Positions 1-60,068 of a stretch of DNA of 60,068 bases are shown in pieces. Source of the stretch: a virus. The DNA lies in IMG/VR virus record IMGVR_UViG_3300015371_000037, positions 1 through 60,068 of that record, one strand, 5' to 3'. The notes beneath the pieces are model-generated. The model was not told the DNA's origin and did no database searches. It was given only the letters and a program-made list of their open reading frames with translations. A program made the position numbers and the translations under genes. Position 1 is the first letter of the stretch. The number at the start of each line of letters is the position of its first letter.

Positions 1-123
1 TGAACATGACCCAGGCTGCGGCCGGAGACACGGCCCAGGTCGGCCCCAACAAGCATCTCGTTGTACGAAACGGCGATGCAGCCTCGCACACGGTGACCTG
101 CGCGGTGCCGGGTACGGACTTCA
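1..123. repeat. Left copy of the contig-terminal direct repeat
   Basis: These 123 bases are identical to the last 123 bases of the window (59946-60068). The repeat lies inside a protein-coding gene that begins at 59900, so it looks like assembly overlap of a circular or circularly permuted molecule rather than a biological terminal repeat. The non-redundant genome length is then 59,945 bp. Confidence 0.95.
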
Positions 124-284
124 CCGGCGCTGCCAAGCCGGACCTCGCCACGGTCATCCCGGCGAGCGGCATGGCGATCATCCCGTTGCTGGATGCGTAC
201 GCCGATCCGGCGCAGAACGGGCAAGCCGTCATCACGTACGACGCCACGCCAGCAACGCTGGTGCGCACGGTGGTCGCGTTCTGA
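1..284 (+). CDS. Small virion-type protein, 3' part (gene starts at 59900)
   Basis: This is the downstream part of a gene whose ATG is at 59900, overlapping the portal stop codon. Joining the window ends gives a 109-residue product starting MAEIPLQKVN and ending VRTVVAF. The internal ATG at 6 is not the real start. The protein is rich in Val, Ala, Thr and Gly, with no membrane segment, and looks like a compact beta-sandwich. Its place directly behind the portal suggests a head decoration or head-proximal structural role. I do not recognise a named family. Confidence 0.85.
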   Translation, partial: NMTQAAAGDTAQVGPNKHLVVRNGDAASHTVTCAVPGTDFTGAAKPDLATVIPASGMAIIPLLDAYADPAQNGQAVITYDATPATLVRTVVAF

Positions 285-400
285 TGGCCACAACCAAGCA
301 GAAGCGCCGGAAGGCCGGCAGGACTGCATCCCTTACCCGCAAGGGATTGCCAATCAAGACCGCACGGCGGATTGCGAACGGCAAACGCAAGAGGAAGTGA
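284..400 (+). CDS. Basic 38-residue peptide
   Basis: ATG at 284 overlaps the stop of the preceding gene by one base (TGATG). The 38-residue product is almost half Lys and Arg, starting MATTKQKRRK and ending GKRKRK. It sits in a tightly packed run of head genes. A nucleic-acid-binding or capsid-interior role is plausible from composition only. The overlap and absence of a gap support it as a real gene despite its size. Confidence 0.55.
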   Translation: MATTKQKRRKAGRTASLTRKGLPIKTARRIANGKRKRK

Positions 401-406
401 CCCAAG

Positions 407-631
407 ATGGCAAAGCTGAGCGCGACACGACGCAAGAAGATGCCGAAGTCGCAATTTGCATTGCCTAGCAAGCGTAAGTATCCGATCCACGACATCTCGC
501 ATGCGAGGAACGCTTTGACTCGTGCTTCCCAGAAGGGCACTGCAGGCTCCTACAGCACCATCCGCGCGGCGGTGTTGAAGAAGTACCCAAGCCTCAAGAA
601 GACGGGCAAGAGCCGCAAGCGGAGGAAGTGA
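407..631 (+). CDS. Small basic DUF6582-like protein
   Basis: The 74-residue product carries a central KYPIHD...HARNALTRASQ motif followed by IRAAVLKKYP and a basic tail KKTGKSRKRRK. This resembles a short module found in many phage head and prophage proteins (DUF6582-like by memory). Its function is unknown. It follows the 38-residue basic peptide by six bases and is closed by a clear terminator, so the two basic proteins end one transcription unit. Confidence 0.7.
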   Translation: MAKLSATRRKKMPKSQFALPSKRKYPIHDISHARNALTRASQKGTAGSYSTIRAAVLKKYPSLKKTGKSRKRRK

Positions 632-634
632 GAC

Positions 635-673
635 AAGCCCCACTCAGATGTCCCTGGGTGGGGTTTCTCATTT
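635..673 (+). terminator. Intrinsic terminator after 407-631
   Basis: Arms AAGCCCCAC (635-643) and GTGGGGTTT (658-666) pair over nine positions, including one G-T wobble, with a 14-base loop. The T-rich TTTCTCATTT follows at 664-673. This is the most classical rho-independent terminator in the window. Confidence 0.8.
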
Positions 674-729
674 CTACAAGGGATAATTGGCAAAAGTAAC
701 ATCAAGCGGAGCACAGGAAGGTTCCAGAG

Positions 730-1509
730 ATGGCTGAAACACCAAAGACAGTTGAGGTCAACGTTGTCATGGGCGCGCAACTGCGGGCGATTGTCCGCAG
801 CGCTCTGATCCACACGCTCAATGTCTTGCGCGAGGAAATGGAGGGGCACATCGGACTTCCCACTCTCACCAAGGCCGACATCGAGCACGTTGTCGAGAAG
901 GAGTTGGAGAAGTGGCCGTTGTCCGCCGATCCGGAGGACACGCTGGCCGACTGGCTGGACTGGCGTTACGGCCGTTACATGGAGCCGGGTGAAGCAGGCG
1001 AAGACTTCAAGAAGTTCTGGGAACACGAGGCCAACGCTGTTCGGCGTGCAGTCGGCCGTGGTGGTTTCAAGACCTCGCCGGATGAGACGGAGATCTCAAC
1101 GCCTATTGGTGATTTGCACCAGGCGCACGAGAACTCCGGCGGCATGGTCAAGGGCTACCGCGATTTGGAGCTCAAGCACGCGGAGACCTTGGGAGAGGCA
1201 ATCCGTATCGCGGTCGGCGCTGCTTCGACATGCTGGACGGACATCAGCAAGGCTGGCGTGTTCAAGAGTGAGGTTGCTCTCGACATCGCCACCCAGCTGG
1301 AGCATCACGTCATGGAGAAGATCACCGAAGGCATCGGCTCGATCCAGATCAGGCACCAAGAGCTTGCGAACCGGCTCCAGGCCTACCGTGAGAGCGGCAC
1401 CGTCGTCATCTCCATCGAGCAGGCCATGGGTCTCTTGACCGGGCGTGCGACTCCGGCCGACTATGACAGCGCTCTCCAGCACAAGCCGGGTGAGACCAGT
1501 GTCGAATGA
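730..1509 (+). CDS. Unknown protein, 259 residues
   Basis: ATG at 730 is preceded by AGGAAGG. The 259-residue product is largely alpha-helical by composition, with charged stretches, no signal peptide and no membrane segment. It begins after the 635-673 terminator, so a promoter may lie in 674-729, though I see no convincing -35/-10 pair. It sits between the portal region and the MuF gene. Its C-terminus overlaps the next gene by 11 bases. I do not recognise a family. Confidence 0.8.
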   Translation: MAETPKTVEVNVVMGAQLRAIVRSALIHTLNVLREEMEGHIGLPTLTKADIEHVVEKELEKWPLSADPEDTLADWLDWRYGRYMEPGEAGEDFKKFWEHEANAVRRAVGRGGFKTSPDETEISTPIGDLHQAHENSGGMVKGYRDLELKHAETLGEAIRIAVGAASTCWTDISKAGVFKSEVALDIATQLEHHVMEKITEGIGSIQIRHQELANRLQAYRESGTVVISIEQAMGLLTGRATPADYDSALQHKPGETSVE

Positions 1510-1876
1510 GCCGAAGGAGAACCGGCCCGATGTCACGGTCAAGTCGCAGGTCCGGAAGGACATCGACCCCAACAAGTGGCTCATGGACGTGGAGTATGTT
1601 GCCACGTGTCGCTTCGGCTGTGGGGGCATTCACACGCCTGATGTTGTACAGGTTACTCTGTGGACCATCGAGCACACGGCCTCTGAGTCTCACCGTCTGG
1701 CAAAGGCTGAGCGACTGGGCGAGGAGCAGAAGGCGACTGGTCAAAACCTCATACGGGGTGGGATTCTTGCAATGGGGCCATCGGCCCGTATCCCGTCTGC
1801 GGCACAAGCTGATCTCGATGACCTCATGGCGCGTCGGCGGCAGGTGCTTGATCGGCAGAGGCCGGACCATGGATGA
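1499..1876 (+). CDS. Unknown protein, 125 residues, GTG start
   Basis: The same frame is open from an ATG at 1445, but the GTG at 1499 gives a natural N-terminus (MSNEPKEN) and leaves only an 11-base overlap with the upstream gene; GGGTGAG lies just upstream. The product contains a CRFGCGG segment with two close cysteines and a charged helical C-terminus. No family is recognised. The gene is translationally coupled on both sides. Confidence 0.7.
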   Translation: MSNEPKENRPDVTVKSQVRKDIDPNKWLMDVEYVATCRFGCGGIHTPDVVQVTLWTIEHTASESHRLAKAERLGEEQKATGQNLIRGGILAMGPSARIPSAAQADLDDLMARRRQVLDRQRPDHG

Positions 1877-2201
1877 GCCGGTTGAAACCCGGCTGCCGTG
1901 GGCCCGTAGGCCGGTCAAGAAGCTCTCACAAGACAGGGCCGATCACGCGAGGCTTCATCCGCTCGTGGCTCCGAATCCCCAACCGGGCAAGGTGCAGCAC
2001 TACTCCGTTGTGACTGCCGACTATGAGCCCAACCGGCCGATGGCGCCGGAACCCAACGACATCATCGCCAAGAAGGGACTGCGCCCGACAGACATCCACA
2101 GAGAACTCGATGTGTGGGACAAGATCGTCATCGGTGCCGTCTGTACATGCATCGTGCTGATGGGCATCGTCATTGCTGTAATCCTCACGAAACTGGGGTA
2201 A
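1869..2201 (+). CDS. Small C-tail-anchored membrane protein
   Basis: ATG at 1869 overlaps the upstream stop by eight bases. The 110-residue product has a polar, Pro-rich N-terminal 85 residues and one hydrophobic segment at the very C-terminus (KIVIGAVCTCIVLMGIVIAV), so it should be anchored by its tail with the bulk in the cytoplasm. A membrane protein among head genes is unusual. It could help assembly at the membrane or be an early-infection factor; function unknown. Confidence 0.75.
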   Translation: MDEPVETRLPWARRPVKKLSQDRADHARLHPLVAPNPQPGKVQHYSVVTADYEPNRPMAPEPNDIIAKKGLRPTDIHRELDVWDKIVIGAVCTCIVLMGIVIAVILTKLG

Positions 2202-2204
2202 ATC

Positions 2205-3065
2205 ATGGCTGGGAAGCTCGACCGACTGCCGCTGGACGCTTACCTGCGCAGGCAAATGGAAGTCGATGTACAGCTGCGCAAGGTCCTTCGGAGTGCGATC
2301 CGCTCGCTGGACGCAGAAATCGCCCGACTTGGTGCGATGAAAGGCATCGGAGCACAGGTGCGAGCTTCCCAGCTCACCCTGACGCGTGAAATGATGAGCG
2401 TTTGGCGTGACATTGGTGTGGTAATTGAGGACGGCGTCACTGGATCGGCACCAGATATCGCCAAAGTCCAAGAGGCATTTGACAAGGACTTGATGAAGAA
2501 GCTTGGTGCAAGCATGGATCCGGCATTTCAGCGGTCCCTTCTTGCCCAAGCACAAGCCGGATTGGACCATTACATCTCCCGAAGCCACCATCGGTTCACT
2601 TTGAGTGAGCGTGTGTACCGAAATGGCAAGAATTCGGTGGCCACGGTGGAGAGAATCATCAATGAATCATTGCTCTCCGGTCGGTCTGCAAGTGAGATCG
2701 CACGTCTCGTGCGCTCCTACATCAACCCTCGCACGCCTGGCGGGCTCTCCTATGCGGCGATGCGTCTGTCCCGGACCGAATTGAACAACGCATTCCATGA
2801 GACAAGCCGACGAATGGCAATTGACGACCCATTTGTCCAGTCAATGAAGTGGAATTTGTCCGGATCTCACCCGAAACCTGACATTTGCAACGACTATGCG
2901 AGCCGTGTCACGTTCAAGGGTGGAGGCCGTGGCGAGTATCGGTCGTCGGAGGTGCCGAACAAGCCACATCCACAGTGTCTTTGCTACACGACGACTGTGC
3001 CGATACCTGAGGAAGCGTTCCTGCGCAACCTTCACGCCGGCAAGTATGACGATATGGCTGCGTAG
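2205..3065 (+). CDS. MuF-like minor head protein
   Basis: The 286-residue product has the C-terminal signature of the phage Mu gpF family: RLSRTELNNAFHE, then a KWNLSGSHPKPDICNDYA segment, then KPHPQCLCYT with clustered His, Pro and Cys near residues 255-265. MuF proteins sit near the portal inside the head and may be ejected with DNA. The helical N-terminal 180 residues fit this. No extra toxin domain follows the MuF domain, unlike in MuF polymorphic effectors. Confidence 0.85.
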   Translation: MAGKLDRLPLDAYLRRQMEVDVQLRKVLRSAIRSLDAEIARLGAMKGIGAQVRASQLTLTREMMSVWRDIGVVIEDGVTGSAPDIAKVQEAFDKDLMKKLGASMDPAFQRSLLAQAQAGLDHYISRSHHRFTLSERVYRNGKNSVATVERIINESLLSGRSASEIARLVRSYINPRTPGGLSYAAMRLSRTELNNAFHETSRRMAIDDPFVQSMKWNLSGSHPKPDICNDYASRVTFKGGGRGEYRSSEVPNKPHPQCLCYTTTVPIPEEAFLRNLHAGKYDDMAA

Positions 3066-3098
3066 GATCTCTCCAAAGCACCCACCCAGGAGGGGCAA

Positions 3099-3635
3099 AT
3101 GGCCATCACAGCCACAGACATCTTGTACAAGTTCTCCGTGTCCGCTGCGGCGGGTGACACGACGGCTGGAACGGCCGCAACGTCTCTCGGAGACCAGATC
3201 TCGACCACGCAGATCACGGACGCCACATTGCACAACCTGTTCGACATCGTGACCGGCGACGACAACGCCGCGAGCGATGTGGAGTACAGGTGCTTCTTCG
3301 TCCACAACAACCACGCGACTCTGACCTGGGAGAATGTCGTGTGCTGGCTGTCGGCGGAAGTCGCAGGAGGTGCCGTTGCGGCCATATCCGTGGACACTAC
3401 CGGCGTGACGGCGAAGGGAAGCGCGAGCGCTCAGGCGAAGACGGTTGCGAACGAGAACACCGCTCCGGCTTCGCAGACTTTCACCAGCCCTACAACGAAG
3501 GGCACCGGTCTCTCCATCGGGAACATTCCGGCCGGATCGGTCGCAGCTATCTGGGTTCGTCGCTCCGCTGCGAACACAGGTGCCGTCGACAACGACGGCG
3601 TGACGATCCGTTGTGAAGGCGACACCGCCGCGTAG
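3099..3635 (+). CDS. Probable virion structural protein
   Basis: The 178-residue product is low in charge and rich in Ala, Thr, Ser and Val, with the alternating pattern of a beta-sandwich. It has no signal peptide. GGAGGGG lies ahead of the ATG. Similar proteins (start MAIxATDI, end with a Val/Arg-rich strand) are common beside W-repeat proteins in actinophages and are thought to be head or tail decoration. The exact role is unknown. Confidence 0.7.
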   Translation: MAITATDILYKFSVSAAAGDTTAGTAATSLGDQISTTQITDATLHNLFDIVTGDDNAASDVEYRCFFVHNNHATLTWENVVCWLSAEVAGGAVAAISVDTTGVTAKGSASAQAKTVANENTAPASQTFTSPTTKGTGLSIGNIPAGSVAAIWVRRSAANTGAVDNDGVTIRCEGDTAA

Positions 3636-3665
3636 CCTGCAAACTCCAATGAGGGTGGGTGTTTG

Positions 3666-5369
3666 ATGGCATTCCGTTCGGTGTCTCCGGCGATCACGCC
3701 TGGCAACGGCACAAGCTGCGTCTTCACCGTGCCCTCCGGCGCTGCCATCGGTGACATCATGGTGGTTGGTGTCTACAAGGAGAACACCAACAACATCACC
3801 ACCGTTCCATCAGGCTTCACGCTCAAGACGACGCTCAACACATCCGCCACTTCTCGTGGGTCCCTGTATGTGTACTGGAAGAGACTCACTGCGGCCGACA
3901 CGGGCAGCTACACCTTCTCCTGGTCGGGAAGCGTTTGGCGTAGTGGTGTTTGCGCCGCATTCTCTGGACGGGCAACAACCGGCGATCCGTTCGATGGAAC
4001 GGTTGGCACAGCCGAGTCCACATCAGCCGTCTCAACGCTGAACGTATCCACGAGCCCTGCTGCGGCTGGCGGGGATGCTGTTGGTATGTGGACAAACTGG
4101 CAAGGTGGCAACGCCTACACGCCTCCGTCCGGCTACACCGAGCAACGCGACAGCGATGTGATCTGCCTCGATACCCAAGACAATGTTGGGTCCGGCTCGA
4201 CAGGCAGCATCTCCGCAACGTCCAACGTCTCCGGCCCGCAGAAGGCATTCCTGGGCGTACTTGCTGCGGCCGGAGGAGGCACCACGGCCATTGGCAAAGA
4301 CCTTGGGCTTCAATGGAACACCCGAGCAGCCGTGGGAGATCCCGCACAGTTGGTGTGGAATACTCGTGCGGCTATTGGAGATGACAACCAACTCCTCTGG
4401 AGCACTCGTGCTGCGTTGGGGAAGACGCTACAGGCAGTCTGGAACACTCGCGCTCTGGCGGGTGCGAGTTCCCAGCTTGTCTGGAACACACGTAGTGCTG
4501 TTGGTGATGATCTCCAGCTGATCTGGAATGTCCAGTTCGGCGTCACAACGGCCGTCGGCAAGGACTTGGGCCTGGTCTGGAATACCCGAGCCCTTGCCGG
4601 CGCGTCGTCGCAGCTTGTTTGGAATACAAGAGCGGTCATCGGCAAACCCCTCCAGGCCTTGTGGTCGGTGAGGTCTGCTGTCGGTGATCCGCTGGACCTC
4701 CGCTGGAGCGTGAGGCAGACTTTGCCTGCGTCCCTTGCGCTTCAGTGGAGTGTTCGGCAAGCAGTCGGCGATCCCCTGGACCTCCGTTGGGCAGTCCGCA
4801 CATTTGTGGGTGATCCGCTCGACTTGCGTTGGTCATTGCGGCAAGCCGTTGGTGATGATCTCCAACTATTGTGGGATGTTGACAGCATTGTCCCGATGAC
4901 CCAAGTGGGCAAGGATCTCGGATTGCTGTGGAACGTACGGCAGGCTGTGGCCGATAGCGTGGATCTCCGCTGGGCTGTCCGGGCTGCGGTCGCAGATGCC
5001 TTGGGGCTTGTATGGAATACGCGAGCAGCTAGTGGTAGAAACCTCAACATAGTGTGGAATGTACGATCAATCATCAGCGACACGATCGATCTGCGCTGGG
5101 GAGTCCGCACAACGGTCGGCAAGTCTGGCGATCTCCGCTGGATGGTCCGATCCGCAGCCGGCAAGGATCTTGTGCTGGTCTGGAACGTTGAGACGGCTCC
5201 ATATGACTCTGTCATTGGGCCGTACTCGGCCCTGCGCACCAACACGGCAATCGCTACCATTATCTCCAACGGAAGCACTGTCACCCGCCCCAACAGGAGC
5301 GGAGGGAGCGTGCTCAATCCGGCGACGACCAGGATCAGGCCGAACGATGCGGAGGCAACACCACTATGA
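3666..5369 (+). CDS. Structural protein with 21 W-containing 14-residue repeats
   Basis: I chose ATG 3666 over the in-frame TTG at 3663. Residues 1 to about 205 form a Thr/Ser/Gly-rich beta domain (GFTLKTTLN, TFSWSG) like phage appendage domains. Residues about 208-511 are tandem repeats of roughly 14 residues with consensus AVGDxLxLxWxVRx; I count 21 Trp-centred units. Residues after 511 form a short Arg/Thr-rich tail. Regular hydrophobic and Trp spacing suggests a beta-solenoid or stalk. The next gene overlaps by four bases (ATGA). Likely a virion surface protein; role unknown. Confidence 0.8.
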   Translation: MAFRSVSPAITPGNGTSCVFTVPSGAAIGDIMVVGVYKENTNNITTVPSGFTLKTTLNTSATSRGSLYVYWKRLTAADTGSYTFSWSGSVWRSGVCAAFSGRATTGDPFDGTVGTAESTSAVSTLNVSTSPAAAGGDAVGMWTNWQGGNAYTPPSGYTEQRDSDVICLDTQDNVGSGSTGSISATSNVSGPQKAFLGVLAAAGGGTTAIGKDLGLQWNTRAAVGDPAQLVWNTRAAIGDDNQLLWSTRAALGKTLQAVWNTRALAGASSQLVWNTRSAVGDDLQLIWNVQFGVTTAVGKDLGLVWNTRALAGASSQLVWNTRAVIGKPLQALWSVRSAVGDPLDLRWSVRQTLPASLALQWSVRQAVGDPLDLRWAVRTFVGDPLDLRWSLRQAVGDDLQLLWDVDSIVPMTQVGKDLGLLWNVRQAVADSVDLRWAVRAAVADALGLVWNTRAASGRNLNIVWNVRSIISDTIDLRWGVRTTVGKSGDLRWMVRSAAGKDLVLVWNVETAPYDSVIGPYSALRTNTAIATIISNGSTVTRPNRSGGSVLNPATTRIRPNDAEATPL

Positions 5370-5707
5370 ACTTCAATGAGGATGAGGTTTTCTACATCAA
5401 GCAAGGGGACCTGGAGCCTCCATTGGAGATCGAAGTTGGAGGAGTCTCCGGCAACCTCACCCAGGTCAGTGATTGGCTCGTGATTGGAAGCCGCAACGGA
5501 GTTGAGGTGTTCAGCGACTCCGGTGCGAGCTTCACGCCTGGATCCACCACGAATGTGGGCACCGTCAAGCACGTCTGGGCGGCAGGCGAAACGGATGAAC
5601 TTGGGGACATGGACATCGAAGTACGGGCTGTGTGGCCGGGTGACCGTCCGCAGACCTTCCCACCCAGGAACTACTGCAGGGTGTTGGTTTCCAAGAAGCT
5701 GCCGTGA
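5366..5707 (+). CDS. Small Ig-like structural protein
   Basis: The 113-residue product starts inside the stop of the W-repeat gene (ATGA), so the two are probably co-translated. It contains short beta-strand patterns, WLVIGSRNGVEVF and EVRAVWPGD, and ends RVLVSKKLP. It resembles the N-terminal baseplate-type Ig domain (BppU-like) by general pattern only. It probably pairs with, or caps, the preceding repeat protein. Confidence 0.7.
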   Translation: MNFNEDEVFYIKQGDLEPPLEIEVGGVSGNLTQVSDWLVIGSRNGVEVFSDSGASFTPGSTTNVGTVKHVWAAGETDELGDMDIEVRAVWPGDRPQTFPPRNYCRVLVSKKLP

Positions 5708-5754
5708 GGCCCAAGTAAGATTTGGGCTTCAAACGGAGCGGAAGGAATGAACTC

Positions 5755-6435
5755 ATGTCACAGAGCGGACTTGAGGGCAATGGCCAGACGGACGGCGAGC
5801 CGAACGGCCAGCAGGACAACGGCACCGGCACTGACAGCGGGCAGGGCACGGGCAACGGTGGAGGATCGTCGGCTGACAGCGCGCAGCAGAACGGCGGAAA
5901 CGACACTGGGCAAGACACCGTCTCACGAGCGGACTTCGACCGGCTGACTCGTCAGTTGTCCGAAGCCGACCGGAAGCGGTCCCAAGCAGAGACCGAACTC
6001 CAGAAGATCAAGGATGCTGACCTTTCGGAGTTGGACAAGTCAAAGAAGGACTTGCAGACTGTGACCGGCGAGCGTGATGCGCTCCAGGTTGAGGTCGACA
6101 AGCTCCGGTTGTCCAACGCCTTTCTCAGCGCCAACGACATCTCCTGGCAAGACTCGGAGGTCGCACTCGACATCGCGCAGGCCAAGGGTTACCTGGCCGA
6201 TGCGGTGAAGGAGGACGGCACCGTGGACGCCAAGGAGCTCAAGAAGGCATTGAAGAAGCTCTCCGAAGATCACAAGTACTTGGTCAAGTCCAAGTCCAAC
6301 TCCGATGAGGAGGACGAGGACGAGGAGCAGCCGCCGTCTGGCCGTCCGGCGCCACGAGGTCGTGGCAATGCCAACGACGACAAGGCTCGGATGGAGCGTC
6401 TCAAGCAGGACCTTCCGGCACTCGGCCGACGGTAA
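5755..6435 (+). CDS. Capsid scaffolding protein
   Basis: ATG 5755 follows GGAAGGA at the right distance; the in-frame TTG at 5722 is less likely. The 226-residue product has a Gly/Asn/Gln-rich disordered start, a long coiled coil (about residues 60-130, with DRLTRQLSEADRKRSQAE), an acidic run DEEDEDEEQ and a basic C-terminus. This architecture, immediately before the decoration and capsid genes, is typical of scaffolds, which organise capsid subunits and then leave. No protease motif is seen in it. Confidence 0.85.
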   Translation: MSQSGLEGNGQTDGEPNGQQDNGTGTDSGQGTGNGGGSSADSAQQNGGNDTGQDTVSRADFDRLTRQLSEADRKRSQAETELQKIKDADLSELDKSKKDLQTVTGERDALQVEVDKLRLSNAFLSANDISWQDSEVALDIAQAKGYLADAVKEDGTVDAKELKKALKKLSEDHKYLVKSKSNSDEEDEDEEQPPSGRPAPRGRGNANDDKARMERLKQDLPALGRR

Positions 6436-6467
6436 CCCAAAACCCAACAGACCAAGGAGTTTGCAAC

Positions 6468-6842
6468 ATGGCACGCTTCGACAAGGTGGAACCGCTGGGC
6501 GGGAGCTTCCGTGCTCCGCTCGGGTTTGCGCCGGTCGCAGCTGACGTGGGCAAGGTCTACGCCGTTGACATCAACGGTTCCGGACAGGTCATCAAGTCTG
6601 TCGATGGAACCGCAGCGCGCGGTGTGATCTGCCTCTCGTCACTGCTGGCGAACGGCAAGCCGGTGGACGTCATGACCGATGGGGAGATCGTGGACTGCGT
6701 TGCAGCCAACGGTTTCACCGGCATCGGCGCTGGCGTCGAAATGAAGGCTGGCGCGGCGGGCATCGTGTCCAACGCCGCTGCCGGCAAGTCTCTCGGCTGG
6801 TTCGTGCAGAACTGGCGCTTCGTCGTACGGCTGGGGCGGTGA
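6468..6842 (+). CDS. Capsid decoration protein
   Basis: The 124-residue product is Gly/Ala/Val-rich with motifs like VGKVYAVDINGSGQ and ADG/TDG turns, as in the small head-decoration proteins that bind three-fold positions of HK97-type capsids (lambda gpD / DUF2190-like). It lies between scaffold and major capsid protein, six bases ahead of the latter, the standard position for this gene. Confidence 0.8.
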   Translation: MARFDKVEPLGGSFRAPLGFAPVAADVGKVYAVDINGSGQVIKSVDGTAARGVICLSSLLANGKPVDVMTDGEIVDCVAANGFTGIGAGVEMKAGAAGIVSNAAAGKSLGWFVQNWRFVVRLGR

Positions 6843-6847
6843 TCTGA

Positions 6848-7990
6848 ATGGCACGCGGATTCCATGCAGCCGGTGACATCATCGTCACCACAACTCCGGA
6901 CGGCATCCCGATCAACCAGCTGTGGGACGACTACCAGACGGCTCTGGCCGCCTGGAACGCGCAGCGTGACCCTTGGGTCTCGTTCCTCACCTACCGCACG
7001 ACTCTGCTCACCGAGCAGATGTATGACTCCGGCGATCTCGGTGACTTCGAACCGGCGACGGAGTACGGTGTGCCGGTTGGCATCCGTCCGGGTGTTGTGC
7101 CGACGACCATCGGTTACGACTTCCAGTGGTACGACCTTGCCGGTCGGTTCACCTGGAAGTTCCTGGCCAAGGCTCCGTCGTCGCAGATCAACGCCTACAC
7201 CAACATGGCGCTCGAAGCCGACAACCGGCTGGTGTTCACGGACGTCATGCGCACCCTGTTCCGCAACGATCGGCGCACGGCTGAGGAAGGCCACACCGTG
7301 TACCCGTTCTACGCGGGCCAGGTGGGCGACAAGCCACCGAACTACGGCACCACGGTGTTCGCCGATCAGCACAACCACTACGTCACGTCCGGCGCGGCGA
7401 CCTTCCCGGCAGCGGGTGGCGCCATTGCGGCGGCCGACATCGCCGATCTCCAGCAGATGGTCGACCTGGTGGGAGAGCACGGCTACAGCGTCCAGAACGG
7501 GTATCGCGTTGTCCTGATGGTCAACAAGGCCCAGGGCGATGTGATCCGCACGATCCGCAGCCAGGTCAACGGCGGTCCGGTCGGCTCCCTGTACGACTTC
7601 GTGCCGGCAGCCAACACTTCGCCGTTCCTCATGCCGGTCAACATGCAGGTCATCTCTGGCCAGCAGCCGCCGAACACCTTGCAGGGCCTGAACGTCATCG
7701 GCTCTTGGGGTGACGTGCTGATCGTCCAGGACTCCTACATCCCCGCTGGGTACATGGTGTGCATCGCCACCGGTGGGCCGGAGAACCTCAACAACCCGAT
7801 CGGCATTCGGGAAGACGCGATCGCCAACCTGCGTGGACTCAAGCTGGTCAAGGGTCGTGAGCCCGACTACCCGCTCATCGAGTCCTACTACACCCGTGGC
7901 TTCGGCACCGGCGTGCGGAAGCGTGGTCAGGCGTCGGTCATGCAGATCACCGCTTCGGCCACCTACACGGCCCCGACCACCTACGCCTGA
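6848..7990 (+). CDS. Major capsid protein, HK97 fold
   Basis: The 380-residue product has the features of HK97-fold capsid proteins: an N-terminal arm, an E-loop region (about residues 60-110, TEYGVPVGIRPG), a long helical spine (about 195-240, ADIADLQQMVDLV) and C-terminal strands ending in GQASVMQITASATY. It is one of the longest genes in the head block and follows scaffold and decoration genes. There is no separate maturation protease nearby, so scaffold removal may occur without cleavage or by a protease I do not recognise. Confidence 0.9.
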   Translation: MARGFHAAGDIIVTTTPDGIPINQLWDDYQTALAAWNAQRDPWVSFLTYRTTLLTEQMYDSGDLGDFEPATEYGVPVGIRPGVVPTTIGYDFQWYDLAGRFTWKFLAKAPSSQINAYTNMALEADNRLVFTDVMRTLFRNDRRTAEEGHTVYPFYAGQVGDKPPNYGTTVFADQHNHYVTSGAATFPAAGGAIAAADIADLQQMVDLVGEHGYSVQNGYRVVLMVNKAQGDVIRTIRSQVNGGPVGSLYDFVPAANTSPFLMPVNMQVISGQQPPNTLQGLNVIGSWGDVLIVQDSYIPAGYMVCIATGGPENLNNPIGIREDAIANLRGLKLVKGREPDYPLIESYYTRGFGTGVRKRGQASVMQITASATYTAPTTYA

Positions 7991-8005
7991 GGGGAGTGAT
8001 CAACG

Positions 8006-8356
8006 ATGGCTCGTGAGCTCAGCGATCCTCTCACCGAAGAGGACAAGGTCTGGCTGCGTTCGTGGAACCGGCAGGGAGAGATCCCCGATGAGGAGCCGGG
8101 CAGGACGGACGTGCTGGTGCCGGGCAGCCCGCCTGGTGGCGAGACCAACCCGGTCAACATGACGGGTGGCGGAAGCCGTCCGGCCGATGAAGATCCGTTC
8201 GGTGGTGAAGAGCCTCCGGAGGACTACAACGACTGGACCGGCGATCAGCTTCGTTGGGAGTTGGGCAACCGTGAGTTGCCGAAGACGGGCAAGAATGCCG
8301 ATCTGGTGGCGCGGCTGGAGGAAGACGACGCCAACAACCCCGACGACAACGGGTAG
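8006..8356 (+). CDS. SAP/HeH-domain protein after the capsid gene
   Basis: The 116-residue product has a polar, Pro/Gly/Asp-rich N-terminal two thirds and a C-terminal helix-extended-helix domain: DWTGDQLRWELGNRELPKTG followed by KNADLVARLEED, the usual SAP/Rho-N pattern for nucleic-acid contact. Proteins of this type commonly follow major capsid genes in actinophages. The same domain type recurs twice in the SSB-like protein at 37466. A strong hairpin follows. Confidence 0.75.
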   Translation: MARELSDPLTEEDKVWLRSWNRQGEIPDEEPGRTDVLVPGSPPGGETNPVNMTGGGSRPADEDPFGGEEPPEDYNDWTGDQLRWELGNRELPKTGKNADLVARLEEDDANNPDDNG

Positions 8357-8376
8357 TTCTGCACCGTTGCCATGAA

Positions 8377-8421
8377 CAACTGCCCGGTCATCGTCCGCTC
8401 CGCTCGATGGCCGGGCAGTTG
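8377..8421 (+). terminator. Terminator-like hairpin after the capsid operon
   Basis: Arms at 8377-8391 (CAACTGCCCGGTCAT) and 8407-8421 pair over 15 positions with one mismatch and a 15-base loop. No T-tract follows, as is common for actinobacterial terminators. It separates the head genes from the connector genes. The rest of 8422-8536 shows no gene. Confidence 0.65.
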
Positions 8422-8536
8422 CCTTGGATCTCCCTGGCGAGGTTTGGGCCTCATGGCCTGAAGACTCGTTTAGGACTCCGGGGATGGCCCAACACTTCAT
8501 ATCGCCTTAGAACGGCTCTGAGCCACGGAGAGGGAC

Positions 8537-8857
8537 ATGGCCGAATACACACCTGAAGAGCGTATGCAACTACGTCTCTTGATCGGTGATGCGGAGGAGC
8601 CTTACACCTTCTCCGACACTGAGATTGACAACATGCTGACGGCGACGGATGGCGATGTACGGGCTGCCGCGTCCGGCTACTGGTACACCAAGGCCGTCAG
8701 CTACTCGGAGATGGTGGACATCAGCGAAGCCGGATCAAGCCGTAAGAACTCCGATTTGTTCAAGAATGCAATGGCTTTGGCACAGCAGTATGACGACAGC
8801 ACCGCTACCGGCGATGTTGCCGTGACCTCCACAACGCGCCGGATCGTTCGGAGGTAG
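8537..8857 (+). CDS. Head-tail adaptor (connector) protein
   Basis: The 106-residue, mostly helical product starts MAEYTPEERMQLRLLIGD and shows the alternating helices typical of the HK97 gp6 / SPP1 gp15 adaptor family that docks below the portal. Position supports this: first gene after the capsid block and followed by stopper, tail completion and terminator genes in the canonical order. Confidence 0.75.
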   Translation: MAEYTPEERMQLRLLIGDAEEPYTFSDTEIDNMLTATDGDVRAAASGYWYTKAVSYSEMVDISEAGSSRKNSDLFKNAMALAQQYDDSTATGDVAVTSTTRRIVRR

Positions 8858-8859
8858 CC

Positions 8860-9216
8860 ATGACTGAGGAAGAAGTCATGCGCAAGCAGACCAAGAGATT
8901 CATCGCCGTCTATCCCAAGGACATCTCGCTCCAGCGAGCCGACATGGTGTCCGATGGATCTGGCGGTGTGAAGGCAACCTTGACCACCTTGCCGGCGCAG
9001 ACCTTCCGACAGATCACCCAGCCGACCAACACCCAAGTCTTCCGCCGGACGATCGATGGGCAGGAGGTCACACCAGACTTCGTGCTGCTTGGTGAGTTCG
9101 ATGTGGACGTCAAGAACGGCGATTGGTACATGGCCGGAGGTCTCAAGTACGAAGTTGTCTATGTGCGTGATGATCGCCGTTATGAGACTTGGGCTGAGGT
9201 GGCGTTCCGTGGCTAA
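8860..9216 (+). CDS. Head closure (stopper) protein
   Basis: The 118-residue product is beta-rich (VTPDFVLLGEFDVDVKNGDWYMAGG then YEVVYVRDDR), matching the SPP1 gp16-like stopper fold that seals the filled head. GGAGG lies just upstream of ATG 8860. It follows the adaptor by two bases and overlaps the next gene by eight. An internal ATG at 8878 is a less likely start. Confidence 0.75.
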   Translation: MTEEEVMRKQTKRFIAVYPKDISLQRADMVSDGSGGVKATLTTLPAQTFRQITQPTNTQVFRRTIDGQEVTPDFVLLGEFDVDVKNGDWYMAGGLKYEVVYVRDDRRYETWAEVAFRG

Positions 9217-9577
9217 TGACGGCATCTCGTGGAGCGGAACGTTGTCTGGCAACCTCAACACCTTCGGGGCAAAGACGAAGGCACGCATGGTTGCCGTTGC
9301 CAAGTACGCCGCACCGCAGATCCAGTCGGACATGCGTAGCAACGCGCCATGGGAAGACCAGACCGGCAACGCCCGCAACGGTCTCTTCGCCAAGGAGCAG
9401 ATATCGACCAACCGTGTCGACATCGTGCTCTATCACTCAGTCCCGTATGGGATCTGGCTGGAGCTTCGCTGGTCGGGCAAGTACGCCATCATCACGCCTT
9501 CCCTTGCAAAGTGGGCTCCGAAGGTCATGGCTTTGGTCTCGAAGTCTTTGTTTGATCAGCACGCTCCGGAGGGATGA
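9209..9577 (+). CDS. Tail completion protein, HK97 gp10-like
   Basis: GTG 9209 gives a 122-residue product (MANDGISWSG) overlapping the stopper stop by eight bases; upstream in-frame starts would overlap far too much. The motif SNAPWEDQTGNARNGLF followed by VPYGIWLELRWSGKY is characteristic of the HK97 gp10 / tail completion family. It joins the tail tube to the head closure complex. Confidence 0.85.
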   Translation: MANDGISWSGTLSGNLNTFGAKTKARMVAVAKYAAPQIQSDMRSNAPWEDQTGNARNGLFAKEQISTNRVDIVLYHSVPYGIWLELRWSGKYAIITPSLAKWAPKVMALVSKSLFDQHAPEG

Positions 9578-9990
9578 TGGGACTACGCAAGAGGATCTAT
9601 GAGGCCGTGACGACGGCCGCAACCGGCATCCCTGACGGCTCGGTGTTCTCCCCTGGTGCGACCGGCAAGGCCGTCGCCGGAGACTCGCCAAGCCGACCGT
9701 TCATCGTCATTCGGTTCCAGCCGGAGCAACCTGGTGTCCTGCCCCATTTCCCTGTGACGCAGCGACGCTGGAATGCTTGGGTGCATGATGATCAGGGCAC
9801 CATGGACAATATCGATCTCGCCGTGGACGCACTCAAGAAGGAGATCCCCACGCTTCTGTTCGGTGACGGCGACGGAGTGCGGATCATCGAGACCGTTTGG
9901 GAGGGTGTGTTTGCAGACGGTTATGACGACCATTACGGGACCACGGTGACGTATGTGGACTTCATGACCACGTACCGTGCCATTCCGTAG
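9574..9990 (+). CDS. Tail terminator protein
   Basis: The 138-residue product has the size, position and alpha/beta pattern of lambda gpU-like tail terminators: an N-terminal helix (RKRIYEAVTT), then strands FIVIRFQPEQP and RRWNAWVHDD, then a helix AVDALKKEI. It overlaps the tail completion gene by four bases. It would cap the tail tube when the length set by the tape measure is reached. Confidence 0.75.
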   Translation: MMGLRKRIYEAVTTAATGIPDGSVFSPGATGKAVAGDSPSRPFIVIRFQPEQPGVLPHFPVTQRRWNAWVHDDQGTMDNIDLAVDALKKEIPTLLFGDGDGVRIIETVWEGVFADGYDDHYGTTVTYVDFMTTYRAIP

Positions 9991-10017
9991 GATTTACGCC
10001 CAAGGAAGGAGTCCAAG

Positions 10018-10326
10018 ATGGCGGATGTGAAGGTTCGGTACAAGGGGATGAGCGATGTGCGCATCCTTCCGGCCGACCAGTTGAAGGAACGTGGGGTCAA
10101 GGGCATCGATGAGGATCTGGTGTTCGGCCCCAACAACATGTGGGCCCAGACCGTTCCGATGTCGGATGAACTGGAGGCGATTCTCAGGCAGGATGGGGCT
10201 TTCTCCATCGAGCCGGTGACCGACTCCGGAGAACCCGGCGACGAAGTGGTGACGGCGACCGGCGAGGATGACACCGGCAACACGGTGGTCATGCCTGACG
10301 GCCAGATCGACACCAAGAAGGAGTGA
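10018..10326 (+). CDS. Unknown acidic protein, 102 residues
   Basis: The product starts MADVKVRYKGMSDVRILPADQL and has an acidic C-terminal half (GEPGDEVVTATGEDDTG). AAGGAAGGAG precedes the ATG. Proteins of this shape are frequent just before the major tail protein in actinophages; no function is known. It overlaps the following zinc protein by four bases (GTGA). Confidence 0.7.
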   Translation: MADVKVRYKGMSDVRILPADQLKERGVKGIDEDLVFGPNNMWAQTVPMSDELEAILRQDGAFSIEPVTDSGEPGDEVVTATGEDDTGNTVVMPDGQIDTKKE

Positions 10327-10532
10327 CCGTGGAACTGCGCTGCGGCAACAAGATGCACGGGAGGCTCACTGACAACGGGCTTCTCGAAGTCATGTGCGGC
10401 AGCAAGTTCTGCGGGAAGAAGCCGGGTGTGGTAGTTCTCCATCGGTTCAATGTCGAGACCGGCGAACTGGTCGAGACCTTGAGGTTCAAGGACACGCCAA
10501 ACGTCAACAAAAGAAGCAGGAGGGTTGCCTGA
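10323..10532 (+). CDS. Small Com-like zinc-binding protein
   Basis: The 69-residue product has spaced cysteines, LRCGNKMHG ... LEVMCGSKFCG, then VVVLHRFN, the pattern of small single-zinc treble-clef or ribbon proteins. GTG 10323 overlaps the upstream stop; GTG 10329 is an alternative start. It lies directly ahead of the major tail protein. It may be regulatory, as Com is in phage Mu, but that is only analogy. Confidence 0.65.
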   Translation: MTVELRCGNKMHGRLTDNGLLEVMCGSKFCGKKPGVVVLHRFNVETGELVETLRFKDTPNVNKRSRRVA

Positions 10533-11077
10533 TGGCCACTGAGGCTCTGCCTTACGGTCTGCGCCAGGTCAAGCTCACGCCGTACAGCGATGCGAAGGCC
10601 ACAACGCTCGGATCGTCGGCCCCGTATCCCGTCGCTCGCACGCTGAGCTTCGAGGAAGCGGAGGACTTCGAGGAACTGCGCGGTGACGACAAGGTTGTCG
10701 CCATCCGTGGCAAGGGTGCTTCGGTGAACTGGGAGATGGAGAATGGCGGTCTGTCACTGCCATCCTACAAGACCATGGCGGGTGGGACTTTGACCACCAC
10801 CGGCGTCACGCCCAACACCGTGTCCACCTACAAGAAGAAGGTCACCGACCAGCGCCCGTACTTCAAGGGCGAAGGCCAGTCGATCAACGATGACGGTGGA
10901 GACTTCCACGGCATCCTGTACAAGGCTCGTGCTTCGGACTCGCTCTCCGGCGAGATGGCCGATGGCACGTTCTGGCTCACAAGCGCGAGCGGTTCGGCGT
11001 TGCCGGCCACGCTGAGTGGGAACATCGACACCTTGTACGACTTCGTACTCAACGAGACGGTCACCGCGATCGCCTGA
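10532..11077 (+). CDS. Major tail protein
   Basis: ATG 10532 follows AGGAGG, while an open frame upstream to 10394 would overlap another gene. The 181-residue product is beta-rich with motifs ARTLSFEEAEDFEEL and DGGDFHGILYKARASD, typical of siphovirus tail tube proteins. It is followed by the chaperone pair and the tape measure gene, the standard order. Confidence 0.85.
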   Translation: MATEALPYGLRQVKLTPYSDAKATTLGSSAPYPVARTLSFEEAEDFEELRGDDKVVAIRGKGASVNWEMENGGLSLPSYKTMAGGTLTTTGVTPNTVSTYKKKVTDQRPYFKGEGQSINDDGGDFHGILYKARASDSLSGEMADGTFWLTSASGSALPATLSGNIDTLYDFVLNETVTAIA

Positions 11078-11110
11078 TCCACCTCACCATCGGAGTCCTA
11101 GGAGACCAGA

Positions 11111-11704
11111 ATGGCAGCAACAAGCGCACGACAGTGGAAGAAGACCCAGAAGGGCGAACTTGAGCTCACGTTGCCGTCCGGCAACGTTTGCCTCGTTCGT
11201 CGGCTCCGGCCGGAAGCCTTCCTGGAGTCCGGTTTGATTCCGGACACCCTCAGTGACATCATCTCGAAGGCCATCAAGGCCAAGAAGGGCTTGCCTCCGA
11301 AGGCTATGGAGGAGATGACCAAGGACCCAACAGCCTTGAAGAAGGGCTTGTTGATGATGGACCAGGTCCTCTGCTACGTGGTGATGGAGCCGGACGTTCA
11401 GATGCCGCCGACTTGCGGTGTGCTCATCGAGGACAAGCCGTGCGGTGAGTATGTCGACACCGTCGACAACCGGCACACCGATCCGACCAACGAGCACCAC
11501 CATGTTTTCATGGAGGATGCACGAGACGACGACACTCTGTACGCGGATGACGTCGACATCACCGACAAGTCATTCATCTTCCAGTTCGCTCTCGGAGGCA
11601 CCGCTGATCTGGAGCGATTTCGTCAAGAACTCAACAGCGGTGTGGGGTCTGTATCAGACGGCGAAGCTGTACCGAACAAGACCAAGCGAACTCGCAAGCG
11701 TTAG
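11111..11704 (+). CDS. Tail assembly chaperone, short form (G)
   Basis: The 197-residue product begins MAATSARQWKKTQKGELELTLPS, has LVRRLRPEAFLESGLIPDTL in the middle, and ends in a FQFALGGTADLERFR segment plus a basic tail. This is the usual form of the actinophage gpG chaperone, which binds the tape measure. The downstream +1 frame stays open and encodes a T-like extension, so this is likely the unshifted product. Confidence 0.85.
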   Translation: MAATSARQWKKTQKGELELTLPSGNVCLVRRLRPEAFLESGLIPDTLSDIISKAIKAKKGLPPKAMEEMTKDPTALKKGLLMMDQVLCYVVMEPDVQMPPTCGVLIEDKPCGEYVDTVDNRHTDPTNEHHHVFMEDARDDDTLYADDVDITDKSFIFQFALGGTADLERFRQELNSGVGSVSDGEAVPNKTKRTRKR

Positions 11705-11939
11705 CGACCCCTGGGCAGCGTACTGCCTGGACAATGCGGTCGCACTCTTCGGATCGTCTCTGGAAGCGGAGCTAGAGGCTGTGGAGGGCAAGAATGCCCA
11801 AGAGATCAACGGGAAACGGAGGAGACTGATGGACAAGTGGCTCGATGTCCCGCAGCGCTTCCGCTCGCCCGTCGCAGCAACGAAGCGTCGTGAGGGCGAA
11901 GGTGTCGAGGAGTTCGTGCAGCGAGGAGGCATCACCTAA
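11111..11939 (+). CDS. Tail assembly chaperone, frameshifted form (GT)
   Basis: The reading frame shifts +1 relative to G. The shifted frame gives a T-like sequence, VWGLYQTAKLYRTRPSEL ... DPWAAYCLDNAVALFGSS, that ends at 11939, one base into the tape measure start. It has no good start codon of its own. One candidate site is GTG GGG T at 11642-11648 (GGG slipping to GGT), giving about 275 residues. A slip nearer 11585 is also possible, because both frames look protein-like between about 11590 and 11650. Confidence 0.65.
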
Positions 11940-14572
11940 TGTCCTATAACCTGGGGACTGCTGAAGGCACAATTGTCCTTAACTACAACGGGAAGGGTGC
12001 CGACAAGGCCAAGCAGGACGTTGATGAGCTTGGCAAGCGGAGTGCCCGTTCATCCGAAGCTCTCAGCAAGGTCGGCACAGTCTCAGCAGTCGCCGGGGCA
12101 GCAGTTGCTGCGGGTATTGGCCTAGCAGTCAAGTCCGCTGCCGACTTCGAGCAGCGGATGTCCGCCGTCAAGGCCGTGTCCGGCGCGAGCCAGAAGGAGA
12201 TGGATCAGCTCAGCGCCAAGGCTCTCCAGCTGGGCAAGGACACCTCCTTCAGCGCCACGGAAGCAGCACAGGCGATTGAGGAACTGGTCAAGTCTGGTGT
12301 CTCCGTCCCTGATGTGATGAATGGTGCGGCGGATGCCACCGTCGCACTCGCCGCAGCTGGTGAGGTCTCCCTCCCTGAGGCTGCGAAGATCGCATCGAAC
12401 GCGATGAACCAGTTCCAGCTTTCGGCCCAGGACATGCCGAAGGTAGCCGACCTCATCGCCGGTGCTGCGAACGCTTCTGCCATTGACGTCACAGACTTCG
12501 GGATGTCGCTGTCCCAGGCCGGAGCCGTGGCCCATCTGGTCGGCGCGAGCTTCGATGACACGGCAGCCGCGATCGCTCTTATGGGCAACGCGGGCATCAA
12601 GGGCTCTGACGCCGGTACATCGCTGAAGACGATGCTGAGCAACCTTCAGCCGCAGACCAAGAAGCAAGCAACGCTCATGAAGGAACTGGGCATCATCACG
12701 AAGGATGGTACCAACCAATTCTTCGATGCCCAGGGCAAGTTGAAGTCCTTCGCTGACATCGCGCAGATCCTCCAGACTTCCCTCAAGGGAGCGACGGCTG
12801 CCCAGAAGCAGCAAGCACTCTCGACCATCTTTGGATCGGACGCGATCCGGGCTGCGGCGATCTTCACCCAAGAGGGTGCCAAGGGCTTCAATGACATGTC
12901 GGCCGCGATGAACAAGGTCAAGGCGGCCGATGTAGCGAAGACGAGACTTGATAACTTCAAGGGCTCTCTGGAGCAGATGAAGGGATCGCTGGAGACGGCT
13001 GGGATCGTCATCGGCCAGATCCTTTTGCCGGCTCTACGGCAGATCGTTGACGCCGTCACATCCGTGCTCAATGTCTTCTTGAACCTTGATCAGACGACGC
13101 AGCAGCTGATCCTTGGTATTACTGGGATTGTCGGCGTTGCACTACTTGTGGCGGCCGGATTCATCAAGATCATCCTCACCATCCAGAAGGTCGTTGAGAT
13201 CCTGAAGGTGCTGCGCCTCGCCTTCGCCTCAACGTGGGTGGCTGCGCTCGGGCCGATTGGGCTGATCGTCATCGCCATTGCTGCGGTCGTGGCGATCGTC
13301 ATCCTTCTGTGGAAGAAGTCGGAGACCTTCCGCAGCATCGTGCTGGGCGTCTGGAACGCGATCTTGACTGCGGTCCAAGCCGTCGTGACCTTCTTCACCG
13401 GCACAGTAGTCCCAGCATTCCAAGCAGTTTGGGCTGGTATCGTCGCAGGGCTCCAGGCAGTTGGATCCTTCTTTGCCTCAGTTTGGAACGGATTCGTAGG
13501 CGTCGTCACCGCAGTGGTGAATGTTATCAAGACGATTATCACCACCTATGTGAACATCTGGAAGACCATCATCATGGCCGTCCTGGGTGTCCTGCTTGGT
13601 TGGTGGAAGACCTTCTGGGGGATCTTCGGCGGAATCATCACTGCTGCCTTCAATCTGATTGTCCAGATCATCAAGCTCGCTGTGGCTCTCTGGACATTGA
13701 TCATCAACACCGCGTTGAAGGCGATCCAGGCCGTTGTTAAGGCAGTCACCAACGCGATTGTCGCTCAGTTCAAGGCATGGGCGAGCTTGATCAAGTCGGT
13801 CGTGACGACAGCGTGGAACGCGATCAAGGCCGTCACCACCTCCGTGTGGAATGCCATCAAGGCTGTGACATCGACAGTCTGGAACGCCATAAAGACTGTT
13901 GTTATCACGGCTGCCAACGCGCTCAAGGGTCCGGTCTCTGCCGCAGTCAACGCCGTCAAGTCTGTGCTCACTAGTGCTTGGAATGCTGTGAAGTCTGTGA
14001 CTTCGAGCATCTGGAACTCGTTGAGCGGAGTCGTTAGCGGCGCACTCAACAAGGTGCTCTCGACCGTGAGCGGCATCGTCAGCCGGATCAAGGGTGTGTT
14101 CGCCGGAGCCGGTAGCTGGTTGTACAACGCCGGACGGAACATCATCCAAGGTCTACTCAATGGCATCGAATCCCTCATCAATTCTGTGACTTCCAAGCTC
14201 AAGGCACTCACCGACAAGATCCCGAAGGTTAAGGGACCGGAGCAGCGAGACAAGAAGCTGCTTCAGCCGGCAGGTAAGTGGATCATGGAAGGATTCATCA
14301 AGGAGTTGGACAAGGGCATCGTTGCGGCGCTCCGAACTCTCAGCAGTGCAACAGACATGATCCCCGACACCATCACCGCCAAGCAGGTTGCGACGGTTAT
14401 GCCTGCGACCGGTCTGAGCGCGGCTGCGAGTCTCGTGAGCGCTGCTCCGGCCACACCTCCGGTAGCGACTGGACCGACTATCAACCTCACCACGTACAAC
14501 CCCGTCGGCAAGCCCGCTGTCGAGGAACTCAGTGAACAGGCGACTCGCCTTGCATCGTTGGGAGTTTTGTGA
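11939..14572 (+). CDS. Tape measure protein
   Basis: The 877-residue product is the second longest tail gene product. It has a TP901-type core (residues 50-380, with DFEQRMSAVKAVSGAS and FSATEAAQAIEELVKSGVS), hydrophobic membrane-like segments (about 395-460 and 490-570), and 11-residue Trp-phased helical repeats (about 620-700). Length sets the tail: at roughly 1.5 angstrom per residue this implies a tail near 130 nm. It starts inside the GT stop (TAATG). Confidence 0.92.
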   Translation: MSYNLGTAEGTIVLNYNGKGADKAKQDVDELGKRSARSSEALSKVGTVSAVAGAAVAAGIGLAVKSAADFEQRMSAVKAVSGASQKEMDQLSAKALQLGKDTSFSATEAAQAIEELVKSGVSVPDVMNGAADATVALAAAGEVSLPEAAKIASNAMNQFQLSAQDMPKVADLIAGAANASAIDVTDFGMSLSQAGAVAHLVGASFDDTAAAIALMGNAGIKGSDAGTSLKTMLSNLQPQTKKQATLMKELGIITKDGTNQFFDAQGKLKSFADIAQILQTSLKGATAAQKQQALSTIFGSDAIRAAAIFTQEGAKGFNDMSAAMNKVKAADVAKTRLDNFKGSLEQMKGSLETAGIVIGQILLPALRQIVDAVTSVLNVFLNLDQTTQQLILGITGIVGVALLVAAGFIKIILTIQKVVEILKVLRLAFASTWVAALGPIGLIVIAIAAVVAIVILLWKKSETFRSIVLGVWNAILTAVQAVVTFFTGTVVPAFQAVWAGIVAGLQAVGSFFASVWNGFVGVVTAVVNVIKTIITTYVNIWKTIIMAVLGVLLGWWKTFWGIFGGIITAAFNLIVQIIKLAVALWTLIINTALKAIQAVVKAVTNAIVAQFKAWASLIKSVVTTAWNAIKAVTTSVWNAIKAVTSTVWNAIKTVVITAANALKGPVSAAVNAVKSVLTSAWNAVKSVTSSIWNSLSGVVSGALNKVLSTVSGIVSRIKGVFAGAGSWLYNAGRNIIQGLLNGIESLINSVTSKLKALTDKIPKVKGPEQRDKKLLQPAGKWIMEGFIKELDKGIVAALRTLSSATDMIPDTITAKQVATVMPATGLSAAASLVSAAPATPPVATGPTINLTTYNPVGKPAVEELSEQATRLASLGVL

Positions 14573-15447
14573 TGGCGACGACAAGTGCCTATCCGGTCAC
14601 TATCGACGGCGTGCGCCTCGATTCACACGCCTACAACATCGAGACCAAGGATGGACGGGACCTTGGTGCGGCGCTCGCCGGAGAGAACATCGACACCGGT
14701 ATGCGAGATGGTGTGATCTGGACGCCCAACAAGAAGGTCGGGCAAGGACGAATTGTCTTGCAGATGTGGGTTACCGGTGCTGACGCCGAAGGCTTCGTGC
14801 CCACCGACAACTACAAGCAATACCGTGACAACCTGGACTTCCTCCGGCGTGTGTTCGGCGTGACGCATCGTCTCCTCGATGTGCGCATACAGCTTGACAC
14901 GATTGGCACGAAGCGGCAGGCGTTGTGCGAGGTCGGCGCGGTGATTGATCCGTCGATGATCAGCAACTTCCCCTACACCGCCAAGATGACCGTTGAGCTC
15001 ATCATCATCGGCGGGTTCTGGCAGGATGCTGCGGACACCAACTATGACAGCAATATCGGCCTTGCTGCGAACACAGATATCAACCTGTCGGCCTTCGCTC
15101 CGGCGACGGCTCCCATGCGGGATCTCTGGGTTGTTGTTGACGGACCAGCGACCAACCCGAAGGTCATCGACAACCGGAATGGCCATTATGTCCAGTACAA
15201 CGGGACCGTAGGCAACACGCTACAGTGGGTGGTCGATACGACGCAGTGGACCTCCAAGACCGGTTCCGGCATCGCCTTCACCAACTCCGGAACTGATGTG
15301 TATGACAACACCGTGTTTGCGGGAGGTCATGCACCCAAGATGTTTGGGATCACGGCCGATCCGCTGGGCCCGCAGATTCGCATTGAAGGTTCCTCGTTCG
15401 GCGCCAATACACGGCTTCGTGTCCGTGGCAAGCTCAAGTACCTGTAA
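14572..15447 (+). CDS. Distal tail protein, Dit-like
   Basis: ATG 14572 overlaps the tape measure stop. The 291-residue product opens with YPVTIDGVRLDSHAYNIETKDG, has RDNLDFLRRVFG, and ends in a galectin-like C-terminal beta domain (VVVDGPATNPKVIDN ... NGHYVQYNG). This is the Dit architecture that forms the hexameric hub at the tail end, and its position right after the tape measure agrees. Confidence 0.8.
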   Translation: MATTSAYPVTIDGVRLDSHAYNIETKDGRDLGAALAGENIDTGMRDGVIWTPNKKVGQGRIVLQMWVTGADAEGFVPTDNYKQYRDNLDFLRRVFGVTHRLLDVRIQLDTIGTKRQALCEVGAVIDPSMISNFPYTAKMTVELIIIGGFWQDAADTNYDSNIGLAANTDINLSAFAPATAPMRDLWVVVDGPATNPKVIDNRNGHYVQYNGTVGNTLQWVVDTTQWTSKTGSGIAFTNSGTDVYDNTVFAGGHAPKMFGITADPLGPQIRIEGSSFGANTRLRVRGKLKYL

Positions 15448-15456
15448 GGAGACAAG

Positions 15457-16554
15457 ATGCCCACCGGATACCCAGCCGCCATCGACAACTTCACCGATCC
15501 GGCTCCGACCGACAACCTCAACACCGCTGCTGTTCTTCACAGTAGCCTTCACACGAACGTCAACGATGCCATCAACGCCATCGAGACGGAGTTGGGCGTC
15601 AACCCAAAGGGTGCGGCGCTCTCTGTCGCAGCACGACTGTCGGCCATCGACTCGGCAATCAACGGCAAGATCAGCAGCACCTTCTTCCATGCCGCGTTTG
15701 GTGTTGCGACGCTGGACGGAAGCTCCATGTTGGTGGAGAATGTCGATGCGGGCAAGATCACCACCGGATCCATCAACGTTGCTCGCATCCCGAACCTCTC
15801 TGGCGCCAAGATCAACGGCACCGGCTCCGGAGGTGCGGCGATCCCAGTTGACGCCGTGCCGTCTCTTCCGACCTCGCAGATCACTAGCGGCACCTTTGCC
15901 ACCGCTCGCATCCCGAACCTCGATGCGTCCAAGATCACCACCGGCACAATCGATCCGGCCCGTCTGCCATCGAGCGTGACGGCGAACGCGAACAGTCGTG
16001 TCGTCGCGGACATAGCAGGCCGTGACGCGATTCCTTCCGGCGAGAGGGTGAACGGTCTGATCGTGACCGTCTTGTCGCCTCTCACCCAGTGGACGTGGCG
16101 AACGGACACAGGTGCGTGGAAGCAGACCGGCGCACCGGGATATCTCGATGAGCCGGACCTTGAGTTCACAGAGGCAACAGACCAGGTTGCATTCACATCC
16201 ACCACGCCGACTCCGGGCACCGCCAACTGCTTCCAAGCCTTCAACGGTCCGCAGTCCGGGCAGGTCTGGGTCGGCGTGCATGGCAACTTCGAGTCCAATC
16301 TGGTTGGGGCCATTGTCTACATTGGGTTTGAGGTTCGAACCGGCTCTGTTGCCGGCGGTGGATCGTCGGTCGTTGCGTTTGATTCTGACAAGACGATCGC
16401 CAACGGAAACACCACCAGAATCCTTTGCGGGGATGAGTGGTTGGTGACAGGCCTGACTCCGGGCACGGTGTATAACGCAAGGACGTTGCACATGATCACC
16501 AGTAGCAACGGCGACATCTTCAACCGTCGCGTGACTGTGAAGCCGGTTCACTGA
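15457..16554 (+). CDS. Minor tail or fibre protein with helical repeats
   Basis: The 365-residue product has an N-terminal ETELGVNPKG segment seen in many tail-fibre proteins, then repeated ITSGTFATARIPNLDASKI / ITTGTIDPARLPS units (about residues 90-175) characteristic of trimeric beta-prism or beta-helix fibre shafts, then a collar-like segment RDAIPSGERVNGLIV and a beta-sandwich C-terminus. It likely contributes to adsorption. Confidence 0.75.
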   Translation: MPTGYPAAIDNFTDPAPTDNLNTAAVLHSSLHTNVNDAINAIETELGVNPKGAALSVAARLSAIDSAINGKISSTFFHAAFGVATLDGSSMLVENVDAGKITTGSINVARIPNLSGAKINGTGSGGAAIPVDAVPSLPTSQITSGTFATARIPNLDASKITTGTIDPARLPSSVTANANSRVVADIAGRDAIPSGERVNGLIVTVLSPLTQWTWRTDTGAWKQTGAPGYLDEPDLEFTEATDQVAFTSTTPTPGTANCFQAFNGPQSGQVWVGVHGNFESNLVGAIVYIGFEVRTGSVAGGGSSVVAFDSDKTIANGNTTRILCGDEWLVTGLTPGTVYNARTLHMITSSNGDIFNRRVTVKPVH

Positions 16555-19500
16555 TGACCACAGCCTACAATGACCCGATCCCGTACAACAGCGCGCTCAA
16601 CTACAACGGCAGCGCGCCGATCGTCACGGCCAAGATCCTTCCGACGCTGGCCTTGAAGGTCCGAAGCAAGACCGGTGCGGTGTCCCCTCTCCCTGAGGCG
16701 CAGATTGACTCGATGGCCTTCGAGGACTCCTCTGTCAGCGCCATCTCGGTGAAGGTCCCGAGCGGCACCGTAGGCGCATCTCTCGTTGGCGATTACAGCA
16801 TCTTCGAGCTCACGATGAACGGTGCGCCGGTACAAGACGGGCGTTGGCTTGTACGTGGACAGAACTGGAACGCTGGTCTCAAATCCCAAGTCAAGAGTTT
16901 CACGGCTCGGCACTTGCTCTGGGATCGTCTGGAGCACACGAGGATCTGGAATGATCGCCGGTACTTGTATGCGGCGAAGACACCCGGCTACATCCTCAAT
17001 GATCTCTTTCTCACGGCACAGCTGCGCGATGTGGGCTACTGGGATAACTTCACTTGGACGTTCAACGCGACCGTGGACAGCGCCGGACGAGCTTGGCCAA
17101 CTTCGCTTGGATCATTGGAGTACTTGCCGACAGCGAAGTACAGCGATGTCATCAGCAACCTTGTGGACAAAGGTGTCATCGAAATCCACTTGCTAGGTGA
17201 TCAAATCCAGGCATTCGTACCGGACACGACCGGACGAACCACACCTGCGCTTCTGGTCGTCGGCGAGGATGTGACGGACGCTCCGCAACAGTCATCGGCG
17301 GACAACATCGTCTCGGATGTGATCGTGCTTGGCGATGACAGCGTGAGCGTGGTCCGATCGAATCCCCTGACCTCCGTCACCTTCTGGCGCGAGGAAGACG
17401 GCATCAGCCAAGGTGGAACGAAGGACATAGGCACGCTGTCGATCTTCGGAGACGTGGCGTTGAGCGCCGGAGATGGCCCTAGGGTCCAGCGTACATACGA
17501 ACTCGTCATCACCCAGGAGCGTCCATTCCTGCCAGTTCGAGACTATGTCGTTGGCGACTGGGTGCGCGTACAGCACGGCGACGAAGCCGTTGCGAGCTAC
17601 CGCGTCAAGCAGATCACCATGAAGCAGGACAACGGACGATGGACCGGTTCCCTTGTACTCAATGACAAGTTCATCGAGAACGAGATCCGTCTCACCAAGA
17701 AGGTCGATGGTATCATCGGTGGTGCGACCATCACCGGTTCTGCGCAGACGACGGACAGCGAGACGAGAGACACCGGAATCCCCACCGCTCCAACAGGAGT
17801 GACCGGCAACGCAGCGCAGTACATCGATGCCAACGGCATCACGAAGGTCGTTGGGACGTTCACTTGGGCCGCTCCGTTGCTCAACACGGACGGATCGCCG
17901 GTCAGCGATATTGATCACTATCGTGCAGCTTGGCGCTACACTGATGACCCTCCGGCCCGTCCGTGGCAGTGGCGTGACACTGATGGTGCCGTCACAACGA
18001 TGGCCATCTCTCCTTTGGACCCTGGCCGTACGTTGATGTTCTACGTTCGGGCGATCGATCAAGTTGGCAACTGGTCAATCAACCAGCCGACTCCGTTCAT
18101 GCTGGACCTTGGCACGGACACGATCCCTCCGCCACAAACGTCCACTCCGTTGGCCAGTTCTATCATGAAGCAGCTGATCATTGAGTGGGACGGCTTGGAC
18201 GTTGCCGGCCAACCGATGCCTCCGGACTTCTCGCACATCGAGATCTGGACCAGCGCATCCTCCGGTTTCACTCCTGGCGATGCGGGATCGGCGCGCAACG
18301 GAACTCTCACGAAGGCTGGGCAGTTCTACCTCACGAGCTTCGCCTACCCCATCGGAACCACAGCCTACATCAAGTTCGTGGCCGTGGACCGGACTGGCAA
18401 CAAGTCTCCGGCTTCCGTGGAGAACCCTGAAGTCATCGTCGGAATCTCCGGCCCGGACATCGCGGCCAACTCCATCGTCGCCAACAACATTGCGGCCGGA
18501 GCCGTTACCGCACAGGCAATTGCGGCCGGAGCGATCACGTCACAGAAGATCAACATTGGCCAGACCGTCAACCTGGTTGTGGATCCGAGCTTCAACGATC
18601 CGGACTGGCGTGCCCGCAGGGACAGCACCGAATGGGCAGAGAAGCCATCTATGTGGTTCTTCACCACCGGCTTCATCGACCGGAATGGGTACTACCTTCA
18701 AGCGCTCTCCTCGCCCAACGAGGGTGGCGGAAGGATGTACATCACCGACTACATTTACACACAAGTCGGCGAGACGTACTATGCCGGGATCTATGCGCGC
18801 AACGGGCAGTTCGCTCCGAACGTGGAGGCTCGCATCCGGCTGGGCGTTGAGGTCACGTCCAAGGATGGTTCGGTCACACCGACTTGGGTGGACTTCGATC
18901 CCACAGGATCATGGCAGAAGTTCGGTTACCAGTTCGTCATCAACAACCTGGATTGGGTCAAGGTTAGGTTCTACATACAGGCAATCGACATGGTGTCCGG
19001 TGACATCGCCATCGATGACCTGGAGGTACGTGGCGGAGTCGGCACGACGCAGTATGCGGGCAGTCGAGGTCTCCTTGACCCGACAGGCCTTTATGCATAT
19101 GATGGTTCGGACCAGCAGACGCTGTTCGTGAACTTCGCTACCGGCGACATCATTGCGCGCGGGCAGATCGTCTCCGGCGTGACCGGTAAGCGCACAATCA
19201 TCAACCCAACTGCCACATACCTGCCAGAGATCCGGTTCTATCCCAGTGCTAGTGAGCAATATGCCTACATCAACGCCGTCGACAGCGTTGGCGGTGGAGT
19301 CCCGTTCATCGGCGTCAACGCTCCGGATACCGGCGCAGCTTCCTACGCACTCATCCTGTACGACACTGGCTTCCAGCTTGCCGAGATCAACAAGTCAACT
19401 GCGGTGCCCGAAGGTCCAGGATTCTGGGGAACTGGCAACGGTATCTCCGGAGGTATGCACATCTATGGGAAGTTCAACGGTGCAAACGGCACTTCCTATG

Positions 19501-19787
19501 AGGGGATCGGCGCATGGCGATTCTCCGGCTTGACGCCGTCTGCGGCGAACAGCTACGTGATCACGATGACGAAGCCTGCTGCCCCGGCATCCGGGCAGTG
19601 GTTGTTGATCTACTCGATTCGGCGCAACGCTGGGCAGCGATTCACGCACCAGATCACTGCGGAGTCCACTAGCAGTTGTAACGTCTCACTATACTGTGCT
19701 GTTTCAGGTGGGGTTGACCTTCCAACCTTCACAAACACTCCGATTGCTATTAGCCACTTGTGGGTGAGGACCGATGGAGACACTTGA
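16554..19787 (+). CDS. Large tail-tip protein with Fn3 and CBM-like domains
   Basis: The 1077-residue product starts one base into the previous stop. Residues 1-400 resemble the gp27/Tal-like hub domain found in actinophage minor tail proteins (ARHLLWDRLEHTRIW). Residues about 408-520 and 523-630 are Fn3-like. Residues about 670-840 (LVVDPSFNDPDWRARR ... YYAGIYARNG) look like a carbohydrate-binding jelly roll. The C-terminal 200 residues are fibre-like. It is the best receptor-binding candidate. No peptidase catalytic motif is evident. Confidence 0.8.
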   Translation: MTTAYNDPIPYNSALNYNGSAPIVTAKILPTLALKVRSKTGAVSPLPEAQIDSMAFEDSSVSAISVKVPSGTVGASLVGDYSIFELTMNGAPVQDGRWLVRGQNWNAGLKSQVKSFTARHLLWDRLEHTRIWNDRRYLYAAKTPGYILNDLFLTAQLRDVGYWDNFTWTFNATVDSAGRAWPTSLGSLEYLPTAKYSDVISNLVDKGVIEIHLLGDQIQAFVPDTTGRTTPALLVVGEDVTDAPQQSSADNIVSDVIVLGDDSVSVVRSNPLTSVTFWREEDGISQGGTKDIGTLSIFGDVALSAGDGPRVQRTYELVITQERPFLPVRDYVVGDWVRVQHGDEAVASYRVKQITMKQDNGRWTGSLVLNDKFIENEIRLTKKVDGIIGGATITGSAQTTDSETRDTGIPTAPTGVTGNAAQYIDANGITKVVGTFTWAAPLLNTDGSPVSDIDHYRAAWRYTDDPPARPWQWRDTDGAVTTMAISPLDPGRTLMFYVRAIDQVGNWSINQPTPFMLDLGTDTIPPPQTSTPLASSIMKQLIIEWDGLDVAGQPMPPDFSHIEIWTSASSGFTPGDAGSARNGTLTKAGQFYLTSFAYPIGTTAYIKFVAVDRTGNKSPASVENPEVIVGISGPDIAANSIVANNIAAGAVTAQAIAAGAITSQKINIGQTVNLVVDPSFNDPDWRARRDSTEWAEKPSMWFFTTGFIDRNGYYLQALSSPNEGGGRMYITDYIYTQVGETYYAGIYARNGQFAPNVEARIRLGVEVTSKDGSVTPTWVDFDPTGSWQKFGYQFVINNLDWVKVRFYIQAIDMVSGDIAIDDLEVRGGVGTTQYAGSRGLLDPTGLYAYDGSDQQTLFVNFATGDIIARGQIVSGVTGKRTIINPTATYLPEIRFYPSASEQYAYINAVDSVGGGVPFIGVNAPDTGAASYALILYDTGFQLAEINKSTAVPEGPGFWGTGNGISGGMHIYGKFNGANGTSYEGIGAWRFSGLTPSAANSYVITMTKPAAPASGQWLLIYSIRRNAGQRFTHQITAESTSSCNVSLYCAVSGGVDLPTFTNTPIAISHLWVRTDGDT

Positions 19788-20328
19788 TGTTGTGAGCTTC
19801 TATCGCACCGGATCGGCTTCGGTGTTTGAGCTTGTCATGGACGGATCCAACGAGATGGAGGAAGACGGCGAGACGTTGAGCGTTGGTCGTGTCCACATGA
19901 TTCGTGATGGATTTCTTGAGATGTACATGGAGTGCTACCAGATGCCTCCGGAGGACACCCTCATCATGCTTCTCCTCGATGCGCATGACGACACGGTTGA
20001 CATTCCGCCGTACGATGCGCCGGGCATGCGTGAGCAGATCGACAAGCTCATGGAGAGCCGTGGCAAGCTAGTTTGGTCAGTAGATATGGGCGAATGCTTG
20101 TCGCAAATGTACGTGACTCGGGACTCGCACCCTGAGCTCTCTGCGCAGTGGACGGAGCAACGGAGGATCCAAGAGTCCATCATTGCGGACCAGCAGCGCC
20201 GGCAAGAGGATGAGCTTGCTGCGGAGTTCATCGACGCTATGACCCAAAGCGAACGTGGGCAGATGCGGTCCGGCGAGCCTGTGAACCCTGAGGGGTCGGT
20301 AGGATTGGGCATCATCTACGTACCCTGA
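19774..20328 (+). CDS. Unknown protein, 184 residues
   Basis: ATG 19774 overlaps the tail-tip gene by 14 bases. The product is acidic and helical in its C-terminal half (RRIQESIIADQQRRQEDELAAEF) and beta-like in the N-terminal half (FLEMYMECYQMPPED). There is no membrane segment. It is the last gene in the tail block and could be a tail accessory or chaperone for the tip protein. No family is recognised. Confidence 0.75.
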   Translation: METLDVVSFYRTGSASVFELVMDGSNEMEEDGETLSVGRVHMIRDGFLEMYMECYQMPPEDTLIMLLLDAHDDTVDIPPYDAPGMREQIDKLMESRGKLVWSVDMGECLSQMYVTRDSHPELSAQWTEQRRIQESIIADQQRRQEDELAAEFIDAMTQSERGQMRSGEPVNPEGSVGLGIIYVP

Positions 20329-20338
20329 CAGGAAGGGC

Positions 20339-20569
20339 ATGCAAGTGGCGGAGCAAGGGATCCAGGTGTCCAAGGAGCGCATCAACGACATCTTGGTTGG
20401 TAACCTGGCAAACCAGAACGTTCAACTACAACAGGAGATCGCCCGTCTGACTGCTGTCAACGAGGCGTTGATTGGACGCCTCAATGAGCACAGCAATCGG
20501 GAGCAAGCAGAGGCGAACGGTCACGACGGCAACAACTACGCTCCGGCTCCGACGCCGCCGACCACTTGA
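20339..20569 (+). CDS. Small coiled-coil protein
   Basis: The 76-residue product has a leucine/isoleucine heptad region (VQLQQEIARLTAVNEALIGRL) and a disordered Pro/Thr tail ending APTPPTT. AGGAAGG lies upstream. It opens the lysis region. No function is recognised; small coiled coils here may oligomerise with the neighbouring membrane proteins. Confidence 0.65.
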   Translation: MQVAEQGIQVSKERINDILVGNLANQNVQLQQEIARLTAVNEALIGRLNEHSNREQAEANGHDGNNYAPAPTPPTT

Positions 20570-20579
20570 TTTGCTCACT

Positions 20580-21020
20580 ATGCTGGGGAAAGTGACGATA
20601 GTGCATGTGAGAGCACTCCTGGCCGATGGCAAGTTCTGGTCGGGTGTGCTGGCCGCCGCATCTTTCTCTCGCGGCACCGCATTCATCGAGAGACCACCAA
20701 CCTCAGCAACGGTGGCATCCGGAGCGATTGAAGCTTTCATCAACTACCGTGCATGGGGCATCATCCTCCTGTTGACGGCCGTTGGGATAGTGATTGGGTA
20801 TGTGTGGAAAAGGCTTGCAGTAGTGGGTTTACTCTCACACCTTGTCTCGCTGTTCGCCTACGGGACCTTTGCTTTGTCGATAGCTGCAGCATCGATCTGG
20901 TACGGGTACTCATGGTCCAACTTGGGCCTGTACTTCACCCAATCCGTCCTACATGTTGCATGTGCCATCTATCTGGGAGATGAGATCGCTCGTCACAGAC
21001 AAGAGGTGAGAGTTGAGTAG
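20580..21020 (+). CDS. Polytopic membrane protein, holin-like
   Basis: From ATG 20580 the product is 146 residues, with about four hydrophobic segments (around AWGIILLLTAVGIVIGYVW, VVGLLSHLVSLFAYGTFALS and LGLYFTQSVLHVACAIYL) and a charged C-terminus RHRQEVRVE. GTG 20601 is an alternative start. The frame continues upstream without stop, but that part would overlap the coiled-coil gene. Position before the lysins suggests a holin or antiholin; this is inference from topology. Confidence 0.65.
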   Translation: MLGKVTIVHVRALLADGKFWSGVLAAASFSRGTAFIERPPTSATVASGAIEAFINYRAWGIILLLTAVGIVIGYVWKRLAVVGLLSHLVSLFAYGTFALSIAAASIWYGYSWSNLGLYFTQSVLHVACAIYLGDEIARHRQEVRVE

Positions 21021-21306
21021 CGAAGCCATCATTGGAGCCTTTGCGGCGCTGACCGCTCTCGTGACCGCAGTGTTCACCGGCTTGGTTTCGCTTCGTCATG
21101 CAAAGAGGATCAACGCGACGGCCGACGCCTTGGAGTTGCGAGCATATAGAGAGGCCTGGATCTGGGCGATACGAACGATCTGGGCCCTGCTTGCGCTCTT
21201 GGGCAGGCACAACGTACCGGAGCCAGACGGCATACGCGAGGAGTTGGATAGCCACCAATCATCGATCGACAACCCGACAGAGTTCTACAAGAAGGAGTTG
21301 GCATGA
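21013..21306 (+). CDS. Small membrane protein, TTG start
   Basis: The 97-residue product (MSSEAIIGAFAALTALVTAVF) has one N-terminal membrane helix followed by a charged helical domain. GAGGTGAG precedes TTG 21013 and the gene overlaps the previous one by eight bases. The topology resembles small phage lysis accessory proteins. It is likely co-expressed with the holin-like gene and the collagen-like gene, whose ATG overlaps its stop. Confidence 0.65.
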   Translation: MSSEAIIGAFAALTALVTAVFTGLVSLRHAKRINATADALELRAYREAWIWAIRTIWALLALLGRHNVPEPDGIREELDSHQSSIDNPTEFYKKELA

Positions 21307-22082
21307 CCGATCACGTTCGGCCGCCAACGCCGCGCATGGTGAGGATTGCTTGGGGTGGGTTTGCCTTCGCCATCGTGGCGGCCGCAGCCATTGTGATTTA
21401 CCTTGCAATATGGGGATCTGGGGAATCCAAAGGCAAGGATCAAGCGAACGCTGGCAAGTCTCAAGCGCAAGCTGAGACCGTGGACCTCGCGGCACAGGTC
21501 CAGACGATATGTCGCGCCGGAGGACAACCGGCAGCGAAGCTCAACGCGGCAGGGCTCTGCGGACAGACCAAGGAGATCGTTGAGCAAGGGCCGAAGGGTG
21601 ATACCGGCGACACCGGTGATGTCGGTCCTCCAGGCCCACCAGGTCCACCTGGCCGGGATGGGCAATCACCACCATGCTTGCTCCAGGCCAACCGTTGCGT
21701 CGGAGCTACCGGAGCAATTGGGGCCGTGGGCCCCATTGGTCCAGCCGGCAAGACCGGTCTCAAGGGAGACAAAGGCGACACTGGGGATCAAGGGGTGAAG
21801 GGAGACACCGGGGACCAAGGTGCAAAAGGAGATACCGGCGATCAGGGCTTGAAGGGAGATACCGGAGCACCGTGTGCGCCAACGATCCCTGAGTGTCGCG
21901 GGCCACAAGGAATCCAAGGTGAGAAGGGAGATCCGGGTGCTCCGGGTGCTCCGGCCTATCCGTTTGACTTCATCTTCGTTATACCCGGTGACGGGACTCC
22001 TCTCAACCCAAGTCGTACGTATGATTGTCACATCGAAAACCCAAGCACACCAGCAACGTGTGCGGAGCGGAGTGCATCATGA
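21303..22082 (+). CDS. Membrane-anchored collagen-like protein
   Basis: The 259-residue product has a cytoplasmic start, one membrane helix (about residues 16-37), a short coiled linker with two Cys, then about 45 Gly-X-Y triplets in three blocks (GPPGPPGPPG, GLKGDKGDTG, GIQGEKGDPG) broken by two cysteine-containing inserts, and a small C-terminal domain. Gly-X-Y repeats form trimers. In phages these are usually virion fibres, but an N-terminal anchor and position in the lysis cassette suggest a membrane-tethered trimer. Role unknown. Confidence 0.8.
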   Translation: MTDHVRPPTPRMVRIAWGGFAFAIVAAAAIVIYLAIWGSGESKGKDQANAGKSQAQAETVDLAAQVQTICRAGGQPAAKLNAAGLCGQTKEIVEQGPKGDTGDTGDVGPPGPPGPPGRDGQSPPCLLQANRCVGATGAIGAVGPIGPAGKTGLKGDKGDTGDQGVKGDTGDQGAKGDTGDQGLKGDTGAPCAPTIPECRGPQGIQGEKGDPGAPGAPAYPFDFIFVIPGDGTPLNPSRTYDCHIENPSTPATCAERSAS

Positions 22083-22243
22083 GTGAGAACATGGCCGAAG
22101 TTCCCGAGCCGACCGACGACAACACGCCGGACGGAACGCAACTGCCCATCGAGGGTTCGGATGACGAGCCCAACCAGGACGTTGACGCCGGAGTCGGTGG
22201 CGCCGACATCGCGTATGACGAAGACCCATTCCAGGAGGACTGA
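22079..22243 (+). CDS. Acidic 54-residue protein
   Basis: ATG 22079 overlaps the collagen-like stop and the stop overlaps the amidase start, so it is coupled on both sides. The product is strongly acidic and probably disordered (EVPEPTDDNTPDG ... DEDPFQED). No function is recognised. Confidence 0.6.
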   Translation: MSENMAEVPEPTDDNTPDGTQLPIEGSDDEPNQDVDAGVGGADIAYDEDPFQED

Positions 22244-23064
22244 TGGTCACATACATCTCAAGGGCTGCGATCGGCCTTGTGCCGCCGAACGGCTCACACG
22301 CCCTGGTCCCGTCGCAGGTCCTCAACACCGCGTTCCACTACCCTGGTATGGCCAAACCCATCAACGCTGTTGGGGATGCCGGACTGGCGCGGGTGAAGTC
22401 GGCGCTGCGCGGTTGGCAGACGTACCACATGAAGACGCGCGGCTGGAGCGACATCGCCTACTGCTTGGGCATTGACCAGGTTGGACGCGCGTACACCCTG
22501 CGAGGCATCAACATCCGGTCGGCTGCGAACGGCGGTGCCCAGGTGAACCTCAACTACGGTGCTGTTCTACTGATCCTGGGCAACAACGAAGCTCCGTCAG
22601 CCGCGATGATGGCGACGGCTCGTGCGGTCATGGGTGACTACCGCGTGCGCTTCTCTCGTGTCCCTCGCCGTCCAACCTGGCACGGAGCGATCCGGCCCGG
22701 TGGAACCGCAGCCGATCCATCGACGGACTGCCCGGGCAAGCTCACCATCGCTGCCATCAAGGCCGGCAAGTTCGATGCCGGATCCACACCCGTACAGCCG
22801 CCCAAGCCACCAACCTCACCACCGAAGGACGAAGACATGCCACTCAACCAGGCCGACAAGGACTTCATCACCGGCGAGTGCCAGCGGTACGCCGTCGCCA
22901 ACAACAACTACACGCGGCAGGTCCTGGCGACCTCCACCAAGGCGATCCTCAACGCCATCGATGAGGTGGACGAGGAGACGGCCAACCGGGTGGAGGCGCA
23001 GCTCAAGGACGAGTTCCAGCGACTCGAAGACCAGCTGGAGGTTCCGACCAACCCAAATCCCTAG
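22243..23064 (+). CDS. Endolysin, N-acetylmuramoyl-L-alanine amidase
   Basis: The 273-residue product has an Amidase_2/PGRP-type catalytic domain. Zinc ligands are readable as His32 (FHYPG), His147 (WHGAI) and Cys163 (TDCPG), and WSDIAYCLGIDQVGRAY is the usual core. A Pro-rich linker (PVQPPKPPTSPPKDED) leads to a charged helical C-terminus. It cleaves the bond between MurNAc and the stem peptide. There is no signal peptide, so it needs a holin. The gene ends in CCCAAAT CCC TAG, an apparent -1 frameshift site leading into 23058-23615. Confidence 0.88.
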   Translation: MVTYISRAAIGLVPPNGSHALVPSQVLNTAFHYPGMAKPINAVGDAGLARVKSALRGWQTYHMKTRGWSDIAYCLGIDQVGRAYTLRGINIRSAANGGAQVNLNYGAVLLILGNNEAPSAAMMATARAVMGDYRVRFSRVPRRPTWHGAIRPGGTAADPSTDCPGKLTIAAIKAGKFDAGSTPVQPPKPPTSPPKDEDMPLNQADKDFITGECQRYAVANNNYTRQVLATSTKAILNAIDEVDEETANRVEAQLKDEFQRLEDQLEVPTNPNP

Positions 23065-23096
23065 ATGCCCGCACCATCCTTCTGCGGAACGGATGG
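23037..23096 (+). promoter_or_regulatory. Putative -1 programmed frameshift signal
   Basis: Three elements lie in order. GGAGG at 23037-23041 is SD-like and is followed by ten bases. C CCA AAT at 23052-23058 fits X XXY YYZ in the amidase frame. The stop TAG is at 23062. A hairpin follows, with arms CCATCCTTC (23074-23082) and GAA-C-GGATGG (23087-23096): nine pairs, one bulged C, and a UGCG loop closed by C-G (UNCG type). The layout matches known bacterial stimulatory signals such as dnaX; the 15-base spacer before the stem is longer than usual. Confidence 0.7.
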
Positions 23097-23615
23097 AGTC
23101 CAGGCGAGGCAACAGACATCATGCTCGGCATCCAGTTCGCTGAGTCCAAGTGGACTCCTCCTGGCGGCACTGAGGGTGCGTATCTCGATGCCGTGGGTGA
23201 CATCGCCGGAGCACGGCTGGGCCCGTATCCGACGAAGGAAGCCGCACAAGCCGACTACGGTGCTCGCAAGACATCCGGCAAGCAGGTCCCGATTCCTGTT
23301 GCATACAAGCAGGAAACGTTCAAGGGCCAGACCGGATGGTGGGCAATCAACACCGTCTGGGGATGCTCAGTCGGCGGTCCGCAGATCAGGTGCTTGGATG
23401 ATCCGTCATCCGGCAACCACGCCGACACGTTCCGTGACGCAGCAGTTCTGCATGATGATCCGGACGCACAGGCAAGAGCGGCGTGGGAGATCAGCAGCCA
23501 CGGAACGAAGTTCGATCTGTGGTCAACGTACCGGAACAAGAGCGACCTTCCGTACAGAGGGAAGGACTACACGTTGCGCCGTGGTCACCCTCGCGCAGCA
23601 GATTGGGACATGTAG
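23058..23615 (+). CDS. Lysozyme-like domain, probably expressed by -1 frameshift from the amidase
   Basis: This frame is open from 22965, but there is no ATG, GTG or TTG before ATG 23121. Coding-like sequence starts right at the amidase end: SLDARTILLRNGWSPGEATD, then MLGIQFAESKW with the likely catalytic Glu at 23142, DAVGDI, WWAINTVW and AAWEISSHGTKFDLWSTYRN. That pattern fits the lysozyme/lytic transglycosylase superfamily. Starting at 23121 would delete the first helix. A -1 slip at 23052-23058 would give a 457-residue amidase-lysozyme endolysin. A sequencing or natural frameshift is the alternative. Confidence 0.7.
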   Translation, partial: SLDARTILLRNGWSPGEATDIMLGIQFAESKWTPPGGTEGAYLDAVGDIAGARLGPYPTKEAAQADYGARKTSGKQVPIPVAYKQETFKGQTGWWAINTVWGCSVGGPQIRCLDDPSSGNHADTFRDAAVLHDDPDAQARAAWEISSHGTKFDLWSTYRNKSDLPYRGKDYTLRRGHPRAADWDM

Positions 23616-23945
23616 ATGAGCAACAACGAACCGGCTCCGGCGAGCAAGAGCAAGCCGGTCATCATCCTGGGCGGTGTCGCTGCTGCTTGCACAGCAGTGG
23701 TGGGAGTTCTGGCGACTATCGACGGCGTGCCGCCAGTCGTGACTGCGGTTGTCGCCGGTATCGCTACGGTGTGTCTCGCCGTGGCCGGATACCTCACGAA
23801 CAACATCACCGTTCCCAACAAGAATGTGGTGGCACGCTACGTGGATCAGACCGGACAGGTTGTCGCCGGTCCTGCCGCAAAGCTCACTGCAGGTGTGGAT
23901 TCCGGCGAGGCAGTACAAGTCACAAACCTTCCTCCGGCGAACTAA
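23616..23945 (+). CDS. Holin, two membrane helices
   Basis: ATG 23616 immediately follows the lysozyme-frame stop. The 109-residue product has a short polar start, two hydrophobic helices (PVIILGGVAAACTAVVGVLA and VVTAVVAGIATVCLAVAGYLT) joined by a short turn, and a polar C-terminus. This is a typical class II-like holin layout right after the endolysin. A strong hairpin follows the gene and ends the lysis cassette. Confidence 0.75.
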   Translation: MSNNEPAPASKSKPVIILGGVAAACTAVVGVLATIDGVPPVVTAVVAGIATVCLAVAGYLTNNITVPNKNVVARYVDQTGQVVAGPAAKLTAGVDSGEAVQVTNLPPAN

Positions 23946-23966
23946 GCCGGTAGGCTAGGCGTACTA

Positions 23967-24002
23967 GCGGCACCTGCGGTTCCTTCCTGACGCAGGTGCC
24001 GC
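23967..24002 (+). terminator. Terminator ending the lysis cassette
   Basis: GCGGCACCTGCG (23967-23978) and CGCAGGTGCCGC (23991-24002) pair perfectly over 12 bp with a 12-base loop. No T-tract follows. It marks the end of the late operon before the small genes at 24060. Confidence 0.75.
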
Positions 24003-24059
24003 AGTGCGTCGCGGTAGTATTGCGATTCACATTGCCCGCTGTGGCAGAGAGGAGTAAGC

Positions 24060-24305
24060 GTGACGAACGTCATGGACCGCATCCGGGTGACCCTGGACCC
24101 GCAGTCGGCTGCAAATGCCTTGTACGAGGTGCTTCTGCAGTGGAAGAAGACTGATGATGAGATGCGGAGTCCACGCCTGCGGAACACCCGTCGCAGGGAG
24201 CTCATCGGCCGTCGTGATGCGTATGAGCGCGTGCTGGCCGCATTCGTCGGAGTTAACACCGGTTCGGTCCGGCCGATCCTCCGATCACACTTCGAGGAGA
24301 ACTGA
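24060..24305 (+). CDS. Unknown small protein, 81 residues
   Basis: GTG 24060 follows GAGGAG. The product is basic and helical (DPQSAANALYEVLLQWKKTDDEM ... RRRELIGRRDAYERVL). It begins after the lysis terminator, so a promoter should lie within 24003-24050; TAGTAT at 24012 could be a -10, but no clear -35 is visible. No family is recognised. It is probably co-transcribed with 24307-24738. Confidence 0.65.
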   Translation: MTNVMDRIRVTLDPQSAANALYEVLLQWKKTDDEMRSPRLRNTRRRELIGRRDAYERVLAAFVGVNTGSVRPILRSHFEEN

Positions 24306-24306
24306 C

Positions 24307-24738
24307 ATGGAAGATGATGACTTGCAGATGTTCGTACAGCTTGGGACGATCGACAGCATCGACTGCGTGCCCCTCACGGACGCAGACCACGTTGCGGGTG
24401 GCATCCCGAAGTGGGCTGAGATCCGTCTCGACATCGAGCGAGACAACAAGATGCTCGTTCACTACTTCACCAGGCACGACGGCGAAGCGGTAAGCCTCGC
24501 CGTGCTGAAGGCGATGCACCCGAATGCCGGCAAGTCCATCAGCCTACACCTCTGGAACGCGATCGATGGGTGCATGGTGAACCTCATGCAGGGTGTGGTT
24601 TCCGGCGAGGAGAAGGCGAAGGAGCAGGGCCTGGCGCTAGGGCTTGCAACTGCACTTGCCCTTATTTACAACCCAAATGCGCCAGATGTGGATGCCGTCC
24701 GGCGCGAGGCACAAGCTCGATACGACGCGGCAGAGTGA
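24307..24738 (+). CDS. Unknown protein, 143 residues
   Basis: ATG 24307 lies one base after the preceding stop and gives MEDDDLQMFVQLGTIDSID. The product has an alpha/beta look with a hydrophobic C-terminal helix (LALGLATALALIYNP) that is too short and mixed to call a membrane anchor with confidence. No family is recognised. It is the last gene before the 785-base non-coding region. Confidence 0.65.
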   Translation: MEDDDLQMFVQLGTIDSIDCVPLTDADHVAGGIPKWAEIRLDIERDNKMLVHYFTRHDGEAVSLAVLKAMHPNAGKSISLHLWNAIDGCMVNLMQGVVSGEEKAKEQGLALGLATALALIYNPNAPDVDAVRREAQARYDAAE

Positions 24739-24901
24739 TGCAGTGCGTCCGATAATCGGGTGCACGACCCCTCGTGATTACTGCATATCGGACGCTGCTC
24801 CGATGGGGTTTCGTTACTGCAGGTTAGCATCACACATAGACGTGGTAACGTGCAGTAATAGTTTGTAACGATTTGATTACGGGATGGCGATTCGTTTTGT
24901 G

Positions 24902-24921
24902 TTCCCTACGCGCGTAGGGAA
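24902..24921. promoter_or_regulatory. Perfect 20-bp palindrome, putative operator
   Basis: TTCCCTACGCGCGTAGGGAA is a perfect palindrome. Its core TACGCGCGTA recurs at 30790, 38669 and 55077, three of the four copies being in non-coding DNA ahead of gene blocks. It lies at the start of the most structured part of the non-coding region, after an AT-richer stretch that could hold a promoter. A dimeric regulator site is the natural reading. Confidence 0.6.
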
Positions 24922-25419
24922 GAGTCATCCCCGCAACACCCATGCGGCCCGCTGAGGCCGTACCTCGTGAGCGATCGCGGGTGGCCCTGGACTTGGAGAT
25001 ACGCGCCGGAGTAGCGGCGAGGTAGCCGGACCAGAGAAGCCCCACCCATCCGAAGCCACCGGGACTCCGGGCAACCGGACGGCGAAGCCTGCCCTAGGGG
25101 AGAGGCTGAGTCGGAGCGTAGGTGCGAACTATCTCTAGCCACCCACAATCGCTCCGCTCGGCAAGCTACCAGGGAGGGAGCGAAACATGCTCCGAAGGAT
25201 CAACGTCTCCGGCGGTAACCGGAACCTGCATCGAAACAAACGCAGGGTCGTTACGAACAACGACATCTAGCTGCTCCCTTGTGGATGGCGAGGCTAGGCG
25301 ATGCGGGCAAGTCTGAAGAAGACTCGAATGGCTCTCAGCCAGGTTGTGACATGACCCCAGGAGACCAGGACAACTCAAGAAGGTGTACCGAACGATCCGC
25401 AGCGGAGTTGGATCGTTCA

Positions 25420-25478
25420 GCAACTCGCAGAGACGGCGGTAACCGTCGGCTGCCAGCCCGTTCGAGTCGGGCAGTTGC
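25420..25478 (+). other. tRNA-like element lacking an anticodon arm
   Basis: An acceptor-like stem GCAACT (25420-25425) / AGTTGC (25473-25478) encloses two hairpins. One is GACGG-CGGTAA-CCGTC (25432-25447), whose GGTAA loop resembles a D-loop. The other is GCCCG-TTCGAGT-CGGGC (25456-25472), a canonical five-pair T-arm with a seven-base TTCGANT loop, joined without gap to the acceptor strand as in tRNA. Only eight bases separate the two arms, so there is no anticodon arm. No CCA is encoded. It is too short for a standard tRNA. Confidence 0.55.
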
Positions 25479-25483
25479 ACGGA

Positions 25484-25504
25484 ATTGGGGCGTTGGGCCC
25501 CAAT
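25484..25504 (+). repeat. ATTGGGGC hairpin, copy 1
   Basis: ATTGGGGC (25484-25491) and GCCCCAAT (25497-25504) form an eight-bp stem with loop GTTGG. It ends 20 bases before the next start codon, so it is a leader element rather than a terminator of an upstream gene. Identical stems recur at 26192 and 27301. Confidence 0.7.
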
Positions 25505-25523
25505 CTAACAGGAAGGCAAGATC

Positions 25524-26186
25524 ATGACGAACACCACCCGCCGTACCAAGTCCGCTGCCGGCTCGAAGCTCGGCATCACCGGCGCCACCGTTCTGGCCGG
25601 AGCGCAGGCCGCAGCGAAGAAGGCTCCGGCGAAGCGGACTGCTCGCAAGACCACCACGCCGAAGCACTTCGACAACGTGCCGGAGACCGACAAGCCGGTA
25701 GCCAAGAAGGCGACGGCGAAGAAGACCACCGCCAAGAAGGCCGCATCCAACGAGCCCAAGGTGCTCAAGCGTGACGTGGCCTTCGAGGACCGTGACTGGA
25801 CGTACCTGGACGAGAAGGACCCGAGCATTCAGCAGGTTCTCTTCGCCCAGCAGATCAACATGCGGACCAACATCGAGATCGATGCCAAGCAGGTCCAGGC
25901 CGTTCTGGCCATGCACCCGTACTTCCAGCGCTCCGAGACCAACAAGAAGCGTCCGGACTACCACGGCCTTGACGCCGTTGTCGTGGAGCAACGCTCTGTC
26001 CACATGAAGCAGGCGCACGCCGACGCCAAGGAGATTCTGGACAGCCTGGCGGCAGAGTCCTTGAAGAAGCCGGCAGCGAAGAAGGCTCCGGCCAAAAAGA
26101 CGACGGCTGCGGCTCCGGCGAAGCGTCCGGCGCGAGTCACCCGCAAGACCACGGCTTCGGCCAAGAAGGCTGACGCCGCATTCTGA
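25524..26186 (+). CDS. Protein with Lys/Ala-rich histone-like tails
   Basis: The 220-residue product has basic disordered ends made of KKAPAKRTARKTTT- and PAAKKAPAKKTT-like repeats flanking a folded core (about residues 75-165, RDVAFEDRDWTYLDEKDPSIQQVLF ... HPYFQRSETNKKRPDYHG). Histone H1-like tails suggest DNA binding. GGAAGG precedes the start. Similar tails occur on the products at 34902 and 36581. The core is not recognised. Confidence 0.75.
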   Translation: MTNTTRRTKSAAGSKLGITGATVLAGAQAAAKKAPAKRTARKTTTPKHFDNVPETDKPVAKKATAKKTTAKKAASNEPKVLKRDVAFEDRDWTYLDEKDPSIQQVLFAQQINMRTNIEIDAKQVQAVLAMHPYFQRSETNKKRPDYHGLDAVVVEQRSVHMKQAHADAKEILDSLAAESLKKPAAKKAPAKKTTAAAPAKRPARVTRKTTASAKKADAAF

Positions 26187-26191
26187 TGCTG

Positions 26192-26212
26192 ATTGGGGCC
26201 CAAAGCCCCAAT
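26192..26212 (+). repeat. ATTGGGGC hairpin, copy 2
   Basis: ATTGGGGC (26192-26199), loop CCAAA, GCCCCAAT (26205-26212). It lies six bases after one stop codon and 35 bases before the next start. GCGCTGAC follows the stem, as it also does, a little further on, after copy 3. Confidence 0.7.
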
Positions 26213-26246
26213 TGGCGCTGACCGAAACGGATCAAGAGGGAGAAGC

Positions 26247-26651
26247 ATGAACAAGGTCATCAAGGGAATCACGATTGCGATCGTGGTAGGAAGTTGCACC
26301 GTCACCATGGGTGCGGCGAAGGGTTGCGGTGGTTCTGGGAAGGGACCAGCGCGCAGCGCGTCGTACGCCGGAGACGGTGTCACGCAGTTCGGTGATCCGA
26401 ACGGAGCGAAGACGTACGCCAACGAGGGAGCTTCAGGCAAGCTCAAGTGGGGTGTGACGTACAAGGCCGTGGCGATCGACAGCACGGACCGTACGAACTG
26501 CGAGTGGAGGCTGTACACGATCAACTCCGAAGGGGTGACCACCTTCCTCAAGAAGGGTGGTTACCTCACGGCCAAGATCAACTTCGGCGAGCAGAAGACC
26601 AAGAGGGTGTTCCTCAAGTCGCTCGAATGTGGGCTGTGGAAGCCTGCCTGA
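26247..26651 (+). CDS. Small secreted protein
   Basis: ATG 26247 follows AGAGGGAGAAG. The 134-residue product has a basic start and hydrophobic core (MNKVIKGITIAIVVGSCTVTMGAA), a signal peptide, then KGCGGSG. The cysteine could be a poor lipobox, but the residues before it do not fit well. The mature part is beta-like (LKWGVTYKAVAIDSTDRTNCEW) with two more cysteines, so a disulphide is possible outside the cell. Function unknown; it neighbours a secreted protease. Confidence 0.7.
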   Translation: MNKVIKGITIAIVVGSCTVTMGAAKGCGGSGKGPARSASYAGDGVTQFGDPNGAKTYANEGASGKLKWGVTYKAVAIDSTDRTNCEWRLYTINSEGVTTFLKKGGYLTAKINFGEQKTKRVFLKSLECGLWKPA

Positions 26652-26668
26652 TCGATCAACCTTGGTGG

Positions 26669-26690
26669 CCCGCTAGCTCCGGCTGGCGGG
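26669..26690 (+). terminator. Terminator-like hairpin
   Basis: CCCGCTAGC (26669-26677) pairs with GCTGGCGGG (26682-26690), nine pairs with one wobble and a four-base loop. The palindrome GGCCGATCGGCC follows at 26699-26710. Together they separate the small secreted protein from the metalloprotease gene. Confidence 0.6.
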
Positions 26691-26730
26691 TACGCCATGG
26701 CCGATCGGCCAACAAAGGAGGAAGGGAAGC

Positions 26731-27300
26731 ATGAAGAAGATCCTGGGGCTGCTTGCCGTGGGCGTAACGGCTGCTGTCATGGCCGTTGCTGGCCCGACCC
26801 AAGCAGAGGCGTACAGCGGGCAGTCCGGCTGGGGAGAATGGCTCATACCCACCGGAACGATCTGCCTGGAGACGCAGGGCACCGCCGTCCTCGCCGGTGT
26901 CGCAGCAGACTGGAACAAGAGCGATGCCGTCATCGTCGGTAGGACCAAGTGCACCGGCTTCGCCCGGAACATGACGGTCAAGTACGTTGGCGTCAACAAG
27001 CCGACGAACCCAGCCTGTGCTTGGGCCTACTCCGACGACGGTTGGACACGACGGAACGTGCGTGGTCTGTCGATCCTGACTCCGAATGCTCCGACCGTGT
27101 ACATCAACTACGGCGCCAGCAAGTCAGGGTGCCGTGGTAACGCTCTGATGGTCAAGCACGTCTATGAGCACGAGTTCGGCCACATCCTTGGCCTCGCTCA
27201 CAACAACGAGCCGTCCGTGATGGCGCAGGGTGCGCCGTATGGATGGGCATACAACGCGCCGACGAAGCTCGATATCTGGCGAGTCGGCTACCGCTACTGA
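26731..27300 (+). CDS. Secreted metzincin-type zinc metalloprotease
   Basis: The 189-residue product has a clear Sec signal peptide (MKKILGLLAVGVTAAVMAVAG ... AEA), then a mature domain with HEFGHILGLAH at residues 147-157, the extended HExxHxxGxxH zinc motif, and a Met-turn SVMAQ (Met164). Three or four cysteines suggest disulphides. Such matrixin/astacin-like enzymes are rare in phages. It would act outside the cytoplasm on host envelope or environmental proteins. RBS AAAGGAGGAAGG is strong. A catalytically dead paralogue is at 32535. Confidence 0.85.
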   Translation: MKKILGLLAVGVTAAVMAVAGPTQAEAYSGQSGWGEWLIPTGTICLETQGTAVLAGVAADWNKSDAVIVGRTKCTGFARNMTVKYVGVNKPTNPACAWAYSDDGWTRRNVRGLSILTPNAPTVYINYGASKSGCRGNALMVKHVYEHEFGHILGLAHNNEPSVMAQGAPYGWAYNAPTKLDIWRVGYRY

Positions 27301-27320
27301 ATTGGGGCCCAAAGCCCCAA
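27301..27320 (+). repeat. ATTGGGGC hairpin, copy 3
   Basis: ATTGGGGC (27301-27308), loop CCAAA, GCCCCAA (27314-27320): seven pairs, with the eighth position A-A. It starts directly at the protease stop codon and ends 44 bases before the next ATG. It may serve as terminator, leader element or both. Confidence 0.65.
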
Positions 27321-27364
27321 AACCACCACCCGCGCACTGTGCGCTGACACAAAGGGAGTCTGCC

Positions 27365-28417
27365 ATGACTGAAGAGAAGATCCTGGACCGCGTTCGCAAG
27401 CTGCTCGACAAGGCCAACGGCGAAGGCGTCACCGAGCAAGAGCGCCAGCTGTTCCTGGACAAGGCCGATGAGCTCATGATCAAGCACGCCATTGATGAGG
27501 CGTTGCTGATGGCCAGCACCTCGAAGGAGGAGCGCCGCAAGCCGGTTGAGGAACGGTTCCACGCGGCGGATGAGAACGCACCGCACTGGGAGAAGATGCG
27601 CACCGTCATGCGGTACATCGCGCGGCTGTACCGGGTGCGCACAGCGTTCTACGGCATGTCCGGTGACGTTCACCTCGTGGGCTTCTATGAAGATGTGGAG
27701 TACGTCAAGATGAAGTTCCTCAACGTGTACCTCCACTTCTCGAAGACGATCGATCCGAAGTGGGACACGACACTCACGCCGGAGCACAATGTCTACAACT
27801 TCAAGGTCGCCGGACGGCAATGGCAAGACATCCAGTATGCGGCCGCGATGAACGGTGTGGACAAACCGTTCCACTGGTTCAAGCCCGCGTACCAGCGTCA
27901 CTGCCGTCACATCGGCGAGCAGCCGACTCGTCACACGCAGCGGAACTTCGCCTACAGGGAGTCCTTCGCCGAAGCCTTCCGCACGCGGCTGTGCCAGCGC
28001 ATCGATGAGCTTATCGAGGATCGCGACAAGCAGGTCTCCGAAGCCGGAGCGCTCGTGGCCGTGAAGGATCTCGGGCTGGACGTGGATGAGTTGTACTTCA
28101 CCTTGTTCCCGCACCTGCGCCCGATGTCCGCAGAAGAGCGTGCACGGCTCGAAGCGGAGCAGGAGCGCATCCGCAAGGAGCAGGAGGAAGCTCTGCTGCG
28201 TCGGCTCGAAGCCATGAGCCCGCAGGAGCGCAAGGAGTACGACCGTGAGCAAGAGCGCCAGAAGCGCGAGGATGCTCGTTGGTCCAAGGACTACTGGGCC
28301 AAGCAGGCCAAGACCTTCGACAGCGCCGGACACGCGAGCGGCAGTGCGTCGGCGGACAAGGTCAACCTGGACCGCAACGAGGGTGTCGGCGGCACGTCCG
28401 GCCGGAAGGAGATCTGA
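27365..28417 (+). CDS. DUF2786-like protein
   Basis: The 350-residue product begins with ILDRVRKLLDKANGEGVTEQERQLFLDKADELMIKHAID, the DUF2786 pattern found in many actinophage and actinobacterial proteins. A middle alpha/beta region follows (about residues 75-250, YRVRTAFYGMSGDVHLVGF), then a long charged helix (EERARLEAEQERIRKEQEE) and a disordered Gly/Ser end. Function of the family is unknown. AAAGGGAG is the RBS. Confidence 0.8.
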   Translation: MTEEKILDRVRKLLDKANGEGVTEQERQLFLDKADELMIKHAIDEALLMASTSKEERRKPVEERFHAADENAPHWEKMRTVMRYIARLYRVRTAFYGMSGDVHLVGFYEDVEYVKMKFLNVYLHFSKTIDPKWDTTLTPEHNVYNFKVAGRQWQDIQYAAAMNGVDKPFHWFKPAYQRHCRHIGEQPTRHTQRNFAYRESFAEAFRTRLCQRIDELIEDRDKQVSEAGALVAVKDLGLDVDELYFTLFPHLRPMSAEERARLEAEQERIRKEQEEALLRRLEAMSPQERKEYDREQERQKREDARWSKDYWAKQAKTFDSAGHASGSASADKVNLDRNEGVGGTSGRKEI

Positions 28418-28418
28418 G

Positions 28419-28526
28419 ATGCACACGAACGATTGGTACAACGATCTCGCTCGGAAGCTTGGGCATCCGGGCTGGTTGACGCTGGCGGAGCGGAAGGAGC
28501 ATGGTCATGCACGCCAAGTGCGGTAG
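28419..28526 (+). CDS. Small protein, 35 residues
   Basis: ATG 28419 is one base after the previous stop and follows GGAAGGAG. The product MHTNDWYNDLARKLGHPGWL... is amphipathic and basic at its end. It overlaps the next gene by 26 bases. It is plausible from the RBS and coupling, but short. Confidence 0.45.
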   Translation: MHTNDWYNDLARKLGHPGWLTLAERKEHGHARQVR

Positions 28527-29166
28527 CTGCGGAGGAACGCACGAGACCATCTCTGAGTACCGGTCTTGTGCCGGTGCTCGGCAGGAGGCCCAGACGGCGG
28601 TATCGGTGATGGACAACCTCACCGGCGCACCGTCCACGATCAACCCGCCGTCCGACGCGCAGGTCAAGTTCGCCCTGGACCTCCTGTCACAGAAGGTCTG
28701 GCCGGACAAGATCACGGAGGACGATCTGCGAGGGATGGAGCGCAGGCAGGTCTCCTCCCTCATCAACGGTCTCAAGGCACAACCGGGAAAGAATGGGGCC
28801 GAAAGCCCCAATTCGGCGAAGGATGCCTGGCCGGAGATCATCGAGAGTCGCTATGCGCTCTGCGTCGACAAGGAGCAGGACGTGTGGCGCTTCTATGAGG
28901 TCAACAAGCCGACTCGTGGCAAGTGGGTCGGCTACACCTTCGTGGTCCAGCTGATTGGCTCGCCTGGCGACTACCGGAAGCAGCGTCTGGGCCAGAAGGT
29001 CGCTGTCAACATCCTCAAGGACATCATGAAGGTCGGAGTGGAGCAGGCCGTGTCCGACTTCGGGCTCAAGAGCGAGACGTGCGGGATCTGTCACAGCCCG
29101 TTGTCCAACGACGAATCGATCAAACGCGGCATCGGCCCGCATTGCGCAGCGAAGCTCGGGTGGTGA
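28501..29166 (+). CDS. Zinc-finger protein, DUF6011-like C-terminus
   Basis: The 221-residue product opens with a CxxC...C pattern (HAKCGSCGGTHETISEYRSC) and closes with CGICHSPLSNDESIKRGIGPHC, a second zinc site of the type seen in phage DUF6011 proteins. The middle is alpha/beta (YALCVDKEQDVWRFYEVN). ATG 28507 is an alternative start. A degenerate copy of the ATTGGGGC hairpin (28791-28814) lies inside the gene, encoding NGAESPNS. Function unknown; nucleic-acid contact is likely. Confidence 0.75.
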   Translation: MVMHAKCGSCGGTHETISEYRSCAGARQEAQTAVSVMDNLTGAPSTINPPSDAQVKFALDLLSQKVWPDKITEDDLRGMERRQVSSLINGLKAQPGKNGAESPNSAKDAWPEIIESRYALCVDKEQDVWRFYEVNKPTRGKWVGYTFVVQLIGSPGDYRKQRLGQKVAVNILKDIMKVGVEQAVSDFGLKSETCGICHSPLSNDESIKRGIGPHCAAKLGW

Positions 29167-29399
29167 CCGTGTACGACTATCACGAGGAATTGGGGCCCAA
29201 GGCTACGATGGATGAGTCCCATCGTGAATGGCATCGGAATTCCGGCGTGCCGATGGGCGTGCCGGGATGCCCGCAGGATGCCTGCCATGTGATGGATGAC
29301 GACGGCTGCCCCTGGTGCGGCGAGCCGGTCATGATGTTGGAGCTTGAGGCTCATGTAGAAGAGTGCGCTGTGGCGCGGAAGGAGTTGGGGTTGTCATGA
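29163..29399 (+). CDS. Small zinc-finger protein
   Basis: GTG 29163 overlaps the preceding stop (GTGA); GTG 29169 is the alternative. The 78-residue product has CPWCGEPVMMLELEAHVEEC near its end, a C2HC-like zinc site. Bases 29187-29202 match the left half and loop of the ATTGGGGC hairpin, with the right arm missing. Function unknown. Confidence 0.6.
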   Translation: MTVYDYHEELGPKATMDESHREWHRNSGVPMGVPGCPQDACHVMDDDGCPWCGEPVMMLELEAHVEECAVARKELGLS

Positions 29400-30343
29400 G
29401 GTTCCTCGCAAGCAAGTCTGGCACGGTGCATGTCATCCACGCCGAACTTGACATGTCGTCGTGCCCGGTTGTGACGAAGGCGAAGAAGGCTGGTACTTGG
29501 AAGGGCCAGCGTTCACTCAAGCCGGAAGCCGTCCTGGAGATGGGCGATTGCATCAACTGCGAGTCGCACAAGCACGCTCGCTCCGAGATCAAGAAGGACA
29601 AGGCTGCGGCGAAGACGGCCAACGCTGGCGCCAAGAAGGTCGGCAAGGTCACCAGTCCGGCCCGTGCGCCGAAGCTCGCGGCCAACCACCCTGTGGCCGA
29701 CGAGCGGACTACGGCCAAGGCCGAAGAGCACGCCAAGATCGCGGCCGATCACGGATGGGCCGTCAACGTCGACAGCAACAACCACGGGGGTCTCACGGTC
29801 ACCGCCGTGAAGGGAGATGAGACCTGCGTGCTCGCCTACCAGCGCAACGGTGTGCTCTTCAACAAGGAGATCGTCTTCAAGGTGCCGGGCCGTTCGGTTC
29901 CGCTTCACAACTCCGGCACATGGCGGCGTCAGGTCTCGCTGCCCGAAGGGAAGCGTCCCATCAGCGCCAAGCCGAAGCGTGCCGGTCGTGCGCCGAAGGT
30001 CGTTGTTGCTGTTGATCCCGGCACGGACGTCACCGGCGTTGCTGTCGTACGGGAGGAAGACACCATCCCGTTGAACCAGGCATCGCTCCCCTTCCCGCAC
30101 GACGCAGAGGACATCGTGATCCTTGATCACATCAAGGGACGGACGTTGTACTGGCGCAACAACATGATGGCGAAGGTCGTCAGCGCCACCGTTCCGGCGA
30201 AGGCTCGGATGATCCGATTCGGTCACACCGGACGGGCCCAGCGACGCTACGTCAGCTTCCCCGAGACCACGATGTCGGCCGACGGAGAGGTCTACGGCGC
30301 TGAGCGCAGCGTGGCTATCGAGGACATGCTGCGGGTCAAGTAG
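29396..30343 (+). CDS. Unknown two-part protein with basic linker
   Basis: ATG 29396 overlaps the previous stop. The 315-residue product has an N-terminal 60 residues with a DCINCESH cysteine pair, a Lys/Ala-rich linker (about 63-90), a beta-like domain (HGWAVNVDSNNHGGLTVTAVKG), a second basic linker and a C-terminal domain (about 205-315, VVVAVDPGTDVTGVAVV). AVDPGTDVTG superficially recalls RNase H-fold starts, but the later acidic residues are not clear, so I leave it unknown. Confidence 0.7.
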   Translation: MRFLASKSGTVHVIHAELDMSSCPVVTKAKKAGTWKGQRSLKPEAVLEMGDCINCESHKHARSEIKKDKAAAKTANAGAKKVGKVTSPARAPKLAANHPVADERTTAKAEEHAKIAADHGWAVNVDSNNHGGLTVTAVKGDETCVLAYQRNGVLFNKEIVFKVPGRSVPLHNSGTWRRQVSLPEGKRPISAKPKRAGRAPKVVVAVDPGTDVTGVAVVREEDTIPLNQASLPFPHDAEDIVILDHIKGRTLYWRNNMMAKVVSATVPAKARMIRFGHTGRAQRRYVSFPETTMSADGEVYGAERSVAIEDMLRVK

Positions 30344-30386
30344 GCCGGAACCTGCTCTCATTCTGGCGAAATCACACCGAGACGGC

Positions 30387-30415
30387 TTGACATGGTGCGG
30401 GATGGGTCCTTACCT
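30387..30415 (+). promoter_or_regulatory. Candidate sigma70-type promoter
   Basis: Consensus TTGACA at 30387-30392 is followed after 17 bases by TTACCT (30410-30415), a partial -10. It lies in the 147-base gap before the SNF2 helicase gene. The -35 is perfect and the -10 is weak, so the call is tentative. Confidence 0.4.
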
Positions 30416-30490
30416 GCCCCGTACCCTCATCTGGCCTTAGAAGCCAAATACTTGCCGGTAACTTACCGGCCCACACAGAAGGAGATCACC

Positions 30491-32443
30491 GTGGCGGTCG
30501 TGGTGGAGAAGATCGGCAACCGGATCTACCTGCGGACGCCTTGGGCTCCGGGGATGCCGGAGAGGTGCAAGAGCGTCCCTGGCGCTCGATGGAACAAGAC
30601 GGCGAAGGCTTGGACGTACGCCTGTGACTTGGAGGTCTGCCGGATGCTCCGAGAGGAGTTCAAGGATGACTTGCAGATCGGACCTGAGTTGACCTCTTGG
30701 GCACGCAATGAAGTCTCGCGGGAGCGAGCGGCGACGAACATGCTTCGAGCTTCTGGCATGGAGTACGACGAAAAATCCGTCAGTCTTCCTACGCGCGTAC
30801 GGACAGCACCACGAATGGCAAAGGCTCTTGAGGGCCGTCCGTTCCAGGTCCCGGGCGCGCGCTTCCTCGCCTACGCGAGGCAGGCTCTCATTGCAGATGA
30901 GCCGGGCATGGGCAAGACGATCCAGACTCTTGCTGCTCTCGTTGAGCTCATGACGGACGGCGGTAGGGTCCTCGTGCTGGGCCCGAAGACGGCTGTGACG
31001 GCGACATGGCGCCAGGAGATCCACAAGTGGCTTGAGGATTTCGAGCAGGGATACACGTTGACCTCCCTTGCCGGCCTGACCGCAGCCAAGCTCGATGAGG
31101 CGTTGGAGGAGTACGACGCGCTGCCTGATGATGGCCGGATCCACTTCCTACTGGGGAATGGCGAACTGGTACGCATCAAGTCAACCCGCACCTGTACCCG
31201 CGCCGGAGCAGAGAGAGGATGCGACGGCACGTTTGAGTGGTGCGAGTTCGCCGACAAGCACAAGGGTGCAATCGAGCCTCGCCTGCCCCGGATTTTCAAG
31301 CGGGAGTGGGATGCAATCATTGCGGACGAGACGCACCGCTGGCTCATCAACACACGAGGCAAGCACGCCTCGCAAGTCGGCCGTGGCTTCGTCGCGTTGC
31401 GCAGCACTGAGAACGGGCTGCGGTATGCGTTGACGGGTACGCCGTACAAGGGCAAGAAGCACAACCTGTTCGGCACGCTCAACTGGCTCCGGCCGAAGGT
31501 CTATACGTCGAAATGGAACTGGGTTGAGCGCTACTTCGTTGTGACGGAGAATGAGCACGGCGGACGGACGATTGGGGACATCATCCCTGATCGTGCGGAG
31601 TCCCTGTTCCGCAGCCTTGATGCGATCTGCCTCCGGCGCACCAAGTCGGAGATCCGGAAGATCAACCCGGCGTGGATGCCGCCTGACAAGATGTACCATG
31701 AGGTCAAGGTGCAGATGGATCCCAAGCAACTGAGGGCATACAAGGCCATTAGCCGTGATGCGGAGGTCCAACTCAAGGGTGGAACCCTTACGACGTTGGG
31801 CGTGCTCTCGGAGTTCACCCGGCTCAAGCAGTTCGCATCTTGTTACGGCGAGCTCAACTCCAAGGGTGAGTTCGTCCCATCGTTGCCGTCTGGGAAGTTT
31901 GAGTGGTTGCTTGACTTCCTGGAGGAACGTGGCATAGAGGCCAAGCAGGGATCGGCCCGTAACGGCGATCTAAGCGATGAAGTCCACAAGGTCATAGTCG
32001 CGTCCCAGTTCACCAAGAACATCAACCTATGGGCCGCTGAGCTTGTGGCGAAGGGCATCCAGTGCTATGTGCTTACCGGTCAGACCTCCGAGAAGGATCG
32101 TGCGCGCATTGTCGAGAGCTTCCAGGCCGGAGACGACGTGCGCGTGTTCCTCATCAACACGACGGCTGGTGGCGTGTCGATCACATTGGACACGGCCGAC
32201 GATGTCGTCATCATGGACGAGACGTGGGTGCCCGATGATCAAATCCAGGTTGAGGATCGCGCGCACCGCGCATCAAACGTCAAGCACCAAGTGCACGTTT
32301 GGTACGTTCGGGCCGAAGGAACCGTTGAGGAGGACATCGCCAAGGCCAACTTCGCCAAGGCAGAAAGCAACTTCGTGATGCTTGACAAGCGCCGTGCCCT
32401 AGAGTTCGCTGGGGATCACTACGGCATTGACCCGAAGTCGTGA
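30491..32443 (+). CDS. SNF2-family helicase
   Basis: GTG 30491 follows AAGGAG at good spacing; an in-frame ATG at 30392 overlaps the promoter-like TTGACA. The 650-residue product has motif I DEPGMGKT near 136, motif II DETH near 279, motif III ALTGTP near 313 and the C-terminal motifs NTTAGGVSITLD and QVEDRAHR (about 586). It is an ATP-driven dsDNA translocase of the SWI2/SNF2 type, like those in many large actinophages, probably in replication or recombination. One operator-like palindrome lies within it at 30790. Confidence 0.9.
   Translation: MAVVVEKIGNRIYLRTPWAPGMPERCKSVPGARWNKTAKAWTYACDLEVCRMLREEFKDDLQIGPELTSWARNEVSRERAATNMLRASGMEYDEKSVSLPTRVRTAPRMAKALEGRPFQVPGARFLAYARQALIADEPGMGKTIQTLAALVELMTDGGRVLVLGPKTAVTATWRQEIHKWLEDFEQGYTLTSLAGLTAAKLDEALEEYDALPDDGRIHFLLGNGELVRIKSTRTCTRAGAERGCDGTFEWCEFADKHKGAIEPRLPRIFKREWDAIIADETHRWLINTRGKHASQVGRGFVALRSTENGLRYALTGTPYKGKKHNLFGTLNWLRPKVYTSKWNWVERYFVVTENEHGGRTIGDIIPDRAESLFRSLDAICLRRTKSEIRKINPAWMPPDKMYHEVKVQMDPKQLRAYKAISRDAEVQLKGGTLTTLGVLSEFTRLKQFASCYGELNSKGEFVPSLPSGKFEWLLDFLEERGIEAKQGSARNGDLSDEVHKVIVASQFTKNINLWAAELVAKGIQCYVLTGQTSEKDRARIVESFQAGDDVRVFLINTTAGGVSITLDTADDVVIMDETWVPDDQIQVEDRAHRASNVKHQVHVWYVRAEGTVEEDIAKANFAKAESNFVMLDKRRALEFAGDHYGIDPKS
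30790..30799. promoter_or_regulatory. TACGCGCGTA site inside the SNF2 gene
   Basis: This is an exact core copy (flanks TCC and CGGA), 300 bases into the helicase gene and about 400 bases after the candidate promoter. It is the only copy inside a gene, so it may be chance or a downstream operator. Confidence 0.4.
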
Positions 32444-32458
32444 TCTGATCGCAGAGCG

Positions 32459-32491
32459 CCACCCATGCCGATCTCCCTCCGGCGTGGGTGG
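32459..32491 (+). terminator. Terminator after the SNF2 gene
   Basis: CCACCCATGCCG (32459-32470) pairs with CGGCGTGGGTGG (32480-32491) over 12 positions including one wobble, with a nine-base loop, followed by TTCT. It separates the helicase gene from the pseudo-metzincin gene. Confidence 0.75.
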
Positions 32492-32534
32492 TTCTGTGCG
32501 GGAACAGGTCCTGCACGAAAGGGAGGTGCTTGCT

Positions 32535-33275
32535 ATGGGCAAGCGTTTTGGGGTGGTGTTCGTTCTGCTGCTGGCCCTGCTGGGACTCGGCACGCAGACG
32601 GCCAACGCTTCGTGGGATTGGGGCCGGACCGCTCCGGCTGCCACGCAGTCGTGGGACTGGGGCAAGTCGGCTTCGGATGCCGACAAGATCCCGTGCGACA
32701 AGACGGCGAAGATGTGCAAGACCGGCTACAAGGCGAACGGACTCGACACGGTCGTGCCGAACTCGCTCGCCTCGCCGGATGCCGTTGACACGGCGGGCAA
32801 CGGCTTCGCCATGGGAGTCTTGCCGAACTACTGGACGCTGTGCGTAGCCAACGGCTATGGGCCGACAGTCGGCGGTCCGGTGCTCAGCTGGAACTACCCA
32901 GGGCGTGCGCTCACGATCAGCCTGCGCAACGTCTGTACCGGGTACAGCATCACCAATCGGATGACGATCGACAACGTCAACAACGCTGGTGCTTGCATCC
33001 AGTACAGCAACCTGGGCAACATGGGCTTGCAGCAGCACTGGGGTCCGTACTACTACATCTGGAACCAGAACCCTGTGATCTGGGTCAACACACGTTCCGG
33101 GTGTAACAACGCCGGTGGACAGTTGGTCCACAATGCGGCGAAGGGCGTGGGGTACATCCTGGGACTCGCATACAGTACATGCAACGATTGCGTGATGGGA
33201 CCGGACAACAACCTGGTGCCCGGCGCAACCAACGGCGACTCCCTGGACGCCAACACGATCTACCAGATGCCGTAG
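32535..33275 (+). CDS. Secreted pseudo-metzincin (inactive paralogue of 26731)
   Basis: ATG 32535 follows GGGAGGTG. The 246-residue product has a signal peptide (MGKRFGVVFVLLLALLGLGTQTANA), two WDWG units, and a domain alignable with the protease at 26731: TLC for TIC, CTGYSITNRMTID for CTGFARNMTVK, VIWVNTRSGC for VYINYGASKSGC, and KGVGYILGLAY (residues 203-213) for HEFGHILGLAH. All three zinc His and the catalytic Glu are replaced, while the ILGLA core and Met-turn VM remain. It sits between two strong terminators, like a moron. Role could be binding, decoy or inhibition. Confidence 0.75.
   Translation: MGKRFGVVFVLLLALLGLGTQTANASWDWGRTAPAATQSWDWGKSASDADKIPCDKTAKMCKTGYKANGLDTVVPNSLASPDAVDTAGNGFAMGVLPNYWTLCVANGYGPTVGGPVLSWNYPGRALTISLRNVCTGYSITNRMTIDNVNNAGACIQYSNLGNMGLQQHWGPYYYIWNQNPVIWVNTRSGCNNAGGQLVHNAAKGVGYILGLAYSTCNDCVMGPDNNLVPGATNGDSLDANTIYQMP
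33064..33083 (+). repeat. 20-base direct repeat, left copy
   Basis: ACCAGAACCCTGTGATCTGG occurs here and again exactly at 33400-33419. Both are in coding frame and encode QNPVIW, here in the pseudo-metzincin domain and there in the N-terminus of the Ltp-like protein. The shared stretch extends imperfectly on the right. Confidence 0.8.
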
Positions 33276-33315
33276 CAACAACCGCAACACCATCATGACC
33301 GTACGACCCAGTCAC

Positions 33316-33349
33316 GTGCCGGTCTCCTCTGTCCCGGGGAGACCGGCAC
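33316..33349 (+). terminator. Terminator after the pseudo-metzincin gene
   Basis: GTGCCGGTCTCC (33316-33327) and GGAGACCGGCAC (33338-33349) pair perfectly over 12 bp with a ten-base loop. It is one of the strongest hairpins in the window. Confidence 0.75.
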
Positions 33350-33371
33350 ACTCACGTAGAAAGGCAATACC

Positions 33372-34076
33372 ATGTCCAACAACGAACACCAGCGCTGGGA
33401 CCAGAACCCTGTGATCTGGCAGAACACGCATCCATCCGGCCCGCAGCAGGAGCCGTGGGTGCCACCGACTCGTCCGCAGGACGGCTTCCACTGGAACGCG
33501 CAGACCGGTCAGTGGGACCCCAACAAGCCACCAAAGAAGAAGATGAGCAAGGGTGCGAAGATCGGCTGGTTCATCTTCGGCGGTGCCGGTCTGCTCATCG
33601 TCGCAGCAGCGCTGGGTCCGAACGCGAGCGACACCGGCACGACCAGCAACCCGTCTTCCGTCCCCACGGTCGTGGACAACGGGCCAACGCCGGACCCGGT
33701 CACCACACCCACCAACAAGCCCACTCCGGTTGAGCCGACGAAGCCGGTTGAGCCTGCAAAGCCCAACCTGACCAAGAGCCAGGAGCAGGCCATCGGTTCG
33801 GCCCAGGACTACCTGCAGCTCAAGGGATTCAGCCGGTTGGGCCTGATCCAGCAGCTGTCGTCGGAGTACGGCGAAGGCTTCTCGAAGGCTGACGCCATCT
33901 TCGCCGTCGATCACATCGACGTGGACTGGAACGAGCAGGCTGTGCGTGCGGCCAAGTCCTACCTGGAGTTGAAGCACTTCTCTCGGGCCGGTCTCATCCA
34001 GCAGCTTGAGTCTCCGTACGGCGACCAGTTCACCCACGCCCAGGCCGTGTACGGCGTCAGCAAGTCCGGTCTGTAG
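33372..34076 (+). CDS. Membrane-anchored Ltp-like protein (superinfection exclusion candidate)
   Basis: The 234-residue product has a Trp-rich N-terminus (WDQNPVIWQN ... GFHWNAQTGQWDP), one membrane helix (about 65-83), a Pro/Thr-rich spacer, and two tandem copies of an approximately 48-residue module: AQDYLQLKGFSRLGLIQQL and AKSYLELKHFSRAGLIQQL, each ending in a FS/FT..A..AV segment. This matches the host cell surface-exposed lipoprotein repeat (Ltp). Ltp of phage TP-J34 blocks DNA injection by a second phage. Here the anchor is a membrane helix rather than a lipid. Confidence 0.75.
   Translation: MSNNEHQRWDQNPVIWQNTHPSGPQQEPWVPPTRPQDGFHWNAQTGQWDPNKPPKKKMSKGAKIGWFIFGGAGLLIVAAALGPNASDTGTTSNPSSVPTVVDNGPTPDPVTTPTNKPTPVEPTKPVEPAKPNLTKSQEQAIGSAQDYLQLKGFSRLGLIQQLSSEYGEGFSKADAIFAVDHIDVDWNEQAVRAAKSYLELKHFSRAGLIQQLESPYGDQFTHAQAVYGVSKSGL
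33400..33419 (+). repeat. 20-base direct repeat, right copy
   Basis: Exact second copy of the sequence at 33064-33083, 336 bases downstream and in the same codon phase (QNPVIW). The sharing between two secreted/anchored proteins suggests local duplication or recombination. Confidence 0.8.
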
Positions 34077-34078
34077 CC

Positions 34079-34348
34079 ATGCTTGTTGTGCTGGTCGGCA
34101 TTGCCGGCTTCATCACAGGGGTGGGTGCAACGATCTACGTCCAGCGTCGTCTGGCACAACCATGGGTACGTGTCACCTCTGCCCCACGGAAGCAAGGCAA
34201 GCTTCCGCCCAACGTCAAACGAGGCAATCGGCCGGACACCTACCGGACCATTGGGCGACCTCGCAACATGGACGAAACACCTTCGGTGATCCGTCAAGCC
34301 CTGTTCACCCGCAGGACCATCAGGAAGCTCGGTGATGAAGATGATTGA
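34079..34348 (+). CDS. Small membrane protein, 89 residues
   Basis: ATG 34079 is two bases after the Ltp-like stop. The product has an N-terminal membrane helix (MLVVLVGIAGFITGVGATIYV) and a basic cytoplasmic tail with YRTIGRPRNMDETP. It overlaps the next gene by 14 bases. It is probably co-expressed with the Ltp-like protein. Function unknown. Confidence 0.65.
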   Translation: MLVVLVGIAGFITGVGATIYVQRRLAQPWVRVTSAPRKQGKLPPNVKRGNRPDTYRTIGRPRNMDETPSVIRQALFTRRTIRKLGDEDD

Positions 34349-34820
34349 GGTCAAGCGGAAGCGCCATCACCACTTGGCGTTGTTCCCGTTGATGATCATG
34401 CTCGGAGTCGGCTTGGCCATTTGGCTGGCGCCACCGCAGGAGTATGATGTCACTCCGGCGATCCGGCCACCGGTAGCCGAAGCAGGCGCAGCCGTCCCTA
34501 CAACCATTGTCTCCGTGGCCCAGGGCCAGCCCGTAGGCGATGAGGCGTACTTCGAGGGGTTCCGCCTCAACACCGGCTGGCACTTGGCTCAAACGGCCAC
34601 CTATGGCCGGTACGACCTTGATGCGACCGTCACCAACGTATCGGATTCTCCCGATATTGCAAGAGTGCTCGTCACGATCCGTGTCGGAGAGCGGAACGTG
34701 GAGATGCTGATGTGCCGGGTAAGTCTGTCGGCCGGAGAGACCGGCATCCTGATGTGCGCAGACACGCACCACGCCGACTACAGTCCGCGATGGTCCCGAG
34801 TGACGCTCAGCGCATCGTAA
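34335..34820 (+). CDS. Membrane-anchored exported protein, 161 residues
   Basis: ATG 34335 (or 34341) follows AGGAAG. The product has a basic His-rich start (KRKRHHH), one hydrophobic helix (LALFPLMIMLGVGLAIWLAP), a Pro/Ala spacer and a beta-like outer domain with two cysteines (MLMCRV and GILMCADT), probably disulphide bonded. It forms, with the two preceding genes, a group of three surface-exposed membrane proteins. Confidence 0.7.
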   Translation: MKMIEVKRKRHHHLALFPLMIMLGVGLAIWLAPPQEYDVTPAIRPPVAEAGAAVPTTIVSVAQGQPVGDEAYFEGFRLNTGWHLAQTATYGRYDLDATVTNVSDSPDIARVLVTIRVGERNVEMLMCRVSLSAGETGILMCADTHHADYSPRWSRVTLSAS

Positions 34821-34901
34821 TGCATCAATTATGATGGGGTTTTACGCATCATCAAATCAGCGGTAGTTTCATCGAATCCAATCCCAGGAAGGAACACCAT
34901 C

Positions 34902-35384
34902 ATGGTGGCACGACGCACGACCAAGAAGACGGCGGCCAGCAAGCGCACCGCTCCGGCTCCGGAGCCGGAGGAGACCGAAGCCGAAGAGACCACCCGGCGC
35001 GGCCGCACCCCGGATCTCGGCAAGTACGAACTGTTCGCTGAGTGGGCGGAAGCCGAGCACGGGGTGGAGATTGACCCCGAGCAGGCCATGTTCACCATCA
35101 CGAATTACAAGCACTTCCAGACCTCCGACATGAACCGCGAGTACAACGAGACCAAGCGCGCTGCGGCCGCCGAAGCTCGTGAGGCTCGTGAGCAGCGTGC
35201 TGCGGACCGCGCAGCGGCAGCGGAGGACGAGGACGGCAGCACCCGTCCGGCGAAGCGCACGGCGAAGAAGTCCAGCGCGGCTGCTGCGTCGGCTCCGGCG
35301 AAGAAGACGGCATCCAAGCGTCCGGCCAAGAAGACGGCTGCACGACGAACGGCGCGCACCACTTCGGCGCAGGAAGCTTTCTGA
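34902..35384 (+). CDS. Protein with Lys/Ala-rich tails, 160 residues
   Basis: The product has a basic N-terminal tail (RRTTKKTAASKRTAP), an acidic stretch, a short folded core (about 40-85, LGKYELFAEWAEAEHGVEIDPEQAM), an Ala/Arg helix and a basic C-terminal tail made of KKTA-type repeats ending SAQEAF. It resembles the 25524 product in design and C-terminal AF. It precedes the recombination genes and is followed by a terminator. DNA binding is likely; function unknown. Confidence 0.7.
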   Translation: MVARRTTKKTAASKRTAPAPEPEETEAEETTRRGRTPDLGKYELFAEWAEAEHGVEIDPEQAMFTITNYKHFQTSDMNREYNETKRAAAAEAREAREQRAADRAAAAEDEDGSTRPAKRTAKKSSAAAASAPAKKTASKRPAKKTAARRTARTTSAQEAF

Positions 35385-35401
35385 TATCGAGCATCGCCGG
35401 C

Positions 35402-35442
35402 AACCCCATCCGGAGTGAACTGCGAACATTCCGGGTGGGGTT
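35402..35442 (+). terminator. Strong terminator hairpin
   Basis: AACCCCATCCGGA (35402-35414) pairs with TCCGGGTGGGGTT (35430-35442) over 13 positions including one wobble, with a 15-base loop and TTCTCC following. It lies 33 bases before the nuclease gene, so that gene either has a promoter in the gap or is reached by read-through. Confidence 0.75.
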
Positions 35443-35474
35443 CTCCGTCCCAAGCTAACTGGAAGGAGATTGGG

Positions 35475-36581
35475 ATGGCAACGAAGGCCGAACCCGCTGT
35501 GGTTCATATTCGCACCAGCGAACGGAAGTACTTCAAGCGTTGCATCCTTCGTTGGTGGTGGGCCTACATGGAAGGCTTGCACACCAAGGAGCCAAGCCAT
35601 GCGCTGTGGTTCGGCTCCGGCATTCACGAAGCGCTCGCCCACTACTATGCACCAGGACTCAAGCGAAACAAGGACTTCGTGGAGGTCTGGGAGGACTGGT
35701 GTGACAACGGCTCCGGCGATGGCATGTATCAGAAGGTGGAGGACCTGGGCGACAAGTTCATTGAGTCGCGTGATCTTGGGATCGCCATGCTGCTGGGCCA
35801 CCAAGAGATGTGGGGTGAGTACGACGCCAAGCTGGACTTCATTCAGTCGGAATTCCCATTCCAGGTGATGATCCCGTTGGACGACGGGACCAAGGTGGAG
35901 TATGACGGGACCTTCGACGGCGTGTACATCGACGGCAATGATCGCAAGAAGGTCAAGCTGCTGGAGAACAAGACGGCGAAGGCGATCAGCACGAAGCACC
36001 TGTCCCTGGATCCGCAGGCTGGTGCATACTGGGCGATTGCTTACACGATCCTCCGGAAGCGTGGCATCCTCAAGCCTCGCCAGAACATCGACGGCATCAT
36101 GTACAACTTCCTCCGGAAGTCCATGCCCGATGGAAAGACGCGCAACAAGGATGGCTATGTGACGAACAAGCCGACTAAGGCCCAGTACGTCGCACAGCTG
36201 ATGCGTGACCGCAAGGACGAATTCCGCCTGTCCCGGCTGAAGATCGATGATCTCGCGGCAGTAGCGGCCGAACGAGGCAAGGAGGTCTACGGCGACATCA
36301 GCAAGGTTCAGCCGTCTCCTCTGTTCGTGCGGGAGTACGTGAAGCGCACGCCGCGCGAGCGAGCTTCCGAGATCCAGGGCATCAAGGACGATGCGTTGCA
36401 CATGAACGCTGTGCGCAACGGACTCCTTCCCGTCACCAAGACTCCAACGGAGAACTGCTCTTGGGATTGTTCCTTCTTCGAGATGTGCGAACTGCGGCAG
36501 CAGCAAGCCGACTGGGAACAGTTCCGTGATGGTCTCTACGTTGTGGACGATCCCTACAAGGACCACAGGAAGGCTGCCTGA
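35475..36581 (+). CDS. Cas4/RecB-like PD-(D/E)XK exonuclease
   Basis: ATG 35475 follows GGAAGGAGA. The 368-residue product has GSGIHEALAHYY near 50, the catalytic segment VEYDGTFDGVYID (about 140-152), LLENKTAK (about 162, the E-x-K of PD-(D/E)XK), and cysteines near residue 23 and at the C-terminus (NCSWDCSFFEMC) that would bind an Fe-S cluster as in Cas4. It is a 5'-3' ssDNA-type exonuclease for phage recombination. It overlaps the Sak4-like ATPase gene, its expected partner. Confidence 0.85.
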   Translation: MATKAEPAVVHIRTSERKYFKRCILRWWWAYMEGLHTKEPSHALWFGSGIHEALAHYYAPGLKRNKDFVEVWEDWCDNGSGDGMYQKVEDLGDKFIESRDLGIAMLLGHQEMWGEYDAKLDFIQSEFPFQVMIPLDDGTKVEYDGTFDGVYIDGNDRKKVKLLENKTAKAISTKHLSLDPQAGAYWAIAYTILRKRGILKPRQNIDGIMYNFLRKSMPDGKTRNKDGYVTNKPTKAQYVAQLMRDRKDEFRLSRLKIDDLAAVAAERGKEVYGDISKVQPSPLFVREYVKRTPRERASEIQGIKDDALHMNAVRNGLLPVTKTPTENCSWDCSFFEMCELRQQQADWEQFRDGLYVVDDPYKDHRKAA

Positions 36582-37450
36582 TGGCAACAGCAGTTCGTTT
36601 ACCTCCGGAGATCATCGACCTGGAGGACTACACGGAAACCATGAACTGGCTGCTGTTTGGCCACATGGGCTCCGGCAAGACCGTAGTGGCCGGTAAGCTG
36701 CCGGGCCGTGTGCTCATCCTCGCCAACGAGAAGGGCACCATTGCGGCGAAGCGTCAAGGCTCCAAGGCGAAGGTCTGGAAGATCCGGACCTGGGAGGACC
36801 TGGTTGCTGCATATGAGTGGCTGGCCAACCTTGAAGTCATCCCCTTCGACTGGGTTGTGATCGACTCCATCACCGACATGCAGTACAAGTGCATTCGTTG
36901 GATCATGAGGAATGTCGTCAATGCCAACCCGACTCGGGATGAAGACATCCCGGCGCAAGGCGACCACTTCAAGTGGCAGCTGTCCATGAAGCGCATGGTG
37001 GCCGACTTCAACGAGCTTCCCGTCAACATGTTCTGGACCGCTCAGGAGATGGTGCGGGAAGATCCCGAAGGTGATGACATCATCCTGCCTCTCATTGAGG
37101 GCAAGGATTACCAGATCTCCAGCTGGGTGTGCGCGCAGATGGATGTGGTTGCCCATCTCGCCAACAAGACCGTCAAGAAGCGTGTTGACGGCAAGGTGGA
37201 GAAGGTGTTTGTTCGCCGGATGACTCTCAACGAGTCTCCGCCGATCTTCGCCAAGGATCGCTATGATGTACTGGGACGTGTGGTCGACAACCCGGACATC
37301 GGCGAACTGATCCAGAAGATCCTCGACAGCGAGACCGGCCGACCTCCGGCCCGCAAGCCCGCTTCCCGTTCCGCAGCACGTGCCGGAGCGACGAAGCGCA
37401 CGACGGCAGCAAAGAAGACTGCCGCGTCACGCAGGCGCGTAAGCGTCTGA
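36581..37450 (+). CDS. Sak4-like RecA-family ATPase
   Basis: The 289-residue product has Walker A GHMGSGKT (about 26-33), Walker B WVVIDSI (about 91) and a RecA/Rad51-like core of about 230 residues, the size of phage Sak4 single-strand annealing recombinases. The C-terminal 45 residues are a basic tail (SAARAGATKRTTAAKKTAAS) like those of 25524 and 34902. Its gene order (nuclease, Sak4, SSB) is the usual phage recombination block. Confidence 0.85.
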   Translation: MATAVRLPPEIIDLEDYTETMNWLLFGHMGSGKTVVAGKLPGRVLILANEKGTIAAKRQGSKAKVWKIRTWEDLVAAYEWLANLEVIPFDWVVIDSITDMQYKCIRWIMRNVVNANPTRDEDIPAQGDHFKWQLSMKRMVADFNELPVNMFWTAQEMVREDPEGDDIILPLIEGKDYQISSWVCAQMDVVAHLANKTVKKRVDGKVEKVFVRRMTLNESPPIFAKDRYDVLGRVVDNPDIGELIQKILDSETGRPPARKPASRSAARAGATKRTTAAKKTAASRRRVSV

Positions 37451-37465
37451 TCAGGAAGGAACACC

Positions 37466-38503
37466 ATGGTTGCAAGGGCAAAGGTGGTCACCGCCAAGTG
37501 GGGTGTCGCCAACACCGAGCCGGATGACCTGCCCGACTTCCTGTTCAACGACGAGATCGTGGACAAGATGGGTGGCGATCCGCGCGGTGTGTTCCGTGTC
37601 TGGGTCAAGAAGATCACCGTCGTCAAGAACAAGAACGGCGACGACATGCTGAAGATCACGGCTGAGATCTTCGACACCGACAAGGAGAAGCGTGGCTACA
37701 ATGGCTTCGCTCTCTGGGAGAACCAGAACGTCACCGACGAAGGTGCGCGCTTCCTCAAGCAGTTCCTCAAGTCCTTCGGCGCGTCGTGGGACGACTTCCA
37801 GAAGCGCACCAAGATGATTCCGGAGACCAAGCTGGATCCGGCGACCATCCAGTCCATCGGCAAGGCGAATTTCGCCGGCAGCAAGAAGGTCCTGGCCAAG
37901 GTCACCATCGGCATGGACAAGGGTGGTGGTGGGTACGACCCCAAGCCGTCCGTGCGTCGTTGGCTGCCGTTGGCCGACGACATGGATGACACCGACATCG
38001 AAGACGAGGACCTTGAAGACGAGGACCTTGAAGACGAGGAGTTGGACGAGGACCTGGAGGAAGTGGACGAGGACGACGAAGAGTTGGAGGACGAGGAAGA
38101 CGAGGACTCCGACGAAGACGGCGAAGCTGAGCTGCGCGAGGAGTTGGACGCGCTGGGCGTCGTTGCGCTGAAGAAGCGCGCCAAGGCCAACGATCCGGAC
38201 CTGGAGAAGGTTCCGACGAAGAAGGCCGACCTCATCGATCTCATCGTGGAGCAGGAGACTCTGCTCGATGACGAGGAAGAGGAGGAAGACGAGGACCTGG
38301 GCGAGGACGATGAAGAGGCTGAGGCCGAACTCCGGGCTGAGCTCGAAGACCTCACCATCGGCAAGCTCAAGCTGCGGGCGAAGGACAACGGTGCCCGCGT
38401 CGCCGTCCTCAAGCCGATCAAGGACAAGGCGAAGGTCATCGACATCATCGTGGAGCAGGAACTCTCCGGCGACGACGGCGACGACAACGAACCTCCGTTC
38501 TGA
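37466..38503 (+). CDS. SSB-like protein with acidic arm and two HeH domains
   Basis: The 345-residue product has an OB-fold-like N-terminal 165 residues (GVFRVWVKKITVVKNKNGDDMLKITAEIF), a 50-residue almost purely acidic arm, then two copies of a SAP/HeH-like domain (ELREELDALGVVALKKRAK and ELRAELEDLTIGKLKLRAK, each followed by IDxIVEQE), separated by acid. It ends DDNEPPF, like the acidic-hydrophobic tip of bacterial SSB that recruits partners. A role as ssDNA-binding protein in replication and recombination follows from fold and neighbours. Confidence 0.75.
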   Translation: MVARAKVVTAKWGVANTEPDDLPDFLFNDEIVDKMGGDPRGVFRVWVKKITVVKNKNGDDMLKITAEIFDTDKEKRGYNGFALWENQNVTDEGARFLKQFLKSFGASWDDFQKRTKMIPETKLDPATIQSIGKANFAGSKKVLAKVTIGMDKGGGGYDPKPSVRRWLPLADDMDDTDIEDEDLEDEDLEDEELDEDLEEVDEDDEELEDEEDEDSDEDGEAELREELDALGVVALKKRAKANDPDLEKVPTKKADLIDLIVEQETLLDDEEEEEDEDLGEDDEEAEAELRAELEDLTIGKLKLRAKDNGARVAVLKPIKDKAKVIDIIVEQELSGDDGDDNEPPF

Positions 38504-38515
38504 TCAACTGACCAC

Positions 38516-38540
38516 CCCTGATTGCTGGCTGCCTTCAGGG
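38516..38540 (+). terminator. Terminator-like hairpin after the SSB gene
   Basis: CCCTGA (38516-38521) and TCAGGG (38535-38540) pair, with partial extension outward. No T-tract. It opens the 214-base non-coding gap 38504-38717, which also contains the palindrome CGGCTAGCCG near 38581 and the operator-like site at 38669. Confidence 0.5.
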
Positions 38541-38668
38541 TTGGGCCTAGTGCCTGGAGCCGATGCAGAACCGTAACCAACCGGCTAGCCGTTGCCGATG
38601 GACTAGGTTGGGATGGGGTCGTGGGTTAGTAGCCTGCGGCCCCATTCCGCTCTCCTCTCTCATACCCG

Positions 38669-38678
38669 TACGCGCGTA
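38669..38678. promoter_or_regulatory. TACGCGCGTA site upstream of the primase genes
   Basis: Exact core copy in a non-coding gap, 40 bases before the ATG at 38718. Its position between a terminator and the primase/helicase genes suggests control of the replication operon. A -10-like TAACAT overlaps its right end (38677-38682). Confidence 0.55.
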
Positions 38679-38717
38679 ACATAGCGCTCTCAACCCTGTT
38701 GTGATTGGGGGTGTCTA

Positions 38718-38999
38718 ATGAGTAAATTCGAGGGGTCGAAAGCCGACCCAATACATATGCCCAGTGCATTTCAGGAAGGATTGTGGGGCGAATGGGTAAT
38801 TGTCGAAGACGGGACGGATCAAAGCGGTAACTGGCATGGCTGGTGCCCGCTTCACGATACGTACATGAGTGTCGAGAAGCCGACTGCTTTGTTCAACTTC
38901 CTGTCCGGAGTGATGGTTTGCAACGGTGAGCCTTCCTGCCACGAGGGCAAGCGTGCCATCTCTCTCACCAACGTGCTGACTAGGATGCATCAAACATGA
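38718..38999 (+). CDS. Separate CHC2-like zinc finger protein
   Basis: The 93-residue product has WCPLHD ... FNFLSGVMVCNGEPSC, a Cys-His...Cys...Cys pattern like the CHC2 zinc domain at the N-terminus of DnaG primases. It overlaps the primase-helicase gene by four bases, and that protein has its own similar finger (FCPLDED ... VWHCQSRGHGG). It is probably a stand-alone primase zinc module or paralogue acting with 38996. Confidence 0.7.
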   Translation: MSKFEGSKADPIHMPSAFQEGLWGEWVIVEDGTDQSGNWHGWCPLHDTYMSVEKPTALFNFLSGVMVCNGEPSCHEGKRAISLTNVLTRMHQT

Positions 39000-41839
39000 A
39001 CAATGCTGACAAGTACGTTCGTGCATTTGAACGTTTCCTTGTTGGCAAGCCATCGTCCGACGGAGAGTGGAGAGCATTCTGTCCGCTTGATGAGGATCCG
39101 GAGACATCGAAATCTCCGAGTGCCAGTCTGAACTTCGAGATTGGCGTGTGGCATTGCCAATCACGGGGTCACGGCGGAACAATCCGGTCGCTGTACCGGA
39201 CGATGAGACAGCAGCGGGGCATGGCCTCTCCTGCACAACGAGCCGACAAGGGCGATCGATCCAACGTCATCAACATCGACAAGACGAAGCCTTTGCCGAC
39301 TGACGAGCAGGTGAAGTTCTGGAACAAGAGCCTCATGGGATCAACGCGCGCTTACAAGTACGTGAGCGAGGAGCGTGGGCTGACCGATGAGACCATCCGT
39401 AAGTTCCTTGTAGGCTGGGACGGACAGCGATTCACCATCCCGGTGTACGACGAAGACGGCGAGCTTGTGAACGTTCGCCGGTACAACCCGCGTGCTCGCA
39501 GCCACAAGGACAAGATGATTAGCTGGGGCCCAGGTCATGGGTCCGGCCGGATCTTTGGATTGGAGGTGTTGAAGGACAACGATGAGATTTTCTTTGCCGA
39601 AGGTGAATGGGATCGCCTGATGCTCATGCAACATGGGATTCCTGCGGTCACAAGTACCTCCGGTGCTTCGGTGTTCAAGCCGGAGTGGGCCCGGTACTTC
39701 AAGGGCAAGAAGGTCTACTGTGTCCATGACGAGGACAAGCAGGGTGATGCTGGGGCGATGAAGTTCACCCAGTATTGCAAGGCAGTTGCTGATGGGATCT
39801 ACCGGATCAAGCTCGGCACGGAGATCGATGGCGGAGACGTCACCGACTACTTCACCAAGCTCCACAGGACCTCTGATGAGTTCTGGCAGCTTGTTGACGA
39901 GGCAACGCCATTGTGGGTGCCCGAAGCAGCGCATGAGGTTCCTACGTACGGTCGGCCGGTCACGGTCGAGGAGTCCCAGAATGTCAAGTATGCTGAGCCG
40001 TTGGAGCTAACGGTGATGGTTATCGGCAAGCAGACTCCTGCGTTCATCGCTCCGAAGAAGATCACGGCCACCTGCTCGATGAGCGCCGGAGCCGTCTGTA
40101 ACATGTGCCCGTTAATGGTCAATGACGGGAAGCTCGTTCGGGATGTCGAGCCGGACGATGAGACGCTGCTGAAGTTCGTCAACATCGGCGACACACGGAA
40201 GAAGGAGTTGTATGGTGAGCTAGCCGGATCCATGTGCAAGAAGTTCGTGGAGTTCGATGTGGATGACTCATACAACATTGAGGAGTTGGTGGTCACGCCT
40301 TCGCTCGACTACCGCAGCGAGGACACAGAGACTCCGATCCAGCGCCGGGTGTACAACGTTGGGACGTACTCCACATCCATCAACCAGACTGTGAAGATCA
40401 TCGGGAAGCAGGTAGCCGAGTCGCAGACCCAGCGTGGTACGTTCATGGGGTGGCATCTTGAGGCGGTGAATACGGACCTGGAGGAGTTCAAGATGACTCC
40501 CCGGATCATGTCGCAGTTGCGCCGGTTCCAAACGAAGCCAGGCCAGACACCGCTACAGAAGTGCATGGAGATCGCTAGGGACATGGCGTCCAACGTCACT
40601 CACATCTATGGGCGTCCTCTGATGCACGTTGCATATGACATGGTGTGGCATTCCGTCACCCAGTTTGACTTCGACAACAAGCCGGTGCGAAAGGGCTGGC
40701 TAGAGGCTCTTGTGATCGGAGACACTAGGACCGGCAAGAGCGAGGCCGTGACACACCTGAGGCGCCACTACGGGGCCGGAGTCATCAAGTCCTGTGAGGG
40801 TGCCTCGTTCGCAGGCCTAGTTGGCGGCGCACAGAGCATCCCCGGTAGCCGGTCCGGCTGGATCGTCACATGGGGAGTCCTACCGCTCAATGACCGGCGA
40901 CTTGTGGTGTTGGACGAGATGTCGGGACTCATGGCAGTCAAGGAACGGAACATCCTTGGAGACATGAGCTCAGTCCGATCCGAAGGCAAGGCAGTCATCA
41001 GCAAGATCGTCTCGGACGAGACCAGCAGCCGGACGCGAATTATCTGGTTGTCCAACCCTAGTGATGGAACGCGCATCGCCGACCTCCCTGGCAGCGCGCT
41101 GCGAGCTATCAAGCAACTCATACGCAATCCGGAGGACATCGCCCGTCTCGACTTCGCCATGGCAGTGGCCAACAACGAAGTCGGCGCGGATGTGATCAAC
41201 TCCGCAGAACACAAGCCGGTTCGGCATCGGTACACGTCCGATGCTTGCCACAATCTCATCATGTGGGCTTGGTCCCGTAAGAAGGACCAGGTGTTGTGGG
41301 GACGTGGGACTGAGCAAGCCGTGTACGATGCGGCGATCAGCATGGGTGCTCGATACGTGAGTGATCCGCCGTTGATCCAGGTGGAGAACATTCGGGTGAA
41401 GATCGCCCGTCTCGCCGTTGCGTTCGCAGCAAGGACCTTCTCGTGCAACAAGAATGGCGAGAAGGTGTGGGTGAAGAAGGAACATGTCGAGTCGGCTGTT
41501 GAGTTCCTTGATGCGGTCTACTCGTCTGAGGCTATGGGCTACATGCGCTCTTCCAGGCGCGTGCTTGTTACTCGCCAAGAAGCAAAGGACTCCAAGGGCA
41601 AGGTGCGGAAGTTCCTCATGGGCGAGCCGCATGTGCTTGCTGCGGTCCGGGCGATCGGTGCGGAGACCTTCCGCAGTCGTGACTTCGAGGAGCAGGCCGC
41701 GTTGACGAAGGACGAAGCCAACCTTGTCATGAGGTCTCTAACTGAGTGGCGGATGATTAGCCGTGAAGCTCGTGGCGCAGTCCGCTTCGAGCCGGCAATG
41801 ACAGAAGTGTTGAGGGAGTTGGAAGATGCCGGATACTGA
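38996..41839 (+). CDS. Primase-helicase with TOPRIM and MCM-like domains
   Basis: The 947-residue product has an N-terminal zinc finger (about 25-60), a TOPRIM-like domain (FFAEGEWDRL about 200, HDEDKQGD about 244) and a C-terminal AAA+ domain with Walker A GDTRTGKS (about 578), GASFAGLVGGAQ, Walker B VVLDE (about 638) and WLSNP as sensor 1. The last set matches MCM helicases rather than DnaB. It would unwind and prime the phage fork. C-terminal residues resemble a winged helix (NLVMRSLTEWRMISRE). Confidence 0.85.
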   Translation: MNNADKYVRAFERFLVGKPSSDGEWRAFCPLDEDPETSKSPSASLNFEIGVWHCQSRGHGGTIRSLYRTMRQQRGMASPAQRADKGDRSNVINIDKTKPLPTDEQVKFWNKSLMGSTRAYKYVSEERGLTDETIRKFLVGWDGQRFTIPVYDEDGELVNVRRYNPRARSHKDKMISWGPGHGSGRIFGLEVLKDNDEIFFAEGEWDRLMLMQHGIPAVTSTSGASVFKPEWARYFKGKKVYCVHDEDKQGDAGAMKFTQYCKAVADGIYRIKLGTEIDGGDVTDYFTKLHRTSDEFWQLVDEATPLWVPEAAHEVPTYGRPVTVEESQNVKYAEPLELTVMVIGKQTPAFIAPKKITATCSMSAGAVCNMCPLMVNDGKLVRDVEPDDETLLKFVNIGDTRKKELYGELAGSMCKKFVEFDVDDSYNIEELVVTPSLDYRSEDTETPIQRRVYNVGTYSTSINQTVKIIGKQVAESQTQRGTFMGWHLEAVNTDLEEFKMTPRIMSQLRRFQTKPGQTPLQKCMEIARDMASNVTHIYGRPLMHVAYDMVWHSVTQFDFDNKPVRKGWLEALVIGDTRTGKSEAVTHLRRHYGAGVIKSCEGASFAGLVGGAQSIPGSRSGWIVTWGVLPLNDRRLVVLDEMSGLMAVKERNILGDMSSVRSEGKAVISKIVSDETSSRTRIIWLSNPSDGTRIADLPGSALRAIKQLIRNPEDIARLDFAMAVANNEVGADVINSAEHKPVRHRYTSDACHNLIMWAWSRKKDQVLWGRGTEQAVYDAAISMGARYVSDPPLIQVENIRVKIARLAVAFAARTFSCNKNGEKVWVKKEHVESAVEFLDAVYSSEAMGYMRSSRRVLVTRQEAKDSKGKVRKFLMGEPHVLAAVRAIGAETFRSRDFEEQAALTKDEANLVMRSLTEWRMISREARGAVRFEPAMTEVLRELEDAGY

Positions 41840-42002
41840 ACTGTGCCAGAACAAGGCGACCATTGCGATCGGCCGCCACACTGAAGCCGATGTGGAATGC
41901 GGCTTGGAGTTGAATCATGAGGAACGCAATCACGTTGCGTCGAATCCGACAAGGACTACAGATGGTGGCGAAGCAACGATCATCTTCACCTGGAAGGGAT
42001 GA
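41826..42002 (+). CDS. Small protein, 58 residues
   Basis: ATG 41826 overlaps the primase-helicase end by 14 bases and follows GGGAGTTGG. The product MPDTELCQNKATIAIGRHTEAD... has C...H...C...H spacing that may bind zinc and ends ATIIFTWKG. It resembles short actinophage proteins of unknown role. It overlaps the next proposed gene by 41 bases. Confidence 0.5.
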   Translation: MPDTELCQNKATIAIGRHTEADVECGLELNHEERNHVASNPTRTTDGGEATIIFTWKG

Positions 42003-42243
42003 GGTCGTCACTGTTCCTCATGCAGAGGACATGGATGATGAGACCTTCCTCAAGCACATCGACCGACGGCATCGTCAGGACACCAAGCATAATGGGCAAA
42101 ACGTCCTGTTCCCGAAGTCGACATGGACGGCGTGGGTTCCGTTGTACCGCAGCTGGCATGAACGGCTCCATGAGATCTCCATCCCGTTCCAGTACGACCA
42201 CGAGCACCTACCGCCATCATGGCTCGAAGGAGAGGACGAATGA
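41962..42243 (+). CDS. Small His-rich protein, 93 residues
   Basis: Start is uncertain: ATG 41962 has AAGGA at suitable distance, and ATG 42031 would give 70 residues. The reliable part is MDDETFLKHIDRRHRQDTKHNG ... YRSWHERLHEISIPFQYDHEHLPPSW, a pattern seen in small actinophage proteins that follow primase genes. It overlaps the FAD-oxidoreductase start (ATGA). Function unknown. Confidence 0.6.
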   Translation: MVAKQRSSSPGRDEVVTVPHAEDMDDETFLKHIDRRHRQDTKHNGQNVLFPKSTWTAWVPLYRSWHERLHEISIPFQYDHEHLPPSWLEGEDE

Positions 42244-43058
42244 AGATCGCTGTGTTGGGCTCCGGCCCTGCCGGTCTGATGTCCGCAGCAGCTGCGTTGT
42301 CAGCGTCGGGTGATTCGACAGGAGGTGATCTTACCATCTTCTCCATCAACGGCAAGTCGAAGCTGTACGGTGCCCAGTACCTCCATGCTCCGATCCCGAG
42401 CTATACGGATGAGCGCCGGAGCGGATGGCGAGTCGTGACGTACACGATGGTTGGGCATCCGGAGGACTATCGGCTCAAGGTGTACGGGCCGATGTGGGAC
42501 GGGAGCGTGTCGCCGGAGGACCTGGAAGAAACCCATCATGCATGGGACATCCGGCAGACGTACGACGCGCTGTGGGATGACTTCAAGGACCACATTGTCA
42601 GCGTCCGGATCGATCCGGCCGGACTCGCAGCGCTCGTGAGCGGACTCACGGTGTATGGTGACTTCGATCTCATCATCAACACCATTCCTCGCCCCATGCT
42701 TTGCCCGAAGGGACATCAGTTCCGTTCCACTTCGATCTGGGCTGCGGGTGAAGCGCCGGACCTAGGCATTGACCTTGCCCGGTTCAGCTGCCCTCCGGAA
42801 ACCGTTATTTGCAACGGTGATCCAACTCCGTCCTGGTACAGGGTGTCCAACATCTTCGGGCACAAGACAGTCGAGTGGCCGGAGAACACCAAACCTCCGA
42901 TCCCTTCGGCTGCGTCCGTGACGAAGCCTCTTGACACCAATTGCGATTGCCACGAGGGCAAGGTGCTACATGTCGGCCGGTACGGCAAGTGGCAGAAGGG
43001 TGTCCTGACACACCACGCCTACCAGGAGGTCCTGGAGCATGTCAAGACCAAGGTTTGA
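42240..43058 (+). CDS. FAD/NAD-dependent oxidoreductase
   Basis: The 272-residue product starts MKIAVLGSGPAGLMSAAAAL, a classical dinucleotide-binding Rossmann motif (GSGPAG at 7-12), followed by a substrate region (QYLHAPIPSY), DLIINTIPRPML and CDCHEGKVLHVGRYGKW. The overall pattern is that of a compact flavoprotein oxidoreductase or NAD(P)-binding reductase. It begins a cassette of five overlapping enzyme genes. The substrate cannot be read from the sequence. Confidence 0.75.
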   Translation: MKIAVLGSGPAGLMSAAAALSASGDSTGGDLTIFSINGKSKLYGAQYLHAPIPSYTDERRSGWRVVTYTMVGHPEDYRLKVYGPMWDGSVSPEDLEETHHAWDIRQTYDALWDDFKDHIVSVRIDPAGLAALVSGLTVYGDFDLIINTIPRPMLCPKGHQFRSTSIWAAGEAPDLGIDLARFSCPPETVICNGDPTPSWYRVSNIFGHKTVEWPENTKPPIPSAASVTKPLDTNCDCHEGKVLHVGRYGKWQKGVLTHHAYQEVLEHVKTKV

Positions 43059-43653
43059 TGCGCCGGTTGTCGCCCTTGACATCGATGGGACGCTAGGCGA
43101 CTACCACGGTCACTTCATCCGCTTCGCTGAGCAGTACCTTGGACGGGATCTCCCTGACCCATACATGGTGACGATGGGTGTCCCGTTGTACACCTATCTC
43201 CACATCAGCAAGTCGATGTACCGTCAGATCAAGCTCGCCTACCGCCAGGGAGGTATGAAGCGCTCGATGCCGGTGTATGACGGCGCTTCGGAGTTGACGA
43301 GGATGATACGCAGAAACGGTTGCCAGGTGTGGATCTGCACAACAAGGCCATACCTTCGCCTGGACAACATCGACCCTGACACGCGGCACTGGCTGCGGCG
43401 GAACGGGATCCAGTATGACGGTGTGTTGTTCGGCGACCACAAGTACAGGGATCTTCGGCATGCTGTCGGGGATCGTGTCCTGTTCGTTGTTGATGATCTT
43501 CCCGAGATGCTGAACCAAGCTGAGGATCTCGGGATGCGTACGGTGCTCCGGAAGCAACCGTACAACGTTGGTTGGTACTACCGTGCCGACCACAACGCTG
43601 ATGACATGTTCAACATCATGGACATCTTCGGAAAGGAACTGGGGAAGCAATGA
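43039..43653 (+). CDS. HAD-superfamily phosphatase/nucleotidase
   Basis: ATG 43039 lies 20 bases inside the flavoprotein gene and follows AGGAGG. The 204-residue product has motif I ALDIDGTLGD (about 12-21), motif II CTTRP (about 98-102), a motif III lysine/arginine region and motif IV VVDDLPEM (about 150-157). This fits a HAD hydrolase such as a deoxynucleotidase. Next to nucleotide-related genes, it may hydrolyse a nucleotide or a pathway intermediate. Confidence 0.8.
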   Translation: MSRPRFDAPVVALDIDGTLGDYHGHFIRFAEQYLGRDLPDPYMVTMGVPLYTYLHISKSMYRQIKLAYRQGGMKRSMPVYDGASELTRMIRRNGCQVWICTTRPYLRLDNIDPDTRHWLRRNGIQYDGVLFGDHKYRDLRHAVGDRVLFVVDDLPEMLNQAEDLGMRTVLRKQPYNVGWYYRADHNADDMFNIMDIFGKELGKQ

Positions 43654-44321
43654 GCATCAAGGATGAGGAACCCGACTGGGCACCCGGCTCGGTCGCTGCG
43701 CAGAAGGGGCAACACATGGACGGCACGAATCACATCGACCCCGGCGACCCGCCGTTGGACCGGTATGTGGCTCAGGAAGCCGATGCCGGAGATCCAGGTG
43801 CATGGTTCTCCATCGAGTCCAATGACGGCAAGCGCTACAAGCCGGATCAGATCGGCGTGAAAACCATCGGTAAGAATGGACGGTTGTATGAGTCCTTTGA
43901 GTTCGATGGCCACTACATGTGGCGCCTAGCTCCGGGTATGCCGGCATACGAAGGACCGAACTACCACGCCGATGACGGCGTCAAGGAAGACGGCACCCAG
44001 ATGTTCTGGATCAACCTGGGCGTGCCTGCTGAGCTCGTTCCTCCACATACGCAGGAGATCCTGCGCACGGTCGTGGTTGACGCGCTGGCGCTCTGGGTCC
44101 GGCGCAACGTGGAGTACGGCGACGAAGCGAAGGAGCTTGGCGCCAAAGGCCAGTATGCGGACATCAACAGGAAGGTCCGCAAGCTCAAGCGTCTGCTCTG
44201 GGACGAGGATGTCCCGGCGTGGGCGATCTCGGAGGATGTTGAGCAGGTTGTGATGGATCTCATCGGCCACAGCATCCTCACCATCGATCTACTCAGGAAG
44301 GGGAACAAGCATGGCAATTGA
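43650..44321 (+). CDS. DUF1599/MazG-like protein
   Basis: The 223-residue product has a polar N-terminal 130 residues and a helical C-terminal 90 residues: ALALWVRRNVEYGDEAKELGAKGQYADINRKVRKLKRLLW ... VEQVVMDLIGHSILTIDLL. The pattern YGDEA, K/R-rich helix and D-x-x-G resembles nucleotide-modification-associated DUF1599 or MazG-like all-alpha NTP-pyrophosphohydrolase folds. It is likely nucleotide-related. It overlaps the HAD gene by four bases and the SDR gene by 11. Confidence 0.6.
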   Translation: MSIKDEEPDWAPGSVAAQKGQHMDGTNHIDPGDPPLDRYVAQEADAGDPGAWFSIESNDGKRYKPDQIGVKTIGKNGRLYESFEFDGHYMWRLAPGMPAYEGPNYHADDGVKEDGTQMFWINLGVPAELVPPHTQEILRTVVVDALALWVRRNVEYGDEAKELGAKGQYADINRKVRKLKRLLWDEDVPAWAISEDVEQVVMDLIGHSILTIDLLRKGNKHGN

Positions 44322-45096
44322 TCCTGGAGTGGTCGGCCCGCAGGATTTGGAGCTCAAGCGTCCGTTGTGGGTGATCGGCGCGAGCGACTACAACCTGGGC
44401 GCTGCTGTTGCATACAACGCAACGATGACCGGCAACTACAAGTCCGGCTGGATCGTGCAGACTGACGAAGCCTCGTGTGACGTGTGCGCGCCGGACTCCC
44501 TGGACTCGAAGTTGGACGAGATCATTGCGCTCGCGCCGGAGACCGGTGTGGACGTCGTGTACGCTGCCGGTCTGAACCTTCTCAACCCGTGTCGTGACAC
44601 GGAGGAGACGGACCTGTTTGACACGTTCAACGTCAACGTGATGGGATTCATCCGGCTCATGCGCGCGATCGCTCGCCGGTTCCCCAGGCAAGAGCACAGC
44701 ATCTACAGGCAGCTGGAGAACCAGAGCCGGGTGAACGTCGTCGCCGTGGCTAGCGATGCCGCTCGTGTGGCGATGCGGAACTCCATCACCTACTGTGCGT
44801 CCAAGGCTGCTCTGGTCCAGGCGGTGCGCGTAGCGGCCAGGGAGCTTGCGCCGTACGTGCGTGTCAACGCCGTCTCTCCGGCGATCATCGAGGGTACGCC
44901 GATGACCACGGCTATCGACGCTGAGGTCAGGCTCCAACGCAACTGGACGGAGGAGCAGGCACGGTCCTATGAGAAGTCTCTCATTCCCATGGGCCGCCGT
45001 GCGGAGAAGTACGAAGTGAGCAAGGTCATATTGCAGGCTCTGGAAGGTCCTGTATTCATGACCGGATCGAACATCGAGATCACAGGAGGCAAGTGA
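44311..45096 (+). CDS. Short-chain dehydrogenase/reductase
   Basis: The 261-residue product has a divergent glycine-rich start (WVIGASDYNLGAAVAYN), the NVNVMG segment, catalytic Ser near 147 (VASDAA), YxxxK as YCASK (Tyr about 161, Lys about 165), NAVSPAIIEGTPM and the C-terminal FMTGSNIEITGGK, all hallmarks of classical SDR enzymes. The usual TGxxxGxG is changed to GASDYNLG. It is an NAD(P)-dependent oxidoreductase; substrate unknown. It is coupled to both neighbours. Confidence 0.85.
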   Translation: MAIDPGVVGPQDLELKRPLWVIGASDYNLGAAVAYNATMTGNYKSGWIVQTDEASCDVCAPDSLDSKLDEIIALAPETGVDVVYAAGLNLLNPCRDTEETDLFDTFNVNVMGFIRLMRAIARRFPRQEHSIYRQLENQSRVNVVAVASDAARVAMRNSITYCASKAALVQAVRVAARELAPYVRVNAVSPAIIEGTPMTTAIDAEVRLQRNWTEEQARSYEKSLIPMGRRAEKYEVSKVILQALEGPVFMTGSNIEITGGK

Positions 45097-45626
45097 TGCC
45101 CAATATCGCCATCCCAGCGCCGGAGGGATCCATCTTCGGGCTGAAGTTTCACCAGGTGGCCATCTACCACAACAAGCCGGAGTTGGCCGTGGATGCCTGG
45201 ATGGACATGGGCTTCGACAACTGGAGCGAGGACACAGCGCTTCTGGTCGGTGCGGAGTTCGGCGATCCGTCCGTCAAGGAGGGTCACATGTTCTTCAACT
45301 ATGACATCCTTCCGATGGAACTGGAGTACGTCCACTACAGCACCGGACGGCGGCACAACCGTGATCCTCGTGACGGCTCGGAGCCGTTCATCAGTCACAT
45401 GTCCACGTACGTGGAGGATCTGGAGCATGAGTTGGCCCGGATCCAGGCCGATGTCGGTATGGAGCCCTATCACCGATTCACAACTCAGGACCACAGCAAT
45501 CCCGTCGTCGTGGAGCGGAAGATGCGTTTCAAGGAGGCCATCTTCAACACGCGTTCATTCCTGGGTTATGACATCAAGCTGATCCAGCGCGTGCCGCTCA
45601 ACTACGTGGATCATCGGGACCACTGA
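45096..45626 (+). CDS. VOC/glyoxalase-fold protein
   Basis: ATG 45096 overlaps the SDR stop. The 176-residue product shows the vicinal-oxygen-chelate pattern: FHQVAIYHNKPELAVDAWMDMGFDNW at the start of a first beta-alpha-beta-beta-beta unit, a metal-ligand-like ELEYVHYS, then ISHMSTYVEDLEHELARIQADVG for the second unit. Candidate metal ligands are His near residue 22, Glu near 74 and His near 96. A lyase, isomerase or dioxygenase role is possible. It closes the enzyme cassette. Confidence 0.65.
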   Translation: MPNIAIPAPEGSIFGLKFHQVAIYHNKPELAVDAWMDMGFDNWSEDTALLVGAEFGDPSVKEGHMFFNYDILPMELEYVHYSTGRRHNRDPRDGSEPFISHMSTYVEDLEHELARIQADVGMEPYHRFTTQDHSNPVVVERKMRFKEAIFNTRSFLGYDIKLIQRVPLNYVDHRDH

Positions 45627-45823
45627 TGGATGAGACGCTGGCACAACGCCCGAAGGCCGGCAAGTATCTCACCGTTGGGGACATTCTCGACATGGCCGAC
45701 GATCTCAAGCGGCGTGAGGTTCCAAGGGACAGGATCATCAAGGCCGAAGGCGTCATCGGCTGGGGTGGCGAGGTCCGTGGCTTGATCGTCAAGATGCACC
45801 AGAAGGGAGCACAAGGCTCGTGA
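45626..45823 (+). CDS. Small protein before the polymerase, 65 residues
   Basis: ATG 45626 overlaps the VOC stop and its own stop overlaps the polymerase GTG start. The product (GKYLTVGDILDMADDLKRREVPRDRII) is a compact helical protein of the type that commonly precedes phage DNA polymerase genes. Function unknown. Confidence 0.65.
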   Translation: MDETLAQRPKAGKYLTVGDILDMADDLKRREVPRDRIIKAEGVIGWGGEVRGLIVKMHQKGAQGS

Positions 45824-48800
45824 AGTATGTATCCCTCCACCATCACAGCACGTACAGCTACATGGATGGCTTCGGCCCGGTCAAGGACCACGTTGCCCGT
45901 ACGGCCGATCTCGGCATGGAGGCGCAAGCCCTCACCGAGCATGGCAACGTGTCTTCCCATGTACAGCTGGAGAAGGAGTCGGCGAAGCATGGTATCAAGC
46001 CGATCTTCGGCCTTGAGGCGTACTGTGCTCCGTCGAACATGCGAGAAACCAAGAACCGGCGGAAGTGGCACCTCACCCTGCTTGCAGAGACGGCGGAGGG
46101 ATACCGCAACCTGATGCGCATCGTCACGAAGTCGTGGGCGGATGGGTTCTATCAATGGCCCACCGTCCACGGCGAGTGGCTGCGGGAACACAACGAAGGG
46201 ATCATTGCGCTCTCCGGCTGCGCAGACTCGCATCTCAGCTGTACCCTGCTCGGAGGTAAGGGCAGGGAGAAGGGCGATGAACGGGAAGCCCTTGCAGTTA
46301 TGAGGAATTACAAGCGCATCTTCGGCGACCGGTACTACATCGAGACGCAGATGTTCCCAGAGCTTGAGCGAACTAGAACCCTGAACCCGTGGTTCGAGCG
46401 TGCCGCTCGCAAGCTGGACATCCCTCTTGTGGCGACGGCGGATTGCCACTATCCGCTGCCGAATGACAACAAGATGCAGGCAATTCTCCATACGGCCGGA
46501 CGTGGCTTGGGGAGCGTCGATACAGCCGAGTCCCAATGGGAGTATGACATCCGGCTGACGGTGCCCGACTCCGATGAGACCGTGCTCAAGCGTCTTCGGG
46601 CAACCGGCCTCTCCGCTCGTGGCGCAGCACAGGCATTCTCCGCAACCGGCGAGATCGCAAGACGTTGCAACGTTGAGCTTCCGAAGGTTGAGATGCTCAA
46701 GTTCCCTTTGCCTCGTGGCGTTAAGGACAAGGAGGAGTTGATCTGGGAGTGGTTGCGTGAAGGCTGGCGCTTCCGTTGGGGCCACGACCGATACATGCGC
46801 GAGCACAAGAAGGAGTCCCTGGACCGTCTCAAGTATGAGATGGAGATGATCACCTCCAAGGGATATGTGGACTACTTCCTGATGCTTTCGGATGCCGTAC
46901 GTTGGTGTAAGGATCGTGGTATCGCCGTTGGTCCGGCCCGTGGTTCGGCCGCAGCCTCGCTGGTCTGCTACGTGCTGCGGATCACGGAGATCAACCCGCT
47001 TCCCTTCCCCAACATGCTGTTCGAGCGGTTCATCGATATCAACCGCACCGACCTTCCGGACGTTGACTTGGACTTCGATGATGAGCGCCGGATCGAACTC
47101 GTCCACCACATCACCGATCTGTACGGGAAGGACCGTGTTGCGAACATCGGCACATACACCAAGTACCGTGGTAAGAACTCCCTGGACGATGTGAGCCGGT
47201 CCTTCAACATCCCGGCGTGGGAGGTCCAGCCGATCAAGGATCTCATGATTGAGAGGTCCGGTGGTGACTCTCGGCTTGACTCCTCCCTTGAGGACACGAT
47301 TGAGATGTTCCCGAATGCGAAGCTGGTCTTGGATAAGCACCCGGATCTCCAGTATGCATTGAGACTTGAGGGCAACTACAAGTCGATGTCGGTCCATGCT
47401 GCCGGCTTGGTCATTAGCAACGCACCGCTCTCGGACAACGTGGCCACGTACACCCGGACGACGAAGAAGCACGGCAGTCGTCGCGTCGTCTCTGTTGACA
47501 AGTACGATGCTGAGTACTTGGGGATGCTCAAGGCTGACTTTCTTGGTCTCACGACGATGGGGATGATCGGCCGCGCCGTGACTGCGATCGGTATGAAGCT
47601 CCAGGACCTCTATGAGATCCCGTTGGATGATCCCCTTGTTCTAAAGGCATTCAATGACAACGACGTGTCCGGCATCTTCCAGTTCGGTGGTGGTGCCACG
47701 AAGATCGTCAACGGTGACGTCAAGCCGGACAACTTCCTTGAGCTAGTGGACATCAACGCTCTCTCGCGCCCTGGTCCGCTTCACTCGGGCACAACGCAGG
47801 ACTACATCAGCATCAAGCATGGGAAGGCGAAGCCGGACCACCTACACCCGATCATCGATGAGCTGACGAAGCACACCAAGTTCTGCATCATCTACCAGGA
47901 ACAGATCCTCCAGATCATCAGGGAGATTGGAGGTTTGCCGTGGACACACATCCAGGAGATCCGGAAGATCATCAGCCTCAAGAAGGGCGAAGGAGCGTTC
48001 AACGAGAGGTACCAGGACTTCATCAACGGAGCGAAGAAGCTCCACAACATGGACGCCAACTTGGCCGATCGGATCTGGAAGCGTTTGGTCACTGCGGGTC
48101 AGTATGCGTTCAACGCCTCTCACTGCGTCAGCTACTCGATGTTGGCCTATTGGCAGATGTGGCTGAAGGTCCACCACCCCCAGGCGTACTATGCTGCCTG
48201 CTTGGCGAAGTTCAAGAAGCAGGAGTACATCTTGCTTCGGGATGCCATGCGTCATGGGCTGACGATCCTGCCGCCAGACTTGCTCAAGAGTGGGCTGACA
48301 TGGGAAGTGGACGGAGACTCCATCCGCGCCGGATTCACGCAGATCCCCGGCATCGGCGAGACGATGGCACAGGAGATCATCAGGGACCGTGAGGAGTATG
48401 GGCCGTTTGTCGGCTGGGGCGATCTGATGCGTGTGAAGGGTATCGGCCCCAAGACCGGTCCGAAGATCCAGTCATTCTGTGAGAGTGCTGATCCGTTCCA
48501 GATCCACAAGGTGGACCGCGTACTCACCGCCGTCCGTAGGGCGATTGCCAACGGGCAGTTGATGGATGTGGACATGAAGGGCAGGCTCATCCCTCTGCCG
48601 TCGCCGAAGTACATGGGCTCGGAGATCCCCACCGACAAGCAGAACTTCCCTGTCACCTACATCGGCATCCCGAAGAAGCGCAACCCGCAGGACGTCATCG
48701 AGGATGAGCGTGCCCGTACGGGCAAGAGCCTTGAGGAGGTAACGGCGGCCATGAAGGACCCGCACCTCTCGAAGAAGATGACTGTGGAGTGCTTTGACGA

Positions 48801-49014
48801 CTCCGATGTCCTCGTCTATGTTCGTTTCTCGCGCTGGGACTTCCCTAGGTTCCAGGATGCCCTTTGGAACATGACGCTTGACCACGATGTGCTACTCATC
48901 AAGGGCGTCAAGAAGGGAGGTTTCGGCACAGGCATTCACGTCAAGTCGGCGTGGTGTATCGATCCGGATGAGCTCTTGATCGATGAGGATGCAGATGAGG
49001 AGGATGATGATTGA
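45820..49014 (+). CDS. dnaE: DNA polymerase III alpha subunit (DnaE-type)
   Basis: The 1064-residue product has an N-terminal PHP domain (HHHSTYSYMDG, LTEHGN, ADCHYP), the Pol III palm with GPARGSAAASLV (about 370) and the catalytic PDVDLDFDDE (about 413-422), fingers with YQEQILQII and YAFNASHCVSYS, and a helix-hairpin-helix segment IPGIGETMA / VKGIGPKTGPKI (about 845-890). The C-terminal tail is acidic. GTG start overlaps the preceding stop. This is the replicative polymerase; no clamp, clamp loader or proofreading subunit gene is visible, so host factors are probably used. Confidence 0.95.
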   Translation: MKYVSLHHHSTYSYMDGFGPVKDHVARTADLGMEAQALTEHGNVSSHVQLEKESAKHGIKPIFGLEAYCAPSNMRETKNRRKWHLTLLAETAEGYRNLMRIVTKSWADGFYQWPTVHGEWLREHNEGIIALSGCADSHLSCTLLGGKGREKGDEREALAVMRNYKRIFGDRYYIETQMFPELERTRTLNPWFERAARKLDIPLVATADCHYPLPNDNKMQAILHTAGRGLGSVDTAESQWEYDIRLTVPDSDETVLKRLRATGLSARGAAQAFSATGEIARRCNVELPKVEMLKFPLPRGVKDKEELIWEWLREGWRFRWGHDRYMREHKKESLDRLKYEMEMITSKGYVDYFLMLSDAVRWCKDRGIAVGPARGSAAASLVCYVLRITEINPLPFPNMLFERFIDINRTDLPDVDLDFDDERRIELVHHITDLYGKDRVANIGTYTKYRGKNSLDDVSRSFNIPAWEVQPIKDLMIERSGGDSRLDSSLEDTIEMFPNAKLVLDKHPDLQYALRLEGNYKSMSVHAAGLVISNAPLSDNVATYTRTTKKHGSRRVVSVDKYDAEYLGMLKADFLGLTTMGMIGRAVTAIGMKLQDLYEIPLDDPLVLKAFNDNDVSGIFQFGGGATKIVNGDVKPDNFLELVDINALSRPGPLHSGTTQDYISIKHGKAKPDHLHPIIDELTKHTKFCIIYQEQILQIIREIGGLPWTHIQEIRKIISLKKGEGAFNERYQDFINGAKKLHNMDANLADRIWKRLVTAGQYAFNASHCVSYSMLAYWQMWLKVHHPQAYYAACLAKFKKQEYILLRDAMRHGLTILPPDLLKSGLTWEVDGDSIRAGFTQIPGIGETMAQEIIRDREEYGPFVGWGDLMRVKGIGPKTGPKIQSFCESADPFQIHKVDRVLTAVRRAIANGQLMDVDMKGRLIPLPSPKYMGSEIPTDKQNFPVTYIGIPKKRNPQDVIEDERARTGKSLEEVTAAMKDPHLSKKMTVECFDDSDVLVYVRFSRWDFPRFQDALWNMTLDHDVLLIKGVKKGGFGTGIHVKSAWCIDPDELLIDEDADEEDDD

Positions 49015-49144
49015 GGAAAGGTGCCCTTGCTGCGGAGGCAAGGTGCTCAAGCCAGATCCTCCGGCGAGGACCACGTTGGAGCGCATCCTGTTCGAGAAGG
49101 ACTGGGACCGGCGCTACAAGGAGCGGAACAATGTCACATCATAG
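49004..49144 (+). CDS. Small zinc-ribbon-like protein, 46 residues
   Basis: ATG 49004 (or 49007) follows GAGGAGG and overlaps the polymerase stop. The product starts MMIEERCPCCGGKVLKPDPP, a CxxCC knuckle, and continues with a basic amphipathic helix. It is too small for confident assignment, but the RBS and coupling are good. Confidence 0.6.
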   Translation: MMIEERCPCCGGKVLKPDPPARTTLERILFEKDWDRRYKERNNVTS

Positions 49145-49271
49145 CTTCCGTTGGTGTCCGGCATTCGCTTGGGGAGCAAAGCGGCATCTTCACAAGTGCT
49201 GCATGACAGACCAGCATGTACTCAACGGATTGCGACAGCACTTCTGCTCGTGCGGCGCGGTGTGGTCATGA
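49131..49271 (+). CDS. Small Cys/His-rich protein, 46 residues
   Basis: ATG 49131 overlaps the previous gene by 14 bases and is preceded by GGAGCGG. The product contains WCPAFAWG, KCC and HFCSCGAVW, Cys/His pairs suggesting a zinc site. Function unknown. It overlaps the following membrane protein gene by four bases. Confidence 0.55.
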   Translation: MSHHSFRWCPAFAWGAKRHLHKCCMTDQHVLNGLRQHFCSCGAVWS

Positions 49272-49522
49272 CTTGGGCCATCGCCGGAATCGTATGGGGC
49301 AGTAGCTGGTTCGTTGTCGGCTTGGCAGCCGGAGTGTTCATCACGAAGCGTTACACAAGAGCAAGGAGCTATTGGTATGGCCCTGGGGAGCAACGAGCCG
49401 AAGAAGCTCACGAGGCAACAGGTGATCGATCGGGCCGTGGAGTTGGATCTCCGGCGCCAGGAGCAGATCGCCAACCAGGTGAAGATCATCAATCGCCTGA
49501 CGGAGGTCAACCAGCACTATGA
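49268..49522 (+). CDS. Small membrane protein with long gene overlap
   Basis: ATG 49268 overlaps the upstream stop. The 84-residue product has an N-terminal membrane helix (MTWAIAGIVWGSSWFVVGLAAGV), then a basic stretch and a polar, probably disordered end. Its last 146 bases overlap the next gene in another frame. The N-terminal half looks real; the C-terminal half may be merely tolerated sequence. Confidence 0.55.
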   Translation: MTWAIAGIVWGSSWFVVGLAAGVFITKRYTRARSYWYGPGEQRAEEAHEATGDRSGRGVGSPAPGADRQPGEDHQSPDGGQPAL

Positions 49523-49646
49523 GGGGACGTTGGCTGAGATCGGTGAAGGCATCGAGGTCGGCGCTCCGCAGTTAGCGCGTGAAGCGCTCGACAAGGCGGT
49601 TGAGATCAACAAGAAGCACAGGAGCGAGGAGAAGCAAGGTGACTAG
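49377..49646 (+). CDS. Small helical protein, 89 residues
   Basis: ATG 49377 gives MALGSNEPKKLTRQQVIDRAVELDLRRQEQIANQ, a charged helical or coiled-coil protein ending KHRSEEKQGD. GCAAGGAGC lies upstream. The frame could also open earlier, but that would overlap the membrane segment of the neighbouring gene. Function unknown. Confidence 0.65.
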   Translation: MALGSNEPKKLTRQQVIDRAVELDLRRQEQIANQVKIINRLTEVNQHYEGTLAEIGEGIEVGAPQLAREALDKAVEINKKHRSEEKQGD

Positions 49647-50286
49647 AATGCGTGATGTGAACTTGCTGGAGTACATGGGCATGGACGCCCAGAAGTGGGC
49701 AGAGATGTTCGCCAAGACCTTTGCCGGCGAGATCATCAGCCCGTCCGGTGGCAACGCGGCTGTTGATCAGGGAGCGCTGATCGGCTGGTTCGCAGCCGCC
49801 ATCGAGTCCGGCAAGATGTCACAGCAAGTGGTGCAGATCCCACACCTGGTGTGGAAGTGCCACGAGATCGCCTCCAGCAAGGGATGGGACGACGGCCGGA
49901 ACCCAATGGAGGTGTTCATGCTGTTCGTGACCGAAGTGGCCGAAGCTGCGGAGGAGTGGCGCAATGGGAAGGGCGTCACCGAGACGTACTGGTCACTGGC
50001 GAAGCCGGGCAGCGAGCAGATCATGGTAGAGTGCCCGCGAGACGTGCTCGACCTCGCCACGACGGCACGGACCTCCGGCTGGGATGACATGTCGGAGGAG
50101 GAAGTTGCATCCCTTGTGTACTGGGGATTCCTCAAGCCCGAAGGCGTGCCGTCCGAACTCGCAGACATCGTGATCCGCGTGTTCCATGCCGCAGGTGAGT
50201 GGGGTATCGATCTGGAGCACGAGATCCTCACCAAGATGCGGTACAACGAAACCCGTTCGCACAAGCATGGAGGGAAGCGGGCATGA
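49639..50286 (+). CDS. MazG-like nucleotide pyrophosphohydrolase
   Basis: GTG 49639 (or ATG 49648) overlaps the preceding stop. The 215-residue product has the MazG-type metal motif FVTEVAEAAEEWRNG (E-x-x-E-E pattern, about residues 98-112) and the second motif ELADIVIRVFHAA (about 174-186, with E and D ligands). Such enzymes hydrolyse NTPs or dNTPs to NMPs. It directly precedes ThyX and overlaps it, consistent with control of the dUTP/dTTP pool or of host ppGpp. Confidence 0.8.
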   Translation: MTRMRDVNLLEYMGMDAQKWAEMFAKTFAGEIISPSGGNAAVDQGALIGWFAAAIESGKMSQQVVQIPHLVWKCHEIASSKGWDDGRNPMEVFMLFVTEVAEAAEEWRNGKGVTETYWSLAKPGSEQIMVECPRDVLDLATTARTSGWDDMSEEEVASLVYWGFLKPEGVPSELADIVIRVFHAAGEWGIDLEHEILTKMRYNETRSHKHGGKRA

Positions 50287-51320
50287 CTGAGCCGACTTGG
50301 CTGATAGAGCGCCGGAAGGAACACGACGCATTCTACGTTCCGGTCTGGGGCAGGGATCTCGGAGACCTGGAGTCTCACGATCCGTTGACGCGAGACGTTG
50401 CCTTCAATCGGCACTCGATGAACGATGGTCACCACGTCTCGCCGTCCGACAACAGCACGATGCAGATCGGCACGGACGAGATCCGTGTTGCTCTCGTGCA
50501 GGGCATCAATGAGGACGCCTTCCGCCGGACCTTGTCCGCAGCTACGCGCGCAACCATCGGCATCGACATCACGCCGAAGTGGGAGTTGTGCACGATTGGC
50601 CACGGGTGTGGGTTCCACACTGAGCACAAGACGGAGCCGGACGGTCATGCCGGCACTCTCGCTGATCCGTACAACATGTACGGCTGGAAGGATCCACTGG
50701 AGCCGGAGACCGACTGGGAGGAGATGATGAAGGGAGGTCTCCAGACGGCTCTGGAGAGCCAAACGGTCATCTTCGCAGTCTCGGGTGTGTCGAGGACTTG
50801 CACCCATCAGCTGGTGCGTTCTAGGCGTGCCGCGTTCCACCAGCAATCCCAGCGCGCTTCGTACGTTGGCGACGGGCCGGAGTTCCGCATGCCCGAGAGC
50901 GTGTGGTTGAAGCCGGAGATACGTGCGCTGTGGTTCAAGGCCGTCATGGCTTCCTGGCAGGCGTACCGTGGCGCGTGTGAGGCCGATGTGTCGTACCAGG
51001 ACGCGCGGTTCATCCTGCCCGAAGGAACCACCAACTTCATCATGTTGGAGTACCCGGTTCGGGAGTTCCTCAACGTGTACGCCTACAGGGCATGCCACAT
51101 GTTCCAGTGGGAGATCGCTTCGGTCATGCACAAGTGCCGTGATGAGTTGATCGCGGCGCATCCGTGGCTGGAGCCGTACGTCAAGATCACCTGCGAGAAG
51201 ACCAAGGTGTGCGAGTTCCAGGGCTGGGAGAATGTCGAGGGGCAGTGCTCGCTCCCCTGGGCGAAGGAAGACAACCGGCGATTCAAGCCGGTCCACCACC
51301 GGATTGGGAAGAAGGACTGA
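50283..51320 (+). CDS. thyX: Flavin-dependent thymidylate synthase
   Basis: The 345-residue product carries the ThyX signature around residues 173-195: CTHQLVRSRRAAFHQQSQRAS, corresponding to the family motif RHRxxSxxQxSxR with His replaced by Ser. FAD- and dUMP-binding segments RDARFILPEGTTNFIM and YPVREFLNVYAYRACHMFQWEI follow. It converts dUMP to dTMP with methylenetetrahydrofolate, FAD and NADPH. It is longer than bacterial ThyX (about 220-250), with an N-terminal extension and inserts, as in other actinophage versions. Confidence 0.9.
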   Translation: MTEPTWLIERRKEHDAFYVPVWGRDLGDLESHDPLTRDVAFNRHSMNDGHHVSPSDNSTMQIGTDEIRVALVQGINEDAFRRTLSAATRATIGIDITPKWELCTIGHGCGFHTEHKTEPDGHAGTLADPYNMYGWKDPLEPETDWEEMMKGGLQTALESQTVIFAVSGVSRTCTHQLVRSRRAAFHQQSQRASYVGDGPEFRMPESVWLKPEIRALWFKAVMASWQAYRGACEADVSYQDARFILPEGTTNFIMLEYPVREFLNVYAYRACHMFQWEIASVMHKCRDELIAAHPWLEPYVKITCEKTKVCEFQGWENVEGQCSLPWAKEDNRRFKPVHHRIGKKD

Positions 51321-51321
51321 C

Positions 51322-51507
51322 ATGGCTGCCGCCGATGAGCTCAAGCCGAAGCTGGAAGTTGCTGTCCACGAATCGCTCTCGACCATGGTGCGATCCTTGG
51401 TGTCAATCGGCGTAGCTCCCATGGATGCGCTGGAGCTCATCGAGCGGCAGTTCAAGACGATCGCCCGGCAGGTTGAGGCCGCAGTTGAGAGGGGAGTTAC
51501 GCCATGA
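51322..51507 (+). CDS. Small helical protein, 61 residues
   Basis: ATG 51322 is one base after the ThyX stop, and its stop overlaps the next start. The product MAAADELKPKLEVAVHESLSTMV... is two amphipathic helices. No function is recognised. Confidence 0.6.
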   Translation: MAAADELKPKLEVAVHESLSTMVRSLVSIGVAPMDALELIERQFKTIARQVEAAVERGVTP

Positions 51508-52001
51508 TCCGCCTGATCATGTTGTTGTACATGGTGTTGCTGGCTTCCGAGAAGAAGGCACGCAACCGGAAGATCCGGAGCCTGTTGGATTATGTCAGCA
51601 GCCCTTGGAAGGCTCCGCTCAAGGAGCCGTCCCTGCCCAAGCCGGAGCCGGTTGTTGGGTTGCGGGCTCGGATCACACCGTTGAAGGAGCTTGAGCCGGA
51701 ACCCACAACGCTCGTGGGCTGGGAGGCGCGAGCGGCCGTGAGGCTACAGATGCCAAGTACGACTGCGGCCGATGACTTCATCTACATCGAGCGTGCGCCG
51801 GAGACCTTTGACACTCCGATCGGCCGAACGCTGACGGAGGAGTTCATCCGACGCGATCCACACCGCTGCCCGTCCGCAGCAGTCAGGCATCTACCAGTCA
51901 ACGATGCGGCGCGAGAGAAGTTGGCTCGCGCTGCCGAGCGGACATGCGAGGCTCCAAAGGGCAGGCCCACTCCTCGCCGTCCAAGGAAGGCACACGCTTG
52001 A
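51504..52001 (+). CDS. Unknown protein with hydrophobic N-terminus
   Basis: The 165-residue product starts MIRLIMLLYMVLLASEKKARNRK, a short hydrophobic segment that could be a membrane anchor, followed by a Pro/Glu-rich region and a basic C-terminus (RRDPHRCPSAAVRH ... PRRPRKAHA). It overlaps its neighbours by four bases on each side. No family is recognised. Confidence 0.6.
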   Translation: MIRLIMLLYMVLLASEKKARNRKIRSLLDYVSSPWKAPLKEPSLPKPEPVVGLRARITPLKELEPEPTTLVGWEARAAVRLQMPSTTAADDFIYIERAPETFDTPIGRTLTEEFIRRDPHRCPSAAVRHLPVNDAAREKLARAAERTCEAPKGRPTPRRPRKAHA

Positions 52002-52267
52002 GTGGCAATCACACTTCACAAGGTGGGAATCCCCATATCCGATTGGAGACTGACAAGTGGGGCGATGGATTCCACGGGAAGAAGGCAAGTGTGCTCGATA
52101 GCGTGACGAACGTTACGCCGGATGATGTACACAAGGCACAGCTTCGGGTTGTGTCAACAGCCAGAGCGCTTGGCTACAGCAACGGGGAATCCAGGAGATT
52201 GCTGGAGTTACTGGGGATCGCAGAGAAGGTGGAGAAGGGTGAAGGTCAGGGTAACAAACAGGGATGA
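51998..52267 (+). CDS. Small protein, 89 residues, TTG start
   Basis: TTG 51998 follows AAGGAAGG at seven bases and overlaps the previous stop (TTGA); the same frame is open upstream inside the previous gene. The product ends in a helical domain (DDVHKAQLRVVSTARALGYSNGESRRLLELLGI) that resembles a small four-helix or HTH-like module. Function unknown. Confidence 0.6.
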   Translation: MSGNHTSQGGNPHIRLETDKWGDGFHGKKASVLDSVTNVTPDDVHKAQLRVVSTARALGYSNGESRRLLELLGIAEKVEKGEGQGNKQG

Positions 52268-52508
52268 ATCACTGCCACACCAGATCATCATCATGGGCGG
52301 CCGGACGACAAGTGAGTCGGCCGTCTCGTGCAATTGCCACGTGATCGGATCGAACGGCAACGCACAGCCGATCGGATTCGTGACATACGGCGAGGGATCT
52401 TTGGACGAGATCAAGCGTCTGTACAGCAATCCATCCAACCACATCAACAACGGCACTCCGTTCATCCCGGGCGATTGGGGCAAGACGGAGATCGTGGAGG
52501 TCAAGTGA
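52239..52508 (+). CDS. Small protein, 89 residues, GTG start
   Basis: GTG 52239 follows GGAGAAGG and overlaps the preceding gene by 29 bases. The product MKVRVTNRDESLPHQIIIMGG ... VSCNCHVIGSNGNAQPIGFVTYGEGSLDEIKRLYSN is alpha/beta with a CNC pair. Function unknown. Its stop overlaps the resolvase GTG. Confidence 0.6.
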   Translation: MKVRVTNRDESLPHQIIIMGGRTTSESAVSCNCHVIGSNGNAQPIGFVTYGEGSLDEIKRLYSNPSNHINNGTPFIPGDWGKTEIVEVK

Positions 52509-53095
52509 GCCGGTTCACGACGGAGGAGACGGGGTGGGCGGTAGTTGTCGCCTATGATCCTGGCGGAACTACCGGTTGGTCAGTGATGTGCCTGAAACCC
52601 CAAGCCCTATTGGGCAAACGTATGAATGGGGATCGCTCCAACATCCTGGCGATGAAGCCTGTCCCGTCTTCGCTCACGCACTTCGCTGCGGGAGAGATCA
52701 CCGGGCCGGAGCCGGAGCAATGCGATCAGCTTGCTGAGCTGATCGACATGTGGGCTGACTGCGCAGTGGTGGGCGAGAGCTTCAAGCTGCGCAAATACCT
52801 CACAGAAGATGAGGTGTTCTCGCCGATCCGGATCAACGCATGCATGAACTGGCACCTCTATGGGTCTGGGCGGGCACTACACACCCAGACTCCCCAGATG
52901 GCGAAGTCCAAGTGGACGGACGATCGCCTCAAGCGCGCTAAGTCTATGGGGCAGCCTTGGTGGGTGGTTGGGAAGGACCACGCACGTGATGGCGTACGCC
53001 ACGCAGGGCTCTTCATCGATCGGGCACGGCAGCAACCCGAGCTACGCGGCCGGGCATGGCCGCATCTGTTCAACCTGAAAGGCGAACTGGTATGA
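52505..53095 (+). CDS. RuvC-like Holliday junction resolvase
   Basis: GTG 52505 overlaps the previous stop. The 196-residue product has the RNase H-fold start VVAYDPGGTTGWSVM (catalytic Asp about 17), a second acidic site AVVGESF (Glu about 90) and a C-terminal KDHARDGVRHA (Asp about 162) typical of the RuvC-like phage family, which includes crossover endonucleases that resolve branched DNA before packaging. Confidence 0.8.
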   Translation: MSRFTTEETGWAVVVAYDPGGTTGWSVMCLKPQALLGKRMNGDRSNILAMKPVPSSLTHFAAGEITGPEPEQCDQLAELIDMWADCAVVGESFKLRKYLTEDEVFSPIRINACMNWHLYGSGRALHTQTPQMAKSKWTDDRLKRAKSMGQPWWVVGKDHARDGVRHAGLFIDRARQQPELRGRAWPHLFNLKGELV

Positions 53096-53310
53096 CCACC
53101 ATGGAATACAGGGATTCTGTACTGGTCTCTGAAGAGGATGTGGAGATCTGCCCGAACACCGCCGTCGTGCGGTACTGGCTCGACCAGCATTCGTGGATCG
53201 AGATCACCCAGACCATCCGTGGCATCGAGCTTCGTTCAGACGGTGGCAAGATGACCATCGAGCCGATCTCGGGCAACAACGTCGAGGTATTCGTGCGGAG
53301 GCGATCGTGA
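53092..53310 (+). CDS. Small protein, 72 residues
   Basis: ATG 53092 overlaps the resolvase stop. The product MTTMEYRDSVLVSEEDVEI ... is beta-rich and acidic with a basic end (VFVRRRS). It is coupled to the following gene by a four-base overlap. No family is recognised. Confidence 0.6.
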   Translation: MTTMEYRDSVLVSEEDVEICPNTAVVRYWLDQHSWIEITQTIRGIELRSDGGKMTIEPISGNNVEVFVRRRS

Positions 53311-53678
53311 GCAACCAGGTCGTTGTGGACAGCCGGTTCGAATCTGAGCCGGCAAAGGTGGTCCTCAAGTACCCGCTGGATCTCGTGCCTGAGCCGGTGG
53401 AGATGCCCATCCCTGTCGGGGCTCGCCTGCTCCATGTCGAGTTCATCCAGGGCTCTTACCCGTATCAGGGCGAGTGGCTCATGTGGTATGAGGTGGACAT
53501 CTCCAAGCAGGGTGTCTCGATTCCTCATGTATACCAGGCAATTGCAACTGGTGTACCCTTCCCCAAGATGGCCAAGCATCTCTCCACCGGTTTGCGGTTC
53601 GGTTCGGGGTCGAAGCCGTCAGAGGTCTGGCACCTCTATGAGTATCCGACCGGCGCCAAGGTGGTGGATGTTGAGTAA
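53307..53678 (+). CDS. Unknown protein, 123 residues
   Basis: GTG 53307 gives MSNQVVVDSRFESEPAKVVLKYPLDL. The product is beta-rich (ARLLHVEFIQGSYPYQGEWLMWYEVDI) and compact, of a type often found in small-gene clusters of actinophages (short beta-barrel proteins with a Pro start). Function unknown. Confidence 0.65.
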   Translation: MSNQVVVDSRFESEPAKVVLKYPLDLVPEPVEMPIPVGARLLHVEFIQGSYPYQGEWLMWYEVDISKQGVSIPHVYQAIATGVPFPKMAKHLSTGLRFGSGSKPSEVWHLYEYPTGAKVVDVE

Positions 53679-53844
53679 AGCCAACAGAATCCTCCAAGAC
53701 ATCGCCAACGAGCTTGAGAGCCTCAACGCGATGCTCGAAGCGATCAATGCCAACCTTTCGGCGCTTGTGGCAGAGAACACGGCCAGGAACCTCATCGCCA
53801 GCCAGGCCGTGGAGTTCCAATACAGGAAGGAACTGAAGTCATGA
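53668..53844 (+). CDS. Small coiled-coil protein, 58 residues
   Basis: ATG 53668 overlaps the preceding gene by 11 bases. The product is nearly all helix with heptad spacing (ILQDIANELESLNAMLEAINANLSALVAEN). It is probably oligomeric; function unknown. Confidence 0.6.
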   Translation: MLSKANRILQDIANELESLNAMLEAINANLSALVAENTARNLIASQAVEFQYRKELKS

Positions 53845-54179
53845 GTGATGCAGAGAAGAAGCGCATCAAGCAGGAGCTTGTGGCCTTGGCCATCGAGAAG
53901 TATCGGCTGAGCTACGTCATCCAGGGCTTCTCCGACCATGACCGCTGGGACCTCAATACGTACACGCTGAAGCTAGAAGAAGGCGTTGTGCGGATCCATG
54001 ACGATGACACCGGCATGGCCGTCATCACCTATGAGAACCCCGGCAAGTGGTGGTTTGAGTACACGTATGCGGCAGCCGGATGGGAGAGGTTCATCCCTGA
54101 AGAAGCCTACGGAGAGTGGAAGATTGGCACGTCTGCGAAGTGGAGCGGTGTGCCTGGTGGCGGGTGGTCCGGCTCATGA
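53841..54179 (+). CDS. Unknown protein, 112 residues
   Basis: ATG 53841 overlaps the preceding stop. The product has a helical start (AEKKRIKQELVALAIEKYRL) and a beta-like remainder rich in Trp (GKWWFEYTYAAAGWERF), ending in a Gly/Ser tail. No family is recognised. Confidence 0.6.
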   Translation: MSDAEKKRIKQELVALAIEKYRLSYVIQGFSDHDRWDLNTYTLKLEEGVVRIHDDDTGMAVITYENPGKWWFEYTYAAAGWERFIPEEAYGEWKIGTSAKWSGVPGGGWSGS

Positions 54180-54298
54180 GCTTCTGGGACTGGGTCGGCG
54201 TGTCGCTGGTCGTGCTCTGTGTCCTGGCAGCATTGTTCATGTCTTATGTGGTTCTGCGGCTCAACCACATCGAGAAGGAGCGGAAGCGTAAGCAATGA
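54176..54298 (+). CDS. Single-pass membrane peptide, 40 residues
   Basis: ATG 54176 overlaps the previous stop. The product has one membrane helix (WVGVSLVVLCVLAALFMSYVVL) and a basic cytoplasmic tail HIEKERKRKQ. Such miniproteins are common in actinophages. Function unknown. Confidence 0.6.
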   Translation: MSFWDWVGVSLVVLCVLAALFMSYVVLRLNHIEKERKRKQ

Positions 54299-54975
54299 TC
54301 GTCTCACACAAGTACAAGTTCGTCATCGCTGTGCCGGTTGGGCTTGACGCCGGAGACTGGCTCACGCGCATTGCTGCGGAAGGGGACACAGGGCACCTGG
54401 AAGTCATTGGGATGCCCAACGGTATGTGCGTTCCGGAAGGTTGTGGGCATTATGCGCGCTTCTTCGCAGACAGCCCGCGCCAACGGCTTCCGCGCATGTG
54501 GTCCGGCCGGAAGGGCACACCCTGGGAAGGACCGGTCCAGGTCCAGGACCCCAATGACCCCACGGAATGGCTCCAGTGGTACGCCTGGGCGATGCGGAAG
54601 AGATACCTGGCCTTGGGCGTGGAGAGTTCGCCGAACGGATGGGGAATGCGTGGGACGGATGGGGATTGGTGTTACTTCGAGGCTCCGGCCACCCTCGCTC
54701 GCACCTTCGCAGGTATTGGGGTGTCGGCTAGCGGGCCGGATGCGCCGTGGGGACGGGCTGAGGTCAAGTTCGTGTACATCGAGGAACCGTCTCGCGGCTG
54801 GCGTGACATCATCAAGAAAGTTGTGGGTAGTGGTGCCGAAGCAGCCAATACACGTGATCTCCTGAATTGGCACGTACCGCTCTCGCAGCTGTTCTATGAG
54901 ATCCCTGACGAGCTTGCGTCGACTTACTTGCGAGATGCAGCTTGGATGTTCAAGGCCCAAAAAGGTCTGCAGTAA
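54295..54975 (+). CDS. Unknown protein, 226 residues
   Basis: ATG 54295 overlaps the previous stop. The product is a mixed alpha/beta protein (CVPEGCGHYARFFADSPRQRL, Trp-rich centre EWLQWYAWAMRKRYL) with no signal peptide or membrane segment. It is the last gene of this block; a 233-base non-coding gap follows. No family is recognised. Confidence 0.7.
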   Translation: MIVSHKYKFVIAVPVGLDAGDWLTRIAAEGDTGHLEVIGMPNGMCVPEGCGHYARFFADSPRQRLPRMWSGRKGTPWEGPVQVQDPNDPTEWLQWYAWAMRKRYLALGVESSPNGWGMRGTDGDWCYFEAPATLARTFAGIGVSASGPDAPWGRAEVKFVYIEEPSRGWRDIIKKVVGSGAEAANTRDLLNWHVPLSQLFYEIPDELASTYLRDAAWMFKAQKGLQ

Positions 54976-55208
54976 ACATCGAATTTGTATACGCGATACG
55001 CGGGAGCGCTAGCGCGCGGCGGCGAGGACCTTTGAAAACCTGTCACGAAACATTCTCCGAAAAGTGCTGCTGTTCCTACGCGCGTAAGGAAATTGCGGGA
55101 TTTTGGCATGGGGAGGGTGAGGGGAGTTTTTAGGTTGTCGGCCGTTGGCGCGCTCGCTCGCGTAAGGAATTGGGGTTTGTGGTGTTTGTAGCTGGTGAGG
55201 GAGTGATT
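54976..55208. promoter_or_regulatory. Non-coding control region with operator-like repeats
   Basis: This gap contains GCGCTAGCGC near 55007, the palindrome core TACGCGCGTA at 55077-55086, and two direct copies of CGCGTAAGGAA at 55081-55091 and 55159-55169. TTGAAA near 55032 could be a -35, but no good -10 follows. The region sits ahead of the terminase genes, so it is a reasonable place for a late promoter. No gene was found in it. Confidence 0.55.
55077..55086. promoter_or_regulatory. TACGCGCGTA site before the late genes
   Basis: Fourth copy of the palindrome core, with flanks TTCC and AGGAA. It partly overlaps the first CGCGTAAGGAA copy. Confidence 0.55.
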
Positions 55209-55631
55209 GTGGACAAGCGTGTGAAGCGTGGGGAGTTCTGGATTGCGCCGGTGATCATGGTGGCGTCCAGTTGCCAGCATATAGTGGGAGAGCGGCATAG
55301 GGTGCTCGTGATGGACCTGATGACGCTCGTTGCTGATCTTGCTGGTGCTCCTGGTGAGAGGGTGCCTTTGGGCGGAATCCAGATGGGGAGATTTGGATTG
55401 GTGCTGAAGGGATATGCGGCGACTGACATTTGGGCAATTCAGCGCAACATCCTCTGGGAGGATGAACACTGCATGCATTGCTGTGGAGGTCTGCTGCGAT
55501 TCGTTGATCAAATTCACGACCGGGTACTTGTACGGTGTGGACCTACAATTGGCGTCGAATGGAATGCTTCACGTGAAGAACTGACGACTGCTGATGCGAG
55601 GCGAATCACTGATGAGTACTGGACCGATTGA
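55209..55631 (+). CDS. Unknown protein, 140 residues
   Basis: The frame opens at TTG 55170, with GTG at 55203 and 55209; I prefer 55209, eight bases after GAGG. The product (MDKRVKRGEFWIAPVIMVASSCQHIV) is alpha/beta with Cys pairs (DEHCMHCCGGLL) that may bind metal. No family is recognised. Confidence 0.6.
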   Translation: MDKRVKRGEFWIAPVIMVASSCQHIVGERHRVLVMDLMTLVADLAGAPGERVPLGGIQMGRFGLVLKGYAATDIWAIQRNILWEDEHCMHCCGGLLRFVDQIHDRVLVRCGPTIGVEWNASREELTTADARRITDEYWTD

Positions 55632-55977
55632 GTTCATCCGATCTACGCCGGTCGATGACCTAGGGAGCACGGAGTATGGTGGCGATCCTGGCCTTGTTGC
55701 TGGCGGCGATCCTGGTGGTGCTGTGGGCCTGTCTGGTCGCGGTGTCGATCATCTCGCTCATCTGAAGACGAGCGAACGGCTTGGGATTGCCCACCGGGCC
55801 AAGTCTTCTGCACATGATGAGGTCTCGGTGGACGAAGATGGTGTCGTGAACGTTCAGCAGGTCTTGGTGAACGACGGCATCGATCCGGTGACCGGACTCA
55901 CTGTTGACGATGCTGACATCGAGGATGGTGCGCCTGGTGTACCGGCCACTGACTTTGTCGGCGGACCCAACGCCTGA
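55612..55977 (+). CDS. Acidic protein upstream of terminase, 121 residues
   Basis: ATG 55612 overlaps the previous gene by 20 bases. Only the C-terminal half (VSVDEDGVVNVQQVLVNDGIDPVTG) looks confidently coding; the N-terminal half has a Gly/Asp-rich, low-confidence composition and shares DNA with the membrane peptide at 55676. The true start may lie further downstream. Function unknown. Confidence 0.45.
   Translation: MSTGPIEFIRSTPVDDLGSTEYGGDPGLVAGGDPGGAVGLSGRGVDHLAHLKTSERLGIAHRAKSSAHDEVSVDEDGVVNVQQVLVNDGIDPVTGLTVDDADIEDGAPGVPATDFVGGPNA
55676..55765 (+). CDS. Hydrophobic 29-residue peptide
   Basis: ATG 55676 follows GGGAGCACGGAG. The product MVAILALLLAAILVVLWACL... is an uninterrupted membrane helix of 29 residues ending ISLI. 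It is nested in a different frame inside 55612-55977, whose N-terminal part looks weak, so this peptide may be the real product of the region. Confidence 0.5.
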   Translation: MVAILALLLAAILVVLWACLVAVSIISLI

Positions 55978-56020
55978 GTTGACCAAATCATCTTGATCTG
56001 ACTGCGGAGTGGAGTGAACA

Positions 56021-56596
56021 GTGCCCAGAGGGAAAGGCAGGGCTCCTGGTACGGCGACTGATGCCCAGAAGGCGGCTATGGCCAAGGGTCGTGCAACAAG
56101 GGCTGCTGCGCTTGCGGCCCGCAAAAAGGGGCCCAAGGCTACAAAGTCGCGGCACCAGATGCTGCTTGATGGTGAGCTTGGTGTCGATGAGCTTGACGAC
56201 CAGGAGTTGGAGAACTTCAGGGGTCGTGACATCGATGGCGAGTTCAAGGGACGCATCCGGCCGATCCCAGCAAGCATCAGGAACAAGATCCGGCAACGCT
56301 TGATCAACAAGATGCAGGCAGGCTTCGAATCATTCCTGCCTCGTGCGCAGGCATTGCTGGAGGAGATCGCCGAATCAAGTGAGCAGGATTCGGCCCGCGT
56401 GAAGGCGATTGACTTGTTGCTCCAGCGTGGAGCCGGCAAGGTGCCTGACCGCATGGTGCTGGTTGACGAAGATCCTTGGGACACGATCCTCAACGATGTC
56501 TTGCAGAACGATGGCCTTGAGTCGGAGGAGTACAACCGGCTGAAGTCCGGACTCGCAGACTTGGCTAGTCGAGGCGAGGACCCAGAGAGCTTCTGA
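56021..56596 (+). CDS. Terminase small subunit
   Basis: GTG 56021 gives a 191-residue product with a basic start (MPRGKGRAPG), a helix-rich DNA-binding N-terminal region (AQKAAMAKGRATRAAALAARKKG), a central oligomerisation region and an acidic C-terminus (PDRMVLVDEDPWDTILNDV). Position directly before the large subunit supports it. It would recognise the packaging site. Confidence 0.75.
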   Translation: MPRGKGRAPGTATDAQKAAMAKGRATRAAALAARKKGPKATKSRHQMLLDGELGVDELDDQELENFRGRDIDGEFKGRIRPIPASIRNKIRQRLINKMQAGFESFLPRAQALLEEIAESSEQDSARVKAIDLLLQRGAGKVPDRMVLVDEDPWDTILNDVLQNDGLESEEYNRLKSGLADLASRGEDPESF

Positions 56597-56621
56597 CTCT
56601 GGCGAGGCTTGGCCGTACGGC

Positions 56622-56666
56622 GATGAAGGGATTCGTATGGGTCCCTAATCGTCCGATCCCTTCATC
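56622..56666 (+). other. Long hairpin in the large-terminase leader
   Basis: GATGAAGGGAT (56622-56632) and ATCCCTTCATC (56656-56666) pair perfectly over 11 bp, with a 23-base loop containing GGGTCCC. It lies between the small and large terminase genes, 24 bases before the ATG. It may attenuate or delay large-subunit synthesis, or lie near the packaging start site. Confidence 0.65.
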
Positions 56667-56689
56667 TCACAGGAGAGGCGAATATACCC

Positions 56690-58201
56690 ATGGCGACGAC
56701 TGTTGCGGAGCCCAGTGTGTACGATGCACTGAAACAGGCTCGCCCACTTGCGTATCCGATCTGGCGTGCAGGGAGGTTCAAGCCCCATCTCTCCCAAGCA
56801 GCGGTGCTCTTGCATCCAGCACGACATAAGGTCGTGAGTGGTGGCCGTCGTCTGGGCAAGAGCGAGATCGGCGCTGCCGAACTTGACGCAGAAGTGGTCA
56901 AGACCAAGATCGTTCTGTCATGGTTGCGTGAGCACGGCAAGCGTCGTGAGTTCTGGATCGTCGGGCCGGAGTACACCGACGCTGAGAAGGAGTTCCGCAA
57001 GCACTGGGACCTGATCAAGCGTGTCGGTATCCCGATGGACAAGCCTGGGTCGTACTACGATGCGCACTCGGGTGACATGCAATTGTCTTTGTTTGAAGGC
57101 AAGTACCTCGTGCTTGGTAAGTCGGCGAAGCACCCTGAACGTCTCGTTGGTGAAGGGCTCAACGGAGCGATCATGGCCGAAGCTGCCAAGATGAAGGAGA
57201 GCGTCTGGTCCAAGTACGTCCGGCCGACACTCGCCGACTACAACGGCTGGTCGATCCATGCCTCAACGCCGGAAGGCAAGAACTGGTTCTATGAGAACTG
57301 GCAAGCCGGTCAAGATCCCTCCAACGATGACTGGGCTTCATGGCGCATCCCCTCTTGGATGAACCCGTACGTGTACCCGTTGGGAGCGACGGACACCGCC
57401 ATTGCTACCTTGCGCGCAGCGTTGGAGGAACGTTCACGAGGCTTCAACTTCCGGTCTCTCGTCAACCGGCTCAAGATGGATCCCGAGATCGCCAGTATGG
57501 TGAGGGATCTGGACGAGATCACGTTCAGCCAGGAGATCGGCGCGGACTTCTCGGAGTTCGTTGGGCGCGTGTTCAAGGACTTCGATGAAGAGGTCCACGT
57601 TACCGACTGCGCGTATGACCCGAGCCTGCCTCTGTACGCCGCAGTTGACTATGGCTTCACCAATCCCTTTGTATGGTTGTTGATCCAGGTTGACGTCTGG
57701 GACAACGTCTATGTTGTTGATGAGTTCTATGAGACCGGCCTGACGATTGACGACGCAGCAAGAGAGATCGATGCGCGTGGGCTCGCTCCATCAACGCTCA
57801 AGGGCTTCTACCCGGACCCAGCTGAGCCAGGTGACACGTTGGCCTTGGAGAAGCATCTCAAGATCCCATCATTTGGCAACACCGGTGGGGAAATCAAGAC
57901 ACGCCTTCGGTACATTCGTGAAGGCCTGAAGGTTCGCAACAAGCACCTCGCATGGGACGACCCAGAGCGCAAGCCGAAGCTCCAGATCAACCGGAAGTGT
58001 GAGAACACGATCCGTGAGTTCAATGACTACCGCTACCCCAAGGGCGAGGAGCGGCGTGACAAGAACAACCAAGAGAACCCGCTCAAGAAGGATGACCACA
58101 CACCAGAAGCGTTGGGACGGTTCTATCATGGGTACTACGGGGAGCCAGAGCAGTCGGCCGGAACAACCACAGTCCGCAAGGGCAAGTTCGCCCAGCGTTG
58201 A
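56690..58201 (+). CDS. Terminase large subunit
   Basis: The 503-residue product has an ATPase Walker A GGRRLGKS (about 50-57), Walker B AIMAEAA (about 160-166) with the catalytic acid, and an RNase H-fold nuclease C-terminal domain beginning AAVDYGFTNP (about 317-326) with the later acid VVDEFYE. It powers packaging and cuts the concatemer. The class (cos or headful) is not obvious, but the circularly permuted assembly favours headful packaging. Confidence 0.92.
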   Translation: MATTVAEPSVYDALKQARPLAYPIWRAGRFKPHLSQAAVLLHPARHKVVSGGRRLGKSEIGAAELDAEVVKTKIVLSWLREHGKRREFWIVGPEYTDAEKEFRKHWDLIKRVGIPMDKPGSYYDAHSGDMQLSLFEGKYLVLGKSAKHPERLVGEGLNGAIMAEAAKMKESVWSKYVRPTLADYNGWSIHASTPEGKNWFYENWQAGQDPSNDDWASWRIPSWMNPYVYPLGATDTAIATLRAALEERSRGFNFRSLVNRLKMDPEIASMVRDLDEITFSQEIGADFSEFVGRVFKDFDEEVHVTDCAYDPSLPLYAAVDYGFTNPFVWLLIQVDVWDNVYVVDEFYETGLTIDDAAREIDARGLAPSTLKGFYPDPAEPGDTLALEKHLKIPSFGNTGGEIKTRLRYIREGLKVRNKHLAWDDPERKPKLQINRKCENTIREFNDYRYPKGEERRDKNNQENPLKKDDHTPEALGRFYHGYYGEPEQSAGTTTVRKGKFAQR

Positions 58202-58340
58202 CTGGGACAAAGTCACCTCACAGTTCATCCGTATCGTGACGCACTGGCCGGACCTCGATGTGGGCCTTGGACGCTTACTTGCCTTGTTTGCAACAGATAT
58301 GCCAGAGACGCACGGCGACTACGCACACCACGGGCACTAG
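58128..58340 (+). CDS. Small protein between terminase and portal
   Basis: In this frame ATG 58128 gives 70 residues but overlaps terminase by 74 bases; GTG 58236 would give 34. The credible part is VDWDKVTSQFIRIVTHWPDLDVGLGRLLALF, helical. A few such short genes occur here in related phage layouts. Start and status uncertain. Confidence 0.4.
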   Translation: MGTTGSQSSRPEQPQSARASSPSVDWDKVTSQFIRIVTHWPDLDVGLGRLLALFATDMPETHGDYAHHGH

Positions 58341-58376
58341 AATCTCCGCAACCACGACAACCAGGAAGGGTCATCG

Positions 58377-59900
58377 ATGACCGTACAGGCGAGTGAGTTG
58401 ATGACTCCATACTCGACAGCGGCACCGCTCTTTGGCGCACCGCCGACTTGGATGACGGCGTACGATGCCCAGCGCATCTTGAGCTACCAGATCTATGAGC
58501 AGATCTACTGGAACATTCCCGATACGTTCAAGCTCATGCAACGTGGGTCTGATGCCGAGCCGATCTACATCCCAACCGGCCGGACGATCATCGACACCAC
58601 CAACCGGTACGTGGGCAAAGACTTTGGGTTCATGATTGACCCGAACGTGGGCACGCCTGCCGGCCAGCTACTGCTCCAGAACGCATTGACGTCGTTGTTC
58701 AGGCGCGAGCGCTTCTGGTCCTCGTTCGCAGCCAACAAGCGCTTTGGCTTGATTCGTGGGGATTGGCTGTTCCATGTGATCGGTACTCCGGCGAAGCCTG
58801 AGGGACGACGCATTGACATCGAGACCGTTGACCCTGCCGCGTACTTCCCTGTCTTCGAGTCGGATGTCCAGGAGGGTGGGTCTCCGAACAAGGTGGTTGC
58901 GGTCCACCTCGCCGAACAGATCGTCCAGGACGAGAAGACGTACATCAGGCGGCAGACCTACACCAAGGGATCGGACGTCACGACCAACGACGGCTCCGAT
59001 GTGTCCATCTGGTACAGCGAAGGTCTCTATGACCCGAAGCTCTGGGAGGACATCACCGCCAACGCGGCCATCAAGGTCATCGAGCCGACGCAACTACCGG
59101 CCCAGATCACCAGCATTCCCATCTACCACATCAAGAACTTCGAGACACCCGGCGATCCGTTCGGTAGCTCGGAGCTTCGAGGCCTGGAGCGGATCATCGG
59201 TGCTGTCAACCAGGCGATCTCCGATGAGGAACTGGCGCTTGCCCTTGAAGGGCTGGGGATGTACGCCACGGATGGTGGTGCACCACGAGACGAGCAAGGC
59301 AACGTCACAGACTGGGTACTCGGTCCGGGCAACGTCGTTGAGCACGCTAAGGGATCTTCCTTCAACCGGGTGACCGGCGTTGGCTCCGTGTCGCCGGTCC
59401 TCGATCACGTTCGGTTCCTCATCGAGTCCCTCAAGGAAGCCTCTGGCACGCCGGACGCAGCCACAGGGAAGGTTGACGTTGCGGTCGCTGAGTCCGGTAT
59501 CAGCTTGATCCTTCAGATGGGCCCGATGCTCAGCAAGGTGTCGGAGAAGGAGCAAATCATCACAGACGTGATGCGCCAGATGTACTTCGACATTGCAACC
59601 GGCTTCCTACCGGCGTACGAAGGCGTCACGTCCGATGGGTATGCAGAACCATCATACGGCTCCACACTTCCCGACGACAAGGCCGCACAGGTCAAGGAGA
59701 TTCTGGAGATCGTTGCTGCTGGTCTCGCCGACGCTGAATGGGGACGTGTGGAGATCGCCCGCATTCGTGGGTATGACTTCGCTAACAACATGCAGCAGCG
59801 CGTCGTGGACGAGATGTCTGAGCGTGCTGCTGCCATTGATCCCTTCGCTGCCCGGATGGCAGCGGAGTCAGAAGCACCCGAAACAGGAGGAACTGCGTAA
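58377..59900 (+). CDS. Portal protein
   Basis: The 507-residue product follows GGAAGGG. Segments typical of phage portals are present: RYVGKDFGFMIDP in the wing, RFGLIRGDWLFHVIG, the VDPAAYFPVFE strand, FGSSELRGLERIIGAVNQAISDEELALA before the stem helix, and a long helical C-terminus. It forms the dodecameric DNA channel. Gene order with terminase before and MuF after is canonical. Confidence 0.92.
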   Translation: MTVQASELMTPYSTAAPLFGAPPTWMTAYDAQRILSYQIYEQIYWNIPDTFKLMQRGSDAEPIYIPTGRTIIDTTNRYVGKDFGFMIDPNVGTPAGQLLLQNALTSLFRRERFWSSFAANKRFGLIRGDWLFHVIGTPAKPEGRRIDIETVDPAAYFPVFESDVQEGGSPNKVVAVHLAEQIVQDEKTYIRRQTYTKGSDVTTNDGSDVSIWYSEGLYDPKLWEDITANAAIKVIEPTQLPAQITSIPIYHIKNFETPGDPFGSSELRGLERIIGAVNQAISDEELALALEGLGMYATDGGAPRDEQGNVTDWVLGPGNVVEHAKGSSFNRVTGVGSVSPVLDHVRFLIESLKEASGTPDAATGKVDVAVAESGISLILQMGPMLSKVSEKEQIITDVMRQMYFDIATGFLPAYEGVTSDGYAEPSYGSTLPDDKAAQVKEILEIVAAGLADAEWGRVEIARIRGYDFANNMQQRVVDEMSERAAAIDPFAARMAAESEAPETGGTA

Positions 59901-60068
59901 TGGCTGAGATTCCGCTCCAGAAGGTCAACGTCATCGGGCTGGCGATGAACATGACCCAGGCTGCGGCCGGAGACACGGCCCAGGTCGGCCCCAACAAGCA
60001 TCTCGTTGTACGAAACGGCGATGCAGCCTCGCACACGGTGACCTGCGCGGTGCCGGGTACGGACTTCA
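59900..60068 (+). CDS. Small virion-type protein, 5' part (continues at 1-284)
   Basis: ATG 59900 overlaps the portal stop (TAATG) and follows AGGAGG. The frame runs off the window; the same sequence continues in the copy at 1-284, giving 109 residues in all. This shows the correct start, which the left end of the window hides. Confidence 0.9.
   Translation, partial: MAEIPLQKVNVIGLAMNMTQAAAGDTAQVGPNKHLVVRNGDAASHTVTCAVPGTDF
59946..60068. repeat. Right copy of the contig-terminal direct repeat
   Basis: Exact copy of 1-123. See the left copy for the interpretation as circular assembly overlap. Confidence 0.95.

Follow-up and report, generated by a model that had tools for sequence, protein, structure and literature searches.

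Predicted -1 ribosomal frameshifting joins an amidase to a lysozyme-like domain in a phage lysin gene and recurs in related lysins

Introduction

Endolysins are treated as the product of one gene as one polypeptide, or as two polypeptides made by internal starts. The lysis region analysed here raises the question of how a second lytic domain is translated when its frame offers no start codon at the place where its protein sequence begins. The window, a stretch of 60,068 nucleotides from IMG/VR virus record IMGVR_UViG_3300015371_000037, carries an amidase gene followed by a lysozyme-like frame in the -1 register. We found that the two very probably constitute one gene recoded by -1 ribosomal frameshifting. 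On sequence evidence, this would be a modular lysin coding strategy shared by several viruses, because CCCAAAA followed by a stop also joins other pairs of wall-degrading enzymes in related actinophage-like genomes.

Results

The lysis region of an actinophage-type virus

The major capsid protein of the window matched those of Mycobacterium, Gordonia, and Microbacterium phages. This suggested that the window derives from a virus of actinophage type, with actinobacterial-type phage relatives. The lysis region is located 3' of the tail genes and comprises, in order, a collagen-like protein, a small ORF, the amidase, the lysozyme frame, and a small putative membrane protein (Table 1). The amidase matched the phrog_1493 endolysins with an E-value of 2.9e-14 over residues 1-221, which covers the catalytic domain, while its C-terminus is coiled-coil-like. 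No family match was found for the small putative membrane protein, for which the role of holin is probable. The collagen-like protein adjoining the lysis genes consists of Gly-X-Y repeats and was also present in G003, L024, and L029. Further 3' of the lysis region, positions 26731-27300 encode a protein of 189 aa that apparently carries a signal peptide and has the zinc-metalloprotease motif EHEFGHILGLAHN.

Table 1 Features of the lysis region and of the predicted frameshift junction in the window.
Feature	Position	Strand	Basis or remark
Collagen-like protein	21303-22082		Upstream end of the lysis region
First lysin, PGRP-type N-acetylmuramoyl-L-alanine amidase, 273 aa, stop TAG	22243..23064	+	phrog_1493; G003 relative
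Shine-Dalgarno-like GGAGG, 10 nt 5' of the heptamer	23037..23041	+	Sequence; duplex energy
Slippery heptamer C CCA AAT, in amidase phase	23052..23058	+	Ten other lysin contigs have CCCAAAA at this place, also in phase
Predicted -1 frame module, SLT_3 lysozyme-like, 187 codons post-slip, 457-aa fusion	23052..23615	+	PF18896; L191/L193 homology
0-frame stop TAG, three nt past the heptamer	23062..23064	+	Spacing 3 nt in nine relatives, 6 nt in L105
Predicted stimulatory RNA stem-loop, beginning 7 nt after the heptamer	23066..23111	+	-20.1 kcal/mol; contains hairpin 23074-23096
First ATG of the lysozyme frame	23121..23123	+	Judged not the start
Small putative membrane protein, probable holin	23616..23945	+	Starts directly after the lysozyme stop; G004 neighbour 72% identical

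Two close phage relatives of the window, G003 and G004, were without the second lysozyme. The G003 amidase, which is 64% identical, terminates at the corresponding position, and the next gene comes immediately after it. G004 encodes another lysin and a 72% identical copy of the gene that follows the lysozyme in the window. Since the G003 amidase stands alone and G004 has another lysin, the lysozyme is an extra module in this phage. As in G003, the amidase by itself is probably a complete lysin. The comparison argues against a simple broken fusion gene.

Protein conservation begins at the slip site

The lysozyme frame lies at -1 relative to the amidase and is open from 22965 to 23615. An earlier note on this DNA, made from the sequence alone, had proposed a -1 frameshift partly on the ground that this frame contains no ATG, GTG, or TTG before 23121, which our analysis bore out. 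The frame matched the SLT_3 profile (PF18896) with an E-value of 3.5e-6 and 27.8 bits, close to the gathering cut-off of 27 and covering profile positions 36-89 only; the homologous -1 modules of L191 and L193 scored 56 and 53.5 bits. For the lysozyme, AlphaFold gave only low-confidence models (pLDDT 35.5 and 45.1). Direct searches of phages, plasmids, IMG/VR, and genome contigs with the window lysozyme returned no relatives, and its relatives were reached solely through the junction-motif scan described below.

The window lysozyme is 43 and 47% identical to the -1 modules of L191 and L193, and the three align colinearly between PKSL, at the slip site, and a common C-terminus, RA-DWD. This agrees with the earlier note, in which the frame was said to encode good protein sequence from the end of the amidase. 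The 23 residues before the first ATG of the window were conserved about as well as the remainder, with 9 of the 23 common to all three lysozymes. Because conserved domain residues (PKSL.A..IL...G) precede ATG 23121, we judge from the alignment that this codon falls inside the domain and is not the start. The -1 frame of L191 has no start codon until 221 nt past the stop. Four GH19 relatives have an ATG at 23 nt.

Anatomy of the junction and predicted slippage

The heptamer CCCAAAT is in phase with the amidase as the earlier note had stated, but three bases, not four, separate it from the TAG. The placement of GGAGG ten bases upstream was correct. The predicted hairpin at 23074-23096, with nine pairs and a UGCG loop, is real (-11.0 kcal/mol); it carries a one-base bulge and sits inside the longer stem-loop of Table 1. 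Across the junction, the frame marked by third-position G+C changes from that of the amidase to -1, a change that is gradual and noisy. We screened the plus-strand ORFs of the window for an in-phase heptamer at most 60 nt from the stop, a -1 frame that stays open for over 50 codons beyond the stop, and the absence of an earlier -1 start codon. The amidase was the only ORF showing all three, and therefore the arrangement in the window is not due to chance.

We propose that most ribosomes would terminate at the TAG and yield the 273-aa amidase. A fraction of the ribosomes positioned at CCA AAU would slip back by one base, with both tRNAs re-pairing on CCC AAA, probably with help from GGAGG on the 5' side and the stem-loop on the 3' side. 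These ribosomes would read past the TAG in the -1 frame and produce an amidase-lysozyme fusion of 457 residues, the length given in the earlier note. We infer that the slippage occurs, and likewise its efficiency and its purpose, which may be to set the ratio of one- to two-enzyme lysin. The junction peptide would differ from the NPK-SLDAR proposed earlier, since slippage after decoding leaves an Asn: in ordinary tandem slippage, AAU is read as Asn before the shift, which would give ...TNPN-SLDAR and the diagnostic tryptic peptide LEDQLEVPTNPNSLDAR. Slippage before the decoding of Asn would give ...NPK.

The junction recurs in lysins with different domains

A protein-only search retrieved 65 IMG/VR loci with related amidases, 59 of which, the window included, had a readable end. 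Only three of these 59 amidases (the window, L027, and L029) had CCCAAAN in phase close to the stop, with the CCA codon exactly 9 nt ahead of the stop in each case. The same three carry a second lytic domain in the -1 frame, which in L027 and L029 is GH19-like and not SLT_3. A profile search with the GH19 module then recovered L102, L104, and L105, in which the heptamer and the -1 entry (PKSL...) recur; a scan of genome contigs with this module found no relatives. The first enzyme of L104 is a distinct PGRP-like protein, and those of L102 and L105 are M15-like peptidases by motif only, with no Pfam match for that of L102. All five lysins found by protein search thus have an in-phase CCCAAAA, a stop 3-6 nt later, and a second lytic domain in the -1 frame, as the frameshifting proposal had asked of homologues. 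The protein-fetched loci contained 1,152 ORFs with a length of 150 aa or more; CCCAAAN in phase within the last codons occurred in only six, all of which were these lysins.

We expanded the search with an exact scan of IMG/VR for the 15-base sequence GCCCCAAAAGCCTGA, which returned 74 stretches. We then kept stretches whose 0-frame is open upstream and whose -1 frame is open downstream; lysins remained, together with recoded genes of other kinds. Five further lysins were identified: L152 and L154 combine an amidase with GH19 (L154 is cut by the contig end), L191 and L193 combine an amidase different from that of the window with SLT_3, and L209 combines an amidase with a GH12-like domain. Because a DNA motif retrieved these five, they are no evidence that the heptamer is conserved, but the content of their -1 frames still counts. 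The GH12-like module (L209:1376-2026, minus strand) has NopAA and family-12 cellulases as its best solved relatives, an unexpected fold for a phage lysin.

Across the 11 contigs, a PGRP/Amidase_2 or M15-like enzyme comes first and is followed by SLT_3, GH19, or GH12-like domains. The heptamer CCCAAAT was unique to the window, while the other ten lysins have CCCAAAA. All 11 sequences came from IMG/VR, and the arrangement was seen in no isolate phage of the GenBank set. In the fetched loci, these modules never occurred as one continuous reading frame. With unrelated enzyme pairs meeting at the same signal in ten other contigs, this looks like a widespread and unreported route by which one- and two-enzyme lysins could be made from a single message. 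We also consider it likely, with less confidence than the frameshift itself, that the junction of recoded lysins (CCCAAAA, stop, and stem-loop) is portable and acts as a swap point for N- and C-terminal hydrolases while setting the mix of single and double enzyme. The combinations observed at this point involve N-terminal PGRP amidases and M15-like peptidases and C-terminal SLT_3, GH19, and GH12-like domains.

Signs of translation and stimulatory elements

In the GH19 lysins, differences between the slip site and the first ATG numbered 12, 8, and 33 at -1 codon positions 1, 2, and 3, respectively. This third-position pattern suggested that the stretch is translated in the -1 frame, as such translation predicts. 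The same substitution-phase test on L191 and L193 was noisy, and a third-position excess stood out only in the initial part of the amidase and immediately past the slip.

The RNA 3' of the 11 junctions was found to fold more strongly (mean z -2.04) than control windows of 60 bases from other parts of these genes (mean z -0.12; Mann-Whitney p = 7.5e-6). The stem of the window has a z of -2.0, and only 3% of the control windows in the same genes were equally low. The Shine-Dalgarno-like element of the window has a duplex energy of -8.8 against -4.4 +/- 2.5 for shuffles; outside the window it is strong in L027 alone, and it is not a common feature of these lysins. Among frameshift motifs in E. 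coli, the V_VV.A_AA.R class is the most efficient; it includes the frameshift-prone CCCAAAA but not CCCAAAU (PMC4066793). The Shine-Dalgarno-like element and the stem of the window may compensate for CCCAAAU. Four sequence features expected of -1 frameshifting were found: an in-phase heptamer, a -1 ORF without a start where conservation begins, conservation in homologues, and stimulators. The heptamer, the -1 second domain, and the downstream structure of the homologues support the frameshifting reading of the earlier note.

Alternative explanations

We considered whether the lysozyme could be a separate gene, started at ATG 23121 or at a non-AUG codon and translated by coupling. A separate gene with a lost start was favoured at first, given that TAGATG recurs at the next gene and that the G003 amidase stands alone, and the lysozymes of L027 and L029 at first also seemed separate with an ATG of their own. 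This reading was dropped because the heptamer and the -1 reading proved to be present in L027 and L029 as well. We now regard a separate gene as improbable. ATG 23121 does exist, with a weak GAGG about 11 nt upstream, the four GH19 relatives have their ATG 23 nt past the stop, and the lone G003 amidase fits; however, conserved residues of the domain come before ATG 23121, L191 runs 221 nt past the stop without a start, the GH19 lysins conserve -1 protein between the slip site and their ATG, and the constant presence of the heptamer would be left unexplained. An internal in-frame start, as in two-product endolysins, was rejected since the second frame is -1 and its first start lies inside the conserved domain.

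An even less probable explanation is an error of one base in sequencing or assembly, or a frameshift mutation of recent origin. A change of one base could start the lysozyme at the ATG in TAGATG (23062-23067), a sequence that also forms the junction to the next gene (23613-23618), or could fuse the frames. Against this, ten contigs from different samples have the same frame offset at the same place, and the modules had no continuous in-frame counterpart in the fetched loci. Transcriptional slippage at the A run would yield the identical protein, and sequence alone cannot separate it from ribosomal slippage. Runs of three or four A's, the length present here, are short for polymerase slippage, and the heptamer lies in codon phase with a structure downstream, as ribosomal slippage requires; we consider the transcriptional route highly improbable.

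Relation to known frameshift genes and endolysins

Tail assembly chaperones are the classic phage frameshift genes. Like the G/GT chaperones, the proposed recoded lysins carry an X XXY YYZ heptamer immediately ahead of the 0-frame stop and a -1 extension without its own start. Unlike G and GT, which are scaffolding proteins, both lysin parts are cell-wall hydrolases acting at lysis, and their N- and C-terminal modules vary independently. A tail assembly chaperone in L143 (phrog_1749) has the identical 15-mer GCCCCAAAAGCCTGA as its -1 junction, and this 15-mer was also found in other tail-chaperone-like pairs. Because tail chaperones are classic frameshift genes, the L143 chaperone is a useful positive control.

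Actinophage lysin A is an example of a bifunctional endolysin, with amidase and glycosidase domains. Such endolysins resemble the predicted recoded lysin in having two lytic domains per polypeptide. They usually consist of one continuous frame with a fixed 1:1 content of the domains, whereas the frame of the recoded lysin is not continuous. Ms6 lysin A, CTP1L, and LysIME-EF1 give two polypeptides per endolysin gene via internal starts (PMC9430671, PMC3314691), and frameshifting is unmentioned in both papers. Those endolysins come in a long and a short form encoded by a single lysis gene, as the recoded lysin would. The short form of the internal-start endolysins is the C-terminal part, whereas the short form of the recoded lysin would be the N-terminal enzyme and the long form would need the frameshift. 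No frameshift in an endolysin was found in the literature searched, consistent with the earlier note's view that none had been reported. The mechanism of frameshifting is already known, and its use in an endolysin appears to be new.

A conserved frameshift would lead gene callers to report the amidase alone, with the second enzyme missed or truncated, so that lysin catalogues and enzybiotic screens would examine half-enzymes. It would extend phage frameshifting from tail chaperones to lysis, and it raises the question of whether lysis needs a set ratio of mono- to bifunctional lysin.

Other possibly recoded genes

The window also contains a tail-chaperone-like pair (11111-11704/11418-11939) that overlaps at +1 (or -2) and has no X XXY YYZ heptamer near the stop. 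This phage seems to recode its tail genes by a type different from that of its lysin. Among the other genes found with the motif, a head-fibre-like protein (phrog_4366; L140:1110-2146, minus strand) ends in GCCCCAAAAGCCTGA and has a 170-codon -1 extension, possibly representing a recoded head decoration protein. Two related proteins in L175 (2658-3796) and L201 (minus strand, motif at 2820-2834) have the same -1 junction, with an extension of 153 codons.

Follow-up and report, generated by a model that had tools for sequence, protein, structure and literature searches.

A gap between two genes of an uncultured phage very probably holds a conserved structured RNA of about 560 nt, as judged from its sequence and from those of three homologs. 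The RNA lies on the + strand, occupies the same position in all four phages and ends in a contiguous tRNA-like domain (Table 1). The case for it is carried by an excess of hairpins and by compensatory base changes, and not by folding energy.

The locus and its relatives

The window analysed here is the complete 60,068-base IMG/VR virus record IMGVR_UViG_3300015371_000037. It encodes endolysin, terminase and portal genes which, together with the nearest cultured terminases (about 51% identical, from Gordonia phages), point to an actinobacterial tailed phage as its source. The gap (24739-25523) extends from the stop codon of one gene to the start codon of the next, both on the same strand, with the endolysin region on its 5' side and the helicase and further replication genes on its 3' side. 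The initial annotation had described a gene-free region of 785 bp at 24741-25505; the length is exactly that of the gap, but those limits take in 765 bp of it.

Homologs of the RNA were identified in three uncultured IMG/VR phages sharing the same gene order. Two of these, 3300037193_000488 (G005) and 3300049432_000036 (G006), were found via a terminase search, and the third, 3300000363_000132 (L148), by searching with the upstream protein. The RNA follows the same upstream gene in all three relatives (72% identical in G005 and 55% in G006) and precedes an ortholog of the same downstream gene, with other small genes intervening on the downstream side. The gene immediately following the RNA differs between phages; in each of the four, it starts some 30 to 70 nt past the tRNA-like end. 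The aligned RNAs are 67% (L148) and 59% (G005 and G006) identical to that of the window, a range in which compensatory change is informative.

No relatives of the RNA were found among 50,697 records of cultured phages or 72,556 plasmids, nor was a homolog found in 396 genomes from the phylum of a Streptomyces, a sample searched without a positive control. When conserved motifs of the RNA or the operator were used to scan the entire viral collection, no members other than G005, G006 and L148 were returned, so the class appears to be either narrow or under-sampled, and comprises four uncultured metagenome phages so far. A combined scan for the hairpin loop and the T-arm yielded no new member in the viral collection and none in the genome collection among 80 stretches scored from the matches listed. 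Covariance matches in three further genomes (G024, G020 and G035) were judged to be due to chance or unproven.

Noncoding gaps of 578 to 1097 bp precede the homolog of the downstream gene in Gordonia Terapinvirus phages and in Nocardia phage P3.1 (L004, L005, L006 and L008). They are filled mostly with GCGCGATC...CGCGCC-type repeats and were rejected as homologs, being repeat-rich DNA with no similarity to the RNA. Another element of this neighbourhood resembles a type II hammerhead ribozyme (GGTCGAAA...GTC...CTGACGA...GACC). It is found just upstream of the downstream-gene ortholog in L118 (8739-8801, + strand) and was recognised by eye in L148 (5713-5780, + strand) and L117 (around 3470-3545, - strand). 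The Rfam Hammerhead_II model scores 30.7 bits in G006 (E 0.012), below its cutoff of 37, and the core seen by eye in G005 and L148 has no Rfam match. The window lacks this element.

Hairpins, covariation and strand

The gap contains 17 hairpins if these are defined as perfect stems of 5 bp or more that do not overlap and that enclose loops of 3 to 12 nt. The mean in 200 dinucleotide shuffles is 5.9 and the maximum 12; no other 785-bp window of the same genome exceeds 13. These figures bear out the initial annotation's claim of at least 16 short-looped inverted repeats at a density beyond chance. The "several" stems of 7-9 bp that it mentioned come down to three of at least 7 bp, a number equal to the shuffle maximum, while its GNRA tetraloop (TCCGG-GCAA-CCGGA) and its two CGGTAA-loop hairpins (CGGCGGTAACCG at 25210 and 25434) are confirmed. 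The absence of an open frame was overstated, since the gap is overlapped by an antisense frame of 227 codons and by several frames 64 to 104 codons long; still, none of the six frames tested is kept, all showing stops or breaks in the homologs. Folding energy is not discriminating in this GC-rich genome. The z-score is about -4.2 for the whole gap on both strands and -2.2 for the 561-nt RNA core, as compared with a mean of -1.5 and a minimum of -5.2 in 21 other genome windows. With so weak a contrast, energy alone would not settle the question.

Covariation gives a clearer answer. Across the 3' domain (25390-25481), a four-sequence alignment shows standard pairing in each of 108 base-pair cells and a double change in 17 of the 29 pairs, a result reached by none of 500 shuffles; sliding the partners leaves at most one double-change pair. 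Within hairpin H, 36 of 36 cells are paired and 5 of 9 pairs are doubly changed. Because the structure had guided this alignment, the result was checked independently with plain MAFFT pairwise alignments and with no hairpins other than the perfect ones of the window. The pairs kept in the three homologs were 51/65, 42/55 and 36/59, against at most 30, 29 and 20 with slid partners. Furthermore, when three of the phages were used to build a covariance model of the 3' domain, it recovered the most distant relative, G006, which had been held out (43.8 bits, E 1.6e-5; best unrelated match in the same 290 kb, E 0.7). In the body, double changes affect 5/5 pairs of P1, 3/5 of P2 and 4/5 of P6. Automatic four-way alignments misplace several stems, and these hairpins and P7 were therefore counted on hand alignments, which lean towards structure. 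Several loops stay constant while their stems vary: CGCTG[A/T] in P1, the GNRA loop of P3, G[C/A]AGCGGAGTT in H and the T-loop. The structural alignment of relatives thus reveals compensatory changes in all three homologs, lending strong support to the proposal of a large structured RNA. When the named helices are read on the + strand, five G-U pairs and no A-C pairs are found, which places the RNA on that strand.

Table 1. Features of the gap and its surroundings. Positions refer to the window unless another genome is named.
Feature	Position	Strand	Remarks
Upstream gene	24307-24738	+	Weak match to phrog_5406, function unknown
Conserved non-RNA region, probable control DNA	24739-24901		Inverted TATCGGACG motifs (24745-24754/24786-24795); blocks common to four phages
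20-bp perfect palindrome TTCCCTACGCGCGTAGGGAA	24902-24921		Core CCCTACGCGCGTAGGG invariant in 4/4 phages
Large structured RNA	24922-25481	+	Homologs and covariation; predicted ends
Hairpin P1	24945-24960	+	CGGCC-CGCTGA-GGCCG; loop conserved, stem covaries
Long-range helix 24969-24985/25138-25154	24969-25154	+	88% complementary; encloses multi-hairpin domain; partly kept in L148
Hairpin P2	25004-25019	+	Flanked by conserved GAGATACG and GGTAGCC
Hairpin P3	25066-25079	+	GNRA loop GCAA (GAAA in G005, G006); nearly invariant
Hairpin P4	25086-25107	+	AGCCTGC...GAGAGGCT; conserved core motif
Hairpin P6	25177-25193	+	GGAGC/GCTCC; in relatives GAACC/GGTTC, AGACC/GGTCT, GAGCC/GGCTC
Hairpin P7	25208-25223	+	Loop CGGTAA, identical to loop in tRNA-like domain
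Variable domain	25224-25345	+	Hairpins 25247-25264 and 25310-25324; mostly absent or altered in G005, G006
Hairpin H	25390-25418	+	9-bp stem; near-invariant 11-nt loop
tRNA-like domain	25420-25481	+	Three-way junction (25420-25479); contiguous, 62 nt
Acceptor-like stem	25420-25425/25473-25478	+	6 bp, then ACG
Middle arm	25427-25430/25450-25453 and 25432-25436/25443-25447	+	Two-part; loop CGGTAA
T-arm	25456-25460/25468-25472	+	5-bp stem, loop TTCGAGT; directly stacked on acceptor-like strand
Hairpin ATTGGGGC-GTTGG-GCCCCAAT	25484-25504	+	3' of RNA; related hairpins at 26193, 27302
Downstream gene	25524-26186	+	Lys/Ala-rich; weak, below-cutoff match to histone H1-like HC2
tRNA or tRNA-like elements of distant phages	L349 ~3949 (-), L361 ~9702 (-), L354 ~7962 (+), L353 ~15403 (-), L364 ~2238 (-)		

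The tRNA-like domain and the flanking DNA

All four phages have a 5-bp T-arm with a TTCRAGT loop stacked on a conserved acceptor-like stem, the loop of G006 having one extra base and its middle arm being longer. The sequence of the acceptor-like stem varies freely (GCAACT/AGTTGC, GCATCC/GGATGC, GGCCCT/AGGGCC and GCCCCG/CGGGGC), each version being followed by ACG. A descriptor combining acceptor stem and T-arm finds nine matches in these phage genomes and none in shuffles. The domain lacks both a recognisable anticodon arm and an encoded CCA, and a full tRNA cloverleaf is called in the RNA region by neither ARAGORN nor Rfam. The initial annotation had made no mention of this domain, which is the most informative part of the region. 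Apart from three matches that were expected, tRNA genes or degenerate tRNA-like elements are found between a Lys/Ala-rich gene and a Cas4-like nuclease gene in five more distant phages; three of the five are not called by ARAGORN.

On the 5' side, the first 180 bp or so of the gap show conservation chiefly of sequence blocks among the four aligned phages and are probably promoter/operator DNA, the palindrome being a probable operator. Near-copies of the palindrome occur at 30787 and 55074 in the window and elsewhere in the genomes as well. The idea that the RNA fills almost the whole gap must be trimmed to that extent, which leaves approximately 24922-25481 as the RNA proper. No sigma-70-like promoter was found. 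The near-copy at 55074-55089 falls within a poorly coding stretch of about 1 kb (54976-56020) upstream of the terminase genes.

Beyond the 3' end, TTGGGGC...GCCCCAA hairpins separate successive genes (25485-25503, 26193-26211 and 27302-27320), with five pattern matches in the window where 0.38 are expected. They are possibly terminators or a shared regulatory site.

Possible roles and comparison with known RNAs

There is, in our estimate, about an even chance that the junction of late and early genes specifies a large structured phage RNA of a new and narrow class, whose tRNA-like end is processed so as to release or stabilise it and whose body serves as a scaffold. A + strand RNA of some 500-560 nt would be made where the lysis genes end and the early/replication block opens, its transcription starting probably near the palindromic operator. 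It would fold into the multi-hairpin body, the variable domain, the 9-bp hairpin with its near-invariant loop and the tRNA-like domain, where the T-arm would stack on the acceptor-like stem. The middle arm may use its CGGUAA loop to dock into the T-loop, in the way that the D-loop of a tRNA does. With the next gene only 30-70 nt away and no T-rich terminator found after the tRNA-like end in the window, the RNA is likely co-transcribed with the genes that follow. The same short distance makes punctuation the most likely function of the tRNA-like domain, and a tRNA geometry without a tRNA sequence at such a place is most simply read as a processing or protective signal for host tRNA enzymes. These might cut or protect the RNA, with RNase P acting on the 5' side of the domain and 3' trimming at A25479, so that the RNA is separated from the operon mRNA or its 3' end is shielded. 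Recognition by RNase P or the CCA enzyme is not assured, given that the acceptor-like stem has 6 bp, not 7, and that no CCA is encoded. Once released, the body could serve the infecting phage as a stable RNA scaffold or assembly, as supposed for GOLLD and ROOL; its size, ornateness and phage setting suggest this by analogy only. Tentatively, the locus might represent a class of ornate phage RNAs combining a host-processed 3' tRNA mimic, a counterpart of MALAT1-mascRNA, with a self-assembling scaffold body.

The main rival, which we consider rather unlikely, is that the early operon has the RNA as its cis-acting leader, which might, for example, cause anti-termination through RNA polymerase, as put RNAs and rrn leaders do, or control the next gene. 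In every case the RNA stands first in the early block, on the same strand as the next gene and 30-70 nt ahead of it, downstream of probable operators; this would fit such a role, as would an exact GAGAACTCAATAG in the syntenic gap of Nocardia phage P3.1 (L006:2996-3008), which resembles the NusA/boxC site of actinobacterial rrn leaders. However, the next gene is not the same in different phages, a leader has no need of a tRNA-like 3' end, and known put-type leaders are far smaller than this RNA. The rrn-like motifs are at chance level in the window (8 matches versus 10.4 expected), and a boxC-like site in the RNA was rejected on this ground. A quite improbable alternative is that the inverted repeats act as DNA hairpins in a replication origin or a packaging or partition site. 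Conservation of the first 180 bp or so as DNA and the repeat-rich gaps of the Terapinvirus and P3.1 genomes are in line with such an element, but RNA is the better fit for a tRNA-like junction, for GNRA loops and a tRNA T-loop lying on a single strand, and for G-U pairs without A-C pairs. Very improbable, finally, is a highly diverged GOLLD, ROOL, intron or tmRNA that the Rfam models missed. The size, phage setting and ornate look do resemble GOLLD and ROOL, and covariance models can miss diverged members; yet Rfam 15, at gathering and permissive thresholds, returned no known family for the RNA, and none of these classes in the window (E up to 10) or the three homologs (E up to 5). This agrees with the initial annotation, which could not match the region to a known consensus and had named a match to a known element, such as an intron, as the outcome that would undo its proposal.

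By the tests available, then, the phage RNA appears to be neither GOLLD, ROOL, intron, tmRNA nor tRNA. Group I and group II intron models gave no match. Bacterial Y RNAs such as YrlA are noncoding RNAs containing a tRNA mimic; the phage RNA is much larger and has no Rfam match, and a Ro60/Y RNA reading was discarded as no TROVE/Ro60 gene is present in the window, G005, G006 or G043, a search covering phage records. Like tmRNA, the RNA is large and has a T-arm and an acceptor-like stem at its 3' end, but tmRNA builds its tRNA-like part from both RNA ends, whereas here it is a contiguous 62 nt lacking an encoded CCA; ARAGORN and Rfam were both negative for tmRNA. As a large ornate RNA in a phage genome, it is of the same general kind as GOLLD and ROOL, the two classes nearest to it, although membership was rejected in the absence of a match to either family's covariance model. 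GOLLD, found in phages and prophages and often close to tRNAs, is a noncoding RNA of very large size, rich in hairpins, one part of which is variable and another conserved (PMC12286853). The phage RNA shares these traits of size, hairpin richness, setting and two-part conservation; it differs in length (about 560 nt versus more than 800 nt) and in that a tRNA-like piece, not a functional-looking tRNA, forms its own 3' domain. ROOL is alike in size range (659 nt in one example) and phage setting, but no tRNA-like 3' domain is described for it in PMC12286853; according to the same source, GOLLD and ROOL form RNA-only multimeric cages with no assigned function. A parallel to the proposed processing is MALAT1, where RNase P cuts at a tRNA mimic 3' of a long noncoding RNA (PMC11693755). 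The order of long noncoding RNA and tRNA mimic is the same in both; MALAT1/mascRNA is eukaryotic and unrelated in sequence, and RNase P processing of the phage RNA is a proposal. Giant structured phage RNAs are a known general kind; the new part would be that one of them has a contiguous tRNA mimic for its 3' domain, of which no example was found in the literature searched. If confirmed, this would be a case of a bacterial virus with a long noncoding RNA that owes its 3' end to borrowed tRNA processing. To the few giant phage RNA classes known, the present RNA adds a recognisable 3' tRNA mimic, which provides a directly testable handle on it.

Follow-up and report, generated by a model that had tools for sequence, protein, structure and literature searches.

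The question raised by this locus is whether a phage gene encodes a relative of secreted proteases which has lost its active site, and what such a protein might do. The window, meaning the whole stretch of DNA that was analysed, is a 60,068-base IMG/VR virus record. It encodes a large terminase with 51% identity to the one from Gordonia phage Lambo and a helicase resembling helicases of Streptomyces, Mycobacterium and Gordonia phages, and genes for a tape measure protein, a portal protein, an endolysin and a holin-like protein are also present. Judged by its gene content the virus is a tailed phage of actinobacteria. Among the proteins scanned, which represented part of the genes, neither an integrase nor a repressor was found. 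The window also carries a gene for a FabG-like reductase domain (44311-45096, PHROG 3142), and a gene of the same name is annotated in Lambo. The gene under study is referred to below as P2 and the predicted protease of the same phage as P1 (Table 1).

Table 1. Features of the P1 and P2 regions, in window positions.
Feature	Position	Strand	Description
Small exported lipoprotein-like protein	26247..26651	+	134 residues; VGSC lipobox-like; directly upstream of P1
P1, exported matrixin-like protease (predicted from sequence)	26731..27300	+	Intact HEFGHILGLAH (27169-27201); Met-turn SVM
Hairpin	32459..32491	+	12 pairs, one G-U; no T-run; 43 nt upstream of P2 start codon
P2, putative exported pseudo-metzincin	32535..33275	+	246 aa; predicted signal peptide approx. 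residues 1-25; 8 Cys, 0 Glu, 2 His
P2 predicted signal peptide (MGKRFGVVFVLLLALLGLGTQTANA)	32535..32609	+	From translation; strong hydrophobic core
P2 N-terminal short repeat, SWDWG ... SWDWG	32610..32663	+	Within extension missing from P1
P2 strand WNQNPVIWVNT	33059..33091	+	Family equivalent IWLN; upstream copy of 33-bp direct repeat
P2 degenerate zinc-helix motif KGVGYILGLAY	33141..33173	+	Residues 203-213; replaces HExxHxxGxxH
P2 Met-turn CVM, kept	33189..33197	+	Residues 219-221; Met at +8 from third ligand position
Hairpin	33316..33349	+	14 pairs; dG -30 kcal/mol; no T-run; 22 nt upstream of Ltp-type start codon
Ltp-type superinfection-exclusion protein (predicted), membrane-anchored	33372..34076	+	Two PF07553 repeats; directly downstream of P2
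33-bp direct repeat, downstream copy (WDQNPVIWQNT)	33395..33427	+	N-terminus of Ltp-type ORF
Small membrane protein	34079..34348	+	Same block as P2
Small membrane-anchored protein	34335..34820	+	Same block as P2

The P2 reading frame is intact and P2 appears to be a normal gene, since its GC3 of 0.84 is the same as that of the neighbouring genes and it has a strong ribosome-binding site (AAAGGGAGGTG). Queries of Pfam, PHROGs, NCBIfam and PADLOC with P2 gave no match, and a PDB sequence search returned a single, meaningless one. Neither tblastn searches of phages nor scans of viral and genome collections with sequence patterns found a second P2-like sequence.

P1 matched Pfam family PF00413 with an E-value of 5.9e-5 and 23.4 bits, slightly below the cut-off of 24. 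Local alignment of P1 with P2 spanned the whole mature domain and gave a raw score of 68 (z 5.4-5.5), which was reached by 4 of 2000 composition shuffles in one run and 1 of 2000 in another, and the two proteins were reciprocal best matches among the window ORFs of at least 60 residues (n=550). As the pair had been picked in an earlier, sequence-only reading for its likeness, these values somewhat overstate the significance and independent relatives were therefore sought. All four mature Cys residues of P1 (45, 74, 96 and 134) pair with Cys 103, 134, 154 and 190 of P2, the other four of the even number in P2 having no P1 partner. Residues 147-157 of P1 (HEFGHILGLAH) pair gap-free with residues 203-213 of P2, and the Met-turn Met is present in both proteins (Met164 at +7 from the third ligand in P1, Met221 at +8 in P2). 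The register holds at each of the four P1 cysteines, along the IWxN strand and the zinc helix, and at the Met-turn, and the glycine, ILGLA and the Met-turn Met are retained in P2. The alignment which the sequence-only reading had proposed on the basis of conserved Cys, strands and ILGLA was borne out, as was the change of HEFGH...H to KGVGY...Y, by which three zinc ligands and the general-base Glu are gone. Retention of the Met-turn had not been mentioned there.

Whole-genome searches revealed in Actinomycetota a secreted family of approximately 200 residues with HExxHxxGxxH and a Met-turn, to which P1 is clearly related (z 9.8 with member L020 and 10.0 with member L070). P2 aligned over the full domain with L070, a chromosomal active member (HELGHAAGLSH), with z 4.7 (6 of 5000 shuffles), and with z 6.5 (0 of 5000) when another gap penalty was used; the matched segments were TLCV/TVCV, CTGY/CSGY, VIWVN/MIWLN, ILGLAYS/AAGLSHT and CVMGP/SVMDP. 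A profile was built from 26 relatives, P1 excluded, and its four catalytic columns were masked; against it P2 scored 13.1 bits, a value that none of 3000 shuffles equalled, and ranked second of the 550 window ORFs behind P1. Eleven other P1-free variants were weaker (3, 4, 4, 9, 17, 27, 34, 62, 73, 135 and 419 of 3000 shuffles equalled P2), and comparison of P2 with L083 or L084 singly was at chance level with the register unchanged. In every profile alignment printed the register at the zinc helix and Met-turn was identical. We consider it very probable, on sequence evidence which is moderate and consistent rather than overwhelming, that P2 is homologous to the matrixin-like proteases.

Matrixins with intact zinc sites were also found in seven other viral records, one of which (L056, 105 kb) carries a member of the same family as P1. 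No P2-like protein was found in these seven records, where a relative as diverged as P2 could escape detection. In many actinobacterial matrixin-like members (L030-L036, L038, L041, L042, L068, L069) QE replaces HE, so that the first zinc His is Gln with the remaining motif intact. L070 lies approximately 6 kb from phage endolysin-like and tail-protein-like genes (L080:8172-8762, L080:12828-17974), and this chromosomal gene may therefore itself sit on or near a prophage.

An active metzincin (M10) carries an HExxHxxGxxH/D zinc site with the catalytic Glu, and this site is missing from P2. As there is no Glu in 246 residues, the only His residues are His168 and His199, and the motif reads KGVGYILGLAY, P2 is not a metzincin protease, and from the predicted product metzincin catalysis is excluded with certainty. 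Residues at shifted positions could not restore metzincin zinc binding, since Glu is lacking and only two His are present. His199 (LVHN) is placed as first ligand by a gapped alignment with L070; the gap-free P1 alignment pairs it with His143, a non-ligand. Relatedness beyond the motif and a Met-turn after the zinc helix, which together mark a pseudo-metzincin, are supported by the P2 translation.

The Ltp-type ORF downstream of P2 matched Pfam with an E-value of 2.7e-34 and PHROG 4980, annotated as superinfection exclusion, with an E-value of 9e-38. Its repeats follow a transmembrane segment and its relatives were found in 147 phage records, 100 of them from Gordonia. From these matches the gene probably keeps rival phages out. 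An Ltp-like phage gene in Cutibacterium has been implicated in superinfection resistance in pseudolysogeny (PMC11480721), and TP-J34 Ltp targets the tape measure protein, going by the title of Bebeacua 2013 as cited in PMC3952083. Adjacency to the Ltp-type gene is no proof of a common function with P2, in which Pfam detected no PF07553 repeat. The block containing both genes is positioned between the helicase and exonuclease genes, an interval which in Lambo, Benzema, Wentworth and contig L002 is occupied by different small genes, either other or fewer. As its gene content differs among related phages, P2 sits in a variable block of envelope proteins, and the layout supports an accessory envelope block made up of P2, the Ltp-type protein and the two membrane proteins.

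The two copies of the 33-bp direct repeat are 88% identical and their central 20 bp are identical in a row, where none would be expected by chance. NPVIW as a protein motif common to P2 and the Ltp-type protein was set aside, as the copies lie on opposite membrane sides in the predicted topology and the 20 identical bases point to a copy made at the DNA level. Since the stretch is the IWxN strand of the family in P2, the P2 gene was probably the source and the Ltp-type gene the recipient of the copy.

The hairpins on either side of P2 had been read as strong terminators giving the gene an isolated, moron-like layout. They are the only stems of at least 11 pairs in the 60 kb (loop of at most 10, at most one G-U), with 0-2 stems of that size in eight first-order Markov sequences, and the folding of both was very stable and far better than that of shuffles. 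Although the hairpins are real and exceptional, they have no U-tracts and each is located in the leader of the next gene, with a ribosome-binding site in each of the two gaps before the start codons. A sigma-70 consensus scan found no promoter-like site between hairpins and start codons, and the gaps of 43 and 22 nt are too short for a promoter, which makes isolation between terminators doubtful. As full terminators they would leave the next genes with no downstream promoter, and we infer that a role as leader or processing hairpins, or as partial terminators, suits them better. The moron-like layout held in one respect, an extra gene in an interval which differs between related phages, but not in its second, a promoter and terminator of its own. 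A third stem (23967-24002; 12 pairs, loop of 12) was observed 3' of the holin-like gene.

The reading that we prefer, although tentatively, is that P2 is a non-catalytic exported binder which belongs to the accessory envelope block and acts at the surface of the infected cell. The protein would have descended from an actinobacterial secreted matrixin-like protease, disulfide-rich and exported, and after loss of the three zinc ligands and the catalytic Glu would have been kept as a non-catalytic binding protein. It may retain the fold and bind through the former cleft. Its site of action would most likely be the infected cell's surface, and its ligand there either a component of an incoming phage or a protein of the host envelope. 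A more specific proposal, in which the pseudoprotease arose in the phage from a secreted matrixin of host type and acts with the adjoining Ltp-type protein against rival phages at the cell surface, would give P2 a role in exclusion and is in our estimate rather unlikely.

Other explanations concern the identity of P2 itself. It could be an exported protein rich in Cys and unrelated to metzincins, its resemblance to P1 in Cys spacing and ILGLA being fortuitous; four Cys and ILGLA do supply much of the P1/P2 alignment score, some P1-free profiles and single comparisons were at chance level, and AlphaFold, run on two-row alignments of each of P1 and P2, gave pLDDT values of 28 and 30, models too poor to weigh on either side. 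We regard such a coincidence as improbable, given z values of about 5 in two separate comparisons and the same zinc-helix and Met-turn register in every profile alignment printed. Were P2 instead a decaying gene, a once-active protease in the course of being lost, its fast divergence and the failure to find relatives of the same type would be accounted for, but the intact ORF, GC3, strong ribosome-binding site, signal peptide and even Cys number all argue against decay, and eight Cys, including the four common to P1, as well as ILGLA and the Met-turn have been kept although the ligands are gone. Decay is therefore very improbable.

The remaining alternatives accept a pseudo-metzincin and give it a different task. 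P2 might bind P1 or its substrates outside the cell as an inhibitor or decoy and so limit, or protect from, proteolysis. Both proteins have signal peptides, are related and occur in the same phage, a phage-derived metzincin of Listeria cleaves a protein partner (PMC8235301), and pseudopeptidases of other families regulate active relatives (PMC11266112). We nevertheless find regulation of P1 unlikely, and the protease/pseudoprotease pair of the sequence-only reading was not borne out: the two genes are 5.2 kb and seven-odd genes apart, no such pair co-occurred in the seven other matrixin-bearing viral records, and P1 scores 89 with L020 and 76 with L070 versus 68 with P2, so that the two could as well have been acquired separately as have arisen by duplication. 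Should P1 have a partner within this phage, the adjoining lipoprotein-like protein, for which no family match and no phage relative was found, is by position a better candidate than P2. Alternatively, P2 could help in lysis or envelope remodelling rather than exclusion, in the manner of Mtz and Tim of Listeria prophages, which sensitise cells to holin/lysin (PMC8235301), and the lipoprotein-like gene and P1 do start approximately 2.3 kb downstream of the holin-like gene. The Listeria phenotype, however, needs an active protease, whereas P2 is inactive and located in the replication/recombination region away from the lysis genes, and a lysis role is improbable. Around the lipoprotein-like/P1 pair we also observed a palindromic element, TTGGGGCCCAAAGCCCCAA, at 25485-25503, 26193-26211, 27302-27320 and 28793-28811 with a half site at 29190-29199; the copies are mostly intergenic, none would be expected by chance, and they are possibly regulatory.

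By its sequence features P2 makes a credible case for an exported pseudo-metzincin; it is so far an orphan and is encoded next to an exclusion gene in a block of envelope genes. Animal pseudoproteases have been studied extensively, whereas literature searches pointed to no such work on phages and returned no case of a phage-encoded pseudo-metzincin. An active matrixin and a dead relative in one phage would offer a small, testable system for the reuse of a protease fold as a binder, and P2 might extend the known repertoire of competitor exclusion in phages by a new surface factor. If P2 does act with the Ltp-type protein in exclusion, it would represent a new kind of exclusion factor and, among phages, the first pseudo-metzincin.

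Among known systems, the closest are the matrixins/metzincins (PF00413, MEROPS M10), represented here by a small group of secreted actinobacterial proteins (L020, L027, L028, L070) with which P2 shares a signal peptide, a domain of approximately 150 residues, an IWxN strand before the active-site helix, and a zinc helix with a Met-turn after it. P1 is a borderline member of PF00413, whereas P2 differs in lacking the three His ligands and Glu and in having an extra N-terminal region of approximately 75 residues. Listeria prophages pair the secreted metzincin Mtz with the lipoprotein Tim, which Mtz cleaves (PMC8235301), and P1 resembles this system in layout, being a phage-borne secreted metzincin with a small lipoprotein-like neighbour downstream of lysis genes. 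Mtz is an active protease whose effects depend on its activity, while P2 is dead and encoded elsewhere. The Ltp-type exclusion proteins (TP-J34 Ltp, PMC3952083; Gordonia phage Sour gp76) have their likeness in the gene next to P2, and the link of P2 to them is one of neighbourhood. As a metzincin relative without its zinc site, P2 is like the inactive ADAM proteins (PMC11266112) and the snake venom metalloprotease homologues with a substituted zinc site (PMC5086652). These pseudopeptidases come from animals, unlike P2, and function, or are believed to function, as binding modules; in P2, too, the shell of a protease may have been put to use as a binding protein.
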